From the IMG/VR virus record IMGVR_UViG_3300050343_000117, positions 1 through 64,000 of that record: DNA of 64,000 nt; one strand, written 5' to 3'. Within the stretch, counting starts at the first letter, position 1; each line of letters starts with the position of its first letter. This document shows positions 1 through 64,000 of the stretch, piece after piece. This DNA is from a virus. Below the pieces are notes generated by a model. It did no database searches. It was not told the DNA's origin and saw only the letters and a program-made list of their open reading frames with translations. The position numbers were made by a program, and so were the translations under genes.

Positions 1-486
1 AACACGAACTTGGTCATCTTTGCGAACTAAAGATTCTCCGGTGTCTACTAGAGACTCATTGCGCATACGATACATACCCTGACCTACGTTTCCGTCTTCT
101 AGGACATACCATTTAGAATCTTCCATAAGAACGTCCATGATGTCCACGCCTGTCGATTCGTGTATCTTCTGCAATTGACTGTCTGAAAGGTCTCCGTGTT
201 CTTTGATCAATGCAAGTGCAGCACCATATCGAGCAACCAACGAAGAACCGCCTGGCGCTTTGGCCATAATCTTCTTTAGATTAAATACTAGACGATGAAA
301 CGAGGTATAGTTATCACGGTATGCATCACGGTTCGCCATCTTATCCATATCAAAATCCGGATTTTTCTTACCCTCGGCATCAATGATACCTGCTTTATAC
401 GCACCTGTTTCCTCGAACTTAGTAACGAGTAGTTTCAGAAAACGAATTGTATAGACCACATCTGCGGCTGACTTTAGGATGCCCAT
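1..486 (-). CDS. Conserved marine T4-like phage protein, 3' end outside window
   Basis: The frame opens at ATG 484-486 and stays open for 162 codons to the window edge, so the C-terminus is missing. The product begins MGILKSAADVVYTIRFLKLL and contains the stretch SSLVARYGAALALIKEHGDL. From memory this type of protein recurs in marine T4-like phages without an assigned function; I cannot name a domain. Its start overlaps the end of the next upstream gene by 13 bases, which suggests translational coupling within a minus-strand operon. Nothing in the visible part looks membrane-bound or enzymatic. Confidence 0.6.
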   Translation of the reverse strand, partial: MGILKSAADVVYTIRFLKLLVTKFEETGAYKAGIIDAEGKKNPDFDMDKMANRDAYRDNYTSFHRLVFNLKKIMAKAPGGSSLVARYGAALALIKEHGDLSDSQLQKIHESTGVDIMDVLMEDSKWYVLEDGNVGQGMYRMRNESLVDTGESLVRKDDQVRV

Positions 487-842
487 CTTATTTCTCTCAA
501 TTTATCTATTACGTATTTATCCATTTCGATACCTGTAATGTCATCATTTTTTATTGCCTGAAGAAAAACAAGGAATGGTTTGATAGTCGGCCACTGTTCT
601 AGAGGTATTTTCAACGCCAACATCTCCACCCCTGCTTCATAACCAAAGACATTGAAGATAACTATAAGGTGGTTTAAGATGAGTCTTTCTGCTAGGTCTC
701 CACTCTGGTGGTATCGATTGACCAGTCTCTTTACATACTTGAATCGTTTGAGATCATCAAAGAACTCTTCCCCGTCGATGTGCGTGGGGTTGTAGTAATG
801 TTTTGCAGCATAGACTACGATATTTTTACTATTCAACTTCAT
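474..842 (-). CDS. Small conserved phage protein (DUF7207-like)
   Basis: A 122-residue protein with the core FFDDLKRFKYVKRLVNRY, followed by SGDLAERLILNHLIVIFNVFG. It appears helical and soluble. This pattern resembles a family of small proteins found beside structural genes in marine T4-like phages (recalled as DUF7207, not checked). Function is unknown. It overlaps the preceding glycosyltransferase gene by 14 bases and the following gene by 13, so the three are probably co-translated. Confidence 0.6.
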   Translation of the reverse strand: MKLNSKNIVVYAAKHYYNPTHIDGEEFFDDLKRFKYVKRLVNRYHQSGDLAERLILNHLIVIFNVFGYEAGVEMLALKIPLEQWPTIKPFLVFLQAIKNDDITGIEMDKYVIDKLREIRWAS

Positions 843-1786
843 AATATGGGTCTTCGAACTCCGGTAATCTGTACCCTTTGGGGTACATTTCCATCTTATT
901 TAGTTTATCAATAAGATCCTGAATCCAGTCAAGATTAAGTTCTCCATGGCGAGTTGTGCTGTCAGTGTCTTGCATGTACAAGTATGAGTACTTGGGTTTC
1001 TCGTTCCTCACTCGCATATCCAACACGCCTTCGTATGCAAGTTTCTTTAATTGGTAGTATTGTAGTGCGTCCTCACCGATTCGATGGTCTGGACTAAACC
1101 TAGTATACTGTGCGCACGTACGCGAGTAGAATACAAGTCGATTGAGCGTGTTAGACATATCACCGTAGTCTATCGTGTAATCCTCAGCAACTTTGCGGTT
1201 TTCCATCCATTGCCTAGCAATCGACTCATCAATACCATCACGCATCATCTTTTGTATATCATGTTCCCTAACTTTGGGTATATATGTGTGTCGCGTCTGT
1301 CTTGTTTTCAAATCATGTGTCCACGAACACTTATGCTTCATCGGTATAAAGAAATGATCCTTTTTTACGGATCTACTATCTACCTGTTTCGAAAACAGAT
1401 CGAAGAAGTCTTCTCGTGGAGTTTGAACAGATAATTGATTCGCCAGACATATCATGTCCGGTGGAGAGTCACTTAGCGCAACGGTACGATAGAGGTTTCT
1501 ACCGTAGGGGGTGATCACATCATCACCATCAACCTGTACCATGTACTCGTTGTCGCTTTCTAGGAACTTATCGAGTAGTGAGTTTTTACCTGTCGATGGT
1601 GTGCCGTCTGATTCGGTTATATGATGTTCTATATCGTTAGACGCGCAGAAATCCGCAGGCCTGTTCAACATACTCTGAATTCAGAGAGTTTATTATGACC
1701 ACGGTCTCATTTGGTTTTAGGGTATTGAATTGACGGTGTAACGTTCTTAGATTACCACTGGTCAATACATAATATTTAAAAGACAT
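829..1786 (-). CDS. Glycosyltransferase-like protein (GT2/GT-A type), frameshifted
   Basis: The reading frame starts at ATG 1784-1786 (MSFKYYVLTSGNLRTLHRQF) and is broken by a single-base indel near 1650. The rest is open from about 1671 down to 829. After correction the protein is about 318 residues. It carries a DGDD motif (MVQVDGDDVITPYG) that fits the metal-binding DxD of GT-A glycosyltransferases, preceded by the loop ESDGTPSTGKNSLLDKFL. Its likely role is sugar transfer to virion proteins, DNA or host surface glycans; the acceptor is unknown. A real pseudogene is possible but less likely, given the many similar breaks in essential genes here. Confidence 0.55.
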
Positions 1787-1790
1787 GGAC

Positions 1791-2003
1791 CTATCCGCGA
1801 TAGATCCCCGCTTCTTTCAATTTAGCAACTAGGACATCTTTCTTACGACGCTTATCTAATCTAACGCCGTGGAGTTTACCTAACCTATCTAATTCCGATT
1901 TAGTCATATCTTCGATCAGACGAAGATCCATGCAGTGCCTTTCAGTAACTACTCGATTTGGCGGATCTTGACGAAAAAGATTTAGAATATAATCGACCAA
2001 CAT
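1791..2003 (-). CDS. Small protein with SAP/HeH-like helix-extended-helix motif
   Basis: A 70-residue protein. Its C-terminal half (about residues 33-67) reads MTKSELDRLGKLHGVRLDKR followed by RKKDVLVAKLKEAGI. This fits the SAP/HeH/LEM helix-extended-helix fold, which commonly binds DNA or acts as a small docking module in phage proteins. The N-terminus is short and hydrophobic-basic. It lies four bases upstream of the glycosyltransferase start, so the two are probably co-transcribed. The domain assignment rests on the pattern only. Confidence 0.55.
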   Translation of the reverse strand: MLVDYILNLFRQDPPNRVVTERHCMDLRLIEDMTKSELDRLGKLHGVRLDKRRKKDVLVAKLKEAGIYRG

Positions 2004-2022
2004 AATAATATAACCTATTCAA

Positions 2023-2920
2023 TTACTTGACTGGTGTTTTATCACCATTCGATAAATTATCTGCACCGCTACGAGCAGGGGATTGTTTCATGTCCTTACC
2101 GCCCGCTTTGAAAGTCTTATTATGACTATCTTCTTCGTTGTCTTCGATTTTCTTCTCAGACTTCTTATGCATCGCAATGACTTTCTTGTCATGTTCGGAT
2201 GAATGATCATCATGCTTTTCACCAGCAAGTGCACCCTTCTTAGGGTCAGCCGCTTCAAGCGAATGCGGACCACATCTCTTCAAATGCAGAACGGAACTCT
2301 ACACTTTCAATCTTAGAGATTTCTGCTTTCTTGTCGGCAGTTTTAGGATTCTTTTTGATATCAGAATCGCCATCTGCTTCTGGTTCTGCATCTGGTTCTT
2401 CTTCAGAGTCATCATCTTTCTTTTTAGGTGGGAAAGGTTTCTTCTTCTTGTCCTTTGGTTCTTCTTCGGACTCTTCTTCGTCTTTCTCTACTTCTTCTTT
2501 CTTCGCTGGTTTCTTACCACCATCGATCGCGTCATCCGTTGCGGCACGCTTCTTGTGTAGATATTCATCAGAAGAATCTACATCACCATCATTGTCGATG
2601 TCCTTGTCCTTACGATCAGCGAACTTCTTATCATTTGCTTTATCGTCTACCGGATCAAGTTTCTTCTCAGACACTTCTTCGAGTTCTACTTCTTCGAAAA
2701 TCTTACCCATCTGTTTAGCACTAACCGTTTTGAAATCACCAAATTCGTTAGTTAATTTGAAAGATAACTTACCTTTATCTTGGTTCATCTGGACAGTATA
2801 TCGTTTACCGTCCTTACCTTGAATTCCGCCTTTATCTCTGATCTTGGCTTCATCCACAGTTTTTTCTCCGGAGACCATTCCCAAATACGCCTCCATAATT
2901 TTATTGATATCTGACATCAT
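2023..2920 (-). CDS. Highly charged acidic/basic protein with an EF-hand-like loop, frameshifted
   Basis: Two overlapping frames (2255-2920 and 2023-2283) join into one protein if one T is removed near 2260: the product then runs EMWSAFA into EAADPKKGALAGEKHDDH. The joined protein is about 298 residues. The N-terminus reads INKIMEAYLGMVSGEKTVDEA. The centre has KDKDIDNDGDVDSSDEYLHK, which fits a calcium-binding EF-hand/dockerin loop. The remainder is a low-complexity Asp/Glu/Lys tract with KKKPFPPKKK. Such charged proteins in T4-like phages are often internal head or scaffold components; that role is inferred here. Confidence 0.55.
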
Positions 2921-2934
2921 TAGTCTCCGTTAGT

Positions 2935-3243
2935 TTACGCGTCAAAAAACATTTTGACGACTACACCAGCAAAGACGGTCGCAGATAATGTAATAATATA
3001 TTGCATTACTTTAACGGTCTTTCCTTGCTCTTGGACCGAATCTTCTATATCATCCATACGCATGGAAAATCTATTCATTCGTTCAAAGTGTTGTGAGTTT
3101 GCCTTCTCTATGTTTATAAGTTTTTCTTCTGCACGAGCTAGATCGATCATTGCATCGGAAAGTTTGTCTATCTTGTCCTCGATTCTTGCGAGGCGTTGTT
3201 CTTCACGTTGCACATGCTCTTGTAATATGGTAGTATCTGCCAT
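2935..3243 (-). CDS. Coiled-coil protein with C-terminal membrane anchor (XhlA-like)
   Basis: A 102-residue protein. Residues 5-75 form a strongly heptad-patterned coiled coil (EEQRLARIEDKIDKLSDAMI), and residues 80-99 form one hydrophobic helix (YIITLSATVFAGVVVKMFF). This architecture matches XhlA/haemolysin-type small phage proteins that associate with membranes during lysis. A late promoter box lies about 106 bases upstream at 3349-3356, so late expression is likely. A role in lysis or membrane anchoring is inference. Confidence 0.55.
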   Translation of the reverse strand: MADTTILQEHVQREEQRLARIEDKIDKLSDAMIDLARAEEKLINIEKANSQHFERMNRFSMRMDDIEDSVQEQGKTVKVMQYIITLSATVFAGVVVKMFFDA

Positions 3244-3348
3244 TTTCGATTAGCCCATTAAGTGTTAATTATATAAGTCGTATTTGATATAATTAATATA
3301 ATTTAATGTAATTATTCTCTGTTGACTTATTAGTTAAGGTTACGTTCT

Positions 3349-3356
3349 TATTTATA
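3349..3356 (-). promoter_or_regulatory. T4-type late promoter box
   Basis: The minus strand reads TATAAATA, the exact T4 late promoter -10 element recognised by RNA polymerase with gp55. It sits in a 120-base gap between two gene pairs and points at the coiled-coil membrane protein gene that starts at 3243. Confidence 0.6.
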
Positions 3357-3364
3357 CGAATTAA

Positions 3365-3684
3365 TTACCAAGCTTTGCACGACCAGTATCGCGCTTTCCA
3401 CTTCGGGCCAGGATCAGAACAATTATGTCTGGCACTGAAAACTTTTTCGACGAGCAGGGTTGTCTCTTTTGATTTCCATATTTGGATCACCGAATGAAAC
3501 CTTGACGACATTACCCTTCTCGTTCTTTGTATATACGTAGAACTTCTTAGAACCACCACGTACAGGTTTGTTCAAAGTAACTTTTCTTACCTTGATACTC
3601 TGCTTCGGTCAGTTCTAACTCTTCGTCGAGAGACTTACACGCCTCACAACACCCTTCTTCTACGTACTGTTTAAACTTTTTCAT
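3365..3684 (-). CDS. Conserved small phage protein with basic Cys/Trp-rich C-terminus, two frameshifts
   Basis: The gene opens at ATG 3682-3684 (MKKFKQYVEEGCCEACKSLD) and ends at TAA 3365-3367. Removing one A in the run near 3590 and one T in the TTTT run near 3442 restores a 105-residue protein. The span is 320 bases, which is 106 codons plus two extra bases, exactly as expected for two insertions. The C-terminal signature is FSARHNCSDPGPKWKARYWS, ending CKAW. The N-terminus resembles a T4 capsid-targeting peptide (MKxFxxYxEE). Function is unknown; packaging into the head is inferred. The start overlaps the upstream stop. Confidence 0.65.
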
Positions 3685-4561
3685 TTTGCAAGTAATGCCT
3701 TTGCTTTGGCGTACGATCGTGGAAAGCGAATGTACGAGACTTACCGTCTTTTTCGTCCTTGACCACATAACCAGATTTGGTCATCTTAGTGATCTTCGCC
3801 ATTCCCATTCTCTTATGCGCCCATTCCTTTAGTTGCGTATACGGTAGTTTTCGTAGTCAATTCGACTCCTTCTTCAAGTTCAATGAACCTTTATCTCTGC
3901 GCCTTTACTCTTTACTGCTTTTTTGAATTGCACATTTAAGTTTTTGCATCACCACGAGTTCCTCTGATCTTGAAGGAGCCTCTGAATCCGTGACAAGACC
4001 CCCATGCCTTTAGTTGCAAGCTTTGTACCAATTTCAGATGGTTTTGCGGTACTGTTTTCATCAAGTCGAACTTAATATTAGTTTCTGAACTGATTCCTCT
4101 AACCCTTCACGCATAAGTTTACCACCTTTCACTCTGAATCCGTTATCTTTTAGGATTTTAGTAATAGTGGTCCTCTTTACCAAGTCGTCCATATCCTTGA
4201 GCAACTTAGTCAAACCCATGAATGCTTTATCCTGTACACTTAAAGAGGAATTCATAAACATAACACGTGCGAATGCAGCGGCCTTCTCGAACTCAATACC
4301 CTTTTTCTTATGTTTCAAGAGTTCATTAGATATCTTTTCAAAATCTGCGGCTTCATCAAGTTCAACTGACTCCTTTACAGGTTTGCCGTTTTTAGAAATG
4401 ATACCCTTGTATCCTTCCTTTTCCTTATCGGCAAGGAATTTCTTGGCGTATGTCAATAGGTGAAACGGCATCGTACGAATAGGTCCTTTCTTTGACATTG
4501 CGTACTTCACCACAAACTTATCTTTATTTGCGGATTCTCTTAGTTCAAAAAAATCTTTCAC
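3681..4561 (-). CDS. Conserved late phage protein(s), heavily frameshifted
   Basis: The first 166 codons are open (4061-4561): MKDFFELRESANKDKFVVKY, with a helical stretch ADFEKISNELLKHKKKG. After 4061 every frame is interrupted, yet coding-like pieces continue: FDLDENSTAKPSEIGTKLAT, then FRGSFKIRGTRGDAK and FKKAVKSKGAEIKV, then MAKITKMTKSGYVVKDEKD, ending AKAKALLAK with TGA at 3681-3683 overlapping the next ATG. At least four indels are needed. It could be one protein of about 290 residues or two adjacent ones; I cannot decide. The N-terminus fits a capsid-targeting peptide. Confidence 0.45.
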
Positions 4562-4562
4562 T

Positions 4563-4745
4563 TTAACTTCCTCTTGATGCGCCTCGAAATACCTTAGATG
4601 GAGCGCGGTTTGTATTATTTAATTTGAGACTGGGGCCTTGCGACCCCGTCATGTTAAACTTATTATTTTCAGAACTAGTAGACTGCAACCTTTCTCGTTT
4701 CTCTTGAGACATCTTTTTGTTGCGAGGTTTCTTAGTCTTACTCAT
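4563..4745 (-). CDS. Small basic protein, unknown
   Basis: A 60-residue, Lys/Arg/Ser/Asn-rich protein (MSKTKKPRNKKMSQEKRERL) with no hydrophobic segment. It ends one base before the next gene begins, which suggests an operon with the packaged-protein candidates to its left. The composition suggests nucleic-acid binding or disorder. No family is recognised. Confidence 0.45.
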   Translation of the reverse strand: MSKTKKPRNKKMSQEKRERLQSTSSENNKFNMTGSQGPSLKLNNTNRAPSKVFRGASRGS

Positions 4746-4760
4746 ATTTATTCCTTATTT

Positions 4761-4785
4761 TAGACGGTCTTGTGCAGACCGCCTT
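4761..4785 (-). other. Intercistronic hairpin, no U-tract
   Basis: Arms CGGTCT and AGACCG flank the loop TGTGC (4765-4781), and the stem can extend by imperfect pairs. It sits between the end of the adhesin gene and the small basic protein gene. The downstream minus-strand sequence is A/T-rich but lacks a clean U-tract, so processing or partial attenuation is as likely as termination. Confidence 0.3.
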
Positions 4786-4815
4786 GCTTCTCTTATTTCA
4801 GTAAACCTTTTCATG

Positions 4816-6991
4816 TTATCCTACTGCGACCGATTCACCGAACGTAGCATATTCACCAGCATCAAACGCGGTTAGTTTGGTTGGTTGCGCAGATAGATCA
4901 CTGGCATCGTAGACATAGACTGAACCACTTCGATCTCCATTGTCGTCGTCCTCTTCGGCACCAACAACAATAGTATTACGGAAAGCATCAAGGGAACCTC
5001 CGAATTTATCACCCGAAGCACCATCAAACGCAGATAGTTTAGTCGGTTGAGCAGATAGATCATTTGCATCATAAACGTATACTGAGCCAGGTCCAGGCCA
5101 CCCCGCATCACCTTCATACCAAGCACCCACAATAATCTTATCAGAGGTGGTAGCAACCGTAATCCCGAAGTTATCATCCGAAGTACCATCAAACGCGGTT
5201 AGTTTGGTTGGTTGCGCAGATAGATCATTTGCATCATAAACGTATACTGAATCCGGAAGTTATCTCCGATGTTGTCGATACGAGTATCTCATTCCAACCA
5301 TGACCTAGATCGGTATACCCAGAAAAGCACCATTGTTACTGTTAACACCAGAGGAACTTACAAAGATGTAGTTACCTGCAACTTCAATATCTCCAGTTCC
5401 GAAGTTGTCATTTCTTGGGCCTGTTACTTCTTTGATAAGAGACCCGTCTTCTTCATTAAAGATAAAGAATCTGCCGACAGATGTGTCCAGAGCTTCACCA
5501 ACGACAATTCTTCCAGAACCGTATGCAACATTACGACCAAATTGACCACCACCACCAGCGGTAGGTCTTTCGATAGACATCACTTCAGTTCCATCTTCTT
5601 CGAACAATTGGACACGTCCAGCGTTATTGTATGCACTAGAACCAACAAGGAATCTTGAATGATTTTCTTGCGTATCGACAGAGGAACCAAATTGATCACC
5701 CGCCGATCCATTTAATCGAGTAATTAAATCTGCCTGTATCGTCTGATAGGTTGAAAATACCAGTGCGACATCGGTTCTAGTACCTACGTAAAGTTTACCT
5801 TCACATTCTATTAACCATGCACCCACACCGTCTATTGAAGGACTATTGTTTTCTGCAATGAAACTGTAAACATGAGTCGTTGTTGTCCAGTGATTATTTG
5901 CACCATATGGCTACCATAGAATATAAGACCGCACCGTTTGCACCATTCGCATTAGCATTGTTGTGTGTTGATGAATCTGTGATTGTGAGTTATCTACTAT
6001 GACATAATCGTCAGTTACTATAAGTCTATTGCTTTGACCACCAAAGTCATTATTTGGTGGGTAAGGATAGTTGGATCCTAGAGACGAGTCTGTCCAGTAA
6101 TCCGTCATTCCCGATGTTAGTGCAAGGGCGCCAGGTCCATATATGGTGTTTGTTAGATTGATTTTACCATTATATGGAGAGTCTGGAGAAGAGTTTACGT
6201 GGCCTGGTCCTGCTGGACCATAACCAAATGCAACATATTCACCATCTGAAGTAGTGAAAGCACCGTATTCTGCGCCTCTGTAACCGTCGCCGATTTCTTG
6301 GTTTTGTTGGCCAGTTGGTAAACCATCAGCACCTAACGCGAATCTGTATACTTTACCTGAGTTTGGATAACCTCCTTGGTCATCATATGGCACACCTACC
6401 CAAAGACTACGTGGGTAAAGATCAGTTGGTTCCGTCAGTAACAGTCTTGGATTCTACCGAATGTCAAGAGATCCACCAGAGTCATTATCGACAGCAAGAA
6501 CCTGTTGAACATATACATATTCATAATATCTTGTAGCAAGTCGATTTCCGTCTAAAGATGCATTGTACTTCTTGCTGACCGAAGTTAGCGTCTGTTACGT
6601 TTGGTCCGTATAGTGTGCGTACTAAACTGCCAGTCGTTCTATCAAAAACTAAAATACGACCACTGTTATTGCCACCGCCAGTATAGTGCAGGTTACCTAC
6701 GAATATATTATCACCGGCCATAAAGATAGAAGAACCTACCATTTGACCACTCGGAGTAGGAAGAGTTGTGTTGTTACCATCCTGATTCATGATGAACGCT
6801 TGACCACCGAAGCTATTGCCGAACATTGCAGTAGTGGCTACAGTCCAAGTGCCTTCAGCTACTGGTGATGTAGATGATGTCGAGCCACTAGAAGATGATT
6901 CTGGTCCTACGTATGGTGGGTTGTCTGCGTCTACACCGGCAATTACTTGACCGGCATGAAACACCGCACCCGCTAAAATTTGATTTGCCAT
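4816..6991 (-). CDS. Tail fibre/adhesin with FG-GAP-like beta-propeller repeats, multiply frameshifted
   Basis: Fragments at 6521-6991, about 5911-6453, 5305-5826 and 4816-5250 form one gene of about 725 codons. The N-terminus is MANQILAGAVFHAGQVIAGV, a typical marine fibre start. The body repeats blades such as GSVYVYDANDLSAQPTKL followed by FDGASGDKFGG, three clear copies at the C-terminal end, matching FG-GAP/integrin-like propeller repeats. The copies are also direct DNA repeats (e.g. 5059-5091 and 5218-5250). At least four indels are needed, plus an in-frame TAG at 6454-6456. The predicted role is host binding or a virion surface decoration. Related VYDKNNLSSSPLEI blades occur in the fibre at the right end. 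Confidence 0.6.
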
Positions 6992-7013
6992 TTGTTCTAA
7001 ATTCCTTTAAGTT

Positions 7014-7286
7014 TTATGCTAAGTCTTTGTCATGGTTCAGGCCGCCTTTCTTCTTCTTGACGATGAAAGCGTTAACCCTTGCCATTCCCCATTGTTGTGG
7101 TGTGGTGCCTGGGCGGTGACCCGTTTTCCATGCCGCAACACCTCTATTATATACTTTACGCAAAGTGTCCGATGATATACCAGACTTCTTTGACTTCGCT
7201 GCGATACCATCTGGACCTTCATCAAGGTCTAGGGTATCATACATGCCGTATCTTTTTTCTTCAAGATATTTTTTAAATTTTATCAT
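7014..7286 (-). CDS. DUF5824-like phage protein with capsid-targeting-like N-terminus
   Basis: The chosen start is MIKFKKYLEEKRYGMYDTLD, because this matches the usual N-terminus of the family and resembles the T4 capsid-targeting peptide. The core GIAAKSKKSGISSDTLRKVY, then NRGVAAWKTGHRPGTTPQQW and GMARVNAFI, is highly characteristic of DUF5824 proteins in marine T4-like phages (from memory). The function is not established. The gene lies just upstream of the adhesin stop and belongs to a block of likely head-packaged proteins. An in-frame ATG at 7302-7304 would add six residues. Confidence 0.7.
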   Translation of the reverse strand: MIKFKKYLEEKRYGMYDTLDLDEGPDGIAAKSKKSGISSDTLRKVYNRGVAAWKTGHRPGTTPQQWGMARVNAFIVKKKKGGLNHDKDLA

Positions 7287-7386
7287 GCCAAATCTCCTAA
7301 TCATTTTGCAAGTACTTTACATCATATCCAGTCCAAACTTACGAATTGCATTCAGCAGCATGCAAATTCATTGCAGACCTTCCATC

Positions 7387-8198
7387 TTATGGACTACCTT
7401 CTAATTCTTTCTTGATGTATTGCGCAACTTTAGTGTATTTATTCTTATTGATAGTCTTGGCTCCGATCTTATGCATTAAGTCTGGTACCCAGTTTTCTAG
7501 ACAACTCATTTTCTTCTGCAACACAATTAGGGACCATCTTGTTCCCTTTCTTTCTTCATACCAACTTCTTTGTACCCATCCCAACAATCTTCGTCGTACA
7601 TGTCCTTGAATGACTTGGTGTACTTGGATGGTTTAGTCTTGGCAGTTGTATCGCCAGGCGCTGGTTTGTATGCAGACTCATCATCGTCTGCCTTCTTACC
7701 ATGTTTCTTGAAGTGTGCATCACGTTTGACCTTGGTCGACTTTTCTAGTCCCTTATGGTAACGCGATGGTTGAGTACCTTCACGATCCTTTATATCTGGG
7801 TCCTGTGACTCGTACTTGATTTCAGGACTCGATGTCTTGAAGTCTTTCTTACGCATGATAGTTTTGTTCACTACTTCGAACTCACCGTTCTTATAGTTCA
7901 CCACAACAGGGAGATTTAGATCGGACTGCATATCTTTCAATACTGCTTCCGCATCTCCGTGTTTCTTTACGTCTTTGCCCTTATTCTTTGCGATCTTCTT
8001 AAACAACCGTTGGAGTTCTGTAACCTTGATAGCAGGGTCATTTCTCTTATCGTTCATACGGTCTGCGAAGTGTCGTGTAAATTCGATGTCGATGTCGAAC
8101 TTCTTCAACAAACGGTCACCGAACTTTTCTAAATCATTGAGTTGCTTTTGGGTCACGTCTTCGGAGATCAACTCCACAGACTCTAACCACTTGCGCAT
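7387..8198 (-). CDS. C-terminal part of nucleotidyltransferase-type internal protein, or separate protein
   Basis: The frame 7527-8198 encodes FGDRLLKKFDIDIEFTRHFA, then DRMNDKRNDPAIKVTELQRL, and a Lys/Asp-rich tail with PSKYTKSFKDMYDEDCWDGY. After two indels (about 7550 and 7460) it continues as MKKKGNKMVPNCVAEENE and then KYTKVAQYIKKELEGSP, ending at 7387. Upstream it reads in frame from LGANYVIVETNDGKKMRKWL after one indel near 8250, so it is probably the second half of the 8240-8987 protein. This domain is common in marine T4-like phages and is of unknown function; packaging in the capsid is inferred from its N-terminal partner. Confidence 0.55.
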
Positions 8199-8239
8199 CT
8201 TCTTGCCATCGTTAGTCTCAACGATAACATAGTTCGCGC

Positions 8240-8987
8240 CTAGGATCGGATATGAGTAGCGACCTCTTCACTTTCTTTGATCACTACCATATCACCGACT
8301 TCGAACAGTTCGCCTTGCACGAACTTCTCTCGTGCTTCGGACACTGTCGCTAGTTCTATATGACTACGGAATTCGCTGGCTTCCTTCAGTCCCATACCCT
8401 TACGCACGTCGTTGAACAACTTACGTGTGTCTGGGTTAGACATTGACTTAGGAACCCCTTGCGAAAATGCAACGAAATCATTCTTTGATGCGTTCTCTCG
8501 TTGTTTAGAGGCAGACATGCCCTCAACTCCAACAGAATCCGGATCTCTCTTACCGGCGGATACTATTTTGATAGATTTGAAGTTGTAGAAACCGTGTCTG
8601 GCCTTTGTCCCATTGTACTTGTTCAACAGGACATCGAATTCTGTAATTCTGTCGTCACCTACAACCATAGTTACTGACTTATAACCTTGGTCATACAGTG
8701 CGACCATGGCGTTGATAGCGGTCTTGACCGACTTATCCACCATGATATTCCGTGCATGTTTCGGAAACATCTTACGTGTGTGTTTGATTTTGTCGGAGTA
8801 CGATAGCGGATTCTTCTTTGCGTCCTGTGACTGTGACGCAAATACTTTATAGTCTGCTTTCCCAGACTTCATGTGCTAACGCATCCATTACCTTGCCGTG
8901 ACCCATCGTAGGTGGATTCATACGACCAAACGTGAAATAGACTTCGCGTTCTTCTTCGACAAGGTATTGACTAAAATTCTTAATCAC
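8240..8987 (-). CDS. Nucleotidyltransferase (HxGH/cytidylyltransferase fold), frameshifted
   Basis: The gene probably starts at GTG 8985-8987: IKNFSQYLVEEE, then VYFTFGRMNPPTMGHGKV. The NPPTMGHG element is the HxGH-type signature of adenylyl/cytidylyltransferases. After an indel near 8868 the frame 8240-8872 continues with SQSQDAKKNPLSYSDKIKHT, MVVGDDRITEFDVLL and GMSASKQREN, the latter standing for the xSSTxxR motif. The substrate is unknown. The N-terminal peptide resembles a capsid-targeting sequence, so the enzyme may be packaged and injected. The start codon overlaps the upstream TGA. Confidence 0.65.
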
Positions 8988-9358
8988 TTTTTATCGCCCG
9001 CCTTTATTTTGTTTCTTTTACGTTCCATTTCTTGCTTACGAACGACTTTGATGAGTTTTCGGGCGGTGACGATCTAATTTTGACTGCATTGCCGGTTTGT
9101 CCAGTCGCTTCTCGATTTCTCTCTTACGAGCGACTGTCATCTCGGACTTATCTTGTCCTTTGGTAATCTTTGATACCAATGCGTTACGTGCTTGTTTACG
9201 TGCACGTTTCTTCAAGTGACATCCATTGATGCAGTTTTTCTTTCTGCACGTTTACGCGCCATGGCGATTCGTGCTTTGTTCTTTTTCATTCGCATCGCGA
9301 GTTTACGACGTTGTGTCATGTCGAGTACTTCCGATACCATGTCTTTAAATGACAGCAT
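8984..9358 (-). CDS. Very basic conserved phage protein, frameshifted
   Basis: It begins MLSFKDMVSEVLDMTQRRKL and continues with MRMKKNKARIAMARKRAE. Two compensating indels (about 9217 and 9070) connect this to KKRARKQARNALVSKITKGQ, then KREIEKRLDKPAMQSKL and ARKLIKVVRKQEMERK. The product is about 124 residues, extremely Arg/Lys-rich and helical, typical of a DNA-condensing or head-packaged protein. The ending TGA overlaps the start of the nucleotidyltransferase. The N-terminus again looks like a capsid-targeting peptide. The family is recognised from marine T4-like phages without a function. Confidence 0.55.
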
Positions 9359-9387
9359 GTCATTTTCCTCTATTGGTTTATTCCATA

Positions 9388-10607
9388 TTATCTACGGGCT
9401 GAATCCCAACCCTTTAATATATCGGATGAAAAGTTGTTGTATGAAAATTCCATACGGTCAACAAGTTTCACCGCGTCACCACCAAGTGTATCAATTGCAA
9501 CGTATCCTTCTTCACCAGTCACTTTGTAACCATTAGAAGTTTTCACGAAAGTATCAATCGATTTAAGTTTGTCCAAACTATTTATAAGTTTTAATTTGAC
9601 TAATACAATCAATTTTTGCAATTCAAACATCTTTATCTAGATTTGCCTTGTTTGTAGTAGAGAAAAAGTCCATCTCATCCTTCATTTCTGTTTCCAAGTG
9701 TCCTTACCACGTTGAGATTTCTTACTTGCAATCTCTTTTTTGTAGTAAGCTTGTCTATTACTTATCAATCCTCTAACATGCTTTCTTGAGTCTGGGAGTA
9801 AGGTACCTGCACGAACAAACGAGTTGTTGTAAGTCTCAATCGCCTGTGCAAGGTTCTGGTTATCTTCTAGCGCCTTCAGTGTTGTAGCAGATGTCTGTTT
9901 GAATAGACGACCGATTTGTGTCAGTAGATCATTGACTGATTTGGTTTCGCGCTCACTCATCGTCGCATTAGTCACGTCGGTCAACATCGCATCTTGTGAC
10001 CATACGTTTACAGAATTGCGAAACTTCGACACGTCCACACCGTATGATGCCTCGCATCGACTCAAAGTATTCCAGTGTATGTGGTGTGCCATACGATACC
10101 GATCTTAGCACTACGTACTTCTTTTGCTTGGTCGTAGGGTACTGCATATGCAATGGTGTTTGGATGAAACACACTGTACTTCTGACCATCGATGGTCTTG
10201 GTAGAGACATCACCCTTACCAAACAGGAAGTCCCCTTGGACAACACCCGTGATACCTAGGTCTGGTAGATACTTGAGAGCATCCTTCAACTTGGAGTTCA
10301 GATCGCCCGACGTATCATCGTCGATATCTGCGTCGGTCTTGTAGACCTTCGGGTTCTTGTTGAAGATACCTTTCTTCGCCACAAAGAACTCTCCGTCACT
10401 TGGATCTATACCGCAAAAGATTGCGGGCGCACCGTCCCATTTGACAGATACATTACCCGCACCCTTTCCCGCTAACATGTCTCGCAAACCACGTAACGCA
10501 TTGATAGCTTCACGTGTACCAGAAACTCCACCGTACAGGACTTTGTCCTCGATGTGAGTCATATGCGTATTCTTTTGCTCTGTAATGAAGTTTGCGAAGT
10601 TTTCCAT
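9388..10607 (-). CDS. Putative ATP-dependent nucleic-acid ligase-like protein, frameshifted
   Basis: The frame 10062-10607 begins MENFANFITEQKNTHMTHIE and contains VSVKWDGAPAIFCG, whose K-W-D-G fits motif I (KxDG, adenylated lysine) of the covalent nucleotidyltransferase/ligase superfamily. Further on are FVAKKGIFNKNPKVY and GVVQGDFLFGKGD. An indel near 10085 links to 9682-10092, and more near 9690 and 9625 link to a C-terminal piece ending NNFSSDILKGWDSARR at 9388. The corrected length is about 405 residues. Ligase activity is inferred from one strong motif and overall layout. A capsid-targeting-like N-terminus suggests packaging. Confidence 0.6.
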
Positions 10608-11895
10608 TATGTACTCAGTGAATTATATTTGACTGCTAAATTGAAAAATTGTCCCAGTTTCTTTTGACCCGCGTTACCCGCTTTATTAGTTCGTATGGAC
10701 ATCTCCATAGTCACATTATCGTCTTTCGACTTTAGTTCAATGAACCAATTCTGTTTTGATGTGGTAGATGGATATGCACGAACGAACTTTACCATAGGCA
10801 AAAATACACCTAGTTCATCATTCGAAGTGATCTCTTCAAAACCGTCCTTTACCGCTTTGATAACTTTGGTAGGAACGTCGGGTGCGTCCCTCAATATTTC
10901 TGTCCGGATATAGTCTAGAGTCTTATCCTTATCTGTATTGAAAAGGTCAATGACAGCCTTACGACATGTCTCCAAGTGTTTGTCGTACAGTTCCTCATAT
11001 TTGGCACTGTCATCACGATTCAACTTTACTAGTAGTCCAGAAGTAACTCGTTTCTTGGATTTGTCATATGCACCACTAGGTGGCATACCTTGTATCTTAG
11101 AATAGACATCGGTGTGCAGTTGTCTGCGAAGGACACTTACATTACGTTGTTTCTTGAAGGACGTGAAGATAGGATTGACGTAGGTGTTGAGTTTAGGTTC
11201 TTTGGTCTTCTTACCACCCGCTTTGAGCGATACTCCCAACATTGCACCATCGGTAAACTCAATAAAGATATCGCCGGGATGGTTCTTAGGGACACCCGTA
11301 GGTTTTGCACGATATCCCCAATAGACCTGTTTGATTGATTTGTTCTTGTTTTCTTCTTGCAGATACTTGTAGACGCCCATCGCGTTCAACATCTTCTCAG
11401 TGAACTTGGAAGATTCAGACGCCTTCTGGATGGTATCGATTGCCGGCTTTGAGCATCGGACGGTTGAACACAGGTTAGAGTTTTAGGGTCCTGTTTCAAT
11501 AGGTGATCATAGAAATCTTGTACACTGGTCGTCATCGTGTAACCCGTTTCCCACGCGATGGCAGGGAACAGTTCTGTAATAGATGCGTTTAGAGTGGTCT
11601 CACCGATACCACCGGACTTAGGTTTTACCAGAATAACTACTTTGGTATCGAAACCAGAATCAATGAATATAGGGTCAACTGACTGCCCAGACTTCTCACG
11701 AACTTCTGCCTTGACACCCGCTTGGTTTAGATCACGAGCGATCTCATCCCTGTCCGTGAGACGGTCTTCTGACCGAACAACAAATACTGTGGTCTTACTG
11801 TTTTCGGATTTTTTCTCAACAGGAAGGTCCCCGAATACGTCCGGAAGATCAGACGTATTGACCTCTTCTGATAAGAACGACTTAAATGATAACAT
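10607..11895 (-). CDS. Conserved marine T4-like protein, possible PD-(D/E)xK nuclease fold, frameshifted
   Basis: Fragments 11386-11895 (MLSFKSFLSEEVNTSDLPDV) and 10607-11392 (MLNAMGVYKYLQEENK) join through an indel near 11440. The combined protein is about 430 residues. The stretch HPGDIFIEFTDGAMLGVSLK has the spacing of the D...xK core of restriction-endonuclease-like folds (GDI then VSLK), but this is only suggestive. The N-terminal peptide is capsid-targeting-like. The gene directly overlaps the start of the ligase-like gene (10607). Expression probably comes from the composite promoter at 11942-11955. Confidence 0.5.
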
Positions 11896-11941
11896 TGACC
11901 AAATTCCCTAGTAAGTTGACGTGGTTAGTGTACGATAACAC

Positions 11942-11955
11942 TATTTATATGTCAA
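11942..11955 (-). promoter_or_regulatory. Late promoter box overlapping a TTGACA element
   Basis: The minus strand reads TTGACATATAAATAG: a consensus -35 hexamer (11950-11955) immediately followed by the T4 late box TATAAATA (11942-11949). A TACACT that could serve as a -10 lies 17 bp after TTGACA. Both elements point at the gene starting at 11895, suggesting either dual-phase expression or chance overlap. Confidence 0.5.
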
Positions 11956-12664
11956 GGGAAGTTGAACTATTTTCTTCGTTATATTGAGCGATAGTTTCGC
12001 GGAGAGGACGCACCCAATTATCACGATGTTCGATAAACACCTGTGGTTCATGGTTGTCAACAGAGATAATCGTCACAAGTTGGGTGATAGGCATTCCAGT
12101 GCGTTCTTCCCACATAATTGCATAGGCAGACTCTTGCATGAAGTAGTTCTTAATCCAGTCAAGGCGTTTAGGTTTCATCGAAGTCTTGTAGTCAATGATA
12201 GACAATTTGCCATCGAAGACACCTACGCAATCCACACGACCAGCAACACCCAAATGGGTAGAGTACAGTGGTGCTTCTTGAGCATGGACAGTAGTCAGAC
12301 GTTCGTCAAGAATTGGTTTAATCTTTAGAAAAGAATCTATTAGATCCGGTGTACGTTTGGCCATCTTCGTCTCCCCATTGTCGGGGTTGATGGCAATATA
12401 CTTGTCATAGTCTGGATCGTTGTTGACATACTGTTCACAGATTTCGTGAACCGCAGTACCACGCGTAGATGCGCGATAGGAGACACGGTTTGCTTCTTTC
12501 TCACCGACACGTGCTCGCCATTTAGCAATGGAGTCACGAGACAGTATAGAGAGTACAGTAGTGATAGAAGGTAAGGTGATACCTTCGGGAGTTTCGTATT
12601 GACGACCAGTGTCCGTAGTTACGGCAGTCATCTCATTCAATTCCACAGGAACATGTTCAAACAT
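11945..12664 (-). CDS. PD-(D/E)xK exonuclease (Cas4/RecB-like)
   Basis: A 239-residue protein. The signature GVAGRVDCVGVFDGKLSIID, followed by YKTSMKPKRLDWIKNY, gives the D...DxK catalytic core. Residue YFMQESAYA supplies the downstream QxxxY motif of the RecB/Cas4 exonuclease family. An N-terminal TRGTAVHEICEQY helix is also typical. It probably degrades or processes DNA during recombination or host takeover. It is the first gene after a perfect sigma70-type promoter at 12693-12721, so early expression is expected. The frame is intact. Confidence 0.8.
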   Translation of the reverse strand: MFEHVPVELNEMTAVTTDTGRQYETPEGITLPSITTVLSILSRDSIAKWRARVGEKEANRVSYRASTRGTAVHEICEQYVNNDPDYDKYIAINPDNGETKMAKRTPDLIDSFLKIKPILDERLTTVHAQEAPLYSTHLGVAGRVDCVGVFDGKLSIIDYKTSMKPKRLDWIKNYFMQESAYAIMWEERTGMPITQLVTIISVDNHEPQVFIEHRDNWVRPLRETIAQYNEENSSTSLDI

Positions 12665-12692
12665 AATATAACCTAATCAATTTAATACTAGT

Positions 12693-12721
12693 ATTATACG
12701 TTATTAAAACGTATCTGTCAA
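12693..12721 (-). promoter_or_regulatory. Consensus sigma70-type early promoter
   Basis: The minus strand has TTGACA (12716-12721), a 17-bp spacer and TATAAT (12693-12698), identical to consensus in both hexamers. It drives the exonuclease gene starting at 12664. Confidence 0.8.
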
Positions 12722-12764
12722 TAGTAAATCGTGACTATTTTTACCATACTAGTCATATAAGAAT

Positions 12765-12926
12765 CCCCACAAGTACAGGGCTCCGAAGGGTACTTTATGT
12801 GTCGGTGAACCGTAACTAACTGCTTGGCATTTTCACATGCACGTTTTGAGAGATCGCAGTTTTAAGTTAGTGCGCGATGGTTGGCGCATTGTTCATCTCG
12901 TGTACCGAGCCCTGTACTGTGTGGGG
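12765..12926 (-). ncRNA. Structured RNA of about 162 nt next to tRNA genes, family unknown
   Basis: No reading frame explains this gap. The minus strand folds into a closing stem of 18 pairs with one bulge: arms CCCCACACAGTACAGGGCT (12908-12926) and AGCCCTGTACTTGTGGGG (12765-12782). Inside are a second paired layer (GGTAC with GTACC; TGAAC with GTTCA), a small hairpin TGCGC/GCGCA, and a long-range helix TAACT...CTGC with GCAGTTAGTTA. The multi-branched plan does not match tRNA, tmRNA or RNase P. It begins five bases after the CCA end of tRNA-Ala, so it is probably transcribed and processed with the tRNAs. A regulatory or host-takeover role is speculation. Confidence 0.6.
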
Positions 12927-12930
12927 AAAC

Positions 12931-13006
12931 TGGTGGAGTTAGAGGGAATCGAACCCACGACCTTCTGGATGCAAACCAGACGCTCTCCCTACTGAGCTAT
13001 AACCCC
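12931..13006 (-). tRNA. tRNA-Ala (TGC)
   Basis: A complete cloverleaf with acceptor GGGGTTA, D-arm AGCTCAG, anticodon loop TTTGCAT (anticodon TGC) and T-loop TTCGATT. The 3' CCA is encoded at 12931-12933. Confidence 0.93.
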
Positions 13007-13012
13007 AAAATC

Positions 13013-13120
13013 TTACTTTTCCTTATCTTTACCGAAGATTTTATCCCAGTTATCTCTACCTTGTTTTGATAACGTCTTGGACTGTATTGCGTCTCCGGTG
13101 ATGTCGTTTTTACTTACCAT
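13013..13120 (-). CDS. Small conserved phage protein (NDITGD family)
   Basis: The 35-residue product starts MVSKNDITGDAIQSKTLSKQ and ends RDNWDKIFGKDKEK. The start at 13120 is chosen because upstream in-frame codons run into tRNA-Gly. The NDITGD ... SK ... NWDKIFGK pattern is recalled from many marine phages, with unknown function. It sits between tRNA-Gly and tRNA-Ala in the same transcript. Confidence 0.6.
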   Translation of the reverse strand: MVSKNDITGDAIQSKTLSKQGRDNWDKIFGKDKEK

Positions 13121-13146
13121 TTTGATGTCATTTATGATCAGTTTAT

Positions 13147-13222
13147 TGGAGCGGGTAGTCGGGTTTGAACCGACCGCCTCAACCTTGGCAAGGTTGCGCT
13201 CTACCAAATGAGCTATACCCGC
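13147..13222 (-). tRNA. tRNA-Gly (GCC)
   Basis: Acceptor GCGGGTA pairs with TACCCGC, the anticodon loop is TTGCCAA (anticodon GCC) and the T-loop is TTCAAAC. CCA is encoded at 13147-13149. It lies eight bases after the peroxidase stop codon. Confidence 0.93.
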
Positions 13223-13229
13223 AATACAT

Positions 13230-14639
13230 TTAGTCGCATCCTAAGTCACGTCGTGATTCTTCATCATTATTAGTGACACACAAACCACTAGGTAATTCTT
13301 CCGGTACGTATCGCATCAACTCAGGATCGTACAGACTTGTCTCTAAGAACGTAACTAGGTTAGCAATTTCTTCTTCAGTCAAGTCAAGTGGTGTGAACCT
13401 ATAGTCTAGATCAACAATCTCTACTTGAGGATGTTGAGGTGATGCGGCAACTTTGTATCGTACTACATCTTCTACACTAGAGAACGACGCACCATGACCG
13501 AATACAGTAGTATCTATAAGGTTGTAAAGTGGTGGTACTTTGAACGCGAACTTATCCATATCGTCACCCGTAAAACCACCACGTCCCGCTTTGGTCGCTT
13601 CGTTTACATCACCAACTACGTCATCCCATATATCTAGGTCATGAAATCCAAGTGTCATAAACATCTCACTGGCAAGAGAACCGACAGGAGATGAAAGAGC
13701 GGGACCGTTATGACAACCGGCACACTGACCTTTACCGAAGAATACTTTCGCACCTTCTACTTCTTCTAGGGTCAATGCCTCTTCGTCACCTCGTAGGAAG
13801 TCTTGAAATGGTGCTTGGTTTGCGAGAATGGTTCTCTCGTATGCGGCAATTGCAAAAGATGCCGCTTCCAACATATCGTGCGGTTGTGACGTACCATATG
13901 CCGCTTCGAACATCATCTGATATTTCTCGTTGGTGGTTAGGATAGAACCCTCTTCCACATTCATACGGTGAACACCAAGTCCCGCAACTGCCTGTGTTTC
14001 TAGACCGGCGAGACTACGTAGGTTAGCCTCTTTGGGAGTACCTTCTGTAAAGTGACGATCCGGATCAATACCAACATTGACGATACCACCAATGACGTTA
14101 CCGAACTGACCATTCCACAACATGACTTCTTGGTAGGCAGTGTTCAGTACTGTAGGTGATGTGACGGGTTGTACATCGATGTCTTCGGGATTGACACCCT
14201 CAGCAATCATACGATGATCAAAACCGACACCACCTTCGCCAATACCTTGACGAATACCGGACTTGAATCCGTTCTGTGCGTTGTGACATGATGCACAAGA
14301 GAAAGTATCTTCCATACCCGCGATGTTGCCGTCGGTGATACCAGTCTCATGATAGATCAACTGTCCCAGTGCTACCTTCTCTGCGGTGATTGGGTTACTG
14401 GGGTCTTGGGGAATGTTTAGGAAGTCGTCACTCTCTGGGAGAATATATCCTTCATAGGAACCTGTTGGTGAGGTTCTGTCCATAATCTCACGGAGTTCAC
14501 CAATGGAGATTTCAAGTGCTGTCGGTTCTGGTACTGCCGGAGGCGCCACCGTCACTGGTTGTGGTGCGGAATCCGAAGTGCCACCCGAACAGGCGCTAAG
14601 GACGGTCGTGCATAATACTACAGATAGTAGGTTTTTCAT
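13230..14639 (-). CDS. Di-haem cytochrome c peroxidase/MauG-family lipoprotein
   Basis: A 469-residue protein. The start MKNLLSVVLCTTVLSACSGG is chosen because it gives a lipoprotein signal with lipobox LSAC (Cys17). Two haem c sites are present: CASCH (115-119) and CAGCH (306-310), spaced as in bacterial di-haem cytochrome c peroxidases. VTSPTVLNTAYQEVMLWNGQ, TQAVAGLGVHRMN and the C-terminal FTPLDLTEEEIANLVTFL are family hallmarks. The family reduces H2O2 in the periplasm with electrons from cytochrome c; MauG relatives oxidise protein substrates. Haem attachment would need the host Ccm system. A consensus promoter precedes it and tRNA-Gly follows. The frame is intact. Phage carriage is highly unusual. 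Confidence 0.88.
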   Translation of the reverse strand: MKNLLSVVLCTTVLSACSGGTSDSAPQPVTVAPPAVPEPTALEISIGELREIMDRTSPTGSYEGYILPESDDFLNIPQDPSNPITAEKVALGQLIYHETGITDGNIAGMEDTFSCASCHNAQNGFKSGIRQGIGEGGVGFDHRMIAEGVNPEDIDVQPVTSPTVLNTAYQEVMLWNGQFGNVIGGIVNVGIDPDRHFTEGTPKEANLRSLAGLETQAVAGLGVHRMNVEEGSILTTNEKYQMMFEAAYGTSQPHDMLEAASFAIAAYERTILANQAPFQDFLRGDEEALTLEEVEGAKVFFGKGQCAGCHNGPALSSPVGSLASEMFMTLGFHDLDIWDDVVGDVNEATKAGRGGFTGDDMDKFAFKVPPLYNLIDTTVFGHGASFSSVEDVVRYKVAASPQHPQVEIVDLDYRFTPLDLTEEEIANLVTFLETSLYDPELMRYVPEELPSGLCVTNNDEESRRDLGCD

Positions 14640-14682
14640 AATATAAGAGCCTCTCAAATACTCTTTTTCAAGTTAGAAAGGA

Positions 14683-14712
14683 ATTATACTATAAAATATG
14701 AGGACTTGTCAA
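14683..14712 (-). promoter_or_regulatory. Consensus sigma70-type promoter of the peroxidase gene
   Basis: The minus strand has TTGACA (14707-14712), an 18-bp spacer and TATAAT (14683-14688). The peroxidase ATG lies 44 bases downstream of the -10, so the peroxidase, tRNA-Gly, tRNA-Ala and the structured RNA probably share this promoter. Confidence 0.78.
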
Positions 14713-14722
14713 GGGTAAATGG

Positions 14723-15409
14723 TTATTTATTTTTAACTCGTTTGGTCGCCTGCTTCTCTGCATCAATCCACTTCTGTGCCTTCTTAGAGACAGGTTTGTC
14801 AGTGAACTTCTTAGCATCACGGAATGCAGTTAGAGTTTCTTTCTCGTAGTCTTTACCTTCAGAGTTATCTACAACCAAGAAGTTAGGTTTACCAAACATA
14901 CGTTGGAACTTACCGATATTGCGTTGTACTGCTTTCCAATACTCAGTAACACCTTTCTCGCCTAGGGTACGAGCACGTTTTGCATCACGGCTGATAGCAG
15001 TATCAAGGTCTGTGTTTACGAAAATCATTGCGACATCGTAACCCATGGCCTTTACTTTCTTTGCCTGTTCAGCAATTTTATCTGGGTCTTTACCAGTACC
15101 ATCTACTACGAGACCAAGACGACCTTTCAGATAACGCTCTTCCCTTTTCCCTGTAAGCTTCTTTGCCTTACCACGGAGTTCTTGTCCTTTCGGAGAGAAG
15201 ATGTTGTCCGGAGTCATATCCATATCAACCTTCTTCATAGCAGCTTCGAATGCGTCATCTGAGTTGACAACCTTGTAACCCATAGAAGTCAGACCTGTCT
15301 TACCGACGATGAATGACTTACCAGAACCTGGCCCACCCGCAAGAAAGATTGCCTTGAAGATTGCTGGATCGTTTACGCCTTCGTCTAAGAATGTTTTAAA
15401 AGATTTCAT
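14723..15409 (-). CDS. P-loop kinase-like protein with capsid-targeting-like N-terminus
   Basis: The start at 15409 (MKSFKTFLDEGVNDPAIFKA) is preferred over an upstream in-frame ATG because a late promoter box lies between them. A Walker A motif FLAGGPGSGKSFIVGK is followed by VNSDDAFEAAM, LGLVVDGTGKDPDKI and DVAMIFVNTDLDTAISRDAK, the arrangement of polynucleotide-kinase/zeta-toxin-type NTPases. The protein is 228 residues. It is common in marine T4-like phages. The N-terminus matches T4 head-packaged proteins, and the late promoter fits incorporation in virions. The phosphorylated substrate is unknown. Confidence 0.7.
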   Translation of the reverse strand: MKSFKTFLDEGVNDPAIFKAIFLAGGPGSGKSFIVGKTGLTSMGYKVVNSDDAFEAAMKKVDMDMTPDNIFSPKGQELRGKAKKLTGKREERYLKGRLGLVVDGTGKDPDKIAEQAKKVKAMGYDVAMIFVNTDLDTAISRDAKRARTLGEKGVTEYWKAVQRNIGKFQRMFGKPNFLVVDNSEGKDYEKETLTAFRDAKKFTDKPVSKKAQKWIDAEKQATKRVKNK

Positions 15410-15440
15410 TGTAATAGTATCTGTTGATGGTAGTTGTATG

Positions 15441-15448
15441 TATTTATA
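15441..15448 (-). promoter_or_regulatory. T4-type late promoter box
   Basis: TATAAATA on the minus strand, 32 bases upstream of the kinase-like gene and just past the 3' end of tRNA-Ser. This marks a switch from the tRNA transcript to a late transcript. Confidence 0.68.
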
Positions 15449-15456
15449 CAAAAAAA

Positions 15457-15547
15457 TGGCCGAGGGATAGGGATTCGAACCCTAGATACGCTATTAACGT
15501 ATGCCAGTTTTCAAGACTGGTGCATTCAACCGCTCTGCCATCCCTCG
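15457..15547 (-). tRNA. tRNA-Ser (TGA)
   Basis: A 91-base class II tRNA with acceptor CGAGGGA, anticodon loop CTTGAAA (anticodon TGA), a long variable arm and encoded CCA at 15457-15459. Confidence 0.92.
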
Positions 15548-15564
15548 TTAATTTTTATACTTTC

Positions 15565-15641
<77 letters not shown>

Positions 15642-15650
15642 GTAGAAAGT

Positions 15651-15725
15651 TGGCTGGGGTGGAAGGACTCGAACCTACGAATGACGGGATCAAAACCCGT
15701 TGCCTTACCACTTGGCGACACCCCA
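15651..15725 (-). tRNA. tRNA-Gln (TTG)
   Basis: Acceptor TGGGGTG pairs with CACCCCA; anticodon loop TTTTGAT (anticodon TTG). CCA is encoded at 15651-15653. Confidence 0.92.
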
Positions 15726-15792
15726 AACCTGTTTGCTCTACTGGGCACCACTCATTCAGTTATTTAGTAAGGGGAATGAGACCCTTATTCCT

Positions 15793-15869
15793 TGGTCGGG
15801 AATGTAGGATTTGAACCTACGACCCTTCGCTCCCAAAGCGAATGCGCTACCAGACTGCGCTAATCCCCG
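15793..15869 (-). tRNA. tRNA-Pro (TGG)
   Basis: Acceptor CGGGGAT with ATTCCCG; anticodon loop TTTGGGA (anticodon TGG). CCA is encoded at 15793-15795. The gap to tRNA-Tyr (15870-15950) holds no recognisable feature. Confidence 0.92.
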
Positions 15870-15950
15870 TACAATAAAGGAGCAGTTTTCCACATACTCA
15901 GGTGACGGGCGTAACGACCAGAGTGAGTTTAGAGTCATCTCAAGACTAAA

Positions 15951-16034
15951 TGGTGGGGAGAGGTGGATTCGAACCACCGAAGCTCTCGCGTCAGATTTAC
16001 AGTCTGATCCATTTGACCGCTCTGGAACCTCCCC
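15951..16034 (-). tRNA. tRNA-Tyr (GTA)
   Basis: An 84-base class II tRNA with acceptor GGGGAGG, anticodon loop CTGTAAA (anticodon GTA) and encoded CCA at 15951-15953. Confidence 0.92.
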
Positions 16035-16039
16035 GATAT

Positions 16040-16252
16040 TTAGTCGAGGATAATCTCCTCTCTTTTCTTCTTAGCGGGTTGACGAATACCAAGATAAGTT
16101 TCGAGAATCTCGATCTCATTATCCTTACGCTTCTGCCATTGTTGCTCAGTTCGAGCAACCCCTTTCTTACTAGTCTTCTCAAAGAACTTAGAACCTTTGA
16201 GTCGTTCGAGTGCACCTTCACGTCGGTGCTTGATTACATGCTTTCCTCTCAT
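16040..16252 (-). CDS. Small basic protein within the tRNA cluster
   Basis: A 70-residue protein rich in Lys/Arg/Glu (MRGKHVIKHRREGALERLKG), with a helical stretch EQQWQKRKDNEIEILETYLG. It fits exactly between tRNA-Asp and tRNA-Tyr without overlapping either, which supports a real gene. No family is recognised; RNA or DNA binding is possible from composition. Confidence 0.5.
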   Translation of the reverse strand: MRGKHVIKHRREGALERLKGSKFFEKTSKKGVARTEQQWQKRKDNEIEILETYLGIRQPAKKKREEIILD

Positions 16253-16273
16253 AAACTATCCTTTCTATAAAGT

Positions 16274-16350
16274 TGGCGGAGCGGACGGGACTCGAACCCG
16301 CGACCCCCGGCGTGACAGGCCGGTATTCTAACCAACTGAACTACCGCTCC
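16274..16350 (-). tRNA. tRNA-Asp (GTC)
   Basis: Acceptor GGAGCGG pairs with CCGCTCC; anticodon loop CTGTCAC (anticodon GTC). CCA is encoded at 16274-16276. Confidence 0.92.
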
Positions 16351-16355
16351 AATAA

Positions 16356-16733
16356 TTATGGTTTCAATCCTTTTTTACCTTGGTGGTATCTTCCCCAGAT
16401 ACAGTGAGCAACTTCATGCCCAATCAACTCTGGTTCCCATTGCCACTCAGGGTCTTTAATATAAACTGTACACTCACCCGTTGACGGAATCCATAGAGTA
16501 AACGCACTCACCGAATCCCACTTTACACCTAACTTTTTCTTACGAGCAGAGTTGTACTCAGCTTGGTTCTTCAACAAAACAAAGTTAACCTTTGGGCTTA
16601 GATTCTCATATTCCTTTACAAGGAACTTAAAGTCATCCGCACCATAACGATATGTGTTAGTTACACCACTTGAGGCACAACCGCCTAAAACTAAACTAAC
16701 TATTATCGTGAACGTGTAGTTGAATAAGCGCAT
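16356..16733 (-). CDS. Lipoprotein with HExxH zinc-protease-like motif
   Basis: A 125-residue protein. Residues 1-19 are a signal with lipobox LGGC (Cys19), so it is probably anchored to the outer or inner membrane. Near the C-terminus, ELIGHEVAHCIWGRYHQGKK contains HEVAH, the zinc-binding HExxH motif of gluzincin/metzincin-type peptidases, plus a further His that could be a third ligand (HxxxHxxxxxYH arrangement). It could be a cell-envelope peptidase involved in lysis or host surface modification. It overlaps the DUF3310 gene start region by 38 bases. Activity is inferred. Confidence 0.6.
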   Translation of the reverse strand: MRLFNYTFTIIVSLVLGGCASSGVTNTYRYGADDFKFLVKEYENLSPKVNFVLLKNQAEYNSARKKKLGVKWDSVSAFTLWIPSTGECTVYIKDPEWQWEPELIGHEVAHCIWGRYHQGKKGLKP

Positions 16734-17070
16734 AATGCAAAACCTTCATTAAATCTTTCCGAGCATCGTTATCGGTCCCTTTCTTACCGTAACGTTGCGC
16801 ATATTTTAAAACATTACCAATGCAGAAACCTGTACCATGACCACCGTCAACAATGAATTCAGTCGCCTGAAACTTGTCTTTGGCATAGTGCTGATTGTAT
16901 GTGGCATCGATATATTGCTTGAACTCATCAATCAACTTACCTTCACTAAACTTATAGTCCACAGTACTAATATCAGCAGCTTCTCGCATTGTCACGCCAT
17001 TCGTGTATCTCTCAAATTCTACCGTCTCATTAGTATAAGGTGGAGTGTGTGCATAAATCGTTTTACTCAT
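16696..17070 (-). CDS. DUF3310-like protein (T7 gp1.7-like domain)
   Basis: A 124-residue protein. The C-terminal region ATEFIVDGGHGTGFCIGNVL, then KYAQRYGKKGTDNDARKDLM and KVLHYALIQL, matches the DUF3310 signature (GNxxKYxxRxxxKGxxxxDLxKxxxYL) found in many phages; T7 gp1.7, a nucleotide kinase, is a known relative. A role in nucleotide metabolism is possible but not shown. It lies downstream of a small membrane protein gene with a one-base gap. Confidence 0.7.
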   Translation of the reverse strand: MSKTIYAHTPPYTNETVEFERYTNGVTMREAADISTVDYKFSEGKLIDEFKQYIDATYNQHYAKDKFQATEFIVDGGHGTGFCIGNVLKYAQRYGKKGTDNDARKDLMKVLHYALIQLHVHDNS

Positions 17071-17071
17071 A

Positions 17072-17359
17072 TTACCATTCTCTCAATATAGTTGTGCCTA
17101 ACATAAACAATGAAACCGTGTTCAACATAATCAACGCACGGTCTTTCCAGATAACAGATACCCAAGTCCATAGTATAATGCCTGCGAACCCGATTGTCAA
17201 GTCATACATGCGATAATCTGGTCCGGCAGAACGCATCGCCATTGAAATTAAAATCAAAATAGAAGCGACCCACTTGAGATACCAATCGAAGTCATCGGGG
17301 TACCACGAACGATCCGGTTTAGTTCGACCGTCTGCTCTTACTTGAGGGTCTCCGTTCAC
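17072..17359 (-). CDS. Small membrane protein, unknown
   Basis: A 95-residue protein with a charged N-terminus and three hydrophobic segments: WYLKWVASILILISMAM, MYDLTIGFAGIILWTWVSVI and LIMLNTVSLFMLGTTIL. It probably sits in the inner membrane. Its start overlaps the cupin gene end by four bases, implying coupled translation. No family or function is recognised. Confidence 0.6.
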   Translation of the reverse strand: MNGDPQVRADGRTKPDRSWYPDDFDWYLKWVASILILISMAMRSAGPDYRMYDLTIGFAGIILWTWVSVIWKDRALIMLNTVSLFMLGTTILREW

Positions 17360-17709
17360 GATTTACTTCCGATAGTACGACGAACGATATCGTTGTGATT
17401 GAACTCTGCCCAATACAACTCAAATGCAACACCGTCTTTTACACCTTCGAACTGGTGAATCTTACCAGGCCTGACTTGGGTAAACTCACCCGCACGTAGT
17501 AGGGTTTCATCAACAAGACCGTCTTGGTCATCTTGCCATACGCGCACGATCATCTCACCAGATTCTACAAAGAACCCGTTCCACTTATATTCATGGAGAT
17601 GTTCGGAGCACTTGAAACCTTTCTTGTATTCGATACGATGAAACTCTAGAACGCCATTCGCATGAATGAGTTCTGTCTGTCCCCAAATCTTTCCTGCCTT
17701 CATAGTCAT
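17356..17709 (-). CDS. Cupin-domain protein
   Basis: A 117-residue single cupin. The motif SEHLHEYKWNGFFVESGEMI gives the first cupin motif (H-x-H ... E-G/E), and GEFTQVRPGKIHQFE gives the second (P-G...H). Such small cupins are common in marine T4-like phages, typically annotated as sugar isomerase-like or of unknown function. The metal-binding histidines are retained. Its substrate is unknown. It is transcribed directly after tRNA-Leu. Confidence 0.72.
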   Translation of the reverse strand: MTMKAGKIWGQTELIHANGVLEFHRIEYKKGFKCSEHLHEYKWNGFFVESGEMIVRVWQDDQDGLVDETLLRAGEFTQVRPGKIHQFEGVKDGVAFELYWAEFNHNDIVRRTIGSKS

Positions 17710-17734
17710 ACTACTCTCACTGGATCATAATTAT

Positions 17735-17819
17735 TGGTGCGAAAGGAGAGACTCGAACTCTCACGCCGTGAAGCACTGGTACCTAAAACCAGCGTGTCTA
17801 CCAATTCCACCACTCTCGC
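17735..17819 (-). tRNA. tRNA-Leu (TAG)
   Basis: An 85-base class II tRNA with acceptor GCGAGAG and CTTTCGC, anticodon loop TTTAGGT (anticodon TAG), a long variable arm and encoded CCA at 17735-17737. Confidence 0.91.
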
Positions 17820-17823
17820 ATAT

Positions 17824-17899
17824 TGGCTGGCGAGGCAGGGCTCGAACCTGCGACAACGTGATTAACAGTCACGCGTTCTACCAACTGAACTACTCGCCA
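17824..17899 (-). tRNA. tRNA-Asn (GTT)
   Basis: Acceptor TGGCGAG pairs with CTCGCCA; anticodon loop CTGTTAA (anticodon GTT). CCA is encoded at 17824-17826. It is the first gene after the promoter at 17913-17941. Confidence 0.92.
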
Positions 17900-17912
17900 A
17901 AATTATGTGTAT

Positions 17913-17941
17913 ATTATATCAAAAACTAAGAGGACTGTCAA
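17913..17941 (-). promoter_or_regulatory. Consensus sigma70-type promoter of the main tRNA operon
   Basis: The minus strand has TTGACA (17936-17941), a 17-bp spacer and TATAAT (17913-17918), just upstream of tRNA-Asn. It probably transcribes tRNA-Asn, tRNA-Leu, the cupin-DUF3310-lipoprotein genes and the following tRNAs. Confidence 0.8.
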
Positions 17942-18315
17942 GTGTCCAAATCGTTTAAGTTCACGACCCCTTCATGGAGCCACTTTTCTTCTAAAGGGGT
18001 CAGTTTTTCGTTCTCATACTGACGCGCCTCTATTTCATCAGGATGATTATGGTATCCCTTAGTAAGATTGAGAAGGACATATCGCAAATAAAACATTACA
18101 ACACCCCTCTCTTTTATCTGATAACAATGTTGCAACTCATGTCGATATAATTTAACAAGAGATCGCCGTGTCATCAATTCTGATTGTGCTACCGACCCTG
18201 TAGCATACTTACGTGGACGCATGATCATATATGGCCATAACACTACACCACGAAAACGAGACCTCCAAGGAAATATAGACTCGCTCTCGCTTTTGTACAC
18301 AATCTTAAACTTCAT
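17938..18315 (-). CDS. HExxH metallopeptidase-like protein
   Basis: A 125-residue protein with LYRHELQHCYQIKERGVVMF, where HELQH fits the zinc-binding HExxH motif, and a downstream acidic motif HPDEIEARQYEN that could supply the third ligand. A short hydrophobic stretch follows the active site. This resembles small phage- or domain-of-unknown-function peptidases with the HELxH...E arrangement. The target is unknown. Its ATG lies inside the last codons of the preceding small membrane gene, so translation is probably coupled. Confidence 0.55.
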   Translation of the reverse strand: MKFKIVYKSESESIFPWRSRFRGVVLWPYMIMRPRKYATGSVAQSELMTRRSLVKLYRHELQHCYQIKERGVVMFYLRYVLLNLTKGYHNHPDEIEARQYENEKLTPLEEKWLHEGVVNLNDLDT

Positions 18316-18433
18316 CTTTACCCCATCGTCTTAGTGTCTCTTTATGTATAGTTTTGTGACAGTAGTACATCGTAATACCGCCAAATACCATAGGGCACAA
18401 AAAGACCGCAAGAATACCCAATTTAAGAATCAC
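18305..18433 (-). CDS. Tiny single-pass membrane protein
   Basis: A 42-codon frame starts at GTG 18431-18433, which overlaps the upstream TGA, and ends at TAA 18305-18307 overlapping the next ATG. The product ILKLGILAVFLCPMVFGGIT has one transmembrane helix and a basic C-terminus. Tight overlap on both sides supports it as a real gene. Function is unknown. Confidence 0.5.
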   Translation of the reverse strand: MILKLGILAVFLCPMVFGGITMYYCHKTIHKETLRRWGKDEV

Positions 18434-18642
18434 GCGTTTGCCCGTTCCACCATCTCTTCATGGGTGACTTTGCGTTTCGCTAATTCGTTACGGAACTTCT
18501 GTTTCAACTTAGGTGTGCGACATGATAAAAACTCATTCCACAACGATTCCGTCGAAAGGTTCTTTACATAGAAACGTGATGTCGTGACCTTTAATGTCAT
18601 ACGATCTTTCACGATACTATCTTCTTTGTACTTAATTGGCAT
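18430..18642 (-). CDS. Small conserved phage protein, unknown
   Basis: A 70-residue protein: MPIKYKEDSIVKDRMTLKVT, then FYVKNLSTESLWNEFL and KLKQKFRNELAKRKVTHEEM. I recall similar 60-70-residue proteins starting MPIKxKE in many marine T4-like phages. It is soluble and probably helical at the C-terminus. No function is known. It overlaps the next start by four bases. Confidence 0.6.
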   Translation of the reverse strand: MPIKYKEDSIVKDRMTLKVTTSRFYVKNLSTESLWNEFLSCRTPKLKQKFRNELAKRKVTHEEMVERANA

Positions 18643-18649
18643 TGTTACC

Positions 18650-18877
18650 TCACAACTTTAATATAGGGACCACAACATTTTTACCCTGTGGTTCGTCTTC
18701 TTCTTTTCCACCGCACCAAGAACATTCTTCTCCTCGTGCGACATATATGTAACCGTCATGCATACAACTATGTGGCCACATCACGGTTTTTGCGTTTTCA
18801 TAAAAACACTCGTTAAAAGTGTCATCCCACTCTGAGTTACCTGTTTTGGAAATAGGCGACTCCGCAATCTCAATCAT
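18650..18877 (-). CDS. Small Cys/His-containing protein, unknown
   Basis: The start MIEIAESPISKTGNSEWDD is preferred because a GGAAGG ribosome site precedes it and it overlaps the upstream stop. The 75-residue product contains MWPHSCMHDGYIYV and ECSWCGGKEEDE, whose Cys/His pairs could bind zinc. No known family is recognised. It is in the isocitrate lyase transcript. Confidence 0.45.
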   Translation of the reverse strand: MIEIAESPISKTGNSEWDDTFNECFYENAKTVMWPHSCMHDGYIYVARGEECSWCGGKEEDEPQGKNVVVPILKL

Positions 18878-19212
18878 CCTTCCTTCTCCACATCCCAAAC
18901 AATACGACGTTTCGGCACTGAGGGTAACTTAGTCCTCTGTACCCACAAGTGACCATTCTTCTCCGCGTCACTGAATATAGCAACAGTGATGAAGAATGCA
19001 CCAAGCACCATAAGGTGGCCACCTACACTGTAGATTCCATACATCCACGTGTACCCTGCCCAGAAAGTGAACACTACTGACCACATCACCGACAAGTAGA
19101 ACATGAGAATAAACTGTACAAGTTCATTCGGAATGTGTCTCAGTGGATTGACTTTCAAATCAAAGAAATATCTATAGAAGTCATAAATCGCAAATCCGAT
19201 ACTCTTGAACAT
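18874..19212 (-). CDS. Membrane protein translationally coupled to isocitrate lyase
   Basis: A 112-residue protein with a conserved-looking amphipathic N-terminus (IYDFYRYFFDLKVNPLRHIP) and two to three membrane helices: FILMFYLSVMWSVVFTFWAG, then VGGHLMVLGAFFITVAIF. The C-terminus is basic and cytoplasmic-looking. Its start codon overlaps the isocitrate lyase stop (19212), so the two are almost certainly co-translated. I recall similar membrane proteins in other marine phages that lack isocitrate lyase, so a dedicated partnership is uncertain. Confidence 0.6.
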   Translation of the reverse strand: MFKSIGFAIYDFYRYFFDLKVNPLRHIPNELVQFILMFYLSVMWSVVFTFWAGYTWMYGIYSVGGHLMVLGAFFITVAIFSDAEKNGHLWVQRTKLPSVPKRRIVWDVEKEG

Positions 19213-20453
19213 TAGAACTGACCCTCTTCAGTAGACCCCGCCATCGCGGCAGTTGATTTAGAACCCAATGTAGTTGTAATGGCATCGAAGTAACTGACAC
19301 CCACTTCTCTCTGGTGCTTCGCACCTGTGTATCCACGTGACTCTGCGGCAAACTCTGCTTCTTGTAACAACGAGTATGCGTACATACCTTCGTCTTTGTA
19401 TCGGTTTGCGAAATCAAAGACAGAGTAGTTAGTCTGGTGGAATCCTGCAAGTGTGATAAACTGGAACTTGAATCCCATCTTACCCAACTCACGTTGAAAA
19501 TCTTTTAGTTCTTGATCGCCTGGAATTGACTTGCGCCAGTTGAATGACGGTGAACAGTTGTATGCCAACATTGCGTCGGGGACTGCACCTTTGACTGCGT
19601 CAGCGAAACGCTTCGCATCCTTCAAGTCGGGTGTCGATGTTTCACACCAAACGAGGTCTGCGTATTCTGCGTATGCCTGTCCGCGTTCACATCCGAATTC
19701 TAAACCTCTACCCTCTTCGAGCATGTAGAACCCTTCTTGTGTGCGAGCAGTCATAGATCCACTACTACCTTGTCGGTGTCTCTTAATATATTTCTTATCA
19801 AGTTCACAGACGTTGCTTGAGATTAGTTTAGCAGACTCAGCATCGGTACGAGCAATAACGACTGTATCAGTGCCAGCAACGTCACTCGCAAGGCGAGCGG
19901 CATTAAGGTTGCGTAGAGCTTGACTAGTCGGTATGAGAACCTTTCCTCCCAAGTGTCCGCACTTCTTCTCGGCAGCAACTTGGTCTTCGAAGTGAACAGC
20001 GGCAGCACCCGCCTCAATGAGGTTACGAGAAAGTTCATACGCATTTAGAACTCCACCGAATCCTGCTTCAGCATCGGCAATAATAGGGGCAAATTCAAAC
20101 CCGTTTCCATTTTCCAGATATTCGATCTGGTCTTGGCGTCGAAATGCATTATTGATGCTACGCACAACATTAGGAACGCTATCGACAGCATATAACGACT
20201 GATCCGGATAAACTTCGCCATGAGAGTTGGCCGACGCAGCCACTTGCCATCCCGAAAGATATATCGCTTTGAGTCCTGCTTTGACGTGTTGTACTGCTTG
20301 TTGGCCATTGTATGCTCCAAAAGTATTGATGTACTCATTATCTTCGAATAACTGACGCAGTTTAGTCGCACCCATCTTTGCGAGGGTATGGTCGATTTGA
20401 ACCGTGCCTTGTAATCGATTCACATCCTGTTGTGAATAATCTCGTTTTTTCAT
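19212..20453 (-). CDS. aceA: Isocitrate lyase
   Basis: A 413-residue, intact protein, close to the 430-residue bacterial norm. It has the catalytic signature KKCGHLGGKV (Cys165; KKCGH rather than the KRCGH of methylisocitrate lyases), SGWQVAASANSHGEVYPDQS (68-86), ADAEAGFGG (Mg/substrate site, 127-134), FEDQ, NCSPSFNW (299-306), TLAGFHQ and the C-terminal AMAGSTEEGQF typical of AceA. The enzyme splits isocitrate into glyoxylate and succinate in the cytoplasm, the first step of the glyoxylate shunt. No malate synthase is seen here, so glyoxylate would rely on host enzymes. It follows a consensus promoter and tRNA-Glu. Phage carriage is exceptional. Confidence 0.95.
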   Translation of the reverse strand: MKKRDYSQQDVNRLQGTVQIDHTLAKMGATKLRQLFEDNEYINTFGAYNGQQAVQHVKAGLKAIYLSGWQVAASANSHGEVYPDQSLYAVDSVPNVVRSINNAFRRQDQIEYLENGNGFEFAPIIADAEAGFGGVLNAYELSRNLIEAGAAAVHFEDQVAAEKKCGHLGGKVLIPTSQALRNLNAARLASDVAGTDTVVIARTDAESAKLISSNVCELDKKYIKRHRQGSSGSMTARTQEGFYMLEEGRGLEFGCERGQAYAEYADLVWCETSTPDLKDAKRFADAVKGAVPDAMLAYNCSPSFNWRKSIPGDQELKDFQRELGKMGFKFQFITLAGFHQTNYSVFDFANRYKDEGMYAYSLLQEAEFAAESRGYTGAKHQREVGVSYFDAITTTLGSKSTAAMAGSTEEGQF

Positions 20454-20475
20454 AGTATAGTCCTACAATAATGTA

Positions 20476-20550
20476 TGGTATCCCGTAGGGGACTCGAACC
20501 CCTGTTACCGCCGTGAAAGGGCGGTGTCCTAACCTCTAGACGAACGGGAC
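20476..20550 (-). tRNA. tRNA-Glu (TTC)
   Basis: Acceptor GTCCCGT with ACGGGAT, anticodon loop CTTTCAC (anticodon TTC) and encoded CCA at 20476-20478. It lies between the promoter and the isocitrate lyase gene. Confidence 0.92.
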
Positions 20551-20559
20551 ATTTTCAGT

Positions 20560-20588
20560 ATTATAACAAAAGACAACGTCTTTGTCAA
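20560..20588 (-). promoter_or_regulatory. Consensus sigma70-type promoter of tRNA-Glu/isocitrate lyase
   Basis: The minus strand has TTGACA (20583-20588), a 17-bp spacer and TATAAT (20560-20565), ten bases before tRNA-Glu. Isocitrate lyase and its coupled membrane protein are therefore expected to be expressed early by host-type RNA polymerase. Confidence 0.8.
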
Positions 20589-20592
20589 TACT

Positions 20593-20850
20593 TTAGTTGA
20601 TTTTTTCTACTAGGATCGTCACCTCTCCTAAATCACCTCTAACTGTGATAGCCCAATCAAACACATCAACGTGTACTGTATTGTATTGGTAGTCCTTAGT
20701 CACTTCATCTGCAGCGCGGTCTATCGCCCGTTCTGCATCACCGTACACACAGATTAGTCCACCTGTATAATCGTACAATATATATGCATTATTTACCTCT
20801 GCTTCTTCTGGAAACAACCCCGTTGGAAGCGATGCATAATCGATTGACAT
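20593..20850 (-). CDS. Small acidic protein, unknown
   Basis: An 85-residue, acidic, probably alpha/beta protein: YILYDYTGGLICVYGDAERA, then YNTVHVDVFDWAITVRG and EVTILVEKIN. It has no membrane segment. Its start shares a base with the stop of the SleB-type gene (20850), indicating coupling. No family is recognised. Confidence 0.5.
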   Translation of the reverse strand: MSIDYASLPTGLFPEEAEVNNAYILYDYTGGLICVYGDAERAIDRAADEVTKDYQYNTVHVDVFDWAITVRGDLGEVTILVEKIN

Positions 20851-21371
20851 TAGTATTCCTCTTTATAGAAGATGTGGTCTCCAATCCTACCAATCAATCT
20901 CATCCGTTCGTGGGAACTCCACTCAGGTTTTACATAATTAGCATGGTAGTGTGTAGACCCTTCTGTTATTCCATTGTACTTACGGAAGAAAATCATATCT
21001 CGTGCCACGTCCTTTGCACGTAACCAAGAATATGTTTCTACTGGTTCGTCTGAGAGACCATCACAATACCAACTGAACTGACACATATTGCGTCTAGGTA
21101 TTATAAGCCCTCTGTCGGTTCCCCATTGACTCAGTACTGCTTGTTTGACGACCCCACATATAGATGATGGATAACGTCGATCTTTCACACGATTGAGAGT
21201 AACATCCGCAACCGCATATTGTCCGGCAAGACTTTCGCTCCTTGCTTCATGGTATATATTCAATGCCAGACATTCGACTTCTTCATTCATATCATCATCT
21301 TGTGCGTTGACATAGTTTATATATCCAATTACAGATATTGACACGAGGAACGATAATATGCGCAATCTCAT
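20850..21371 (-). CDS. SleB-type cell-wall hydrolase with signal peptide
   Basis: A 173-residue protein. Residues 1-23 are a hydrophobic signal or signal-anchor (LRILSFLVSISVIGYINYVN). The domain LALNIYHEARSESLAGQYAV, then ADVTLNRVKDRRYPSSICGV and MCQFSWYCDG, matches the Hydrolase_2/SleB family of lytic transglycosylase-like peptidoglycan hydrolases, with the probable catalytic Glu42 in YHEAR. It is probably the phage endolysin or a periplasmic wall-remodelling enzyme, exported by the Sec system. It overlaps the previous small gene by one base. Confidence 0.8.
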   Translation of the reverse strand: MRLRILSFLVSISVIGYINYVNAQDDDMNEEVECLALNIYHEARSESLAGQYAVADVTLNRVKDRRYPSSICGVVKQAVLSQWGTDRGLIIPRRNMCQFSWYCDGLSDEPVETYSWLRAKDVARDMIFFRKYNGITEGSTHYHANYVKPEWSSHERMRLIGRIGDHIFYKEEY

Positions 21372-21496
21372 TAGACTGTCTTACGCAGTAGTTTTAGAAG
21401 TTTCGCTAACTCTTTCTTTTGTTTAGGACTGGGGTTAGAACCCGACTTTGCGAGTAGTACAGCGTACTCTCTGGCAATGTTTGATTGATAACTCAC
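21371..21496 (-). CDS. 41-residue protein, unknown
   Basis: A GTG start at 21494-21496 is preceded by a strong GGAGGG ribosome site; the stop TAA 21371-21373 overlaps the next ATG. The product is SYQSNIAREYAVLLAKSGSN, then a basic helix KQKKELAKLLKLLRKTV. The double overlap with neighbours supports translation. Function is unknown. Confidence 0.5.
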   Translation of the reverse strand: MSYQSNIAREYAVLLAKSGSNPSPKQKKELAKLLKLLRKTV

Positions 21497-21651
21497 TATA
21501 TACCCTCCACGCTAAAGTAGTCACAAACGCATTTCATCGCGTCTATGAGTTCGATTTCTTCTTTGGGACATAGGTATGGAATATGATCAGACAATGTTCT
21601 GACCATCAATTGATCAATACTATCATCGTCTACTTCAAGTTGAACTAGCAT
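21496..21651 (-). CDS. 51-residue acidic protein, unknown
   Basis: ATG 21649-21651 follows an AGGTG ribosome site. The product is MLVQLEVDDDSIDQLMVRTL, then PYLCPKEEIELIDAMKCVC, ending with TAG that shares its last base with the next GTG. It is the first gene after the promoter at 21687-21715. It resembles other tiny acidic early proteins of marine T4-like phages. No function is known. Confidence 0.55.
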   Translation of the reverse strand: MLVQLEVDDDSIDQLMVRTLSDHIPYLCPKEEIELIDAMKCVCDYFSVEGI

Positions 21652-21686
21652 AAAACACCTCAATAGTTATTAGTAACATGAGGTGA

Positions 21687-21715
21687 ATTATACTATATTA
21701 TGAGGGGGGTGTCAA
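21687..21715 (-). promoter_or_regulatory. Consensus sigma70-type promoter
   Basis: The minus strand has TTGACA (21710-21715), a 17-bp spacer containing six Cs, and TATAAT (21687-21692). It drives the small genes and the SleB-type hydrolase. Confidence 0.78.
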
Positions 21716-21719
21716 GTAA

Positions 21720-22508
21720 TTACTGACCAATCTTTGCGAAAGTTTCGTGTAGAAAGTCTGCAAAGATGACTTGACTCCTCTCGCCTGGATGACCAAACTC
21801 TTTCATATCATCTATTGATCTACAGATGGTAAATAGGTCTTTATCTCGACCCATACCTATACGACTAGTATTCTTCAAAGACCCTATAGAATCTAACAAC
21901 CACTTTTTGTAGTCTGGAATGGAATCGATAAGAAACTCTTTATTTTGTATTTTTCCTGAAGCATCATCCGGACACTTGTCTGATAGTATCGACATGATGT
22001 TAGACCAATTCCTTGAATGAAACACTCCCTGAATCAATTGTATCCCTGCCGCATCACATATTACTTCAAGTGATTTCATCTTACTGATAGTGTGCATAAT
22101 GTCTGTCTTAGAATCATATGCGTTCTTAAACATGTTTTCATAAGAGTCCCTAAAGCTTCTATCATATATGGTATTAGTGCGCAATTGAGAAAACTGCGTG
22201 GTACTGGTCTGCCTACCAATACTCTTTTCTCGTTTAGGCGGCATGTACTCCACAACCTCTTTGCGTTGCCATGCAGACCACAGGACTACTATATGAGTAA
22301 CTTTATTAGGGTTGGAGTGCAAGAAGTCAATGACCTCTCTAAAGATCTTATCATTACATGCTCCACAAAACCCACGGTTTTCATACTCTATATCGAGTTT
22401 ATCCGCGAGCAGATGAGTAAAGGTTAGTGGCCAATGGGTCGGTGGGACATCATCAAACCCTTTCAGTTCGTCTCCCCAGACGAAACTACAACCGGCAGTC
22501 AAAAGCAT
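21720..22508 (-). CDS. SGNH/GDSL-hydrolase-like protein
   Basis: A 262-residue protein beginning MLLTAGCSFVWGDELKGF, where GCSFVWGD fits block I of SGNH esterases (G-x-S-x-x-x-G-D). ENRGFCGACNDKIF supplies the block II/III Gly-Asn region, and the C-terminal FGHPGERSQVIFADFL fits block V with the catalytic His. Similar proteins in phages are thought to de-esterify surface polysaccharides or are of unknown function. It ends just before a promoter and overlaps the dsbA-like gene start. Confidence 0.6.
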   Translation of the reverse strand: MLLTAGCSFVWGDELKGFDDVPPTHWPLTFTHLLADKLDIEYENRGFCGACNDKIFREVIDFLHSNPNKVTHIVVLWSAWQRKEVVEYMPPKREKSIGRQTSTTQFSQLRTNTIYDRSFRDSYENMFKNAYDSKTDIMHTISKMKSLEVICDAAGIQLIQGVFHSRNWSNIMSILSDKCPDDASGKIQNKEFLIDSIPDYKKWLLDSIGSLKNTSRIGMGRDKDLFTICRSIDDMKEFGHPGERSQVIFADFLHETFAKIGQ

Positions 22509-22750
22509 TACTGGAATAGTTCCTCGTACAATTCATAAACTTCATTAGCCTCTGTGCGAGACTCTTCCATGTTCTGCTTGTGATAGATAGTAGAAAGTTT
22601 ACGGAAGTGCTTCTTATCAACACCGTACTTCTCGTTAGTGACATCGACGATGTCCTTCATCAACTCTTTCTCTGCATCAATACGTAACATACTGTCAGAC
22701 ATCTCTCTAATCGCATCTGCGACTTTCTTTTTATCTTCTGGTCCTATCAT
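22508..22750 (-). CDS. dsbA: DsbA-like double-stranded DNA-binding protein
   Basis: The start MIGPEDKKKVADAIREMSDS at 22750 overlaps the upstream TGA (ATGA). The 80-residue product continues with LRIDAEKELMKDIVDVTNEK and HFRKLSTIYHKQNMEESR. This matches the size and helix pattern of the T4 DsbA protein, which binds DNA near late promoters, and of its marine homologues. A role in regulating late transcription is therefore likely. This is not the disulphide oxidoreductase of the same name. Confidence 0.65.
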   Translation of the reverse strand: MIGPEDKKKVADAIREMSDSMLRIDAEKELMKDIVDVTNEKYGVDKKHFRKLSTIYHKQNMEESRTEANEVYELYEELFQ

Positions 22751-23022
22751 ACTACTAATTTCACTCCACTTGTTGCTTCCGTCCATGCGGCGGAAAAATC
22801 ATCATTAGTTAGTGTGCATAGAACATATTGTTGGAAAGAAACCTTCTCAGGATTTTCCTTACTTGTCATACACACACCACGTGCAAAACCGATACCTTGA
22901 TCGCCATGAATCAACATACGTGGGTCTTTGAGAGTAACTGTACCGTTACTATTCATACCATCCAAACGACCTACGTATTCTCCACTTACTGTGACTACTG
23001 TCACCACATCATTATTCTTCAT
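22747..23022 (-). CDS. Small beta-rich protein (Sm-like?), unknown
   Basis: The start MKNNDVVTVVTVSGEYVGRL at 23022 is chosen over an in-frame codon 15 bases upstream. The 91-residue product continues GMNSNGTVTLKDPRMLI and VSFQQYVLCTLTNDDF. The N-terminal half has the five-strand look of an Sm/LSm-like fold (VxGxxVGxLxxxxxxGxVxLxD). Similar proteins occur in marine T4-like phages next to dsbA. RNA binding is only a suggestion. Confidence 0.5.
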   Translation of the reverse strand: MKNNDVVTVVTVSGEYVGRLDGMNSNGTVTLKDPRMLIHGDQGIGFARGVCMTSKENPEKVSFQQYVLCTLTNDDFSAAWTEATSGVKLVV

Positions 23023-23695
23023 TTTCAATCTCTTCAATTAACATATCACGCATCTGTCTTGCTTGCGCATCTTCAGGGTTATCTACACTACCGTTATTCA
23101 CAAATTTATATGCGAGGGTAATGCGTTGACACTCAGCGTATGCAGCGTGCCAACAGTGTAGGTCTTCTTCATGACCCGCACCAAAATAGTAGTGACGACA
23201 TTGCCAGCCAGGCACATCCGGAATCTTTATGATTTCGTCGTTCTTCTTGTCATAGTACTCAAAGAAACCATCTCCGGTCTCTGACCACGTAAACAAGACT
23301 TGATACGCATTGGCATCAAAGTTAGTATGCCAACCTACAAACCCACCAGGCGGATAGTAAGATAGTAGGGCAGATGTATGTGCGCCAAGTTCTGACGCAA
23401 AGTCATATTTGACCTTTTGCATAAATCCACCCCACATCTCTTTGTCTTCACGCACCATTTTGGAGATTGGTTGTGCGAAGTATCTATCGGGCGGGCCAAC
23501 CAGACCATCACGGCCGCGAGACAAACAGTCTTCGAGGTACTCACGAGATGTGTAGTACGACCCCAAGTCTACATCCTTGCGTTCATGATAAGTCCAATAC
23601 TTTTCGTCGTTGTACGACGGTTTAGACAGCATCTCATCTGAGAAACTGTTTAGAGTCTCTAACAACTCTTTATTACGAATAACTACCTCAGTCAT
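23012..23695 (-). CDS. 2-oxoglutarate/Fe(II)-oxygenase-like double-stranded beta-helix protein
   Basis: A 227-residue protein. The segment PPGGFVGWHTNFDANAYQVL supplies the first metal His (and possibly Asp), then FTWSETGDGFFEYYD, and HCWHAAYAECQRITLAYKF supplies the distal His and an Arg for 2-oxoglutarate. A clear paralogue lies at 45376-45981. Such proteins in marine phages are presumed hydroxylases of proteins or nucleic acids. The substrate is unknown. It is in the helicase-dsbA operon. Confidence 0.6.
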   Translation of the reverse strand: MTEVVIRNKELLETLNSFSDEMLSKPSYNDEKYWTYHERKDVDLGSYYTSREYLEDCLSRGRDGLVGPPDRYFAQPISKMVREDKEMWGGFMQKVKYDFASELGAHTSALLSYYPPGGFVGWHTNFDANAYQVLFTWSETGDGFFEYYDKKNDEIIKIPDVPGWQCRHYYFGAGHEEDLHCWHAAYAECQRITLAYKFVNNGSVDNPEDAQARQMRDMLIEEIENEE

Positions 23696-23697
23696 TA

Positions 23698-23883
23698 TTA
23701 AATATCATCTCCATTCATAAATCTTTCATTAGCTTTCTTTAGATCGTTTTCGGTACAAGCACCCATCTCTAAAAGATATGCTACTGCGGCATTAATTCCC
23801 TCTTGTCTTCCCATCTTCTTGCCGATATAATTTGCGGTACCCATTAGTACTAATGTCATAATAGTTTGTGAAATTGGGTCCAT
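23698..23883 (-). CDS. Small protein, possible membrane association
   Basis: A 61-residue protein: MDPISQTIMTLVLMGTANYI, then GKKMGRQEGINAAVAYLLEM and DLKKANERFMNGDDI. The first 20 residues are hydrophobic enough to be a membrane anchor. It lies between the helicase gene and the oxygenase-like gene. Function is unknown. Confidence 0.5.
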   Translation of the reverse strand: MDPISQTIMTLVLMGTANYIGKKMGRQEGINAAVAYLLEMGACTENDLKKANERFMNGDDI

Positions 23884-23894
23884 TACAGATATCC

Positions 23895-25295
23895 TTATAG
23901 TGTGAAGCCATCAAAGTTCATCTTTTCGGACGAAATTCTCTGACCGGAGTTTGAGTTATCAAAGGCGGGACCATTATCTACCTCTTTATTTAGGGGAGAA
24001 TCGTTTTGGTCTACATCAAATAATCTCATCTTACTCCGGTCAATGCCCACAACAAATCGTTGATATGTACTAGGATCATTATACCGATTTTTTAACTGCT
24101 TTACTAATATCTGTCCGTTTGCATTCAGCTCATCATTACTGATCAGTGCAAACATCAAGTCTGCTGTGGCGGGAAGTCCAAACGATTCGGACGTGTCCTC
24201 CAGACCCACATCATCGTTACTATAACCAGAACGAGTAGTCTGCGTTGCAGAGAATACAGGAACATCAAACTCAACAGCAAGACCTCGCAATTCTTCTGCG
24301 ATAGACTTGATATATGTATAAGAGTTGATAGAACCCCCCATTGACTTCATCCTAGAAGACGCACAGATGTTCAGGTAGTCAATAAAAATCATATCCGGTG
24401 TGAACTTCTTCTTTAGTTTCAATTCGTTCAGCAACGCACGGAAGTGACTGGCGTGTGCCTGTCCCGTAGGATACTCCTTGATAATCAACTTACCGTTAGT
24501 CTTATCTGCGATACCCTTTACACGATTTGAAAACATGTCCTTACTCAGATGTTCCAACTGATCTATCGGGACGTTGAGTAGATTCGCATCGATCCTTTCT
24601 GCGATACGTTCTTCAGCCATCTCCATAGTGATATAAAGGACATTCTTCCCCTGTGACAAGGCAGCACCAGCACAATGACACATGAAGAGAGACTTACCGA
24701 CACCCGTACCCGCCAACGCGATGTTGAGGGTTTTATTAGGTATTCCACCTTTAGTAATTCGGTTAAAGTAGTCCAGATCGAACGGAATACGCTCTTCTTG
24801 TTCATGATAGAAGTCATATCGTGCATCCACAGATTCAAGATAATCGTGACCAATGTTAGTGTCAAACGTTACAGATAATGCCTTCGATAAAACATCGGGT
24901 ATGGCATTCTTGGATAGTTCTTGGTGTTTACCATCAATGATAGTTATAGATTCCATAACTGCATTGAATACCGCACGGTCTTGACACCACTTCTCAGTGC
25001 GTTCGACTAACCATGACAGATCCTCCTCAGCATACTTGAAGATGTCTGGGAGTATATCCATTGTGTGACGATAATGTTCATCCGACATTCTATCTTCTGA
25101 GTCAATCTCAATCTTGAGTGCCTCTTTGGATGGAAGATTACTATACTTGGCGATATACGCATTGAACTCTTTGAAGATACTTTTGTAAGTACCCTCAAAG
25201 TATTCAGGGGAAAGGAAGGGGGCGACCTTCCTCATATACGAATCGTTAGTCAGTAGATTTCGAAGAATCGTCTGCTGTAGATTGATTTCCGTCAT
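23895..25295 (-). CDS. 41: Replicative DNA helicase, DnaB family (T4 gp41)
   Basis: The start MTEINLQQTILRNLLTNDSY at 25295 is chosen because it gives the usual family N-terminus. The 466-residue protein has the Walker A ALAGTGVGKSLFM, NVLYITMEMAEERIAERIDA, the Walker B DMIFIDYLNICASSRM and a C-terminal FSATQTTRSGYSNDDVGLED typical of RecA-fold hexameric helicases. It unwinds the replication fork, loaded with primase. It overlaps the preceding gene by 50 bases and is intact. Confidence 0.93.
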   Translation of the reverse strand: MTEINLQQTILRNLLTNDSYMRKVAPFLSPEYFEGTYKSIFKEFNAYIAKYSNLPSKEALKIEIDSEDRMSDEHYRHTMDILPDIFKYAEEDLSWLVERTEKWCQDRAVFNAVMESITIIDGKHQELSKNAIPDVLSKALSVTFDTNIGHDYLESVDARYDFYHEQEERIPFDLDYFNRITKGGIPNKTLNIALAGTGVGKSLFMCHCAGAALSQGKNVLYITMEMAEERIAERIDANLLNVPIDQLEHLSKDMFSNRVKGIADKTNGKLIIKEYPTGQAHASHFRALLNELKLKKKFTPDMIFIDYLNICASSRMKSMGGSINSYTYIKSIAEELRGLAVEFDVPVFSATQTTRSGYSNDDVGLEDTSESFGLPATADLMFALISNDELNANGQILVKQLKNRYNDPSTYQRFVVGIDRSKMRLFDVDQNDSPLNKEVDNGPAFDNSNSGQRISSEKMNFDGFTL

Positions 25296-25608
25296 TTGTA
25301 TCCTTAGTCTGTAAGTAACCTTCATTGATTGCAACGTCTAAAATATCACCCAATACTTCACTCGCAAATCCTTGCAAACTAATATTGTCTATGGTGTACT
25401 CAACATTCTCTGTGGCGACGACATCAAAATTATAACTAATGTTTCCCGCCTCACCATTGATGCGGACATTATTGTACCGAATCGTGGTGTTCTCATATGG
25501 AGAACGCAATAGTTCTACGTTCCATAGGTCACTATTATCATCCCCGATTGCGGGGACTAACTTATAGTCTAAGTTTTCGGACGGCTTGTCCAAGTCTAGA
25601 TCTTTCAT
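25246..25608 (-). CDS. Conserved protein between uvsX and gene 41, unknown
   Basis: A 120-residue acidic protein: YKLVPAIGDDNSDLWNVELL, then SPYENTTIRYNNVRINGEAG and NISYNFDVV, ending in an Asp/Ser/Thr-rich tail (DGNQSTADDSSKSTD). Proteins of this type sit in the same uvsX-41 position in other marine T4-like phages, which suggests a replication link; the function is unknown. Starts and stops overlap on both sides. Confidence 0.6.
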   Translation of the reverse strand: MKDLDLDKPSENLDYKLVPAIGDDNSDLWNVELLRSPYENTTIRYNNVRINGEAGNISYNFDVVATENVEYTIDNISLQGFASEVLGDILDVAINEGYLQTKDTNDGNQSTADDSSKSTD

Positions 25609-26660
25609 TACACTGCTTCCTCAACTATCTCTTCCGAATTTAAGACACTATTATACCCTATTTTATAGGTCTTGGCAAGGAATTCAGAAAAATCACTTGA
25701 CTCAAAAATAGGTTCCCAGAAGTCAGCGGTCATGGTTTCTTTCAATCGCAATTTAGAACCAAGGACCTCACCTGTAGTCAAGTCAACACGTTGATACCAA
25801 CCATTGGACGGTTTGTCGACATACCCACCCGCAAGGGCAACATCAAGAAGACCAGAGTACTTCTGTACACCACCTTCCCACGATACTCCGATTGGAATCT
25901 TGGATTGCTCTTTGACATAACGAGACTTCTCAACTTTGATGACAAAGTCGTATCCAACTACTTCAGTACCTTGTTTATCTTGACGACGACCGATAATCCA
26001 GATATTGTCGGCAGAGTAATAGATACCAGTACCGCCACCTACAACATCTTTCGGAAACAAACCAATCTCTTTGTAAGTGTGATTGATTGCAAGCATCGGA
26101 ATGTTTTTCATCGCAAGGTATGGAGTGGACATACGGAACAGACCTTTCAGTGCCTTCGCACGTGACATGTCTGCGACACCCTTTTCATTGAGTGCGTCTT
26201 CCAGCTCTTTCTTAGACGCAAGGTTACCGATAGAGTCAATGACAATAATGACATCATCTTCACGGTCAAGGTTCTCTAACTGGTTGATCATATCAAACTT
26301 GAGTTCTTCAACGTTTGCAATCGGTGTGTGCAATACCCGACTAGTATCAATACCGAACTGAGTGAAGTATGACTGAGGCGAACCGAACTCTGAATCATAG
26401 AACAACATGACTGCGTCTGGTTTCGCGTTGAGATATGCACCCGCCATAAGTAATGCGAATGATGTCTTGAAGTGTTTTGATGGTCCAGCAAGGACAGTCA
26501 GCCCAGGCGAGATACCACCGTCTACGGAACCAGATAACGCGACGTTCACCATTGGAACGTCGGTCGGAACCATATCTTTTTCTGTGAAGAACTTACTAGT
26601 GGAGAGTGTCGCCGTCTCCTTTATCTTCGAGTTCTTCTTCAGTTTGTCCATTATCGACAT
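25608..26660 (-). CDS. uvsX: RecA-like recombinase UvsX
   Basis: The start MSIMDKLKKNSKIKETATLS at 26660 is preceded by a GGAGG ribosome site. The 350-residue protein has the Walker A VLAGPSKHFKTSFALLMAG, MLFYDSEFGSPQSYF, the Walker B DDVIIVIDSIGNLASKKELE and AINHTYKEIGLFPKDVVGGG. It forms filaments on ssDNA for strand exchange in recombination-dependent replication with UvsY and gp32. The frame is intact. Its start lies within the end of the upstream dehydrogenase gene. Confidence 0.93.
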   Translation of the reverse strand: MSIMDKLKKNSKIKETATLSTSKFFTEKDMVPTDVPMVNVALSGSVDGGISPGLTVLAGPSKHFKTSFALLMAGAYLNAKPDAVMLFYDSEFGSPQSYFTQFGIDTSRVLHTPIANVEELKFDMINQLENLDREDDVIIVIDSIGNLASKKELEDALNEKGVADMSRAKALKGLFRMSTPYLAMKNIPMLAINHTYKEIGLFPKDVVGGGTGIYYSADNIWIIGRRQDKQGTEVVGYDFVIKVEKSRYVKEQSKIPIGVSWEGGVQKYSGLLDVALAGGYVDKPSNGWYQRVDLTTGEVLGSKLRLKETMTADFWEPIFESSDFSEFLAKTYKIGYNSVLNSEEIVEEAV

Positions 26661-27582
26661 TATTGTTGCCTCCAAAATCTACAAATGTAATGTTGTTTAC
26701 TTTTTCACGTTCATCGAGGTCATATTGTACACGATAAGCACTATTGATGTCAAGTACTTTTTGCAATAAATCGAAACTAGTTTCAGTTCCATCCTCAAAT
26801 TCATGTGTAGAGAAGTTTAAAAACGCTCTCGTATCTTTTGGAAGACATGCGCCACCAAACCCACGTTTACCATCAAAACCTGGCACACGGGTGTGACCCA
26901 TACCTACACGTTCATCCTTGCCGGCGGCACGAACAATCGTGTTATAGTTACAACCATAAAGGTTGACTAGATCATATAGTTGATTGAAGAATGTGATCTT
27001 CGTAGACAGGAACGAGTTGATTGTGTACTTCACAAACGACGCCTCATACGCGGTCATACGGTGATAGTCATTAGACTCACACGCACTGAAGATTTCGTAG
27101 ATGTCAATCAAGTCATTTACTGCCTCGGGCATACCACCCATGACATGAAACTTCGCACATACAAAGTCTGCCTTCGCATTCTTCTCTGTCAAGAATTCTG
27201 GGTTGTAGACGAAACGGTCTACTTGTTCTCTGTTCATTGCAGAGTATAAACGGTCAACTGACTCCGGAGTAATCGTAGACTTCACGACTACCAATGCATC
27301 GGTATAGACCAAACAGTTCGCAACTGCTGCCTCAACAATAGTAGAGTCAACCGAACCATCGTCATTCGATGGAGTAGGAGCGCACACGAAGAAACACTGT
27401 GGGTGGTTCTCTCGCGGCATGTGTTGTAAGTTTTCAACTGAAGTATCATACTTCGGGTCATAAAAGTTGAAGTCTACGAGAGGATGCGTGAATGCATACT
27501 CGACCGCTTGACCCACAAATCCATGACCAATGATTCCAATACGGAATCGGGAAGGGTTACCCTCAGGCATTATTCTAGACAT
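26596..27582 (-). CDS. UDP-glucose/GDP-mannose 6-dehydrogenase family
   Basis: A 328-residue protein, shorter than the usual 400. It has the Rossmann start RIGIIGHGFVGQAVEYAF, APTPSNDDGSVD, VVVKSTITPESVDRLY, FVYNPEFLTEKNAKADF, the lysine-asparagine helix FVKYTINSFLSTKITFFNQL, and GFDGKRGFGGACLPKDTRAF with the catalytic Cys. It would oxidise a UDP-hexose to UDP-hexuronate with NAD. The next gene is a matching epimerase. The shortening is in the C-terminal UDP-binding domain, so partial activity or a different substrate is possible. Confidence 0.82.
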   Translation of the reverse strand: MSRIMPEGNPSRFRIGIIGHGFVGQAVEYAFTHPLVDFNFYDPKYDTSVENLQHMPRENHPQCFFVCAPTPSNDDGSVDSTIVEAAVANCLVYTDALVVVKSTITPESVDRLYSAMNREQVDRFVYNPEFLTEKNAKADFVCAKFHVMGGMPEAVNDLIDIYEIFSACESNDYHRMTAYEASFVKYTINSFLSTKITFFNQLYDLVNLYGCNYNTIVRAAGKDERVGMGHTRVPGFDGKRGFGGACLPKDTRAFLNFSTHEFEDGTETSFDLLQKVLDINSAYRVQYDLDEREKVNNITFVDFGGNNNVDNGQTEEELEDKGDGDTLH

Positions 27583-28523
27583 TATTCAATCCCATTATAA
27601 GTTTTATACCATTCGTAAAATCTTTCAACACCTTCAGCGATACTTACCTTCGGTTCGTACCCTAGTGCTTTCAGCTTGGTGGTATCAGACCAAGTCTCTA
27701 ATGTGTCTGCTGGATGTTTTGGAGCAAGATTCTTAATCGCATCTTTACCCGTATTTTTCTCAATTTCATTGATGAAGTCCATCAACGCAACCTGTTCACC
27801 ACGTCCTATGTTGAAAATCTCACCGGACTCAATGTCGGTGTTATCTAAGACGACTTCAATGCCATCTAAGATATCATCCACAAAGGTAAAGTCACGTTTC
27901 ATATCACCATAATTATACACGGTTATTTCCTTACCGTCAAGTATATTTTTAGTAAAGTCAAACAACGCCATGTCTGGACGACCCCAAGGACCATAGACTG
28001 TGAAGAAACGCAGACCGACAGTGTCCAGACCAGATGACTGCATCTGACATTCGTTTGCCCACTTAGTATAACCGTATGCGTTTAGTTGCTTACCTGTCTC
28101 TTTACCTTCGACCCACGGTACTGGTGATCCCGCGTATACGCACGAAGTAGATGCATAAACAATACGAGTATCTGGTAGATGTTTTTTACAGATATCAATA
28201 AGGTTCTGTGTAGCATCTATGTTATTTGCGTGGTAGGACTTCTCTTTACCCAGAGAGTCACGAACGCCTGCCATTGCGGCAAGATGGACAATAGTATCCG
28301 GTTTGAATTCACGCAATAACGCCTCTACCTTTATATCATCACAAAGATCGCAACCCCAAATATCAATATCGAAGTGGACCATACGATCGCGCTTTAATGA
28401 GGGGGTGTATAAATGATTATTAAAGTTGTCCAAACCCTTTACAGTCAGACCGCGTTTCTGTAATCTATCGCATAACTGACTTCCGATAAATCCTGCCGCG
28501 CCTGTTACTAATACTCTATTCAT
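27582..28523 (-). CDS. NAD-dependent nucleotide-sugar epimerase (UDP-glucuronate 4-epimerase-like)
   Basis: The start MNRVLVTGAAGFIGSQLCDR at 28523 is chosen because the Rossmann strand begins there. The 313-residue extended SDR has GAAGFIG for NAD, VHLAAMAGVRDSLGKEKSYH, STSCVYAG with the catalytic Ser/Thr, and YGYTKWANE with the YxxxK pair. LRFFTVYGPWGRPDMALFDF is typical of UDP-glucuronate epimerases. With the upstream dehydrogenase it would make UDP-galacturonate for surface glycans. Its ATG sits next to the stop of the primase-like gene. Confidence 0.85.
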   Translation of the reverse strand: MNRVLVTGAAGFIGSQLCDRLQKRGLTVKGLDNFNNHLYTPSLKRDRMVHFDIDIWGCDLCDDIKVEALLREFKPDTIVHLAAMAGVRDSLGKEKSYHANNIDATQNLIDICKKHLPDTRIVYASTSCVYAGSPVPWVEGKETGKQLNAYGYTKWANECQMQSSGLDTVGLRFFTVYGPWGRPDMALFDFTKNILDGKEITVYNYGDMKRDFTFVDDILDGIEVVLDNTDIESGEIFNIGRGEQVALMDFINEIEKNTGKDAIKNLAPKHPADTLETWSDTTKLKALGYEPKVSIAEGVERFYEWYKTYNGIE

Positions 28524-28524
28524 T

Positions 28525-29467
28525 TCAACTATTCCTGTATATAAATTCCAATGCTCTATCCGCCTCAACTGTCAATGGACGGTTCTCATACCAATTACCT
28601 GTTTCACGGTCAAACTCACGACATAGGTCTGCAATCTGTGTTGCGGTGATGGGATAACCTTTCGCATATGCATTACCGGCAACCGCAATCATTATCTTGT
28701 ACATCTTAGAATACCAACCAGTTTCATTGATTGTTTGGTACTCAACACCTAACCGTTTAGGGCCAAAACGGACAGTCGCGGTATGACGACCATCTGTAGT
28801 CGGTGTTATTTAGACTATTCTTACGATGTTGAATTACCGCACTCTGCATCTCTGGTGGCAATCTATCTAGAAAAGTATTACCCGTCTTCTCGTGGTATGG
28901 ATGTTTTGCAATCAACTCAGAGGTATTAAGGGGGTCACCTTGATTGGTGATAAAAAAACTTTTGGCGTTAGGATACTGGGCAGGGACATAATACATACGT
29001 GCGAGATCTTTAGTCTGAGGATCTCCGATATCACCAAGTTCGGTATTCAGCGCATACCAGAATGCCTTGATGCGGTCATTATCAATAGTTTCATCTAGTC
29101 TAAAGACAATTCTAAATTTGAGATGGTCGTCTCGACTTGATGCAGTGTTGTACACAACATAGTCGTACCGGCCGAAGGTTTCATACAACTGTTCATTAAG
29201 GACTCGTACATCACTAGAGTAACTGTGATCATCAACATCAACGCAACACCAGCCACCCCAATAGTTAGTAGATTTATTACTGCGCGTCGTACCCACTTCG
29301 AAAACAGCAGGACTAATAAGAGGACTAGAGTTATTTCCACCTTTCTCTCCTTTCTCACCGTACATGTTCTTCAATGTTTTGACAAACTTATCCCACTCAT
29401 CCAGTACCATGTGGCGATGAGTCTTGTTATCAAACTGATTCTTGAAGATAGTTAATTCATAATTCAT
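28525..29467 (-). CDS. Primase-polymerase-like (AEP-type) replication protein, frameshifted
   Basis: The frame 28757-29467 has GGWCCVDVDDHSYSSDVRVL (DxD metal-binding look), YVVYNTASSRDDHLKFRIVF and KDLARMYYVPAQYPNAKSFF, the pattern of archaeo-eukaryotic-primase-type or RepB-like N-terminal domains in phages. One indel near 28760 restores continuation PKRLGVEYQTINETGWYSKM, then TATQIADLCREFD and ALEFIYRNS, stopping at 28525. The full length is about 313 residues. The gene is first in a promoter-driven operon with uvsX and helicase, which supports a replication role. Catalytic residues are tentative. Confidence 0.5.
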
Positions 29468-29473
29468 GCAAGC

Positions 29474-29502
29474 ATTATACCATAATCATTAATGACTGTC
29501 AA
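29474..29502 (-). promoter_or_regulatory. Consensus sigma70-type promoter
   Basis: The minus strand has TTGACA (29497-29502), a 17-bp spacer and TATAAT (29474-29479), directly upstream of the primase-like gene. It overlaps the final codon region of DNA polymerase gene 43. Confidence 0.8.
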
Positions 29503-31989
29503 CCGAAGAAGTCCTCTAGTGATGCCTGTGGTTCTGCTGTCCAACCAACCGCGTCGAGAATCGGCTCTAGAGGATCTAGGAAAGTCTTCTCAAACATGAG
29601 ATCGTAATCTACAAACTGGTGCAGTCCTAACTCTTCCGGAAGATTGAGCGGATATGAAATCACGTTTTCTCCCAGACGATTAGGAACTTTTAGGTAGACA
29701 AACTTGATCTTCTCACCCGTCTTGACTGTCTCATACTGCATATCAAGTTTCTTTTGTTTGATCGCGTTGTTATAGCATAATGCGCCGCGCACATGTATGG
29801 GGGTACTCTTCTTGTAGATAGTCTTACGATCTTTCCACTTATCAAGATTAGACACCACGAGGAAACGAGACCTCTTCTGGCGGAAGGGATTTGAAGTGAG
29901 AACGGAAGTCACGGATATATCCTTGGGTGTCTACCTCAGTACCTTCTACGATGACGCGGAAGATCTCTTTCATCTTGTCACGAACCACCTGTGGAGTCGA
30001 AGATTTTATTGCCTCAATACCCATCATTTTTAGTTTGGGTTCCGAAAACTGTACTCCCTCCGAATTTATTACGTTACACAAGTACCTCTTCTTAGCCATC
30101 CAGATACCACGGTCAGCAATAATCTCTCGTTCCATCTCCATACGATTTTCATATGCACCAGTCACCTTAGCCATATCCGCATAAGATGTTTTCAAAACTT
30201 TCTCGAAGTGTTCTGCGCAAATCTTGTCTAGGAACTTTACTGGATTGTTAGGAGCAAACTTGTCAATAAGGCCCCCCATCCTAATATAAACAGAGTCCGT
30301 ATCAATGGCCACCACATAGTCTTCTTCAGTTTCAAGTATTTTTTGCATTTCATTATTAACGGCCCTCTCTGCCCACTTAATTGCAAGTTGTCCCGCAAGG
30401 GTAATAGATTCTGCGACACGTTGATCGAAGTATCTAAACCAGCGATTACCCAGCGCACCATAGAGTGAGTTCATCAAGATTTTAATTGCCATCTGCTGGT
30501 TATCCAAAGATGAAATCTTATATGCCAGACCATTGGTCGGAGTGTCTTGATATTGTTGCTGCAACTTTAACATCTGGTTTTTGATGATCTTACGTTCAGC
30601 ATAGTATTGTTTAATTACTGTAGGAATAACTCCCTCACGGTCATGAGAGAATCTGACACCTGTAGGGGCAATAGAATGACAGAGTTTAGAATAATCAAAG
30701 TCGTCAGTATACATAGTACCGTCTAGTATTTTATCTACAGACATATTAGGCACAATACCATCCAGAACAGTCTCAGGCGACATGTTGTATTGCACAATGA
30801 TATTCGGATAAAGTGATGCAAGGTCGAATGACGTAACCCAATCATGAGAACCTACCTGTGGTTCTTTAACATAACCGCCGGGATATGATGTTTTGGGTTT
30901 GTCTTTCTTGGGAGGCACTACGATGTTCTGTTTGTTCAACATGCGATAAATGATCGAGTCCCAGATATTCGTGGTACCCAAGGTATCCCCGTAGTTAACC
31001 CCACCGCGATATGCCATGGTTAGTACCAGAGAAATAAGATCTAGTTTCTCATCGATTCTATGGACTAACTCCACGTCCTTCACGTTATAGTCAATAAACT
31101 TCTGATAGTCCTCTTTGTACAGAGTGTGCAGATTGCCGTGTTCCGCATAAGAGAGTTTACGTTCTTCCAACACCACATAGGCAATATGATCTAGTCGATA
31201 GGATTCTTGCCGACCCAAGGTATTCAGGGTAAACTTTTGAAACACCTCAAGGTAATCTAGATGTTCGACACCCTCAATGATGTATTCTTGATTAGGGCGA
31301 CCATTGATAGTCACGTTGCGTTCGCGGACCGCACCCCAAGGTGAGAGACGTTTTAGTAACGTGTCGTCACCAAACAGTTTGACACAGCGATTAATGATGT
31401 ATGGGATATCAAAGAATCGCGTGTTCCATCCAGTAATGACATCGGGAGCATAATGTTGGAAGTGATCTACAAACTTTCGGATTAGGTCAATCTCATTATC
31501 ACACTTGATAAACAGAACGTCCTCACGCGTGGGCGTATAATCATTAAGACCCCAGACCCAGTAGTTGCCGTCATTCTTGCGAATCGCAATTGAGATGATA
31601 GGATGTGCCGCATCTTTTGGTTCGGGGAATCCCGCATCGGATGCAACCTCAATATCGATATTGAGAACGCGAACTAGTTCACGGTCGAACGATATATTGT
31701 CTGGAAACTCTTGAGCAAGATACTGTGCGCAATAGTTGTTGTTTCCATATACTTCAAAGTTAGATACGTCTGCATATCGTTTCAAGAAGTCTGTCGCATC
31801 GGACATAGAATCCATCTGGCACTCTACGACGGACTGGCCATCTAGAGTTTTCCAATCGGACGGAGTGTCGCCTGCGATATAAAGGTTGGGTTTGAATTGA
31901 ATACGTTTCTTGACTTGCTGTCCGTTCACGTATCCACGATAAAGTATGTTGCTGCCCATGCGCAGCACGTTGGTATAAAATTTTGTCAT
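29499..31989 (-). CDS. 43: Family B DNA polymerase (T4 gp43), one frameshift
   Basis: The frame 29848-31989 carries the 3'-5' exonuclease motifs [17 protein letters not shown] and [18 protein letters not shown], and the polymerase motifs [20 protein letters not shown] and [15 protein letters not shown]. One indel near 29885 connects to 29499-29912 ([20 protein letters not shown] and [20 protein letters not shown]). The C-terminus QASLEDFFG is a sliding-clamp binding peptide. The corrected length is about 829 residues. It is the replicative polymerase. The break is best explained as a sequence error because both sides match the family closely. Confidence 0.92.
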
Positions 31990-31995
31990 GCAGCC

Positions 31996-32024
31996 ATTAT
32001 ACAGAATTCAGGGGGGTGTGTCAA
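31996..32024 (-). promoter_or_regulatory. Consensus sigma70-type promoter of DNA polymerase
   Basis: The minus strand has TTGACA (32019-32024), a 17-bp spacer and TATAAT (31996-32001), seven bases before the gene 43 start codon. Such a short leader would give a nearly leaderless mRNA. Confidence 0.78.
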
Positions 32025-32821
32025 TCAATTACCTTAAAAAAATTGTGTCGAGTCCACGGTTGTTCTTGCTTCTTATCTGAGTACCCATGATGGTCCTGAG
32101 TTACCGCAAGACGTTTTGAAATCACCTGAGTAGTTGGCGTAGGTATCCCAGTGCGATGTCTGTCTCTCTTATTGAAGTAAATCCCAATGTCACGACCAAC
32201 ACCTATTGTATCACATTCGTTCCAAGGATGCAAGGCGGTATTACGAATTCCATAATAATTAATATCTGGGCGATGTAGATAGGTTGTGGTATATGTTCTG
32301 AAAAGACGTTGTAGAACACAGTAAGGTCCACAGTTAATCGGGAAATTGTTCTGAGTCATCATATGGTGGGACCAGTGTGCGAAACTCCTGTCCATGCAGT
32401 ACATGCCCATGAACAGTCCTATATTCGCGTAGAGCGTGTTCTCTGCGTACTCAGATAGTAGTTTGAATGATTCGTATCTCTCTTCGAGTAACCAAGTGTC
32501 ATGCTCCATAATCCAGAACTTTTCGTCTGACTGACCTTGTTGTCGCATGAGTTCCCAGTGAGAACACATCCCTGCCTTCTCTGTAGGTGAGTGGTCTTCC
32601 TTTCCATTTCCTGAATTTAGGTCTAGAGTCATGAGACTTTTGGACCATGTGTAACTATCTACATGCTCTTCAAAATTTTCGGAATCTGGTGTGATGGCAT
32701 CGAAGGTTTCTATGGAGTCAATGTAACCATCATCGATAGCACGTTGAAAGGAATATCGGGAGAGTGATGCGTACTCTTCTGATCGTTCATCACCTTTCAT
32801 TACAATCTGTATCGCTTTCAT
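32021..32821 (-). CDS. Glycosyltransferase-like protein
   Basis: A 266-residue protein. The core SPTEKAGMCSHWELMRQQGQ, followed by EKFWIMEHDTWLLEERYESF, resembles GT25-like/phage glycosyltransferases where an ExD/ExDxW acidic motif (MEHDTW) binds metal-UDP-sugar after a conserved S-HxxLW helix. The C-terminus is basic and His-rich. It is coupled to an oxygenase-like gene by an overlap (32818-32821). Possible targets are virion glycoproteins or LPS. Confidence 0.5.
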   Translation of the reverse strand: MKAIQIVMKGDERSEEYASLSRYSFQRAIDDGYIDSIETFDAITPDSENFEEHVDSYTWSKSLMTLDLNSGNGKEDHSPTEKAGMCSHWELMRQQGQSDEKFWIMEHDTWLLEERYESFKLLSEYAENTLYANIGLFMGMYCMDRSFAHWSHHMMTQNNFPINCGPYCVLQRLFRTYTTTYLHRPDINYYGIRNTALHPWNECDTIGVGRDIGIYFNKRDRHRTGIPTPTTQVISKRLAVTQDHHGYSDKKQEQPWTRHNFFKVID

Positions 32822-33525
32822 TCTACGGGTAACCTGTCCTGTGATTGATGATCATTATGTGTTTTGGGAACATGTTCTCTATGAATATACTCCCAAGCAA
32901 TACTATAACGGTATCGATCGCTTCTGTTTCTATAACATCCATGCACTAAGTTAGGATGAAAAAACACTGCAAATGGTCGATCTAGTTCCACATCTACTAT
33001 ATCAAAATCTTCTTCGTCAACCCTCATCCAATTGAACACACCATGTGTCCGATGATTATGTTCATAATATTTGGTATGAGATTTAGGTACCACTCTGAGA
33101 CAACCATTCTCTTTATCAGCACCGTTAACAAAAACATCACAACTAACCAGACGGTTTGGATCAGCTTCAATATAATGATTGTCTTGATGCCATCCTACAG
33201 AAAACCCCTCATGGGGTACCATAGGGAAAAACTTTGAGATGTAAGTATCTATGTCTTCTTGATCTAATAAGAAACGAGCAGTGTCCACGAGCCTTTCGTT
33301 GTGTCCCAACTCGCCAAATACTTCACTGCGCATCATAGCCCCATCTAACTTACAGGGATTTCCTCTTTTGTTTATAACCCACCCGTTGCGATTATCGAAA
33401 AGTCTAACGGCATACTTTCGATACTTATCACACTCATCATTAAGTATTTGATGCTCATGAACTGTTAGGAAATCAGTAATGATCACGTAACCTAGTTCAT
33501 CAAATTTTGTTATATCGTAGTTCAT
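32818..33525 (-). CDS. Phytanoyl-CoA dioxygenase-like (PhyH) 2-oxoglutarate oxygenase
   Basis: The start MNYDITKFDELGYVIITDFL at 33525 fits the PhyH N-terminal helix-strand. The 235-residue protein has GFSVGWHQDNHYIEADPNRL with the H-x-D metal pair, NGCLRVVPKSHTKYYEHNHR, and FHPNLVHGCYRNRSDRYRYS with the distal His and 2-oxoglutarate Arg. All three metal ligands are present, so it should be active. The substrate is unknown; coupling with a glycosyltransferase suggests carbohydrate or lipid tailoring. No clear ribosome site precedes it, as a terminator lies there. Confidence 0.75.
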   Translation of the reverse strand: MNYDITKFDELGYVIITDFLTVHEHQILNDECDKYRKYAVRLFDNRNGWVINKRGNPCKLDGAMMRSEVFGELGHNERLVDTARFLLDQEDIDTYISKFFPMVPHEGFSVGWHQDNHYIEADPNRLVSCDVFVNGADKENGCLRVVPKSHTKYYEHNHRTHGVFNWMRVDEEDFDIVDVELDRPFAVFFHPNLVHGCYRNRSDRYRYSIAWEYIHREHVPKTHNDHQSQDRLPVE

Positions 33526-33532
33526 AGAAACC

Positions 33533-33558
33533 AAAAAAAAGGGAGACCAATGTCTCCC
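33533..33558 (-). terminator. Rho-independent terminator after Hsp20
   Basis: On the minus strand GGGAGAC, loop ATTG, GTCTCCC is followed by eight Ts (33533-33540). It would stop transcripts coming from the Hsp20 region before the oxygenase gene, whose ATG begins only eight bases further on. Confidence 0.85.
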
Positions 33559-33659
33559 TATTTATTTACATAATAGATGTTATACAAAATAACATCGTAG
33601 TCATACATAGTAGATTGATACTTATGAGACCAAATTTTTCTAGGTCTTCAGAATCACGT

Positions 33660-34142
33660 CTAGCCATGTAGTCCTTTATCTGCTGCATCTAAACTCTCCT
33701 CGTTTAAAAGTTGTGGTTCAAGTGTGTTTAAACCGTTAATTTCAACCTTACGAGGCCGCTGAGAATCAGGGATTATTACCTCCAGACGGATGGCAAGTAG
33801 CCCGTTCCTGAAATCAGCTCCCATTACTTCAACATACTCCGACATGCGGAATTGTCTTTCGAACTTCTTCGTTGAGATTCCTTTATGGATGTAATCTCGA
33901 TCCGAATCTTTTATCTGTCCTCTAATGGTCAGTGTTCGGTTCTTTACTTCGATTTCGAGTTCGTCTTCGGCGAAACCGGCGACGGCTAACTCGATTAGGT
34001 ATTGATCCTCTCCCGTCTTTAGAATATTGTGCGGGGGGAACGTATCACCAGAGTTGCGTGAGATTCGATCTAATTCATCGATCATGGTATCAAAACCAAC
34101 GAATGCTGAACGTGGGAACAATTGCTTTGCTGTTAATGTCAT
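33660..34142 (-). CDS. Hsp20/IbpA-like small heat-shock protein
   Basis: A 160-residue protein with an N-terminal SAFVGFDTMIDELDRISRNS, the alpha-crystallin domain YLIELAVAGFAEDELEIEVK, RTLTIRGQIKDSDRDYIHKG, and FERQFRMSEYVEVMGADFRN then GLLAIRLEVIIP. It is a cytoplasmic holdase that prevents aggregation. It is common in marine T4-like phages, where it is thought to help head assembly. A sigma70 promoter is not obvious, but a TATATATA-like box lies upstream (about 34208). It ends before a strong terminator. Confidence 0.9.
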   Translation of the reverse strand: MTLTAKQLFPRSAFVGFDTMIDELDRISRNSGDTFPPHNILKTGEDQYLIELAVAGFAEDELEIEVKNRTLTIRGQIKDSDRDYIHKGISTKKFERQFRMSEYVEVMGADFRNGLLAIRLEVIIPDSQRPRKVEINGLNTLEPQLLNEESLDAADKGLHG

Positions 34143-34248
34143 GTTGTGACTCCTAATTATATTAGCAAGTTTATTATGGATACCCGACCATTCGGCATAT
34201 CCGGTACTATATATACAAACTATGAGAATAAAAGTAACAAAAGTGTTA

Positions 34249-34491
34249 CTATTCTAAATTATCTTCGTCATCAATATTAATTATAGGCAACGAAGCATCA
34301 ACCAACACAACCTTCTCATTTTCAATCATGTCGATTATTTCTAACGTAACATTTATGTCCATCTGAATATAGGACATTTTTCTCTCGCACATTTCGAGAT
34401 GCTTACGATAAAATTCTAATTCTTGTTCTTTTTCTACTTTTCTTGCACTTATATTGGCAAGAGAAATTATATTGTTCTTTTTGCCAGACAT
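34249..34491 (-). CDS. Small coiled-coil protein, unknown
   Basis: An 80-residue protein with a coiled-coil centre (VEKEQELEFYRKHLEMCERK, then MSYIQMDINVTLEIIDMIEN) and an acidic C-terminus INIDDEDNLE. It is in the regA-62-44 operon, downstream of a cupin-like gene. Similar small coiled-coil genes occur beside regA in marine T4-like phages. No function is known. Confidence 0.5.
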   Translation of the reverse strand: MSGKKNNIISLANISARKVEKEQELEFYRKHLEMCERKMSYIQMDINVTLEIIDMIENEKVVLVDASLPIINIDDEDNLE

Positions 34492-34500
34492 ACTTCGTCC

Positions 34501-35043
34501 TTAATAGTACATTGATGGGTCCGGAATTCCTTCTATTCCAAATGAAAAGGATACACGAGATTCTCTAGGGAATACTTGGTGATGAGTTGAACGAGGTAAG
34601 TAAACATACATACCCGGCTCAAAGTCAAACGGTTCATTATCGTTTATGCCTTCCACCTTTAGACCGACAGTACTAATAACCTGAACTAAGAACACATCCA
34701 TAGCATCTTTGTGCCATGGATAAGAACCACTTGCACGACCAAAACCACTAAACGCAATGTTAGTGATTTTGTTCTGGTGCAGCGTGAACACATCTTGTAA
34801 CTCTGTATAGATGTTCTTCGCAAACTCTGGTGAACTACCACGAGTATGGAAGTTGTTCAAACCTATACGCATCTTATCTGAGTTTCTGTCGTATAGGTCA
34901 TTTGGATGCGAGTCCATCATTTGCATGAACTCGTTCCAATTGTAAGTCTCTTTCATATCAAACGGAAGTTTGCCTACGAACGGAGTCTTGGTGCGAATAT
35001 TCTCTTCGCGATCTTCAAATATATCATAACAAGTATTTGACAT
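34501..35043 (-). CDS. Cupin/JmjC-like or 2-oxoglutarate-oxygenase-like protein
   Basis: A 180-residue protein. FGRASGSYPWHKDAMDVFLV contains an H-x-D pair, VGLKVEGIND is a turn typical of the jelly-roll, and FEPGMYVYLPRSTHHQVFPR supplies the PGxxxYxPxxxxH motif of JmjC/cupin proteins. SRVSFSFGIEG follows. These are the expected ligands for Fe(II). It could be a protein hydroxylase acting on ribosomal or phage proteins. The start overlaps the regA stop (35043). Confidence 0.58.
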   Translation of the reverse strand: MSNTCYDIFEDREENIRTKTPFVGKLPFDMKETYNWNEFMQMMDSHPNDLYDRNSDKMRIGLNNFHTRGSSPEFAKNIYTELQDVFTLHQNKITNIAFSGFGRASGSYPWHKDAMDVFLVQVISTVGLKVEGINDNEPFDFEPGMYVYLPRSTHHQVFPRESRVSFSFGIEGIPDPSMYY

Positions 35044-35453
35044 CAGCTATTCCCAATGTTATATTTTGGTTGCAGTGTCCATTCAGACTTGTCCTTATAT
35101 GAGATTATCTTTATCTGTCTCATAGGAGCACAGTCACGAGCAACCTCTTTATTGACTATTGCGACTAGGCCCCAATCTTGCAATAGTGTTGCGATCGTAT
35201 TGCGTCTTTCAATATCAGACACTTCTAGATTTGATTTTTTGCCGTCCAGTAAAAACAACTCCTTGAAATGGACGATGAAGTACCTACCCTGCTTATGCAA
35301 GATATGGCACGATTGATATAAGGTGTTGTCTCTACGCGAAGCAACCCCTATACGCGTTAATGTTTCTCTGACTTTTAGGAAGTCATCTGGTTCTGATAGA
35401 CTGATTTCCAACATCATATCAGAATTCCACTGAACGAGATTATTCTCTTCCAC
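35043..35453 (-). CDS. regA: RegA translational repressor
   Basis: A 136-residue protein, close to the 122 of T4 RegA. MLEISLSEPDDFLKVRETLT, RIGVASRRDNTLYQSCHILH and GRYFIVHFKELFLLDGKKSN are hallmark segments. RegA binds the start regions of many early mRNAs and represses their translation. The gene 62-regA-44-45 neighbourhood is preserved as in T4. It overlaps gene 62 by 14 bases. Confidence 0.88.
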   Translation of the reverse strand: MEENNLVQWNSDMMLEISLSEPDDFLKVRETLTRIGVASRRDNTLYQSCHILHKQGRYFIVHFKELFLLDGKKSNLEVSDIERRNTIATLLQDWGLVAIVNKEVARDCAPMRQIKIISYKDKSEWTLQPKYNIGNS

Positions 35454-35820
35454 CTTTGGTAACCTTTTGTTTGATAGTTTTTATTTGTGATTCCGTTAAG
35501 AGCCCTATGACTTGCTTTGCCTTCTGTTCACTGTAACCAAAATATTCCTTGATACATTCCATGTCAGCCCTTTCATCAGGTTTATCCCATTTAGAGAATC
35601 GTTTCTTTTTCCTTACAATATTTATAAGAAAGTCGTACTGCATCTTACCATCTAAGTGATGTAATCTATTCATTTCGTTGGACAAAAAAACCGTGTCCGG
35701 AAAGTATGACAGAGATCTATTAACTAGGAAACCATTGTATTTTTTTACGCACTCCGGATCTTTATCTACCAAGTTAATTTTAGAGGTGTTGATACTATTT
35801 AGGAAGTCAAATGGACTCAC
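35440..35820 (-). CDS. 62: Clamp loader small subunit (T4 gp62)
   Basis: A 126-residue protein, shorter than T4 gp62 (187), starting MSPFDFLNSINTSKINLVDK and ending ESQIKTIKQKVTKGG. FLSNEMNRLHHLDGKMQYDF, then LINIVRKKKRFSKW, fit the small clamp-loader subunit of marine T4-like phages. It works with gp44 to load the gp45 clamp. It overlaps gene 44 by four bases and regA by 14. Confidence 0.8.
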   Translation of the reverse strand: MSPFDFLNSINTSKINLVDKDPECVKKYNGFLVNRSLSYFPDTVFLSNEMNRLHHLDGKMQYDFLINIVRKKKRFSKWDKPDERADMECIKEYFGYSEQKAKQVIGLLTESQIKTIKQKVTKGGRE

Positions 35821-36761
35821 GCTTTAATCTCCACGTTCGCCATAACTTCGGTCATACATGCGACTAGATTCAGTTCGTGGTCAGCAACAAACGCATTCTT
35901 GTACTGGTAATCCGCGAGGATAAGAACCAACTGGGGAATACTGTTTGGTGCGACGTGGTCATACATTTTATCATAAATGCTACGGAAGATTGACGCCGGA
36001 TCAACGTCTATATTATTGACTACCCACGTCCTCATCTTCTTGAAGTTCTTGTCACGAATCGCACTGAATAGCTGGGTGTAAGTATCTGAGATATCCGCAC
36101 TCACGCTATTAGGGACATTGAGCGTTCCAGAGATTGATCCTCTCTGACACTCATTCAGTACGCGTCTCCAATCTGGTGCATGTTTCATGATGACGTTTGC
36201 CACCACGTTGTTATCGTACTCCACACCCTCCTCTTGCAAGATTCCTTGGAGACGCTGCATGAACCCACCACATAGCGAGGTCATAGTTTTCTTGTTGAAA
36301 TTGAAGGCGTACTTTGAACACCTTGAGTGTAACGGTTCAATAATCTTGTTCTCAAAGTTACACGTCATAATGAAACGACAATTCTTCGAGAACTCTTCGA
36401 TGAACCCACGGAGAGCAGGTTGCGTCGATTGGGGGTTTAGATAATCTGCCTCATCTAGGATGACAACCTTGTAACCACCGGACAAAGACACGGACGATGC
36501 GAACTGTTTGATCTTACCTCGCAGTGTGTCGATGTTGCCTTCTTCCGACCCATTGATGACGATATAGTCTAGGTCTAGTTCCTCACATATCGCACGTGCG
36601 ACTGTGGTCTTACCAGTACCGGCCGTGCCGGTGAACATCATGTTGAGGATTTCACCACCATCCACAATGTTCTGAAATGTTTGTTTTAAATCTTCCGGAA
36701 GAATTGTTTCGGAAACTTTCTTCGGACGATACTTTTCAACCCATAAAAACTCATTGCTCAT
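35817..36761 (-). CDS. 44: Clamp loader large subunit, AAA+ ATPase (T4 gp44)
   Basis: The start MSNEFLWVEKYRPKKVSETI at 36761 follows a GGAG ribosome site. The 314-residue protein has the Walker A FTGTAGTGKTTVARAICEEL, the Walker B VVILDEADYLNPQSTQPALR, the sensor RFIMTCNFENKIIEPLHSRC with SRC, and the RFC-like C-terminal region. It opens and loads the clamp with ATP. An early-type promoter (36801-36830) and a late box (36846-36853) lie upstream. Confidence 0.92.
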   Translation of the reverse strand: MSNEFLWVEKYRPKKVSETILPEDLKQTFQNIVDGGEILNMMFTGTAGTGKTTVARAICEELDLDYIVINGSEEGNIDTLRGKIKQFASSVSLSGGYKVVILDEADYLNPQSTQPALRGFIEEFSKNCRFIMTCNFENKIIEPLHSRCSKYAFNFNKKTMTSLCGGFMQRLQGILQEEGVEYDNNVVANVIMKHAPDWRRVLNECQRGSISGTLNVPNSVSADISDTYTQLFSAIRDKNFKKMRTWVVNNIDVDPASIFRSIYDKMYDHVAPNSIPQLVLILADYQYKNAFVADHELNLVACMTEVMANVEIKA

Positions 36762-36800
36762 TACAACTCCATAATATAAATTAACTTTCAATAGGGGGAT

Positions 36801-36830
36801 ATTATACTACAAAATCCCCCCTCATGTAAA
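36801..36830 (-). promoter_or_regulatory. Sigma70-type promoter of gene 44
   Basis: The minus strand has TTTACA (36825-36830, one mismatch to TTGACA), an 18-bp spacer with a run of six Gs, and TATAAT (36801-36806), 40 bases upstream of the gene 44 ATG. Confidence 0.65.
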
Positions 36831-36845
36831 CCATCTGTAGACAAT

Positions 36846-36853
36846 TATTTATA
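36846..36853 (-). promoter_or_regulatory. T4-type late promoter box
   Basis: TATAAATA on the minus strand between the alternative oxidase stop and gene 44. It may add late expression of the clamp-loader genes, or be a chance match in A/T-rich sequence. Confidence 0.42.
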
Positions 36854-36875
36854 ATAAATAACGCCCCATTGATCA

Positions 36876-37457
36876 CTATTCAGCGTATCTATGGTTCACT
36901 TTGGCGTGACGCATTTCATCTTGTCGAACATATTTTATCATATCAGACAATCTTGCATCGGATAGTAGTCCGTAGTACTCAATCGCAATCTGTGGCGCAG
37001 GGACGTTCTCAATCTCACCTGACTCAATAAGTTCCAGATAAGTGGTATAACTACGTACTGCCTCATCTTCGAAGTATCCTGTCATACGATGCGCTGTCTT
37101 GGGAAACAACATGTATAGCACCAGATAGTAATGCCAGAAGATAAATTGTGCGATGATGATTATTATACGTTCTAGTATAGATGGATGGACCACTTCCATA
37201 AAGAACATTAGATGTTTTCTTTCGTTGGTTGCTTCGTCTAGAAGCTCTTGTATCTTATGGCCGTTCCCGCGTTCCAATCGACGAAGGCTCACTAGGTGGG
37301 TAAGCATTCCTCCGACCATGCCGGGAACCCCTGCAACTGTTTCTAAAACAAGTGCACGATGACCGTACCGTTGACCGAAGAATGTGTCCGCAAAAAAGCG
37401 AAAGAATGCAGTTTGAGATCTGGCTAAAGTGTCAGATATTTTAGTAGTAAATTTCAC
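36876..37457 (-). CDS. aox: Alternative oxidase (di-iron ubiquinol oxidase)
   Basis: A 193-residue protein if it starts at GTG 37455-37457, preceded by GGAG six bases upstream; a TTG at 37467-37469 would add four residues. All di-iron motifs are present: LETVAGVPGM (Glu39), NERKHL (Glu79, His82), FEDEAV (Glu130 or 132) and RQDEMRH (Glu181, His184). Two hydrophobic helices (GVPGMVGGMLTHLV and IIIIIAQFIFWHYYLVLYML) fit interfacial membrane binding. AOX oxidises ubiquinol with O2 to water without pumping protons. Plastid-type PTOX occurs in cyanophages; here no photosynthesis gene is present and the length and motifs fit bacterial AOX. It starts right after tRNA-Thr. Confidence 0.88.
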   Translation of the reverse strand: MKFTTKISDTLARSQTAFFRFFADTFFGQRYGHRALVLETVAGVPGMVGGMLTHLVSLRRLERGNGHKIQELLDEATNERKHLMFFMEVVHPSILERIIIIIAQFIFWHYYLVLYMLFPKTAHRMTGYFEDEAVRSYTTYLELIESGEIENVPAPQIAIEYYGLLSDARLSDMIKYVRQDEMRHAKVNHRYAE

Positions 37458-37472
37458 AGTGCTCTCCAAGAA

Positions 37473-37548
37473 TGGAGCTCGGAACAGGAGTCGAACCTGC
37501 GACCTGCTGATTACAAGTCAGCTGCTCTACCAACTGAGCTATCCGAGC
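37473..37548 (-). tRNA. tRNA-Thr (TGT)
   Basis: Acceptor GCTCGGA pairs with TCCGAGC, anticodon loop CTTGTAA (anticodon TGT), T-loop TTCGACT, encoded CCA at 37473-37475. It is isolated from the main tRNA cluster and sits directly before the alternative oxidase gene. Confidence 0.92.
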
Positions 37549-37777
37549 GCATTCGTTTCTTACGTTTTTCTGTAAGTGTACGTACTATGTATATCCGCGT
37601 GAAGGCCACGACTGAAATACCTGCTGTAAGTGTTGTGGATAAAACTATAGGATCTGTATTTCCCCACTGGACAATCACCAACCAAGTGAAGAAAATATTT
37701 AGTGGGTAGTTTATTAAAGTTCCTAAAGAAACGTGTATAAGGGTTTCTCTCGCAACTTCTCTATCGTACCATTTCAT
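37511..37777 (-). CDS. Small two-helix membrane protein (DUF7220-like)
   Basis: An 88-residue protein with IHVSLGTLINYPLNIFFTWL, then VIVQWG and LSTTLTAGISVVAFTRIYIV as two membrane helices, followed by RTLTEKRKKR. The pattern fits small inner-membrane phage proteins of DUF7220 type (recalled). The last 12 codons lie in the 5' half of tRNA-Thr (overlap 37511-37548), so the protein tail is probably not conserved. Its start is next to an inverted repeat at 37781-37870. Confidence 0.55.
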   Translation of the reverse strand: MKWYDREVARETLIHVSLGTLINYPLNIFFTWLVIVQWGNTDPIVLSTTLTAGISVVAFTRIYIVRTLTEKRKKRMRSDSSVGRAADL

Positions 37778-37780
37778 AAG

Positions 37781-37870
37781 GGTCGGCCTTTTGAATCAAA
37801 TAATTCATTATATAGTGTTTAATCAGTTCGAATCGCATCTCAGGGTAAAGACATAATGATTCAAAAGACC
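37781..37870 (-). promoter_or_regulatory. Inverted repeat in 5' region of the membrane protein/AOX operon
   Basis: TTTTGAATCA (37789-37798) is matched exactly by TGATTCAAAA (37857-37866), and flanking GGTC (37781-37784) pairs with GACC (37867-37870), giving 14 pairs around a four-base bulge with a 58-base loop. The arm nearest the gene ends three bases before the start codon. It could hide the ribosome site or be a riboswitch-like or processing element. No ligand class is recognised. Confidence 0.45.
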
Positions 37871-37882
37871 GAAAAGGGGGAT

Positions 37883-38119
37883 TTACTTTTTCTTAGATTT
37901 AGAAGTCTCTGCGGCAGCTGCTACTTCTTCTTCAGCAAATGCTTTTGCTACCTTCTCATAAAGAGCCACAACCTGAATTGCTTGGTCGCGTAGCTGTCCA
38001 ATAGTAGTAAGTTCTTCACCTTTGAAACCACCACGAGTCACAACGGTATCTACAACCGCGACACAGGAACGTGATACGCGGTTAGAAAGGTCGTTTAAGT
38101 TTTTTTGATCTTCAGTCAT
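37883..38119 (-). CDS. Small helical protein, unknown
   Basis: The start MTEDQKNLNDLSNRVSRSCV at 38119 is preferred because an upstream in-frame ATG would overlap gene 45. The 78-residue protein continues TIGQLRDQAIQVVALYEKVA and an Ala/Glu/Lys-rich tail. It is probably a helical hairpin. It follows gene 45 in the operon. No family is recognised. Confidence 0.5.
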   Translation of the reverse strand: MTEDQKNLNDLSNRVSRSCVAVVDTVVTRGGFKGEELTTIGQLRDQAIQVVALYEKVAKAFAEEEVAAAAETSKSKKK

Positions 38120-38120
38120 G

Positions 38121-38798
38121 TTATGCTCCGTAAGTAGATGACTTTTCAAGCGCAATAAAGTATTGCGTGCTAGAATTAATGGATCTGAAGTGTGAGATCA
38201 ATTTAGTTGAAATAGAAACCTCATAATCTTCACCCAACAACTTCATGTTATTCACACCCATGATGAAGTTGAAATCAGCACCTTCAGGGAATTGACCTTC
38301 AACTAACACAGAGAATGAGTTAGACGTAGAATCTTCTGTATCCACAACCGTAACTTCAATAGAGTTTCCGGATGGACGAATCGAGATATTTTCATAACCG
38401 AGCGCAGATGATGCACGTTTGATCTTACTTAGGGTTTCATTAGTGAGTAAGAATTTGACTTCACACTCAGGCATGACGATATCTTTCTTAGGTGCAGAGA
38501 GCATCTCAGGGTCGGAGTAGAAGTATTTCACCGATGATAAACCACTGCCGTCAGATACGGTACAGAAGCTTTCACCAAAAGTAATTGATGGGCGATCTAC
38601 CAATGTCAATACTGACAAGAACTCAGAGAGGTCATAAATACCGAACGTATTCGGGAAGCTCTCATCGATCTCAGCACGGGAGACAATGTTTTTTGCAATA
38701 GACATAGTCTTGAGAACGTTGCCGCCATTGACTACGATGTTTGGGTTAATAGTCGAAAAGTTTCTCAAGATCTCGACCGTTCGGTTAGATAGTTCCAT
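38121..38798 (-). CDS. 45: Sliding clamp (T4 gp45)
   Basis: A 225-residue protein, close to T4 gp45 (228). MELSNRTVEILRNFSTINPN, LVDRPSITFGESFCTVSDGS, YFYSDPEMLSAPKKDI and the final FIALEKSSTYGA match marine gp45 proteins. It is the trimeric processivity clamp for polymerase and, with gp33/gp55, an activator of late transcription. A consensus promoter precedes it at 38828-38856. Confidence 0.88.
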   Translation of the reverse strand: MELSNRTVEILRNFSTINPNIVVNGGNVLKTMSIAKNIVSRAEIDESFPNTFGIYDLSEFLSVLTLVDRPSITFGESFCTVSDGSGLSSVKYFYSDPEMLSAPKKDIVMPECEVKFLLTNETLSKIKRASSALGYENISIRPSGNSIEVTVVDTEDSTSNSFSVLVEGQFPEGADFNFIMGVNNMKLLGEDYEVSISTKLISHFRSINSSTQYFIALEKSSTYGA

Positions 38799-38827
38799 TG
38801 ATTGATTCCTCAGTTAATATGTTACAC

Positions 38828-38856
38828 ATTATATAATATTTTGACGCGTCTGTCAA
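38828..38856 (-). promoter_or_regulatory. Consensus sigma70-type promoter of gene 45
   Basis: The minus strand has TTGACA (38851-38856), a 17-bp spacer and TATAAT (38828-38833), 30 bases before the gene 45 ATG. Confidence 0.8.
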
Positions 38857-40576
38857 GTACTTTCTCGCATTCTGCTGAAATTCTTGTCCTTGACAAACGA
38901 CAACTTGCGTTCGAAGTGAGCATCTTCCAGTTCAGTCTTGTGAGAAATAACAAAGACATTAGTGTCTTCTTTCAACGTGTCAATAATCTTCATAAGGTTA
39001 TCAACACCTTCACCGTCCAACGAAGAGTCGAACGTTTCATCTAGTATCAACAGATTAGTAGATACCGAATTTTTCATCTTGGCTATTTGTCGCCAAGTAA
39101 ATAGTAGAGACAAATCTATACGTTGTTTCTCACCTTCGGAGAAAGAATCGTACGAGAACGTGTCGCGGTAACGTGACCGGATGGTCTCACTAAAACTATC
39201 GTCCAACTCAAAGTGGACAAAGAAATCTAGAATCTGTAAGTACTTGTTGGTCAACTCATTGATGACCGGCACGTACTGTCGAATGATTTTAGTCTTGATT
39301 CCAGTGTCTCGTAGTAACTCACTTGCAATGCGGTTATACGATGATTTCTCATTCAGAACAAACTTATCATCTGTCAGTCCGTGTAATTCGGAATCCAGCA
39401 TTGTTAGATCTGTATTTGCCTGGCCCATATCACCGTCGCTGTTAGTCATATCTTGCAAGTCTTGTTGTATCTTACCGATAGATCGTTGCAGACGACTAAT
39501 AGTCTGATTGTTATTGTTTAAAGTATTCTGATCTGCAAGACAGCTAGACATCTGTTCCTCTAGGGTCGTTATCTCTGTCTGGTACTGTTTCTGTTGTTCC
39601 TCTGCCTTATCCATTGCAGACTTTAGTTCTTTCGCCTTAGAGGTCGCAGCATCCTTCTTATTCTTTCGCAAGTCTTCTGCAATGTCTTGGTCGCACGTAG
39701 GACATACCTCATTATCATCAAAGAACTTTGCCTCTTTAACCACAGACTTTACCTGTGACTTAAACTGTGCATAATACTCATCCAACTTACTCTTATTGGC
39801 ACGAATACTGCATAAGTTATCTGTAATGGTAGGCATCAAATTATTGACAGTCTCAGATAAAGTAACATTCAGTTCATTGAGTTCCGCGATCTCTGACTGG
39901 AGCTCTGCGATATCTCCCTCTTTATCTTTACGATGCTGAGTGTTGATTGCAGTTAAATCACGGATGTACTTCTTCTGTGAATTTATCTTAGTTTTGATCA
40001 TCTCAATAGAATGGTTGTTGCCCTCGAGCTCGCTTTTGAGGAGAGAGATTTTCTCCTTGAGTATCACATTCATTTTGGAAAATATGTTAATATCAAGAAG
40101 GTCTTCTATCACGTCACGCCGAGAGGTTGAGTTGAGTTGCATGAACGGGACAAAAGACGACGAGCCGAGAACAACAATTTGGTGAAAACTCTTGTGAGAC
40201 ATCTGTAGGACGTTCTTCTCAAGAATCTCTTGATATTCTCTTGCGTGTGAACTCTGGTCGATCATAGTACCATCTTTCCAGATTTCAAACTTGGCGGGTT
40301 TGATTCCCCGCACTACACGGTACTGTATACCATTTACAACAAAGGTTACTTCAGTAACACATCCTTTGTTATTGATCGTGTTAACTAATTGGTTCTTGGT
40401 GATCTTACGGTGAGCCTTACCAAACAATGCAAACGACAACGCGTCAAGCATTGTAGACTTCCCTGCACCGTTTTCACCAACAATAAGATTGGTAGACTGT
40501 CTAGGAAGTTTATATCATTATAATAATCACCCGTCGAAAGAAAGTTCTTCCAACGTAGGGTTTCAAATTTAATCAT
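38853..40576 (-). CDS. 46: Recombination nuclease subunit, SbcC/Rad50-like (T4 gp46), one frameshift
   Basis: The first frame starts MIKFETLRWKNFLSTGDYYN (40576) and breaks near 40505. One indel restores LIVGENGAGKSTMLDALSFA, the Walker A, which continues to 38853. It has a zinc-hook-like NEVCPTCDQDIAEDL in the coiled-coil middle, a signature YDSFSEGEKQRIDLSLLFTW and the Walker B NLLILDETFDSSLDGEGVDN. The corrected length is about 574 residues. With gp47 it resects DNA ends and degrades host DNA. ATGA overlap with gene 47. Confidence 0.9.
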
Positions 40577-41632
40577 GCAATTTCTACGCTCTGTGCTTCA
40601 ATCATTAGTTCAGATACTACGTCGGTGATTCTTTCCTTATCTAAATCAGTCTCGACCTCTTGTATGTAATTATAGATTAAAGTTTCCGTGTCGTCAACCC
40701 TTAAATCCTCATCTGAGACATTTTCACCACGAAATTCTTTAAAATCTTCGGCAATCTTGAGCTCATGAATCTTCTGTCGCTGGATTCTCTCGACATATCT
40801 TTCAAACTTCTGCATATCTGAACGATTAGACACAATCAATTTGACAAACTTACCATCTAGATATGAGAGGATCCTCGAAGAAATTAATGGTGTTCTCATC
40901 ATAATAAATCTTATGAAACAGTGTGACCGTGTTCTGAATAGGCATCATCTCACGAGTCTCTGTATCAAAGACATGGAAGAACTTTCTATCATGTGCATCG
41001 TTCCAGAAGAATTCCATCTGTGCGCCAAGATAATGGATGTTACCTTTACTTGACTTAGTGTGGAAGTGTCCAGACAGCACGGTCTCGAAGCGTTGTAGAG
41101 GTTTAGGGTCCATACCCTCTTTACATACTAAACCCTTGTCCATTTCAAACCCTGCGAGTTCGAAGTGACCACCAATGACATCTGCACCACAATTCTCTAG
41201 GAACTTCAAGCACTCTTTCTCATTCTCAGGGCATATCCAAGGGACAAGACCAAACTTGACACCGCCATAATCACGCACAATAGGGTCCATGAGAATGTCC
41301 ACCTCATTGATATAGTGACCCATCAACTCCTTGAGAGAGTTCAACTCGATAGTGTTTTTGAAATAAACGTCGTGGTTGCCAGGAATGATATCCATGTGAA
41401 TATTATACTCACGGAGTTTATCCAAGAATATCTGGCGGTTGTGGTTCAACGCTTTGAGGTTGATAGTCTTACGGTTATCATAGTAGTCACCCAGATGTAA
41501 AATCTGAGTAATACCATTTTGTTTCAAATAAGGAAAGAACACCTCACTGTAGAAGCGTTCTTGGTAATCCATAAAGATATCCGAAGAATTACGACATCCG
41601 CAGTGGGTGTCGTTAAGTATTGCTATTTTCAT
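40573..41632 (-). CDS. 47: Recombination nuclease subunit, SbcD/Mre11-like (T4 gp47), one frameshift
   Basis: The frame 40850-41632 has the metallophosphoesterase motifs ILNDTHCGCRNSS, ILHLGDYYDNRKTINLKALN, IIPGNHDVYFKNT and VLSGHFHTKSSKGNIHYLGA. An indel near 40860 links FFEDPLIS to YLDGKFVKLIVSNRSDMQKF in the frame ending at 40573. The corrected length is about 352 residues. It is the nuclease partner of gp46. A consensus promoter lies at 41663-41691. Confidence 0.9.
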
Positions 41633-41662
41633 AAATGACTCAACTCAATTTATATGACGACT

Positions 41663-41691
41663 ATTATACTACAAAAAAAGGTGTCTGTCAA
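41663..41691 (-). promoter_or_regulatory. Consensus sigma70-type promoter of genes 47-46
   Basis: The minus strand has TTGACA (41686-41691), a 17-bp spacer with seven Ts, and TATAAT (41663-41668), 31 bases upstream of the gene 47 ATG. Confidence 0.8.
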
Positions 41692-41693
41692 GT

Positions 41694-41816
41694 TTAATCT
41701 GAAAATCTTCCGTCTTTTATGAGGTGGTGTAGTCGGTGTGTGAAGATAGTCCACAGCAAACAAAATAGGGAATCCTCTTTGTAGGTTCCTGCTTTGCACT
41801 CATAAGTCCACATCAT
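41694..41816 (-). CDS. 40-residue conserved-looking protein overlapping gene 55
   Basis: ATG 41814-41816 overlaps the corrected gene 55 stop (TGA 41813-41815). The product reads MMWTYECKAGTYKEDSLFCL, then LWTIFTHRLHHLIKDGRF. Because of the indel inside gene 55, it appears fused to that frame, but the correct gp55 C-terminus lies in another frame. The ATGA coupling and balanced composition support it as a gene. Function is unknown. Confidence 0.5.
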   Translation of the reverse strand: MMWTYECKAGTYKEDSLFCLLWTIFTHRLHHLIKDGRFSD

Positions 41817-42404
41817 TCTATAAAGTCCGATAGGTCTGAGTCTACGTATACAGCACGTTTCTTTCTTTGCTTTTTCTTCTTTCACGTATTCTTTGAATTC
41901 TGAGTCTGCACTCTTTACTACATCAATACGTTGTCTGAGAGTGTCAACAAAGGGAGATGATTGTTGCTGATATACACCATCCTCATTGTCACCATCCATG
42001 AATGCGCTGATATCTGCCTCAGCAATATACTTCATTTTGATGTCTTGTTGTTTCTTTTCTTTTTGGATTCTCCGAAGAAAAGCATACCATGATATCTGTG
42101 TGAAGTATGAAAATGCATTAGGTTTACCGGATCGGGTAGCTGCTTCGATGTCATAATTCTCAATTGCTTTGAGACAATTCTCGACAGCATCCATAACCAT
42201 CTCTTCCCGATAAGTATATCGGACAAAGTTTGCTCTGTGAGAAAGGCCTTCTGCGATCTTTAGAAAACATGTAGCAATATAATTAGTTACTACAGGATGA
42301 TCCTTACCGTTTTCTTTTGCTTCTTTTACAGTGGTACAATATTCGACAACTGCATTTGAGAAGTCTTTGTTACTTACGTAGTGCGGTTTTTCTTTAGGCT
42401 TCAT
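41813..42404 (-). CDS. 55: Late-transcription sigma factor (T4 gp55), one frameshift
   Basis: It starts MKPKEKPHYVSNKDFSNAVV. The sigma region 2-like core YTYREEMVMDAVENCLKAIE, then NYDIEAATRSGKPNAFSYFT and QISWYAFLRRIQKEKKQQDI, is typical of gp55, which recognises TATAAATA. One extra base near 41865 puts the end out of frame; the corrected C-terminus is KRAVYVDSDLSDFIE, where SDLSDFIE is the expected clamp-binding tail. The length is then 196 residues. The late boxes found across this window fit its presence. Confidence 0.88.
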
Positions 42405-42432
42405 AATATATAACTCGTTTAATTTAGTACGT

Positions 42433-42461
42433 ATTATACCAAAATATTACTGGTCTGTCAA
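42433..42461 (-). promoter_or_regulatory. Consensus sigma70-type promoter of gene 55
   Basis: The minus strand has TTGACA (42456-42461), a 17-bp spacer and TATAAT (42433-42438), 29 bases before the gene 55 ATG, consistent with early synthesis of the late sigma factor. Confidence 0.8.
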
Positions 42462-42872
42462 TCGGTTACTATCAACTACTCTATTTCTTAGGTCGCTAGA
42501 TGAGAACCTATGAGACCTTTCATTGAAGTATAACTGTATGCCGCGTTTACGACAAATATCCTTTCCTGTAAAATCTAAATCTCGATACTCTTCACCCATG
42601 ATACGCAAGTCTATTTGGTACATGGCAAGAATATCTTCTAAGTCTTGTTCAGTTACATAAGGGATGATTTCATCAACATAGCCCACAGCATTCAACTGAG
42701 TGTATCTCTCGACAATAGATTGTACAGGGGGGTTTTTAAAAGATCGGTCTAATGAGGGGTCTACTTGTAATCCACATATGAGATAGTCACAGTGTGCTTT
42801 CGCATCTCGTAACATAGCGACATGACCCGCATGAAGAAGGTCGAATGACGAACATGTAAATCCAATTACCAT
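42447..42872 (-). CDS. Cytidylyltransferase-like nucleotidyltransferase
   Basis: The start MVIGFTCSSFDLLHAGHVAM at 42872 is preferred, with GAGAA upstream. The 141-residue protein has the HAGH (HxGH) motif and, near the C-terminus, RFSSSDLRNR for the RxSSTxxR motif of glycerol-3-phosphate/ethanolamine-phosphate cytidylyltransferases. DLRIMGEEYRDLDFTGKDIC is also typical. It would make a CDP-activated alcohol for surface polymer or lipid work. Such genes occur in other T4-like phages. Confidence 0.78.
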   Translation of the reverse strand: MVIGFTCSSFDLLHAGHVAMLRDAKAHCDYLICGLQVDPSLDRSFKNPPVQSIVERYTQLNAVGYVDEIIPYVTEQDLEDILAMYQIDLRIMGEEYRDLDFTGKDICRKRGIQLYFNERSHRFSSSDLRNRVVDSNRLTDQ

Positions 42873-42889
42873 TAATTTCTCACTTGCCC

Positions 42890-42918
42890 TTGACATATCT
42901 CATTTTATAGTGTATAAT
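42890..42918 (+). promoter_or_regulatory. Consensus sigma70-type promoter on the opposite strand
   Basis: The plus strand has TTGACA (42890-42895), a 17-bp spacer and TATAAT (42913-42918), a perfect match. Transcription would run rightwards, antisense to the gene ending at 42951 and to uvsW. No plus-strand gene follows. It is the only clear promoter facing this way in the window. Confidence 0.6.
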
Positions 42919-42950
42919 CTAGCCTTGTCCCCGCCGGGTAATATAGCAGA

Positions 42951-43380
42951 TTAATTCATCAACATTCCGTCGACATCGGAGTCCAATTCTTCGTCTTCGG
43001 TTGATTCTTCCTTCATTTCATCTAACCAATCATCTAATGATTTAGGTTCTTCATCAAAATCATTTTCTAAAGACTTGAAACTCTTCTTCTTCAAGATAAT
43101 GAGCAAGTTCCTTAATAGCAGTCCGGTACTGTTGAACCATTTCTTTAGCAGGAACCGCAAGAGACATAATTTTATCAGTAAATATTAAAATACAATTGGT
43201 TGGAGTATCTTGATATACCATGTATGTCTTAAACGTGAAGAATTTTTCACCATTCTTCAGTGTGTTCTGCATCAAACTCATTGCGTTATTAACTACAATA
43301 GACTCTGGGGCCTCATCTAATACTTCACAGATAAGTTCCTCACCCGTTATTAATTTCAAATGTCTAACCGAAGAACTCAT
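42951..43380 (-). CDS. Conserved marine T4-like protein next to uvsW, frameshifted
   Basis: It starts MSSSVRHLKLITGEELICEV (43380; an ATG at 43393-43395 is also in frame) and continues FTFKTYMVYQDTPTNCILIF, TDKIMSLAVPAKEMVQQYRT. An indel near 43078 links to the acidic tail NDFDEEPKSLDDWLDEMKEE, ending at 42951. The N-terminal half looks like a small beta-barrel (Sm-like). This type of protein is common next to uvsW in marine T4-like phages and has no assigned function. Confidence 0.6.
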
Positions 43381-43391
43381 CTTCATCATTA

Positions 43392-44918
43392 TCATTCTAC
43401 TCTTATAGGTTTTAGGTCAATAGGGTAAATCTTATATTTAAACCCTTCTTTAGTATATATCTTTATTCTTTCGGCACTATGTTTCAAAGTAAAATTCTTA
43501 TGAGATTTGACATGGAGATCGTCAGCGATATCAATAAGCTTAGTAGTCCTACCATCGTCAGACTGGCGCAAGCCACGACCAATTGACTGGAGCACTTTAA
43601 CTTGAGATTTCGATGGAGTCGCAAATACAATATTATGCAAATTGCGGATGTTGATGCCAGTGCTGAAAGTGCCAAGAGAGGCAACAATAATAGCGTCATT
43701 TTCTTTTTCTACGATACCTCGTATCTGTTCACGATCAGTGGCATCCACCTCACCCGACACATAGAATACTTTGCGTCCTTCTGGTGAAAGATCCTTTGAT
43801 CATTTCATACAACACCTTTCCGTGTTTCTCTACAAACTGAAACATAACTAAGGTATTGCCCTTTTGATCCAACGCAATCTTACTTATAAACTTATTACGT
43901 GGTTCATATGTGACAATGTAATCAAGTTCATCTTGATACTTCTTGTCTTTCATCATGTTACATATATCATTGTGGTACCGCAATAACAGATATTGAGATA
44001 TCCAACTCTGCAAGTTCTTTTGTTCTTCTGTAAGTTCCACGGTGCGTGTCACCGTAAACGTCGGACCAAATAAACCTTCTAGCACCAGTTTGTTTGTTTC
44101 AGTACCATCCAGAGTACCTGTGAGACCAAATCTGTATTTGTGCTTCTGTGCACTTGTCCATCATAGTGGACAATGACTTTGCTTTGAAAAGATGTACTTC
44201 ATCACCAAAGATAGTGTCGAACTGTGCTCGAACCATTCTTTACCGAACTTGTAGATTGATTGCCATGTAGAAATTATGACACGCGTTTGTCCGTAACCTT
44301 TTCTTTACCGGAGTAGATCTTATGGCAGAACTCATCGACATCGTACCCATAGTCTGCAAAGTCTTTGTACATCTGTTCCACTAAAGAAGTAGTAGGGACT
44401 ACAACCAGAATTTTCCCGTCAGTGACCTCATAGCAGTACCGAAGCAAGTTATAAATGATAAATGATTTCCCGCTACCAGTAGGACTAAGTAGTATACAGC
44501 GTCGATGCTCAACTCCGTGAGAAATAGCTCTGTACTGATAGTCCCTAGGCTTGAAGGGAGCATCAAGAACAGATAAAAACTCAACCAGAGCAGGGTGATC
44601 GATGTCGTCTCTAAACGACGGTATTCCATAGATTTCATGTTCGAGTATCTCAAGTTGATAAAAACGATCCGCACAAAAACGACGTAGGTGTTGATATAAA
44701 CCTACGTTCATTTGTTTAGACACCATATTGTAAAGTTTTACTTTACCGTCCCAGTGCCTAGACTTGTACGCTGGCATAAACTTGTAGCCAGGTACAAAGA
44801 AGGAGAAGTACTCCCTCAATTCATTTTCTTGTGCTGGATGTGCCTCTACCATAAAGTGGGAATGGTCTTTCATCCGTGATTCGTATCTTATTATCCACCG
44901 GCTTCGAACTTTCTCCAA
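43392..44918 (-). CDS. uvsW: ATP-dependent helicase UvsW, several frameshifts
   Basis: Fragments 44274-44918 (HCxF start with PAYKSRHWDGKVKLYNMVSK and the Walker A ILLSPTGSGKSFIIYNLLRY), 44086-44273 (WQSIYKFGKEWF, then GDEVHLFKAKSLSTMMDKC and RFGLTGTLDGTETNKLV), 43750-44085 and 43392-43760 (TFSTGINIRNLHNIVFATPS, QSIGRGLRQSDDGR) join through at least three single-base indels. The corrected length is about 507 residues. It is the SF2 helicase that unwinds branched DNA and R-loops and ends origin-dependent replication. The DEAH box reads DEVH. Confidence 0.88.
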
Positions 44919-45334
44919 TCAATCATGTTCTTGATGGTCTGGTGTCTCCACTTCAAAGTGTCAACAATTTGCACCAAGGTATCTATCAGAGTCTTATGGT
45001 ATAAAACCTTTTCCTCAGACTTCTGAATTTCTGGGTCACTATCGTAGTAGTAATCCATCTCACCTTTCAATATTCGTAGTCCACCAAATGGGTCTAAGTC
45101 CCAACCCTTCTCACGAAGAGTCTGTTCGTCCATCTTCCCATTATAGTACAACCACTTATCTTTCAATAATGTTTTCTGGTTGTTCTCAGCACGTTTCAAT
45201 TGCAATTTTGCAAGAGCAAGATACTGTAAGTACTTTGCATGTAACTTAGGTGTCTGCCGCGACACCTCATCTAACTGGTGTTGCGGTATATTACTGTCCT
45301 CATCCCATTCGGAATAGGACACTCTCCAAATCAA
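44891..45334 (-). CDS. uvsY: Recombination mediator UvsY
   Basis: A 147-residue protein, close to T4 UvsY (137). YSEWDEDSNIPQHQLDEVSR, QTPKLHAKYLQYLALAKLQL, KWLYYNGKMDEQTLREKGWD and VDTLKWRHQTIKNMIDWRKF match the UvsY pattern of marine T4-like phages. It loads UvsX on ssDNA. It overlaps uvsW by 28 bases and follows a sigma70-type promoter. Confidence 0.88.
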   Translation of the reverse strand: MIWRVSYSEWDEDSNIPQHQLDEVSRQTPKLHAKYLQYLALAKLQLKRAENNQKTLLKDKWLYYNGKMDEQTLREKGWDLDPFGGLRILKGEMDYYYDSDPEIQKSEEKVLYHKTLIDTLVQIVDTLKWRHQTIKNMIDWRKFEAGG

Positions 45335-45366
45335 TCATATAGAAACCTTAATCATATAAGGTATAT

Positions 45367-45395
45367 AGTATAACACTAAGTCGTTATAAAGTCAA
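45367..45395 (-). promoter_or_regulatory. Sigma70-type promoter of uvsY-uvsW
   Basis: The minus strand has TTGACT (45390-45395), a 17-bp spacer and TATACT (45367-45372), each one base from consensus, 33 bases upstream of the uvsY ATG. Confidence 0.68.
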
Positions 45396-45981
45396 CACAA
45401 TCTTGCCAATAATCTTCGTCATGACCTAGCACATAACTCAAGGTCATCCTGTAACAGTTGGTCCTTGCGGCATGGTAGACCACATCACCAGAACCATATG
45501 CGCCAAAGTGTCCCGCCTTTAGATTCCAACCTTGTTCGTCCTGAACAGTGATGACTTCTTGGGTCTTTGGGTCTACATATTTAAACCACCCATCTCCTCT
45601 TTCTGACCAAGTAAAGATGAGGTTATATGCGGAGGCGTTTGCATTATTATGCCAACCGATAAACCCTTGGGGTGGGTATAGCGTGGAAAGGGCACTATGT
45701 TGTACACCCAGTTCTTCGGTCAAAGACGCATTTAAATTATGCCAAGTCTTTGCGTACTCTTCTGGGTGTGTACCCTTGTAGTGGTCGGGTTTGATAGGAT
45801 AACATACCGAAGTGGATGCGGCACCGTCATGGTTTTCTCCCATGTCGATGATTCTCCACATTTCATCTTCACCAGTATAGTGATCCGCCATACCCTCCAT
45901 CTCCGGAAACATGCATCGATTGGTTTCCTCCGGTTGATATAGTTCACGGTAAGTATACCGGAAGTCTTCGAGAATACTCAA
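45376..45981 (-). CDS. 2-oxoglutarate-oxygenase-like protein, paralogue of the 23 kb gene
   Basis: A 201-residue protein. YPPQGFIGWHNNANASAYNL, then IFTWSERGDGWFKYVDPKTQ and GSGDVVYHAARTNCYRMTLS, align plainly with the protein at 23012-23695 (GFVGWHTNFDANAYQVLFTW). The putative Asp ligand of the first motif is Asn/Ala here, so iron binding may differ. It ends over the uvsY promoter. It may be a structural or enzymatic DSBH protein; no function is known. Confidence 0.55.
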   Translation of the reverse strand: MSILEDFRYTYRELYQPEETNRCMFPEMEGMADHYTGEDEMWRIIDMGENHDGAASTSVCYPIKPDHYKGTHPEEYAKTWHNLNASLTEELGVQHSALSTLYPPQGFIGWHNNANASAYNLIFTWSERGDGWFKYVDPKTQEVITVQDEQGWNLKAGHFGAYGSGDVVYHAARTNCYRMTLSYVLGHDEDYWQDCVDFITT

Positions 45982-46017
45982 AACACCCGCATTCTTGATT
46001 TGAGTATTTCTTGAGGC

Positions 46018-46485
46018 TCATGACAGAACAAATTCACTAAATCTGAATCCCGCATCAAAGTTAACATAGGTGACATCACCAGTTGTTGATGCTAGCTCAA
46101 CTGACCCCAATGATGTAGGAATGCAGTTTTTATATAGTATTTGTGCACAGAAGTTATTATGACTAGTTAACACAATGACTCGAATATCGTGGTATGGATC
46201 TCCTTCTCCATATACGGAACCCTCCAACCACTTCTGCATTTCTTTGTATGCGGTTAAGTCTTCGTCTAGTATTAGTGTCAACGTTAATTCACCATAATCA
46301 ATAGAGTCGCCGGGAACAGGTAATCCACCCGAAAGTCTTGGATTAGCCATAACAGCAGCACCCACTGTAGAGCCTGGATGTTGTACCGACTGCGCAAAGA
46401 ACTCTAAGTTACCATAGTTTTCTCGTTCGATGACAACACGGAATCCGGTAGGTTGCAAGAAGTTTTTATTTTCTGTAAGTGCCAT
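46018..46485 (-). CDS. Tail tube-like virion protein (gp19 paralogue or gp54-like)
   Basis: A 155-residue protein: FLQPTGFRVVIERENYGNLE, then FFAQSVQHPGSTVGAAVMAN, GLPVPGDSIDYGELTLTLIL and DEDLTAYKEMQKWLEGSVYG. The layout (N-terminal strand, PG-loop, GDxIxYxxLxxxFxxDE, W) is that of phage tail-tube proteins. Gene 19 itself is at 52104, so this is a paralogue, as also seen in cyanophages. A late promoter box lies 23 bases upstream at 46508. Confidence 0.68.
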   Translation of the reverse strand: MALTENKNFLQPTGFRVVIERENYGNLEFFAQSVQHPGSTVGAAVMANPRLSGGLPVPGDSIDYGELTLTLILDEDLTAYKEMQKWLEGSVYGEGDPYHDIRVIVLTSHNNFCAQILYKNCIPTSLGSVELASTTGDVTYVNFDAGFRFSEFVLS

Positions 46486-46507
46486 AATATGTCCTCTGTA
46501 TGCATCT

Positions 46508-46515
46508 TATTTATA
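46508..46515 (-). promoter_or_regulatory. T4-type late promoter box
   Basis: TATAAATA on the minus strand, 23 bases upstream of the tail-tube-like gene. Confidence 0.75.
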
Positions 46516-46549
46516 CAGGTTGATAAGTGCCTTCCTTGGCGATCTTACT

Positions 46550-46756
46550 CTATTCCTCTTCTGGTGAAGTTGCATCTGTGCCAGTCTTGTCTGCAACATC
46601 TTTAATCAAATTAGATGTTACATCCAACACACCTGCGGTCACACCAAAGACATCGGAACCGACACCTTTAATAACACCACCAGTACCGTCAATGGTTGCA
46701 TCGACAGTTGAGCAAGCAGATAAAACTAATGCGAATGCAATTGCAATAAAACGCAT
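46550..46756 (-). CDS. Small lipoprotein in the capsid region
   Basis: A 68-residue protein with signal MRFIAIAFALVLSACSTVDA and lipobox LSAC (Cys15), then a Gly/Val/Asp-rich segment VIKGVGSDVFGVTAGVLDVT. It resembles entericidin-like or small outer-membrane lipoproteins. It lies between gene 23 and the tail-tube-like gene, behind its own late promoter (46858), so it is made late. Superinfection exclusion or lysis (spanin-like) are possible roles; neither is shown. Confidence 0.6.
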   Translation of the reverse strand: MRFIAIAFALVLSACSTVDATIDGTGGVIKGVGSDVFGVTAGVLDVTSNLIKDVADKTGTDATSPEEE

Positions 46757-46857
46757 AGTATTCTCCTGTTTTCTAGATTACTGGATGACCAGATTCCGAA
46801 CGCTTACCCATATAGGGCATCCCCCCACTGTTACTTTGTTCAGTTCTTGAACACAGT

Positions 46858-46865
46858 TATTTATA
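46858..46865 (-). promoter_or_regulatory. T4-type late promoter box
   Basis: TATAAATA on the minus strand, immediately after the gene 23 terminator and 102 bases before the lipoprotein start. Confidence 0.68.
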
Positions 46866-46868
46866 TAC

Positions 46869-46895
46869 AAAAAAAAGGGAGCCCGAAGACTCCCT
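46869..46895 (-). terminator. Rho-independent terminator of the capsid operon
   Basis: On the minus strand AGGGAGTC, tetraloop TTCG, GGCTCCCT is followed by eight Ts. It lies 47 bases past the gene 23 stop codon. Confidence 0.9.
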
Positions 46896-46941
46896 AAAAA
46901 CGACTAGTAAACTAGTTCTAATTTTTATATGTTACTTAGAC

Positions 46942-48273
46942 TTACGATGTTACCATCAAGTTGTCTACGCGCATGATGCGGTAGTACGTGTTCTTACCAG
47001 CAGAACTCTGTACACCTGCTCCACCGTTAGCATCTGTAACGAATGGGTTTGCAGCCATGCCGTAACGAGTCTTGAAACCAATCTTAGGTTGGAAATCATT
47101 CTCGCCAACTGCCTTGACCATCTGTAGTGGTACGTATGGGCAGTAGAATACACCAGCGTCATAAGCGTTAGAACCCTTATATCCGACAGTAATGTAATCG
47201 ATTGATGCATATGGATCGATGTAAACTTTCATCTTACCGTTTAGAGTACCAGCAAAAGTATTACCAGTATCATCTACAGAAAGACCAGCGCCTACTTGAT
47301 AGTCCAACTGACCAGAAGCAGCAAGTGCAGTAGCAACGTCTGAAGAACAGATTACGATGTTACCCTTACCACGACGAGTTGACTTAGCAATCTCGTTCGC
47401 TTCACGATCTAATTGAATTACTAGACCTTTGAACTTCTCTGCTGACCATCGTCCGTCTGCATCAGCAGTTAGATCGAATACGCCTTTAGCAGCGATTGAT
47501 GCTTGTTGTGCACCTAGAACAGCTTGAGTGTTTACTGTACGAATCACTTCACGGTTGATTTCCGCTAGGATTTCAGTTGAAAGAATGTTCGCTAGTTCTG
47601 TTTCTGCGTCAAGACCGTGGATTGCTTTCAAGTCTTGTGCAAGTTCTAGAGAGTACTCTGCCTTCAATGCACGTGACTTAGCAACAACAGATTGCTTCTC
47701 GATTGAGAAACCCATTTCTGCGAAGTCTGGACCAGTGTTACCTAGAGATTCAGCAACAGAAGTGTTCATTGGTCGACCAGCAGCATCTAGTTCACGAGTT
47801 GATGCAGGGTCTAGGTCAGCTGGATTGAATCCAGACATACCTGATGAATCACTAGTCTGTGATGAACCAGTAGAACCAGAGAATGCTGAGTTTGGTTCGT
47901 TTAGACCTAGAGCTTCGTCACCAATCTGTGTATCGTAGTGCGACTTCATAGCAAAGATAAGACCAGTAGGTCCTGACATTGGCTGTACACCACATACGTC
48001 ATATGCCATTAGGTTTGGCATCGCACGACGTACTAGGGAAATCATTACTGGGTCCCAGTTACCGATTGGTGCAGCACCACCGTTCTGTGCGTTAGTTGGA
48101 GTTTCAGTTAGGAAACCAGCAGATGCAGCACGCTCTTCCATCATTGCTTTTTCTTGGTTTTCTAGGATTGCAGCAGTTACCGCTTTGCGGTGATGATCTT
48201 GGATCTTACCAGCAGATTCTTCATTTAGTACTGGTGACCACTTCTCGATCAATTGATCGTATGAATTGTTCAT
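46942..48273 (-). CDS. 23: Major capsid protein (T4 gp23)
   Basis: A 443-residue protein. It begins MNNSYDQLIEKWSPVLNEES with an N-terminal propeptide-like helix region of about 60 residues that gp21 would remove. The shell domain contains WDPVMISLVRRAMPNLMAYD, VCGVQPMSGPTGLIFAMKSH, MGFSIEKQSVVAKSRALKAE, YSLELAQDLKAIHGLDAETE and GKNTYYRIMRVDNLM. These are diagnostic gp23 segments. The frame is intact. It forms the hexameric capsid lattice. Confidence 0.96.
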   Translation of the reverse strand: MNNSYDQLIEKWSPVLNEESAGKIQDHHRKAVTAAILENQEKAMMEERAASAGFLTETPTNAQNGGAAPIGNWDPVMISLVRRAMPNLMAYDVCGVQPMSGPTGLIFAMKSHYDTQIGDEALGLNEPNSAFSGSTGSSQTSDSSGMSGFNPADLDPASTRELDAAGRPMNTSVAESLGNTGPDFAEMGFSIEKQSVVAKSRALKAEYSLELAQDLKAIHGLDAETELANILSTEILAEINREVIRTVNTQAVLGAQQASIAAKGVFDLTADADGRWSAEKFKGLVIQLDREANEIAKSTRRGKGNIVICSSDVATALAASGQLDYQVGAGLSVDDTGNTFAGTLNGKMKVYIDPYASIDYITVGYKGSNAYDAGVFYCPYVPLQMVKAVGENDFQPKIGFKTRYGMAANPFVTDANGGAGVQSSAGKNTYYRIMRVDNLMVTS

Positions 48274-48285
48274 TTTTCTAATTCC

Positions 48286-49335
48286 TTATTTCTTAGAGGT
48301 TTTACGCAGAGCAGTAATGTAACCTTCCATCATAGAAGATACTTCAACTTCTTCTTCAGCTTCTTCTGAAACTGATTCTTCGATTTGCTCTGGGATTTCT
48401 TTTGAGAAGTATGACTCTTTGACAGTGTTTACTTTAGTTGTGAATGTTTCTTCACTATCAAAGTCTACGCTTTCTAGAAGGTCTTTTAACTTCTCCGCTT
48501 GAGTGTCTGCTAGGTCACGAGTTGCTTCAGCGATGATTGACTCACGCTTGTAAGTTTCTAGTTCTCCAGCAAGTGAAATTGCGTCACCAGTAGTAGCGTT
48601 CAAACGCTCTTCTAATTCTTCTACTTGTGATGCTAGATCGTCAACTAGGTCTACCTTAGACTCTGGGACTTCAATGTAAGACTCTACAAATACGTCTTTC
48701 ATTTTTGCCATGAACCCTTCAGCGATTTCGGTACGTAGACCGGATTGGATCGCTAACTTGTTCTCTTCCATCCAAGATTCAACAACATAGTTTAGGTAAG
48801 AATCGACTTTACCGACTAGGTCAGTTTTAATCGAATCGACTTCTTCAGCAAGTTCTTCAGTGTATTGCTCTTCAAGACGCGAAACTTCTTCAGACAGCTT
48901 TGACTTAACTGCTGCTTCAAAAATTACCGATGTCTTTTCCTTGAACTCTTCTGATAGAGTTGCTTCACCTTCAACGATTGCAGCTAGTTCAGACTGAGTC
49001 TCAACTTGTTCTGCAACTAAGTCTTCTGCGTCAACACCTTCACAGACTTTGTCGTATGCTGCCATTAGATCGCTCTTCTTCATTTTAGAAGCGGTCATAT
49101 ACATTGCATTCAACATGCCTGCTTTAGTTTTCGGCTTAGGCGGGGTTGCCTTAGAAGTTGCGTCCGCTGCTTTGTCTACAGATGCAATTGATTCTGGTTC
49201 AGAAACTTCCTGACCATCACCTTTTGCGCCTTTAGCCGACGGAGCTTGTGCTTCTTCGAGAGTTTCCTCCACGATTTCGTTAGACTCAATCTCAGTATCG
49301 CGGATTTCACTTTCTACTTGATTTAAATCAGTCAT
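48286..49335 (-). CDS. 22: Prohead core scaffold protein (T4 gp22)
   Basis: A 349-residue, strongly acidic coiled-coil protein: MYMTASKMKKSDLMAAYDKV, VIFEAAVKSKLSEEVSRLEE, VESWMEENKLAIQSGLRTEI, and VDLVDDLASQVEELEERLNA. The KxxLVDDLAxQVxELExRLN region and the position between genes 21 and 23 identify the scaffold core. It is degraded by gp21 during head maturation. Confidence 0.88.
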   Translation of the reverse strand: MTDLNQVESEIRDTEIESNEIVEETLEEAQAPSAKGAKGDGQEVSEPESIASVDKAADATSKATPPKPKTKAGMLNAMYMTASKMKKSDLMAAYDKVCEGVDAEDLVAEQVETQSELAAIVEGEATLSEEFKEKTSVIFEAAVKSKLSEEVSRLEEQYTEELAEEVDSIKTDLVGKVDSYLNYVVESWMEENKLAIQSGLRTEIAEGFMAKMKDVFVESYIEVPESKVDLVDDLASQVEELEERLNATTGDAISLAGELETYKRESIIAEATRDLADTQAEKLKDLLESVDFDSEETFTTKVNTVKESYFSKEIPEQIEESVSEEAEEEVEVSSMMEGYITALRKTSKK

Positions 49336-49345
49336 AGTGACTCCT

Positions 49346-50005
49346 TTATGTTTTAGATTTGATTAACGAGAGGAAATTCTTAAACTCACGAATTTGCACT
49401 TCTGGACGATGTGCAATCGGCGCTTGCTTGATTTCAGTCTCTATCTCTTCAATGACTTGAGGTTGAAGTATACCATTATTCCATACCCAGTCAACACCTT
49501 CCATAATCCCATTAACGAAAGCTTCAGGTGCACTAGGGTCCTGTACAATATCTACAGTATTCAGAATAAAGTCTTCTTTGACGTACATAATGCCGCCTTT
49601 ACTCTCAAGACTTCCCATACCACGAGTTGACACTCCTAATTGAACACCACCCTCTAAGAGACCTTTTACGATCTTTCCCATAGGGGTATCTAATATTTGT
49701 GCCTTTCCGACCACATCATTTCCCTCAAGTTTGAGGTCTGTGATGAGATGCGAAACTTTATCCAAGTTAACGGTTGGTCCTTCAGGGTGATTGAGTTCCC
49801 CTACAGCACGTTTCTTGCTAACTTGGTCTTCAACGTATTTATTTACCGCATTCTCCATAATGGCCTTTGGGTAAATACGTCCGTTACGATTCTTTTTGTC
49901 TGCTTGCGCAAATACACCTTCAATGACGAAATTTTTCTCACCATTCTCTTTAGCTTCGACGATACACTGAACGTCGTTTTCTACGTATTCGCTAATCAGT
50001 TTCAT
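49346..50005 (-). CDS. 21: Prohead core protease (T4 gp21)
   Basis: A 219-residue protein. KNRNGRIYPKAIMENAVNKY, RAVGELNHPEGPTVNLDKVS with the catalytic His, and GVQLGVSTRGMGSLESKGGI with the catalytic Ser are the marks of the gp21/HK97-type serine protease. It cleaves gp22, gp23 and internal proteins at Glu sites. The adjacent genes give the canonical 20-21-22-23 order. Confidence 0.93.
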   Translation of the reverse strand: MKLISEYVENDVQCIVEAKENGEKNFVIEGVFAQADKKNRNGRIYPKAIMENAVNKYVEDQVSKKRAVGELNHPEGPTVNLDKVSHLITDLKLEGNDVVGKAQILDTPMGKIVKGLLEGGVQLGVSTRGMGSLESKGGIMYVKEDFILNTVDIVQDPSAPEAFVNGIMEGVDWVWNNGILQPQVIEEIETEIKQAPIAHRPEVQIREFKNFLSLIKSKT

Positions 50006-50006
50006 T

Positions 50007-50204
50007 TTATTTTCCTAAGTCTTTGAGGACTTGTTTCGCGGTTGACTCCGCTTCTTTTTGTGACTTAAACGTATCGACAGAATCACCATCGATAGTTAGG
50101 TGAAATCCTTTCGCAGTTTTTGTGATAACAACAGGATACTTGGACATCTTCTTGTTGAAGACTACCTTGTCCTTTGATTCACGAATTTGTTGAAAAGTTT
50201 TCAC
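50007..50204 (-). CDS. Prohead core-like small protein (gp68 position)
   Basis: A 65-residue basic protein: MKTFQQIRESKDKVVFNKKM, then YPVVITKTAKGFHLTIDGDS and KEAESTAKQVLKDLGK. Its N-terminus is close to the T4 capsid-targeting peptide (MKTYQEFI-E) and it occupies the gp67-gp68 place between portal and protease. It is probably a packaged internal or core protein. Two tandem late boxes lie just upstream (50224-50247). Confidence 0.6.
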   Translation of the reverse strand: MKTFQQIRESKDKVVFNKKMSKYPVVITKTAKGFHLTIDGDSVDTFKSQKEAESTAKQVLKDLGK

Positions 50205-50223
50205 AATAAGTCCCCTTTAGGAG

Positions 50224-50247
50224 TATTTATACAAAAAAATATTTATA
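50224..50247 (-). promoter_or_regulatory. Two tandem T4-type late promoter boxes
   Basis: TATAAATA occurs twice on the minus strand (50224-50231 and 50240-50247), upstream of the core protein, gene 21, 22 and 23 cluster. Doubling suggests strong late transcription of head genes. Confidence 0.75.
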
Positions 50248-50255
50248 ACTGAAAT

Positions 50256-50534
50256 TTATTCAACTTCTGACTCAGATTCATAAGAATCATCTGCATCTAG
50301 GACAGCTTCGATCTCTGAATCATCGACATCCAGTTCTTCAGGTTCAACACCATTGAAGATTTGATCTGCAACAGCAACCTTCTCAGCATTAAGAGATTGT
50401 TGAACTTTATCGCCTAGGATATCGTTGAATAGACTTTCTGCGTTACTGAAACTTCCCGTCTGTAATGCATTGACAAAATCCAATGCTGGGTTCACTTCAA
50501 CTTCTTGTTCTATTGTTTGCTCTACTTCACTCAT
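50256..50534 (-). CDS. 67: Prohead core protein (T4 gp67-like)
   Basis: A 92-residue acidic protein: NPALDFVNALQTGSFSNAES, then LFNDILGDKVQQSLNAEKVA and VADQIFNG, with an Asp/Glu/Ser tail. The FNDxLxxKVxxxLxxxKxxVA pattern and position after gene 20 match marine gp67 homologues. It shapes the prohead core and is cleaved by gp21. Confidence 0.72.
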   Translation of the reverse strand: MSEVEQTIEQEVEVNPALDFVNALQTGSFSNAESLFNDILGDKVQQSLNAEKVAVADQIFNGVEPEELDVDDSEIEAVLDADDSYESESEVE

Positions 50535-50536
50535 TA

Positions 50537-52041
50537 TTAAAAGTCCTCTTCTGTATCATCACTATTGGCATTTTCGGATTCGACCTGTTTTGCCATATCT
50601 TCGATGTCCTCATCATTGAACATCATTACATTTTTCATTACCCACTCACGTGAGAAGTATTCACCGACATAACTAGAGATTTGATCCATAGTCTGTAGAC
50701 GTTCACGCAGTAGTTCCGCGTCTTTCATCTCAGTGAAATGGTTGTCCCTAGAGAAGTCAACCTGAATTTGGTTCTTCCAAGCTTCCCAGTCCTGTTCAGT
50801 GCATATTCCTTTTAACAACAAGTTGCTTCTTTAGAATACCGATGAATAAACTGGGCAAACTTTTTACGCAGACGGTCAATGAACTTTTGGAACTTGACTT
50901 CGTCACGGTTGATCTCTGTTGTACGACCCAAAGAGAACTGAGACTCTTGCTCTAAACGCGATAGAGGTACGTTCAATGAACGATACAACTTCTTTTGAAA
51001 ATAAATGATATCGTCAATCTGACCTAGGTTTTCTCCGCCTGGTAATGTGCTTATCTCTGTGCCACGACCACCTTCTCGACGTGGTAACCAGAAGTCTTCG
51101 AGCATTGACATGTGCTTACGGTCATCTTTGATTTCACCATTGTTCGCATCATAAACAATCTTGTTACGATATCGAGACATGATGTCTTTAATATGTTGTT
51201 CCGCCTTACCCTTTGGTAAGTTACCCACGTCAATATAGAATATACGACGTTCGGGTGCACGTGCGAGACGATAGATGACCAATGAGTCTTCCATCATACG
51301 CAACTGGTTTACGGGTTTCATTGCCTTCTGTAGATACGACAGTACACGTTTCTTACTGGTGTCTAGAAGACCTGAAGTGACATACGAAACAGAATCCGAA
51401 GTTAACTTGATGCCGTTATTCGCACCGGCACGTTCCTGATAGATGTAGAAATCGTTAGTTTTGTCTACGACCTTTGCACCTGTCTTCGCATCCTTTTTAT
51501 ATTGCACCTCTTTTACTTTACGAATCTTAGTTGCATCAACAGGGCGTACCTCTTGAATACCTGCTTTTAGATTCGTGTCATTCACTACTAGGTGATGATA
51601 GATTCGTCCGTCGACATACCATGAACGGAACATATCGTGACCATACTCTTCGAAGTTCAACATGGAGACAACTCCATCGAACTCTTCTGTGATAGTCTTT
51701 TTGATTTTGTCTGAGTAGTATCAACCTTGTCTAGATTGATAGTGACGGAGCTTTCTAGTTCGGACGAAACGATTGCTTCGTTGATGATATCTTCGATTGC
51801 AGCATCACACTCTGGGTGTTCTGCCATACTGACGATATTTCTTGATTAATTCTTGGTTGTCCTTCGCAGCAGTGCCTTCCATGTCGACATACTGACCGAA
51901 GTACGAACCTGAGGCAGTGACGTATCCAGCGCCGTCCTCATCCACCTTCGGGACGATGGAAGGAGCTTTCTCGTTTTCTTGATTTAGTTTCTGAACCTTT
52001 TTTAGCTCAAACCCAAATGCTTGGAATACATTGTCTGCCAT
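50537..52041 (-). CDS. 20: Portal protein (T4 gp20), several frameshifts
   Basis: Fragments: 51805-52041 (MADNVFQAFGFELKKVQKLN), about 51664-51800 (HPECDAAIEDIINEAIVSSE), 50812-51663 (GRIYHHLVVNDTNLKAGIQE, RRIFYIDVGNLPKGKAEQHI, MSRYRNKIVYDANNGEIKDD) and 50537-50821 (CTEQDWEAWKNQIQVDFSRD). Three or more single-base indels are needed, near 51805, 51720 and 50820. The corrected length is about 501 residues versus 524 in T4. It forms the dodecameric DNA entry vertex. Confidence 0.93.
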
Positions 52042-52062
52042 ATTAACCTCTTATAATAAATT

Positions 52063-52082
52063 GGGGGTGGAGAACCACCCCC
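52063..52082 (-). terminator. Strong intercistronic hairpin between genes 19 and 20
   Basis: On the minus strand GGGGGTGG, loop TTCT, CCACCCCC gives eight G/C-rich pairs, followed by AATTTATT rather than a true U-tract. It may reduce readthrough from tail to portal genes or protect mRNA ends. Confidence 0.5.
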
Positions 52083-52103
52083 GTCATATTACTTATAATA
52101 CCT

Positions 52104-52636
52104 TTAACTAGTGGTATTTGACTCCCAGTACTGAATTTGAGAATGCTACTTCGAACTCTTCGACAGCATCGTTAGTCTCGTATGACTTAGCTCAATCGAT
52201 GACCAACACTGTTAGGAAAACAACCACGGAACTTGTATGTCTTTAGTACACTGAACCATCCTTATCTAGTTGTTCTACAACTAGGTCCGCTTGATATCCG
52301 ACTGGATTAGTAATCCCCGAATTCGCACTATGACCGTTGATTCCGTTCATCCATCGTTCCATTGCGTCACGTACTTCAAAATCGGTATCGTTCAATATGT
52401 TACTGTCCATCGGTTCGAAAGTACGATCACCTGCGATCTTTAGAACTGACGACCACGGAAAGGTACATCAATTACCGCCATGTTGATGCTGGTAATTGTG
52501 CAGCTTTACACATGAAAGATGTTAGTTCAACATCACCACCGGCGTACGCTGGGAAGTTTACGGTTGCGCGGAATAAGTTAGCACGCGCACCACCACCTTT
52601 TAGTTTTGCTTTGAAATCATCTACTCTTAATGACAT
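52104..52636 (-). CDS. 19: Tail tube protein (T4 gp19), several frameshifts
   Basis: ATG 52634-52636 starts MSLRVDDFKAKLKGGGARAN, then LFRATVNFPAYAGGDVELTS and CKAAQLPAS. After an indel near 52480 come VIDVPFRGRQF and IAGDRTFEP, then NDTDFEVRDAMERWMNGING and VGYQADLVVEQLDKDGSV; after more indels KTYKFRGCFPNSVG and QYWESNTTS with TAA at 52104-52106. These are all diagnostic of gp19. The span fits about 177 residues. It builds the inner tail tube. Confidence 0.85.
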
Positions 52637-52648
52637 GATTATTTCCCC

Positions 52649-54211
52649 TTATACTGTGCCAACGACTTCTTCAAACTCAACACCAGTTCGAACAGCTACG
52701 AAGTTTAGAGTTACGTAGTTGATTGAACGTGCTGGTTTGATGAAGCAAGATGCAATAAATTCGTTGCGGTCAACAACTTCTGGAGTATTGTTTGTATCAT
52801 CACAAACAACACGGAAGTCAGTGATACCACGACGACCCTGAATTTCACGTAGGAATGGTTCTACGATGTTGACGAACTCTGCACGAGTAAACTCATCGTT
52901 GAATTCAAACATTACGTTTCTCCAGCGCGACTAATCGCTCGTTCGATGACTAGGAATAGTCGACGAACGTTGATTCGATCGAATGCAGATGGACGTGAAT
53001 AGGTGAGTCTTGTCACCATACAGCATAATGCCCTGGCCAGGCATGCTGACGATTGGGTTGATACGCCCGACTTGTACATAACATCACGTTCTGTTTTGCT
53101 TGGGTTAACTAGTACCTCTGTGACACCTACGTATTGACCGCGGCGTGAACCTGCTGGTGAGAACCAAGGAGCAGAGACTGCATCTGTTGCAGCCATAACA
53201 CCCGCTGTTGAAGATGCTGCTGGAATCCATTCATACTTATCTTCGTATTTGTTGTAAACTTTGATGTGGTTACCATCAACAATTAGATAAGAAGAATTTT
53301 CTGACAAAGCAGAAACATAACTTCCAATACCGGCCGAAATACTGTCATTTAAAAGATCTTGATATTTCACGGATGCTACCGCAACACAATCTTTTCGTTG
53401 CACTGCAATCGAGTTTAAGTATTTGTGGATACTTGGAGCATTGAACTGTGCACCAGCTGGAGCAATTAGGAAATCGATTTGAATGTTTTCTTTGTTTGCG
53501 AATGCGTCATATCCCGTAGTGTACTCACCTTGTGAGAGTTGTCCGTTGCTATCACCACCTGCCAATTGGTATTCACCTAAAATAGGTGCTGAGTCTATAT
53601 TACCCGCTCCGTCGTCGAAGTCTACTGTTGCAACAGTAACCCAAGATGATTGTGAATTGATAACGTCAAGTACAAAGTTGTTAGAACCGTTTTCTAGTCT
53701 AGCACCCTGTTCAACAGATAAAAATTCAAACTGTTCTAGAACCGTGTGTGGAGTAGTTGAACTGTCAACAACAATGACGTGAATCTCGTTTTTAGAATCG
53801 TCTGGAGCTGATGAGAATTGCGATTCGTAATCCCATCCTGAAAATTCCGCTCCACCAGCAACAGAGACAAGAATGTTATCTCCAAGTTTGCCTGGATTTC
53901 TTTGCGGTAAATAGACCGAACGAAGCATATGCTTGATCATCACTTCCGGCACGAACAACGTACAGAGAAGAAGAATATTTTAGGAAATACGAAGCGGAGA
54001 GAAAATCTCCGGAGTACGCATCACCCATGTCTGGAGTGCCAAAGACAGCAGCCAGTTCAGATTCGTTACCGACTAGAACAGGTGTGTTTACTGGTCCCCA
54101 ATTAAAGTCACCTACAATAGCGCCAGTTGTAGAAGTGACCGAAGGTACTGTGCCTGTTAGGTCAATTTCTTTTATCTGAACTGCTGGTGACTCGGAGAAT
54201 TTAAGAGTCAT
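52649..54211 (-). CDS. 18: Tail sheath protein (T4 gp18), several frameshifts
   Basis: Fragments 53876-54211 (LKFSESPAVQIKEIDLTGTV, GAIVGDFNWGPVNTPVLVGN), 52912-53958 (KLGDNILVSVAGGAEFSGWD, LVNPSKTERDVMYKSGV, then out-of-frame and back to RINVRRLFLVIERAISRAGE) and 52649-52912 (MFEFNDEFTRAEFVNIVEPF, RPARSIN-like PARSINYVTLNFVAVRTGVE). One extra A in a run near 53890 and a lost base near 52915 explain two breaks. The corrected length is about 520 residues. It forms the contractile sheath. A late box lies upstream at 54276. Confidence 0.93.
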
Positions 54212-54275
54212 AATAGTGTCCTTTTAGTTAAGGTATAATAAGTTAAACATAATACGGAAAATAAATCAATGTATC

Positions 54276-54283
54276 TATTTATA
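54276..54283 (-). promoter_or_regulatory. T4-type late promoter box of gene 18
   Basis: TATAAATA on the minus strand, 65 bases upstream of the gene 18 ATG, in the gap between genes 17 and 18. Confidence 0.72.
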
Positions 54284-54295
54284 CTTTCCGGAAGT

Positions 54296-55903
54296 TTACC
54301 ATTCATTAGGGTTATAGTCAGTCCAATCCATGCTATATGGGTCGGACAAGTCTGAAAGAGGAACATAATCACTACCATCATCGATTATTCCGAACGGTGG
54401 TATATCATCCTCAATTTCTTTCATACGTTGATCAAATAACATCTGTTTGATATCCACGTCAGCAACATTACCAAATGATTGCGTCCCAACAAAGTATCCA
54501 AACATTACTAGATTCATCATTAAGTCATCATGATTACCATCACTGGCCTCAAATGATGTTCCTCTGGATACAAACGTAGATATCTCCATGATAGTATTCT
54601 CATCAACAATATCTAGTTTGTGGCCTTCGATAATATCCTTAATTGAAGAGCATCCTATTCTCTTTACCTTCCTGTCCATACGGATACCGATAGCATCTGC
54701 TTTGACCGCAGACTCTAGGTGAATATTCTCATATTCTAGATCCTGATAAAGACCTACGCACACTACCATACCTTGGTCATTATTCTCTACGACGACATAC
54801 GCCTCATTGTATATTGTTGCATACTTGTATATAATGTTAGGATATAGTATAGGTGATATTCTATTGTTACGATATACACAAACCTGTCTGAAAGGTTGTA
54901 CCGATACATCAATTATATTAAATGTAGAATAATCCTGACCCCGCCCTTGACAAACATCGACAGTCATGATATACTGGTGTTCTTCAATAGGTTCTTGATA
55001 CACTAAAAGATCTCCACCTTCATATCGATGGATAGGTTCTCTGGCACGTAAGTCAAGCAACACTTGACCCTCAATAAGAGTATTACCAGTACCAAAGAAA
55101 GTATTACCAAACTCTTGGTCAAACTGCAACTGGGAAGTGTTAGCAATAGTCTGTGCTTTCCACTTATCATCTCGGCCAGGAACATCCCACCAGTCAACAC
55201 GGAATGGTTTGTATTCATTGACCTTCTGTACCGCACCTTCCCATAGTTTCTGATACGTGTTACCTATACCGTTCGCAGTACTTGTTATGATAACTTTTGT
55301 ATCTTTACCAGATGAGATTACTGGATACGTAGATGTGTAGAACTCTGCGGCATTCTCTACAAACGCAAACTCATCTAGGAATAGAAGGTTGACCGACATA
55401 CCACGAATGGATGACCCAGAAGTTGCCGCAGCAATGATGCGAGAGTTGTTAGAGAACTCGATAGAACCTTTGTTCAGTGCTTTACACCCAGGCTGCAAGA
55501 AGAACGGAAGATTCTCTAACATGAGTGTTACACGAGATAACATCTCACGTGCGGTGGCACCTTTGTTTGCAAGGATTGCGATGGTCTTTTCAGGATGGAA
55601 TAGTGTATACCATAGAAGGTATCCTACAGAGGAAATTGATTTGCCTGACTGTCGACATGCTAGAACAATAGAGAATCGATTATCATTGAAGTGGTCAAAC
55701 ATCTTCTCCTGATAATCGTACAGTTTGAATGGCACTAGACCTTTATCTAGGTGCACGACCTTAACGTACTTCTTACAGAAATACGAAGGGTTCTCCATAC
55801 ATTTTTTATATTCGCGGAGTTTCTTTTTGTCCCACTCCTCTGCAACACCATCTCGTTTGACTTGTGGGTTACCTAGATAGGAATTCTTAGTATAGGATGT
55901 CAT
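54296..55903 (-). CDS. 17: Terminase large subunit (T4 gp17)
   Basis: A 535-residue protein. FCKKYVKVVHLDKGLVPFKL, the Walker A FSIVLACRQSGKSISSVGYL, the Walker B SVNLLFLDEFAFVENAAEFY, the coupling motif VIITSTANGIGNTYQKLWEG and the nuclease YIMTVDVCQGRGQDYSTFNI are present. ESAVKADAIGIRMDRKVKRI follows. The frame is intact. It packages DNA through the portal and makes headful cuts. Confidence 0.95.
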   Translation of the reverse strand: MTSYTKNSYLGNPQVKRDGVAEEWDKKKLREYKKCMENPSYFCKKYVKVVHLDKGLVPFKLYDYQEKMFDHFNDNRFSIVLACRQSGKSISSVGYLLWYTLFHPEKTIAILANKGATAREMLSRVTLMLENLPFFLQPGCKALNKGSIEFSNNSRIIAAATSGSSIRGMSVNLLFLDEFAFVENAAEFYTSTYPVISSGKDTKVIITSTANGIGNTYQKLWEGAVQKVNEYKPFRVDWWDVPGRDDKWKAQTIANTSQLQFDQEFGNTFFGTGNTLIEGQVLLDLRAREPIHRYEGGDLLVYQEPIEEHQYIMTVDVCQGRGQDYSTFNIIDVSVQPFRQVCVYRNNRISPILYPNIIYKYATIYNEAYVVVENNDQGMVVCVGLYQDLEYENIHLESAVKADAIGIRMDRKVKRIGCSSIKDIIEGHKLDIVDENTIMEISTFVSRGTSFEASDGNHDDLMMNLVMFGYFVGTQSFGNVADVDIKQMLFDQRMKEIEDDIPPFGIIDDGSDYVPLSDLSDPYSMDWTDYNPNEW

Positions 55904-56283
55904 TCATCTGAGTCTTGATCAATTACTTTCTCATCTCCCAACAGCATACGCTGAAGGTCTGTAGTGGAACCGACGAATAGATTATTATTAGTAGTAGTAG
56001 AATCGGCAGGTTTGTCTTCTTTGGTGAGTTCTTTCTGCTTTTTGTTGAGGTCCATCAACTTGTCATTGACATCTGCGATGCCTTTGATCATACCAGATAG
56101 AACCTCAAACGCACGAGGATGTTCACTCTCACGTGCGACTTCTATCATGAGTTCTAGAGACTCACGACCTTTTTCAATTAGGTCATAATAAGTATCACGA
56201 GAGTACTCATAGTCTTGTTCGTGGACGAAGTTCTTTTTCTGTTCTTCGTCAAATACAGCTGGCGGTTTACTGTTGTCTCTCAT
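55900..56283 (-). CDS. 16: Terminase small subunit (T4 gp16)
   Basis: A 127-residue protein: YYDLIEKGRESLELMIEVAR, SEHPRAFEVLSGMIKGIADV, then NDKLMDLNKKQKELTKED and LFVGSTTDLQRMLLGD. The EHPRAYEVxxxMIKxxxDVNxxLMDL pattern is diagnostic. It recognises DNA and regulates gp17. It overlaps gene 17 by four bases. Confidence 0.9.
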   Translation of the reverse strand: MRDNSKPPAVFDEEQKKNFVHEQDYEYSRDTYYDLIEKGRESLELMIEVARESEHPRAFEVLSGMIKGIADVNDKLMDLNKKQKELTKEDKPADSTTTNNNLFVGSTTDLQRMLLGDEKVIDQDSDE

Positions 56284-56299
56284 AATATATATCTATGTC

Positions 56300-58336
56300 T
56301 TATATAAAGTTAGGCTTCGGTAACGTCCAACTCGACGCACCGTTATCAAACTGATCATATGAAGTCACACTAGACACGTCCCATCCACTCAAATCTTGGT
56401 TGAATGATGTTGCGTTCTCGAACATCTCACCCATATCTGTTACACTAGATGTGTCCCAGTTGGCGATGTCTGCGCTTCCGTTATTGCTGAACGAAGGACA
56501 GTCTTGGAACATTTCGTTCATAGTGTCCACGTTAGATACGTTCCAAGCACCGATGTTGATGTCAAAGTCTTCGTTCTCTTCAAACATCTCTGACATATCT
56601 TTGACATTAGAAACATCCCATCCACCGATATCTGCACCGAAAGGAGCTGGAACACCAGTCCACACAGAACCAGCAACGGCAAACATTCCTGACATATTGA
56701 CAGCACTTCCTGTGTTCCAACTAGAAATATCTGAGTTTGTTACTGTGGCATTGAAATAAGTATTTTTGAACGTGTCGTAGAAACTAATCACATTAGACAC
56801 ATCCCAACTACCGACACCTTGACCCGTAAATTCAGATGCATCAAACATATCTGCCATTGTTCTTGCGTTAGAAGTGTCCCATCCGCTTAGGTCTTGATCG
56901 AATGAAGATTCGGTGAAGGTTTGATCAAATCTGAATACAGCTGAGGTGTCCCAACTACCAATAGGTTGGTTGAAGACGTCATTGGCATAAAACATTGACT
57001 GTAAAATTACACCGTGGACACCAGCGCTGCTCAGTGGGTAACCACCTGTCGGAGCGTAATCGTCCCAATCATGCATGTAATCAAAGTCTGAGTAAGTGTT
57101 TTGATTGATTGTGACACCAGAGTCCGTCCAGTAAGACGCAACTACGTCAGTGATAGGTGTGGTTTTATCTGCACAAATAGTCCATCCACTAATGTCCTGA
57201 TTGAATACTGCTTCACGGAACATAGATGTGAAGTCTCTATTTTTAGAAACTTCCCACCCAGTAATATCACTCGTGTTAGATGCAAAGTTTGACTCTCTAA
57301 GCATCTCTCTTGCGGTTACGACTTCGGACATATCTAAATTGGTGATATTCGCACTACCCAAAGTAGATGACTGCGAAGACTCATCGAAGAACATCCAGTC
57401 GGTATGCATCAATGGCTCATCTGAAGTGAAACCTACGTTTGGAGTCCAAGTGTATCCCGGCGGAGCGTAATGAGTCCTCCAATCGATGGATGTCGGGTCG
57501 TTTGTTACACCTTCGATACTATATGAGTATACTGTTGGTGGTTCTGGTATATACCTAGGACCATCCGGTGAAAAACTTGTTACTTGTGTATTAAACCCAT
57601 AGTCTCCGTCTGGACTAACATCTATAGGATCTGGGGTTGTATTTACAATAGATCCCGCAGTATCTTCTGGATCATCTATAAGATTCAGGTTCGTGTTCAC
57701 CTCACGGATAATAGGTCCTGTGTTCTCTGGCCCATAGAAGTTGACTTTCATTTCAAACGTCAATGTGTATACGATCGTCCGTCTTTGCTCAATCGCACCT
57801 TCATAATCATCAGCAAAGTCTAGTCCTGATAATATGACAGGGACATCTTCCTTTATGTCTGGTTCATCAGCAAAAGGTTTTACGGTCAACGTGTATTGTG
57901 GTGCGAAGTATGGTATAATTTGCTCTACGACTTGTAGTGCATCATCCTGAGATTTGGCATATACTGATAGAGAGAATCCTACGGTGTAAGGAACTCCGAC
58001 ATAGATCTTTCTCTTAGATCCGGTCTCAGTAGATATAACAGATCCAAATCCATTAACTTTAGGCAACTGTCGTGTTGCATCATATGCGATAGAAGAAATT
58101 TCGAAAGACATACGAGGAAGCTTTACAGCAACTCTTCTTTCTGCACTTTCTCCGTTCTCCATTTCAGATAGACGTTCTAAGAATGACCTTTTAGGAGCAT
58201 AGGATAATGGTACTTTAACCTGTGACAATACTTTACCGTTCGAGTCTGTTCTCAAAACATGTATGTCATCGAACATTGAACCGAATACGGCAACGCATGT
58301 ACGAACGCGTTTGTGGTAGAAGTGTCCTCCCATCAT
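56300..58336 (-). CDS. 15: Tail terminator gp15 fused to BspA/DUF285-type repeat domain
   Basis: A continuous 678-residue frame. Residues 1-225 are a normal gp15: GGHFYHKRVRTCVAVFGSMF, KVPLSYAPKRSFLERLSEME, LPRMSFEISSIAYDATRQLP, VEQIIPYFAPQYTLTVKPF and DYEGAIEQRRTIVYTLTFEM. T4 gp15 ends near here (272 residues). After a Pro/Asp-rich linker (225-300), about eight repeats follow with the signature WDVSNVxxMxxMFxxxxxFNQDLSGWD (for example FNQDISGWTICAD, FDQDLSGWDTSNARTMADMF, IGAWNVSNVDTMNEMFQDCP), the DUF285/BspA-like leucine-rich repeat. Gp15 caps the tail at the neck, so the repeats would project there and may bind host surface molecules or neighbours. A sequencing artefact is unlikely, as the frame is unbroken. 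Confidence 0.85.
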   Translation of the reverse strand: MMGGHFYHKRVRTCVAVFGSMFDDIHVLRTDSNGKVLSQVKVPLSYAPKRSFLERLSEMENGESAERRVAVKLPRMSFEISSIAYDATRQLPKVNGFGSVISTETGSKRKIYVGVPYTVGFSLSVYAKSQDDALQVVEQIIPYFAPQYTLTVKPFADEPDIKEDVPVILSGLDFADDYEGAIEQRRTIVYTLTFEMKVNFYGPENTGPIIREVNTNLNLIDDPEDTAGSIVNTTPDPIDVSPDGDYGFNTQVTSFSPDGPRYIPEPPTVYSYSIEGVTNDPTSIDWRTHYAPPGYTWTPNVGFTSDEPLMHTDWMFFDESSQSSTLGSANITNLDMSEVVTAREMLRESNFASNTSDITGWEVSKNRDFTSMFREAVFNQDISGWTICADKTTPITDVVASYWTDSGVTINQNTYSDFDYMHDWDDYAPTGGYPLSSAGVHGVILQSMFYANDVFNQPIGSWDTSAVFRFDQTFTESSFDQDLSGWDTSNARTMADMFDASEFTGQGVGSWDVSNVISFYDTFKNTYFNATVTNSDISSWNTGSAVNMSGMFAVAGSVWTGVPAPFGADIGGWDVSNVKDMSEMFEENEDFDINIGAWNVSNVDTMNEMFQDCPSFSNNGSADIANWDTSSVTDMGEMFENATSFNQDLSGWDVSSVTSYDQFDNGASSWTLPKPNFI

Positions 58337-59211
58337 TACGATATATCTCCAAATGGGTTGGTCTCAGTGAAATCGACAAAGTCATTTGCGAAGTCGTCAA
58401 ACACTTCATTCTGTGACAGTGGTTGAATTTCGTTTATACCTTCGTTTATGGTGACTAAATTAAATGAAGCATACATTCCGATAACTGGCATATCAGTTGT
58501 CCATAGATGGAATTTACCATCTGTAGCGCCAGTATGTGCTATAGTCAACAATCGAGTTTGACTGTTGAATGATGTGACCTCTCCTTCTATTCGATAATCA
58601 CCAAAGTCTTGATAAACCTTTTCGCCCGGATAGTAGTAGTTATCTTCACCTGTATTTTCCATAACCAATTCGTATTGGAATGCGTGTTCACGTTCAACAC
58701 GATCAATAGCATCGATACCAGTGTCAAAATCTTCATCCGAAAACTCGAACAACTCGCAAGTCATACGGAATTGTGGTAACTGGGATAATTGATAGAACGG
58801 TGATTCAGTCTCGACCTTCTTGACCTCAAATAGAGATTCAGACAATGGGAGATATATCACATCACCCTCTCTAGGGCGGAATTGCGCTTCTGATAGACGA
58901 TCACCAATGAGCTGTCTCCATCGACGACGTGCAATAACAAAGGTTGCTTGGTCTCTTAGTTCAATACCAAACTTGGTGAATAGGTCTCCGTCACCTTCAA
59001 ACGATTCACCGTTTTCGATGTAGACTTCGACTTTATATGCGTCAGAGAATTGAGACTCAATAGAATCTAGGAAGATCTCTTCTCTCTCAACAACTTCTCT
59101 CGGCAAGTAATATACGTCTTGACCATAGAATTGGATTGCTTCTATTAAAAGATCTTCGTAGAGGTTTTGTTCTTCTCTATGCTTTAAACTGATATATGGA
59201 TTAGTTGCCAT
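58336..59211 (-). CDS. 14: Neck protein (T4 gp14)
   Basis: A 291-residue protein, close to T4 gp14 (256). NLYEDLLIEAIQFYGQDVYY, LPREVVEREEIFLDSIESQF, KFGIELRDQATFVIARRRWR and GDVIYLPLSESLFEVKKVET are typical. ETNPFGD ends the protein. It completes the head-tail connector with gp13. It shares its boundary bases with the gp15 fusion gene and follows gene 13 by four bases. Confidence 0.92.
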   Translation of the reverse strand: MATNPYISLKHREEQNLYEDLLIEAIQFYGQDVYYLPREVVEREEIFLDSIESQFSDAYKVEVYIENGESFEGDGDLFTKFGIELRDQATFVIARRRWRQLIGDRLSEAQFRPREGDVIYLPLSESLFEVKKVETESPFYQLSQLPQFRMTCELFEFSDEDFDTGIDAIDRVEREHAFQYELVMENTGEDNYYYPGEKVYQDFGDYRIEGEVTSFNSQTRLLTIAHTGATDGKFHLWTTDMPVIGMYASFNLVTINEGINEIQPLSQNEVFDDFANDFVDFTETNPFGDIS

Positions 59212-59214
59212 GTC

Positions 59215-59985
59215 TTACCCCATGAAGAACATCGGACCTTCGTCTTCTTCGTTACGGAATTTTTCCATCATTCGTTCGATGTCTGCTAGCGCATCTTCAT
59301 ATATTAGACGAGCATTAACGGTCACCCCGCCAGGCAATGCCATACCATCAAATTTAATTAGGTTGGTGCCCCATTGACGCTTGATCAATGCGGTTGCATA
59401 TTCTTTTAGGAATCGGTGATTCCATAGCGAGTTATATTCGTTTACTGTTTCGTCTGGATTACGAATACCATAAACCTCAAAGATAACATAGTCATCTACT
59501 TTAAGGTTCGTTTTGGAAACATGTAAATTAACACGATTATATTGTCTGTCAAATGTAATCTGAGGTGTACCACCTAGTTTCATATCTAATAGTGCTAGAT
59601 TTTGTTGCATCTGTTCATAGTGCGCAAGGTCACCTAGCATACCCCCTTGACGGGTAAAGTCAGAAATGGTATATGCCATCAACTGCCATGCATCACTGAA
59701 CCATCCGGTATGAGCATTTCCAAATGTCATAGGGATCATACGAACGATGGCGGAAAGATCTAGATCGTCACTAAAATCCACATACTGATTATCGACATCG
59801 GTCTGAGTCAATTGGTGCTTTAGATAGTATCGTTTAGATCCATCTGGATGATGTTCACGGAACCACTGCAACGCCTCATCAATTCGGTCGTCGAGTTGTT
59901 CTTCGTCAATGTTGACTTCAACTACCGGATGCCCTAAGGCACGCAGGCAGTAATCAATCAATTCTTCTCTACTTGTTGAATACAT
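59215..59985 (-). CDS. 13: Neck protein (T4 gp13)
   Basis: A 256-residue protein. MYSTSREELIDYCLRALGHP, VVEVNIDEEQLDDRIDEALQ, WFREHHPDGSKRYYLKHQ, IFEVYGIRNPDETVNEYNSL and RQWGTNLIKFDGMALPGGVT are diagnostic. It is the head-completion protein at the portal-neck junction. Tandem late promoters lie just upstream. Confidence 0.93.
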   Translation of the reverse strand: MYSTSREELIDYCLRALGHPVVEVNIDEEQLDDRIDEALQWFREHHPDGSKRYYLKHQLTQTDVDNQYVDFSDDLDLSAIVRMIPMTFGNAHTGWFSDAWQLMAYTISDFTRQGGMLGDLAHYEQMQQNLALLDMKLGGTPQITFDRQYNRVNLHVSKTNLKVDDYVIFEVYGIRNPDETVNEYNSLWNHRFLKEYATALIKRQWGTNLIKFDGMALPGGVTVNARLIYEDALADIERMMEKFRNEEDEGPMFFMG

Positions 59986-60013
59986 TACTATAGTCCAGTA
60001 TTAGTTACCCTTC

Positions 60014-60033
60014 TATTTATACGTTTATTTATA
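60014..60033 (-). promoter_or_regulatory. Two tandem T4-type late promoter boxes of the neck operon
   Basis: TATAAATA on the minus strand at 60014-60021 and 60026-60033, 29 and 41 bases upstream of the gene 13 ATG. Confidence 0.75.
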
Positions 60034-60047
60034 CGTAAAATAAACAT

Positions 60048-60073
60048 AAAAAAAGGGGACCGAAGTCCCCTTT
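60048..60073 (-). terminator. Rho-independent terminator after the tail fibre gene
   Basis: On the minus strand GGGGAC, tetraloop TTCG, GTCCCC is followed by seven Ts. It separates the fibre transcript from the neck operon. Confidence 0.9.
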
Positions 60074-60095
60074 CATATCTTGGTCGAAACCTAGA

Positions 60096-63000
60096 TTAGT
60101 TTACAATAGTACCATTCACATCGTATACATCGATACGATAGTGAGATGGTGCCGCGCCACCTAGTTTGTCAGCGTCATCTGAAGCAACAGACTCAGCAAC
60201 ACGTAGTGAAGACTCAGCTTCTACTTCGTCAACCTTGATCTCACCAGTTACAGATGAGTAAGTGATGCACAGACCACCAGATAGACAATCTTTAGTACGT
60301 TGTTCTGTCCAGTACTTGTTGATTGATCCTTCTGAGACGTTATCAGTATTCCACGCTTCGATTGCAACTACACCAGATTCTAGTGCAGAGATGCGACCAG
60401 TGTTAGAGTTGACAACACCTGTGATCGAACCATCAGCAGATTGGAATGCAGCAACGATTTCTGTTAGAGAATCTAGTGACGCTGGGTCAGTGTTCTCTTT
60501 GATGAAATCGAGTTGCGTCTGAAGACCAGTGTCCGCGTTTTGACGATCAATGACTTCTTGTGCAAGGTCACTAGCGATTTGACCTTCTGCTTGAGTTGCA
60601 CGAGCAACTTCAGTCGAAAGGTCAGAAGTCAACTGAGTATCCGCTGCAGAACGAGTAGCCGCTTCTAAAGAAACTTCAGAAGAGTTTGCATTGTCACCAG
60701 CGATTCGAGCAGCAGTTTCGACAGCAAGAGCAGCCGAATGGTCTGAATCTGTTCCGATTCGAGTGGCCATTTGTGATTGTAGAGTATCGATCTCACCTTC
60801 AGCAGTAGTTAAACGACCATCGTGAGCAGTTACTTGGGTCTGTAGTGCAGCATCACCAGCACCACGTGCAGACTCTTCAGCAGACAAGTCTGTTTCAAGT
60901 GCAGTGATGTTGTTTTCAGCAGTAGTCAATCGACCACCGTTTGCAGTGATAACACCAGATAGATCTGAGTCAGCATTTTCAAACGCAGATACGATCTCAA
61001 CCAATGTGTCTAGAGATGCAGGGGAACCGGCAATAATAGTACCGACCTGATTCTGTAGACCAATGATGTCAGACTCTAGAGCAGCATCAGCAGAACTACG
61101 TGCAGATGTTTCTGACACGATGTTCGCAGCGTTGACTGCTTCCGCAGATGTTGCACGAGCAACTTCAGCAGTAATCTGTGACTGTAGACCAGATACGTCA
61201 CCGGACTGAAGTACTTCAAGAGCGTCTATCTCTGCTTGTAGAGCTGCGTCAGCAGAACTACGTGTACTTGCTTCCGAACTGACGGCCGCAATTCGAGCAG
61301 CAACTTCTGCGTCATGATCAGTTTGACTTGCTTTGGTTCCAATGGATGTTGCTACTGTCGCAGAGAAGTTCGCGTCGTCACCAAGTGCCGCAGCTAGTTC
61401 GTTCAACGTATCCAATGCCGCAGGGGCAGCGTCTACAGTTGCCGCAACAACACCATCAACATACCCTTTGTTAGCAGCTTGTCCAACGTCTGTCGGAGTA
61501 TCAACTCTAACATCCGAACCACTTAGCATGACAATACCGTCTTGGAAGTCGAATGTTCCGCCAGGACCAGTAGCAGTTATTGAACCACCAGATGCAATCT
61601 GAAGTTGATCTGTTGCCAAACGACCACTTACTAGATCAGTCCACTCGTAGTCTGTACCAGTCCACTTGACGAATTCGCCAGCATTAGCAGTAGGAATGTT
61701 TAAGTGTTGGTCGATCTCTGCCTTAGTGGCATTACCGAAACCACCACCAGTGATTGTTGACGAACCGAAGTTTACTATAGAACCTTCGAAATCGACAGTT
61801 CCTGTTTGAACTTTTAGGTCATTCGATTCAATGTGATCAATGAATCCACGAGCAGCATAAACATCATTAGCGTTCTTGATGTTGTTACTATCCATGTCAA
61901 GTTCAGCAGTCATCTGAATATCAGTTGAACCTGAAGATGTGCTGATACCAGAAGTACGTGAGTTTGCAGCAGCAATTGCCGCAGCGTTTGCGACTTCTGC
62001 CGCAGTCGCACGAGCGACTTCTGCGTCATGATCTACTTGACTTGCCTTAGTAGCAATTGAAGTAGTGACAGTTGATGCGAAGTTCGCGTCGTCACCAAGT
62101 GCCGCAGCTAGTTCGTTCAATGTGTCTAGTGCCGCAGGAGCAGCATCTACTGTAGCAGCAACAACCTGATCAGCATATGCCTTGGCATCTGCTTCAGCAG
62201 CGTCTGCTTTCGCGGTTGCGTCAGCGGATGCAGTTGAGATTGCTTCTGACTTAGCAGTAGCGATTGCAGTAGTTAGAGATGAAGTATCTCCAGACTGAGA
62301 TTGAGACAATGTGTCTAGTTCTGCGTGTACTTCGTTAACCGCACCTGCAACAGTCTGAGCAGTAGTGTCTAGTGCAATTATAGATGCACCCTGCTGGAAG
62401 ATTTTAAAGTCGTCGAATGCGACCGCAGTCCCATTGACACCAAAGTAAAAATCTACATATGCATAGGTGACGCCTGCTGGCTGAGGCCAACTGTGGGTTC
62501 TTTGGTGATAGTCTTCCCCAGTACCAGAATATAATAGATTAACCTGATACTCATGAGGATGATCAGCGGTTTCCCACTTGACATCAATACGGTGACCATG
62601 ATTCAAAGGACCAGCAACTTGTTGTACGAACGTATTCAGTTCGTACGTTGCACTTGGCTCTAATCCAGTTAAGACCATTCTTGCGACTGTTCCACCACCA
62701 TTCAGATTTCTGATTATGAAACTCTGACCAGTTTGTCCTTCTTCAATCCATGTCGGCCAAGTTGTATCACCAGTATACGGGCTATTTGACGCAAACTGCG
62801 TACCGTCTGGGTGTGCCGTGATAGTCACGTTCTGTGTTATTGGACTAGAAGAAGTCCAAACAGATGGTGAATATACACTAGGTATTTCTGTATTACCTTC
62901 ACCAACGAATGCGTCTAGTGTTGCAATTGCAGAAGTGTTTGCTCCGATAGATGCTGTCACTGTCGAAGCGAAGTTTGCGTCGTCACCTAGTGCAGCTGCC

Positions 63001-64000
63001 AACTCGTTAAGAGTATCCAGTGCAGCAGGAGCGGCGTCAACAGTTGCAGCGACAACTTGATCAGCATATGCTTTAGCACTTGTTTCTGCAGCATCTGCCT
63101 TAGTAGTTGCGTCTGCTGAAGCACTTGCTTCTGCCGCATCTGCCTTAGAAGTTGCGTCTGCTGAAGCAGTTGAGATTGCTTCTGACTTAGCAGTTGCAAC
63201 ATCATTAGAAAGGTCATTAAGTACATCGACAACTGACTTTTGCGCACCTAAAATTTCTACTGATGCATCATGCATAATTTCAGAGAAATGATAAAATCCA
63301 CTGGCAGTTCCAGAAATCTGATCATCGTTGAACGAAGATACTGGCGAAGAAGGGTTCTCTGCGTCATACGCATAAACCCATGACTTACCTTCATTAGGAT
63401 TAGTATCCCAATTATTCATCCACGCATCATCTCCGCGATCGCTCACATATACCTTATCGCCGATTTTTGTCATAGACCAAGTAAATCTGTTTGATAACGC
63501 ACCATTATAGTTGCCGCCTTGTGGTGCGGTAATTTCAAGAGGTGATGATGAAAGGTTATTCTTGTCGTATACGTAAAGAGAACCTTGCTGACTATCGTAA
63601 CTGGAACTACTCGTGCCAGGTGATGCAAATCGCGCACCAACAAACAACTTAGTGTCTGTTTCTACCATAGAATGGCCAAACGCGTCATCTTGAGGAGAAC
63701 CTAATTGGGTATTATACCAAGAATTTTCTGGCGACATAACTGATTCTAGATACGCCGATGAACCAGAGTTTAACGAAGATAATGAGTATACATACAAACC
63801 GCCAGTTTCAGAAGGACTACTTCCTGTTGCAACATACAACTTAGTCCCATCTTGAGATAACATTAAGTTTTCTGCATAACTATAAAAACCATTTCCAGAA
63901 ATAAGGTTTACAGGAGTTCCGGAAAAGCGTTTGTAAATCAAACACTGCAAGAGCACCACTACCATCTGAAGTGTCATTATTTCCATATTGCAATATGGAA
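60096..64000 (-). CDS. Large tail fibre/adhesin with propeller and coiled repeats, 5' end outside window
   Basis: The main frame runs from about 63930 to 60096; one extra T near 63925 hides its continuation to the window edge (GNNDTSDGSGALAVFDLQ joins SGTPVNLISGNGF). The N-terminal part has propeller blades (QGSLYVYDKNNLSSSPLEIT). Then come Ala-rich coiled segments, a galactose-binding-like jelly-roll (LEPSATYELNTFVQQV, WETADHPHEYQVNLLYSGTG, VDFYFGVNGTAVAFDDF), three near-identical modules VVAATVDAAPAALDTLNELA, then AALGDDANF, and long heptad coils (ARSSADAALESDIIGLQNQV). It is probably a trimeric long fibre for host recognition. A terminator follows. Confidence 0.75.
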   Translation of the reverse strand, partial: PYCNMEIMTLQMVVVLLQCLIYKRFSGTPVNLISGNGFYSYAENLMLSQDGTKLYVATGSSPSETGGLYVYSLSSLNSGSSAYLESVMSPENSWYNTQLGSPQDDAFGHSMVETDTKLFVGARFASPGTSSSSYDSQQGSLYVYDKNNLSSSPLEITAPQGGNYNGALSNRFTWSMTKIGDKVYVSDRGDDAWMNNWDTNPNEGKSWVYAYDAENPSSPVSSFNDDQISGTASGFYHFSEIMHDASVEILGAQKSVVDVLNDLSNDVATAKSEAISTASADATSKADAAEASASADATTKADAAETSAKAYADQVVAATVDAAPAALDTLNELAAALGDDANFASTVTASIGANTSAIATLDAFVGEGNTEIPSVYSPSVWTSSSPITQNVTITAHPDGTQFASNSPYTGDTTWPTWIEEGQTGQSFIIRNLNGGGTVARMVLTGLEPSATYELNTFVQQVAGPLNHGHRIDVKWETADHPHEYQVNLLYSGTGEDYHQRTHSWPQPAGVTYAYVDFYFGVNGTAVAFDDFKIFQQGASIIALDTTAQTVAGAVNEVHAELDTLSQSQSGDTSSLTTAIATAKSEAISTASADATAKADAAEADAKAYADQVVAATVDAAPAALDTLNELAAALGDDANFASTVTTSIATKASQVDHDAEVARATAAEVANAAAIAAANSRTSGISTSSGSTDIQMTAELDMDSNNIKNANDVYAARGFIDHIESNDLKVQTGTVDFEGSIVNFGSSTITGGGFGNATKAEIDQHLNIPTANAGEFVKWTGTDYEWTDLVSGRLATDQLQIASGGSITATGPGGTFDFQDGIVMLSGSDVRVDTPTDVGQAANKGYVDGVVAATVDAAPAALDTLNELAAALGDDANFSATVATSIGTKASQTDHDAEVAARIAAVSSEASTRSSADAALQAEIDALEVLQSGDVSGLQSQITAEVARATSAEAVNAANIVSETSARSSADAALESDIIGLQNQVGTIIAGSPASLDTLVEIVSAFENADSDLSGVITANGGRLTTAENNITALETDLSAEESARGAGDAALQTQVTAHDGRLTTAEGEIDTLQSQMATRIGTDSDHSAALAVETAARIAGDNANSSEVSLEAATRSAADTQLTSDLSTEVARATQAEGQIASDLAQEVIDRQNADTGLQTQLDFIKENTDPASLDSLTEIVAAFQSADGSITGVVNSNTGRISALESGVVAIEAWNTDNVSEGSINKYWTEQRTKDCLSGGLCITYSSVTGEIKVDEVEAESSLRVAESVASDDADKLGGAAPSHYRIDVYDVNGTIVN
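61368..63060 (-). repeat. Three direct repeats of about 90 bases inside the tail fibre gene
   Basis: The protein module VDAAPAALDTLNELAAALGD is encoded at about 61368-61455, 62080-62170 and 62970-63060. The DNA copies share long stretches such as CGTCGTCACCAAGTGCCGCA and differ mainly at third positions. Such repeats can recombine and change fibre length. Confidence 0.7.

What the first reader, a model, noticed from the sequence alone, without database searches (positions are those of the whole stretch)
56300..58336. Tail terminator gp15 fused to a BspA/DUF285 repeat domain
The first 225 residues are an ordinary gp15, but the same unbroken frame continues for about 450 more residues of DUF285-type repeats, otherwise known from bacterial surface and adhesion proteins. 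This would place six copies of a large repeat arm at the head-tail neck, a position normally held by fibritin whiskers. It suggests a new host-binding or fibre-retraction device.
Basis: partly seen in the sequence, partly recalled or inferred. Interest (0 to 1): 0.8.

Follow-up and report, generated by a model that had tools for sequence, protein, structure and literature searches.

The report
Phage neck protein with swappable arm
In marine T4-like phages, the ring protein that caps the tail just under the head carries an extra repeat arm of the kind found on bacterial surface proteins, and related phages gain, lose and trade such arms at exactly this point, so it is probably an exchangeable sticky appendage at the virus neck.

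Summary
One open frame (56300-58336, minus strand, 678 aa) joins a complete T4-type gp15 (Pfam PF16724, E 3e-61) to about ten DUF285/PARCEL repeats (PF03382, E 9e-77). Thirteen other IMG/VR contigs hold the complete 673-696 aa fusion, so it is not an assembly error.

The neighbourhood adds more. Almost identical gp15 genes exist without the arm. Fused genes sit in at least four separate places of the gp15 tree. Pairs whose gp15 halves are saturated at silent sites have arms with dS of only 0.05-0.22. The arm is therefore a cassette exchanged laterally onto gp15. Two lineages carry apparent excision scars. In a second gp15 clade, 60 of 80 loci have extended gp15, with Ig-like domains in all seven scanned; three proteins add an unrelated DUF285 arm that near-identical sisters lack. 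In other T4-like phages the same module is a separate gene right after gp15.

Best reading: the gp15 C-terminus is a display site for exchangeable, probably adhesive neck appendages (six copies, as gp15 is hexameric). Adhesion is inferred, not shown. Fibritin and the fibritin-binding insert of gp13 are missing. Fibre retraction has no specific support. This is a new variant of a known kind.

The parts
57662..58336 (-). gp15 core, residues 1-225: tail terminator / tail sheath stabiliser
   Evidence: PF16724 residues 5-243 E 3e-61; phrog_227 E 2.4e-66; T4 gp15 in PDB by sequence, E 4e-23
57581..57661 (-). gp15 C-terminal tail, residues 226-252 (TPDPIDVSPDGDYGFN motif), shared by fused and unfused gp15; cassette exchange begins around here
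   Evidence: T4 gp15 203-245 contacts gp14 (PMC12270204)
57533..57580 (-). linker, residues 253-268, Pro-containing here; in sister phages L008-L013 it is a (Glu-Pro)n linker of variable length
56303..57532 (-). DUF285/PARCEL (BspA-like) repeat module, residues 269-678, ending in the conserved SWTLPKPNF(I)
   Evidence: PF03382 E 9e-77; TIGR02167 and NF045896; AlphaFold model of residues 264-678 with pLDDT 81.5, pTM 0.84
56288..56302 (-). stop codon and short spacer (TAAGACATAGATATA) that travels with the module; the same DNA remains as a scar after gp15 in L028 and L049
58336..59211 (-). gp14 head closure, docking partner of gp15 in T4
   Evidence: PF11649, phrog_460; alignment to T4
59215..59985 (-). 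gp13 head-tail adaptor, lacking the insert that aligns with T4's fibritin-binding domain III
   Evidence: phrog_211; alignment A3
55900..56283 (-). gp16 small terminase; its conserved 5' end marks the downstream edge of the exchanged cassette
   Evidence: PF11053, phrog_445

Best explanation
The protein is a gp15 (the hexameric tail terminator at the neck) whose C-terminus carries a transplanted DUF285/PARCEL repeat arm on a Pro-rich, probably flexible linker. Each virion should display up to six arms around the neck. The arm is an accessory, exchangeable display domain. It is gained, lost and traded between T4-like phages as a cassette running from about codon 205-225 of gp15 to the first codons of gp16, most simply by homologous recombination in the conserved flanks. 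A second gp15 clade uses the same anchor point for Ig-like domains, with or without a different DUF285 arm. The most likely job is weak adhesion to cell-surface or environmental glycans or proteins, raising the chance of productive contact by the tail fibres, much as Ig-like or carbohydrate-binding decorations are thought to do. Shown by sequence: the fusion, its replication, presence/absence polymorphism, lateral exchange, purifying selection, the second clade, and missing fibritin. Inferred: virion incorporation, six copies, outward exposure and adhesion.
For: Fusion intact in 13 further contigs. Lateral exchange: window vs L006, gp15 dS 1.84 but module dS 0.048; window vs L008/L011, gp15 saturated but module 0.135/0.205. 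Nucleotide identity to L011/L012 is about 53-79% over gp15, 89-100% over most of the module, then lower again in gp16/17. Presence/absence: the window's nearest gp15 (L019-L022, 98% aa) lacks the arm. On the gp15 tree fused tips need 4 parsimony steps for 5 tips, no more clustered than shuffled labels (mean 4.9). L010/L011 against L062/L056: arm inserted, 3' flank mostly 96-100% identical. Scars in L028 and L049. Frame kept under selection: module dN/dS mostly 0.15-0.57. Second clade: 60 of 80 gp15 loci longer than 295 aa; seven representatives scanned all show Big_9 Ig domains; L237, L325 and L326 add DUF285. L237 vs L325: gp15 saturated, Ig2 dS 0.19, DUF285 dS 0.08; L327 vs L329: gp15 saturated, Ig2 dS 0.01. 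The two DUF285 arms are only about 36% identical at best. Neighbour-gene route: the same module is a separate gene directly after gp15 in L098 and L100, and elsewhere in C48C1. Surface-protein nature: NCBIfam PARCEL surface-protein models; BFVD matches are named BspA-family surface proteins. Neck without fibritin.
Against: No proteomics, cryo-EM or binding data exist. Adhesion is inferred from domain type alone, and DUF285 has no assigned biochemical activity. The path of the gp15 C-terminus in the virion was not examined; outward exposure rests on bulk. The gp15 half of the structure model is poor and no hexamer was modelled. A protease could remove the arm before assembly. Homologous recombination as the transfer route is inferred from sequence mosaics.
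Confidence: 0.6

Rival explanations
1. The arm replaces fibritin whiskers: it contacts the long tail fibres and helps attach or retract them.
For: It sits at the neck, fibritin is missing, and gp13 lacks the fibritin-binding insert. T4 whiskers promote fibre attachment and retraction (PMC3004832).
Against: Near-identical phages lack the arm and in another clade unrelated Ig domains occupy the site. A fibre-docking part would be expected to coevolve with one fibre partner, whereas this module jumps between strongly diverged phages. P-SSM2 gp13 also lacks the insert and its gp15 relatives carry no arm.
Confidence: 0.1
2. The module is a selfish or neutral coding repeat element (PARCEL-like) that spreads by recombination and is merely tolerated at the gp15 C-terminus.
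For: Lateral mobility, presence/absence and scars. PARCELs were described as mobilome-associated palindromic coding repeats (PMC2996958).
Against: Module dN/dS is well below 1. No inverted repeats of 14 nt or more in this frame. At most one DUF285 gene was found in each record searched, unlike a proliferating element. Ig domains recur at the same site.
Confidence: 0.15
3. The arm is a structural reinforcement of the head-tail joint or sheath top, not exposed for binding.
For: gp15 203-245 contacts gp14 in T4 (PMC12270204). In phage XM1 the terminator C-terminus adds a strand to the sheath (PMC10457771).
Against: Sister phages with closely similar gp15 and neighbouring genes do without it. (EP)n linkers of variable length separate it from gp15 in several lineages. 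The tail that would make such contacts is present in unfused gp15 too.
Confidence: 0.1
4. Assembly chimera or sequencing error fused two adjacent genes.
For: The contig has apparent frameshifts in gp18, gp19 and gp20, and in other phages the module is a separate gene next to gp15.
Against: Intact fusion frame in 13 other contigs from different samples with gp15 down to 74% identity, selection on the module, and an independent second fusion in three contigs.
Confidence: 0.01

Closest known systems
T4 gp15, tail terminator / sheath stabiliser (Pfam PF16724; PDB 4HUD, 9MKB)
   Same: Same family, gene order and position between gp14 and gp16; top fold and sequence match.
   Different: T4 gp15 is 272 aa and ends in a short Pro-rich tail; here about 410 further residues of repeats follow.
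DUF285 / PARCEL / BspA-like surface proteins (PF03382, TIGR02167; PMC2996958)
   Same: Same repeat family of about 25 residues; horizontal spread; surface-protein setting.
   Different: Here the module is anchored to a core virion protein. Palindromic DNA was not found by the simple scan. Phage pir03 (PMC7765460) and other phages carry DUF285 as separate proteins.
Neck passage structure with carbohydrate-binding modules, lactococcal 936 and TP901-1 phages (PMC6669499)
   Same: Neck appendages with a conserved anchor and swappable C-terminal modules of several folds; one neck CBM was shown to bind.
   Different: A dedicated trimeric collar-fibre protein in siphophages; here the tail terminator itself is the anchor, in T4-like myophages.
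Ig-like domains on phage structural proteins (Hoc, major tail protein, modular gut-phage adhesins PMC13370021)
   Same: Promiscuous exchangeable surface domains added to virion proteins; clade B gp15 uses Ig-like (Big_9) domains.
   Different: No report of gp15 as carrier was found in the papers searched; DUF285 is an unrelated repeat fold.
T4 fibritin whiskers (wac) and A-1(L) neck fibres (PMC10966104)
   Same: Fibrous appendages at the neck.
   Different: They attach through gp13 domain III (T4) or gp5 (A-1(L)), as separate trimeric proteins; here no fibritin and a covalent fusion to gp15.

Membership tests
T4 gp15 tail terminator (PF16724) | Full-length match to the family profile | tested here: met
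   residues 5-243, profile 1-231 of 245, E 3e-61
T4 gp15 tail terminator (PF16724) | Synteny gp13-gp14-gp15-gp16-gp17 | tested here: met
T4 gp15 tail terminator (PF16724) | Hexameric ring at the top of the sheath | not testable with these tools
   Known for T4 (PMC3004832); no complex modelling available
DUF285 / PARCEL repeat protein | Tandem repeats of about 25 residues above curated cut-offs | tested here: met
   PF03382 255 bits (cut-off 25), TIGR02167 65 bits (cut-off 30)
DUF285 / PARCEL repeat protein | Palindromic motifs in the coding DNA | tested here: inconclusive
   No inverted repeats of 14 nt or more; the original test used MEME palindromes with imperfect dyads, not available here
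DUF285 / PARCEL repeat protein | Horizontal distribution | tested here: met
   module dS 0.05-0.22 between phages with saturated gp15
Fibritin / whisker neck fibre | Fibritin C-terminal domain (PF07921) | tested here: not met
   none in own record, C48C1 or L011 record; T4 control E 2e-34
Fibritin / whisker neck fibre | gp13 domain III docking site | tested here: not met
   the T4 insert is a gap in the window's gp13
Neck-borne carbohydrate-binding appendage (NPS type) | Recognisable CBM fold | tested here: not met
   no CBM in Pfam; no PDB fold match at E <= 0.001, best weak matches are leucine-rich repeats
Neck-borne carbohydrate-binding appendage (NPS type) | Binding to host cells | not testable with these tools
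   needs protein and host

The most novel reading that the evidence does not exclude
The tail-terminator C-terminus of T4-like phages is a general exchange site for neck-mounted adhesins: unrelated surface folds (DUF285 arms of two separate origins, Ig-like pairs) are repeatedly plugged into gp15 by lateral cassette exchange, giving a fast-evolving host- or environment-binding layer that is independent of the tail fibres and stands where other T4-like phages carry fibritin.
Probability: 0.45. Interest if true: 0.75.

Novelty: new variant of a known kind. Interest (0 to 1): 0.62.

Why it matters
Tail terminators are regarded as conserved assembly parts, yet here one serves as the mount for exchangeable surface domains. 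That points to a second, fast-swapping contact layer on T4-like marine phages besides tail fibres and Hoc-type decorations, and gives a defined place (gp15 C-terminus to gp16 start) to look for it in other genomes. It also provides natural with/without pairs of closely related phages, which makes the role of neck appendages directly testable.

Tried and rejected
Assembly chimera: rejected by replicate contigs.

Single ancestral fusion followed by losses only: rejected as the sole story because module dS is far below gp15 dS; some losses remain likely (scars).

Positive selection on the arm: pairwise dN/dS is mostly 0.15-0.57, elevated relative to gp15 but not above 1, so not claimed.

PARCEL palindromes: none found by the repeat scan.

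Fold identification of the arm: no significant PDB match; BFVD returns other BspA-type viral proteins.

Fusions in sequenced phages: no record of 50,697 covers 80% of the fused protein or of the Ig-extended gp15. Cyanophage-type (280-283 aa) and Melnitz-type gp15 (273 aa in nearly all) showed no extension.

Host genomes: one scan gave only two unhelpful hits. The host of the window's phage was not identified.

Function of the short N-terminus of stand-alone copies (MANQILAGAVVNAG...): only C48C1 found among phage records, unresolved.

Full report
WHAT IS THERE. The frame 56300-58336 on the minus strand codes for 678 aa without a stop. Residues 5-243 match the T4 gp15 tail sheath stabiliser family (PF16724, E 3e-61) and the rest matches DUF285 (PF03382, E 9e-77). 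PHROGs agree (tail sheath stabilizer, E 2.4e-66), and the only PDB sequence relatives are T4 gp15 entries. Gene order is that of T4: gp13 59985-59215, gp14 59211-58336, gp15, gp16 56283-55900, gp17 55903-54296. The gp15-type part ends near residue 252 with a tail that unfused relatives share; a short linker follows; the repeat module spans about 269-678 with ten recognisable repeats. NCBIfam names the repeats PARCEL (TIGR02167, NF045896).

IT IS NOT AN ARTEFACT. This mattered because the same contig has broken frames in gp18, gp19 and gp20 compared with phage C48C1. A scan of IMG/VR with the whole protein gave 18 contigs with relatives of the fused protein; 13 of them (L001-L013) hold the complete fusion as a frame of 673-696 aa. 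Three of these are identical to the window and may be the same population, but the others differ, down to 74% identity in gp15. In the window's 137 kb record the gp15 gene is the only DUF285 gene.

THE ARM IS AN EXCHANGED CASSETTE. In the same scan most loci had gp15 of 252-260 aa ending just after the shared tail, among them L019-L022 with gp15 98% identical to the window's. Codon comparison shows the gp15 half of fused pairs from different lineages at dS 1.8 or saturated, while the arms differ by dS 0.05-0.22; fourfold sites differ from the window by 59-69% in gp15 against 2-13% in the arm. Nucleotide identity to L011 or L012 is about 53-79% over gp15, 89-100% over most of the arm and lower again in gp16/17. 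On a gp15 codon tree, fused sequences fall in at least four places, next to unfused sisters such as L008/L066, L010/L062 and window/L021, and fused labels are no more clustered than shuffled ones (4 steps for 5 tips, shuffled mean 4.9). L010/L011 against L062/L056 show an inserted arm with mostly 96-100% identical DNA on the gp16 side, the exchange starting near codon 205-225 of gp15. L028 and L049 lack the arm but keep the DNA of its last codons and spacer (CCCAACTTTATTTAAGACATAGATATA), which reads as a scar of loss. Module dN/dS is mostly 0.15-0.57, so the reading frame is under purifying selection. Homologous recombination through the conserved gp15 tail and gp16 start is the simplest route (inference).

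THE SITE IS USED AGAIN. Using the gp15 of a more distant contig (L098) as query, 60 of 80 loci have gp15 longer than 295 aa; most complete ones are 416-460 aa. Seven representatives scanned with Pfam all have the PF16724 core followed by bacterial Ig domains (Big_9/cadherin-like). Three proteins (L237, L325, L326; 625-636 aa) carry a DUF285 arm after the Ig pair, and their sisters (L327, L328; L329, L330) stop before it. Here too the C-terminal domains travel: L237 and L325 have saturated gp15 but DUF285 dS 0.08, and L327 and L329 have saturated gp15 but second-Ig dS 0.01. This DUF285 arm is only about 36% identical at best to the window's, so the two clades recruited different arms. Cyanophage-type gp15 (280-283 aa) and almost all Melnitz-type gp15 (273 aa) have no extension, so the habit is clade-limited.

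WHERE THE ARM MAY COME FROM. In L098 and L100 the same module (47-57% identical) is a separate gene directly after gp15 with its own short N-terminus, and L104 has it a few genes downstream. In phage C48C1, whose terminase is 89% identical to the window's, gp15 is unfused (258 aa) and the module is a stand-alone 420-aa gene elsewhere, ending in the same SWTLPKPNF motif. Among the records searched, each has at most one DUF285 gene. Fusion of a neighbouring gene is therefore a plausible origin (inference).

NECK CONTEXT. T4 gp15 is a hexamer that binds the last sheath ring (PMC3004832), and residues 203-245 contact gp14 (PMC12270204). T4 whiskers bind domain III of gp13 (same paper). Fibritin_C is not found in the window's record, C48C1 or the L011 record, while T4 scores E 2e-34, and the gp13 insert corresponding to domain III is a gap. 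The neck therefore probably lacks T4-type whiskers. Six arms at the neck follow from the hexamer if the fused protein is incorporated; outward exposure is inferred because six 45 kDa arms cannot sit in the tail lumen.

STRUCTURE. The isolated module is modelled with pLDDT 81.5 and pTM 0.84 as a repeat protein with very little regular secondary structure. No PDB entry matches at E <= 0.001; the best weak matches are leucine-rich repeats. The viral library returns BspA-type surface proteins of phages and giant viruses. The full-length model has a poor gp15 half, although it still finds T4 gp15 first.

HOW IT PROBABLY WORKS. The gp15 ring serves as a mount. A linker lets the arm reach out from the neck, and the arm sticks weakly to something on cells or in the surroundings. 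Presence/absence between closely related phages, replacement by an unrelated fold in another clade, and lateral exchange all fit an accessory display domain, in the manner of Ig-like decorations and of the neck-borne carbohydrate-binding modules of lactococcal phages (PMC6669499). Binding itself is not shown. Fibre retraction is possible but has no specific support.

NOVELTY. DUF285 proteins in phages are known (for example pir03, PMC7765460), Ig-like decorations are known, and neck adhesins are known in siphophages. No paper found in the searches describes gp15 carrying such domains, and no record of 50,697 phage genomes covers 80% of either type of extended gp15. The literature searched is open-access only. 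I rate it a new variant of a known kind.

Noticed in passing
L172-L244 (for example L206:4902-6284, L175:5052-6341): A second clade of T4-like gp15 has C-terminal extensions in 60 of 80 loci; all seven scanned carry Ig-like (Big_9) domains, and the second Ig domain is itself laterally exchanged.
   Followed up: partly
L237:1451-3328, L325:3001-4911, L326: gp15 + Ig pair + DUF285 (625-636 aa), with near-identical sisters lacking the DUF285 part.
   Followed up: yes
window 50549-54211: gp18 (sheath), gp19 (tube) and gp20 (portal) are each split over several frames compared with phage C48C1: probable sequencing indels in this contig.
   Followed up: partly
window 60096-63986: A 1296-aa tail-fibre-like protein with repeated ATVDAAPAALDTLNELAAALGDDANF segments sits just before gp13, where T4 has wac (fibritin).
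   Followed up: no
L098:3884-5035, L100:1400-4033: The DUF285 module is a separate gene directly downstream of gp15, with the short N-termini MSKICIKKGQG / METKIHFKNSN and up to 877 aa.
   Followed up: partly
L105:2417-4957; L082:11953-13215: Proteins sharing a short N-terminus (MANQILAGAVVNAGMVIAGVDAD) followed by different C-terminal domains, perhaps a virion-attachment tag for variable cargo; L105:5413-7113 has a similar start.
   Followed up: partly
window 58336-59211: gp14 has roughly 60 extra residues in its C-terminal part compared with T4 gp14, the part that contacts gp15 in T4.
   Followed up: no
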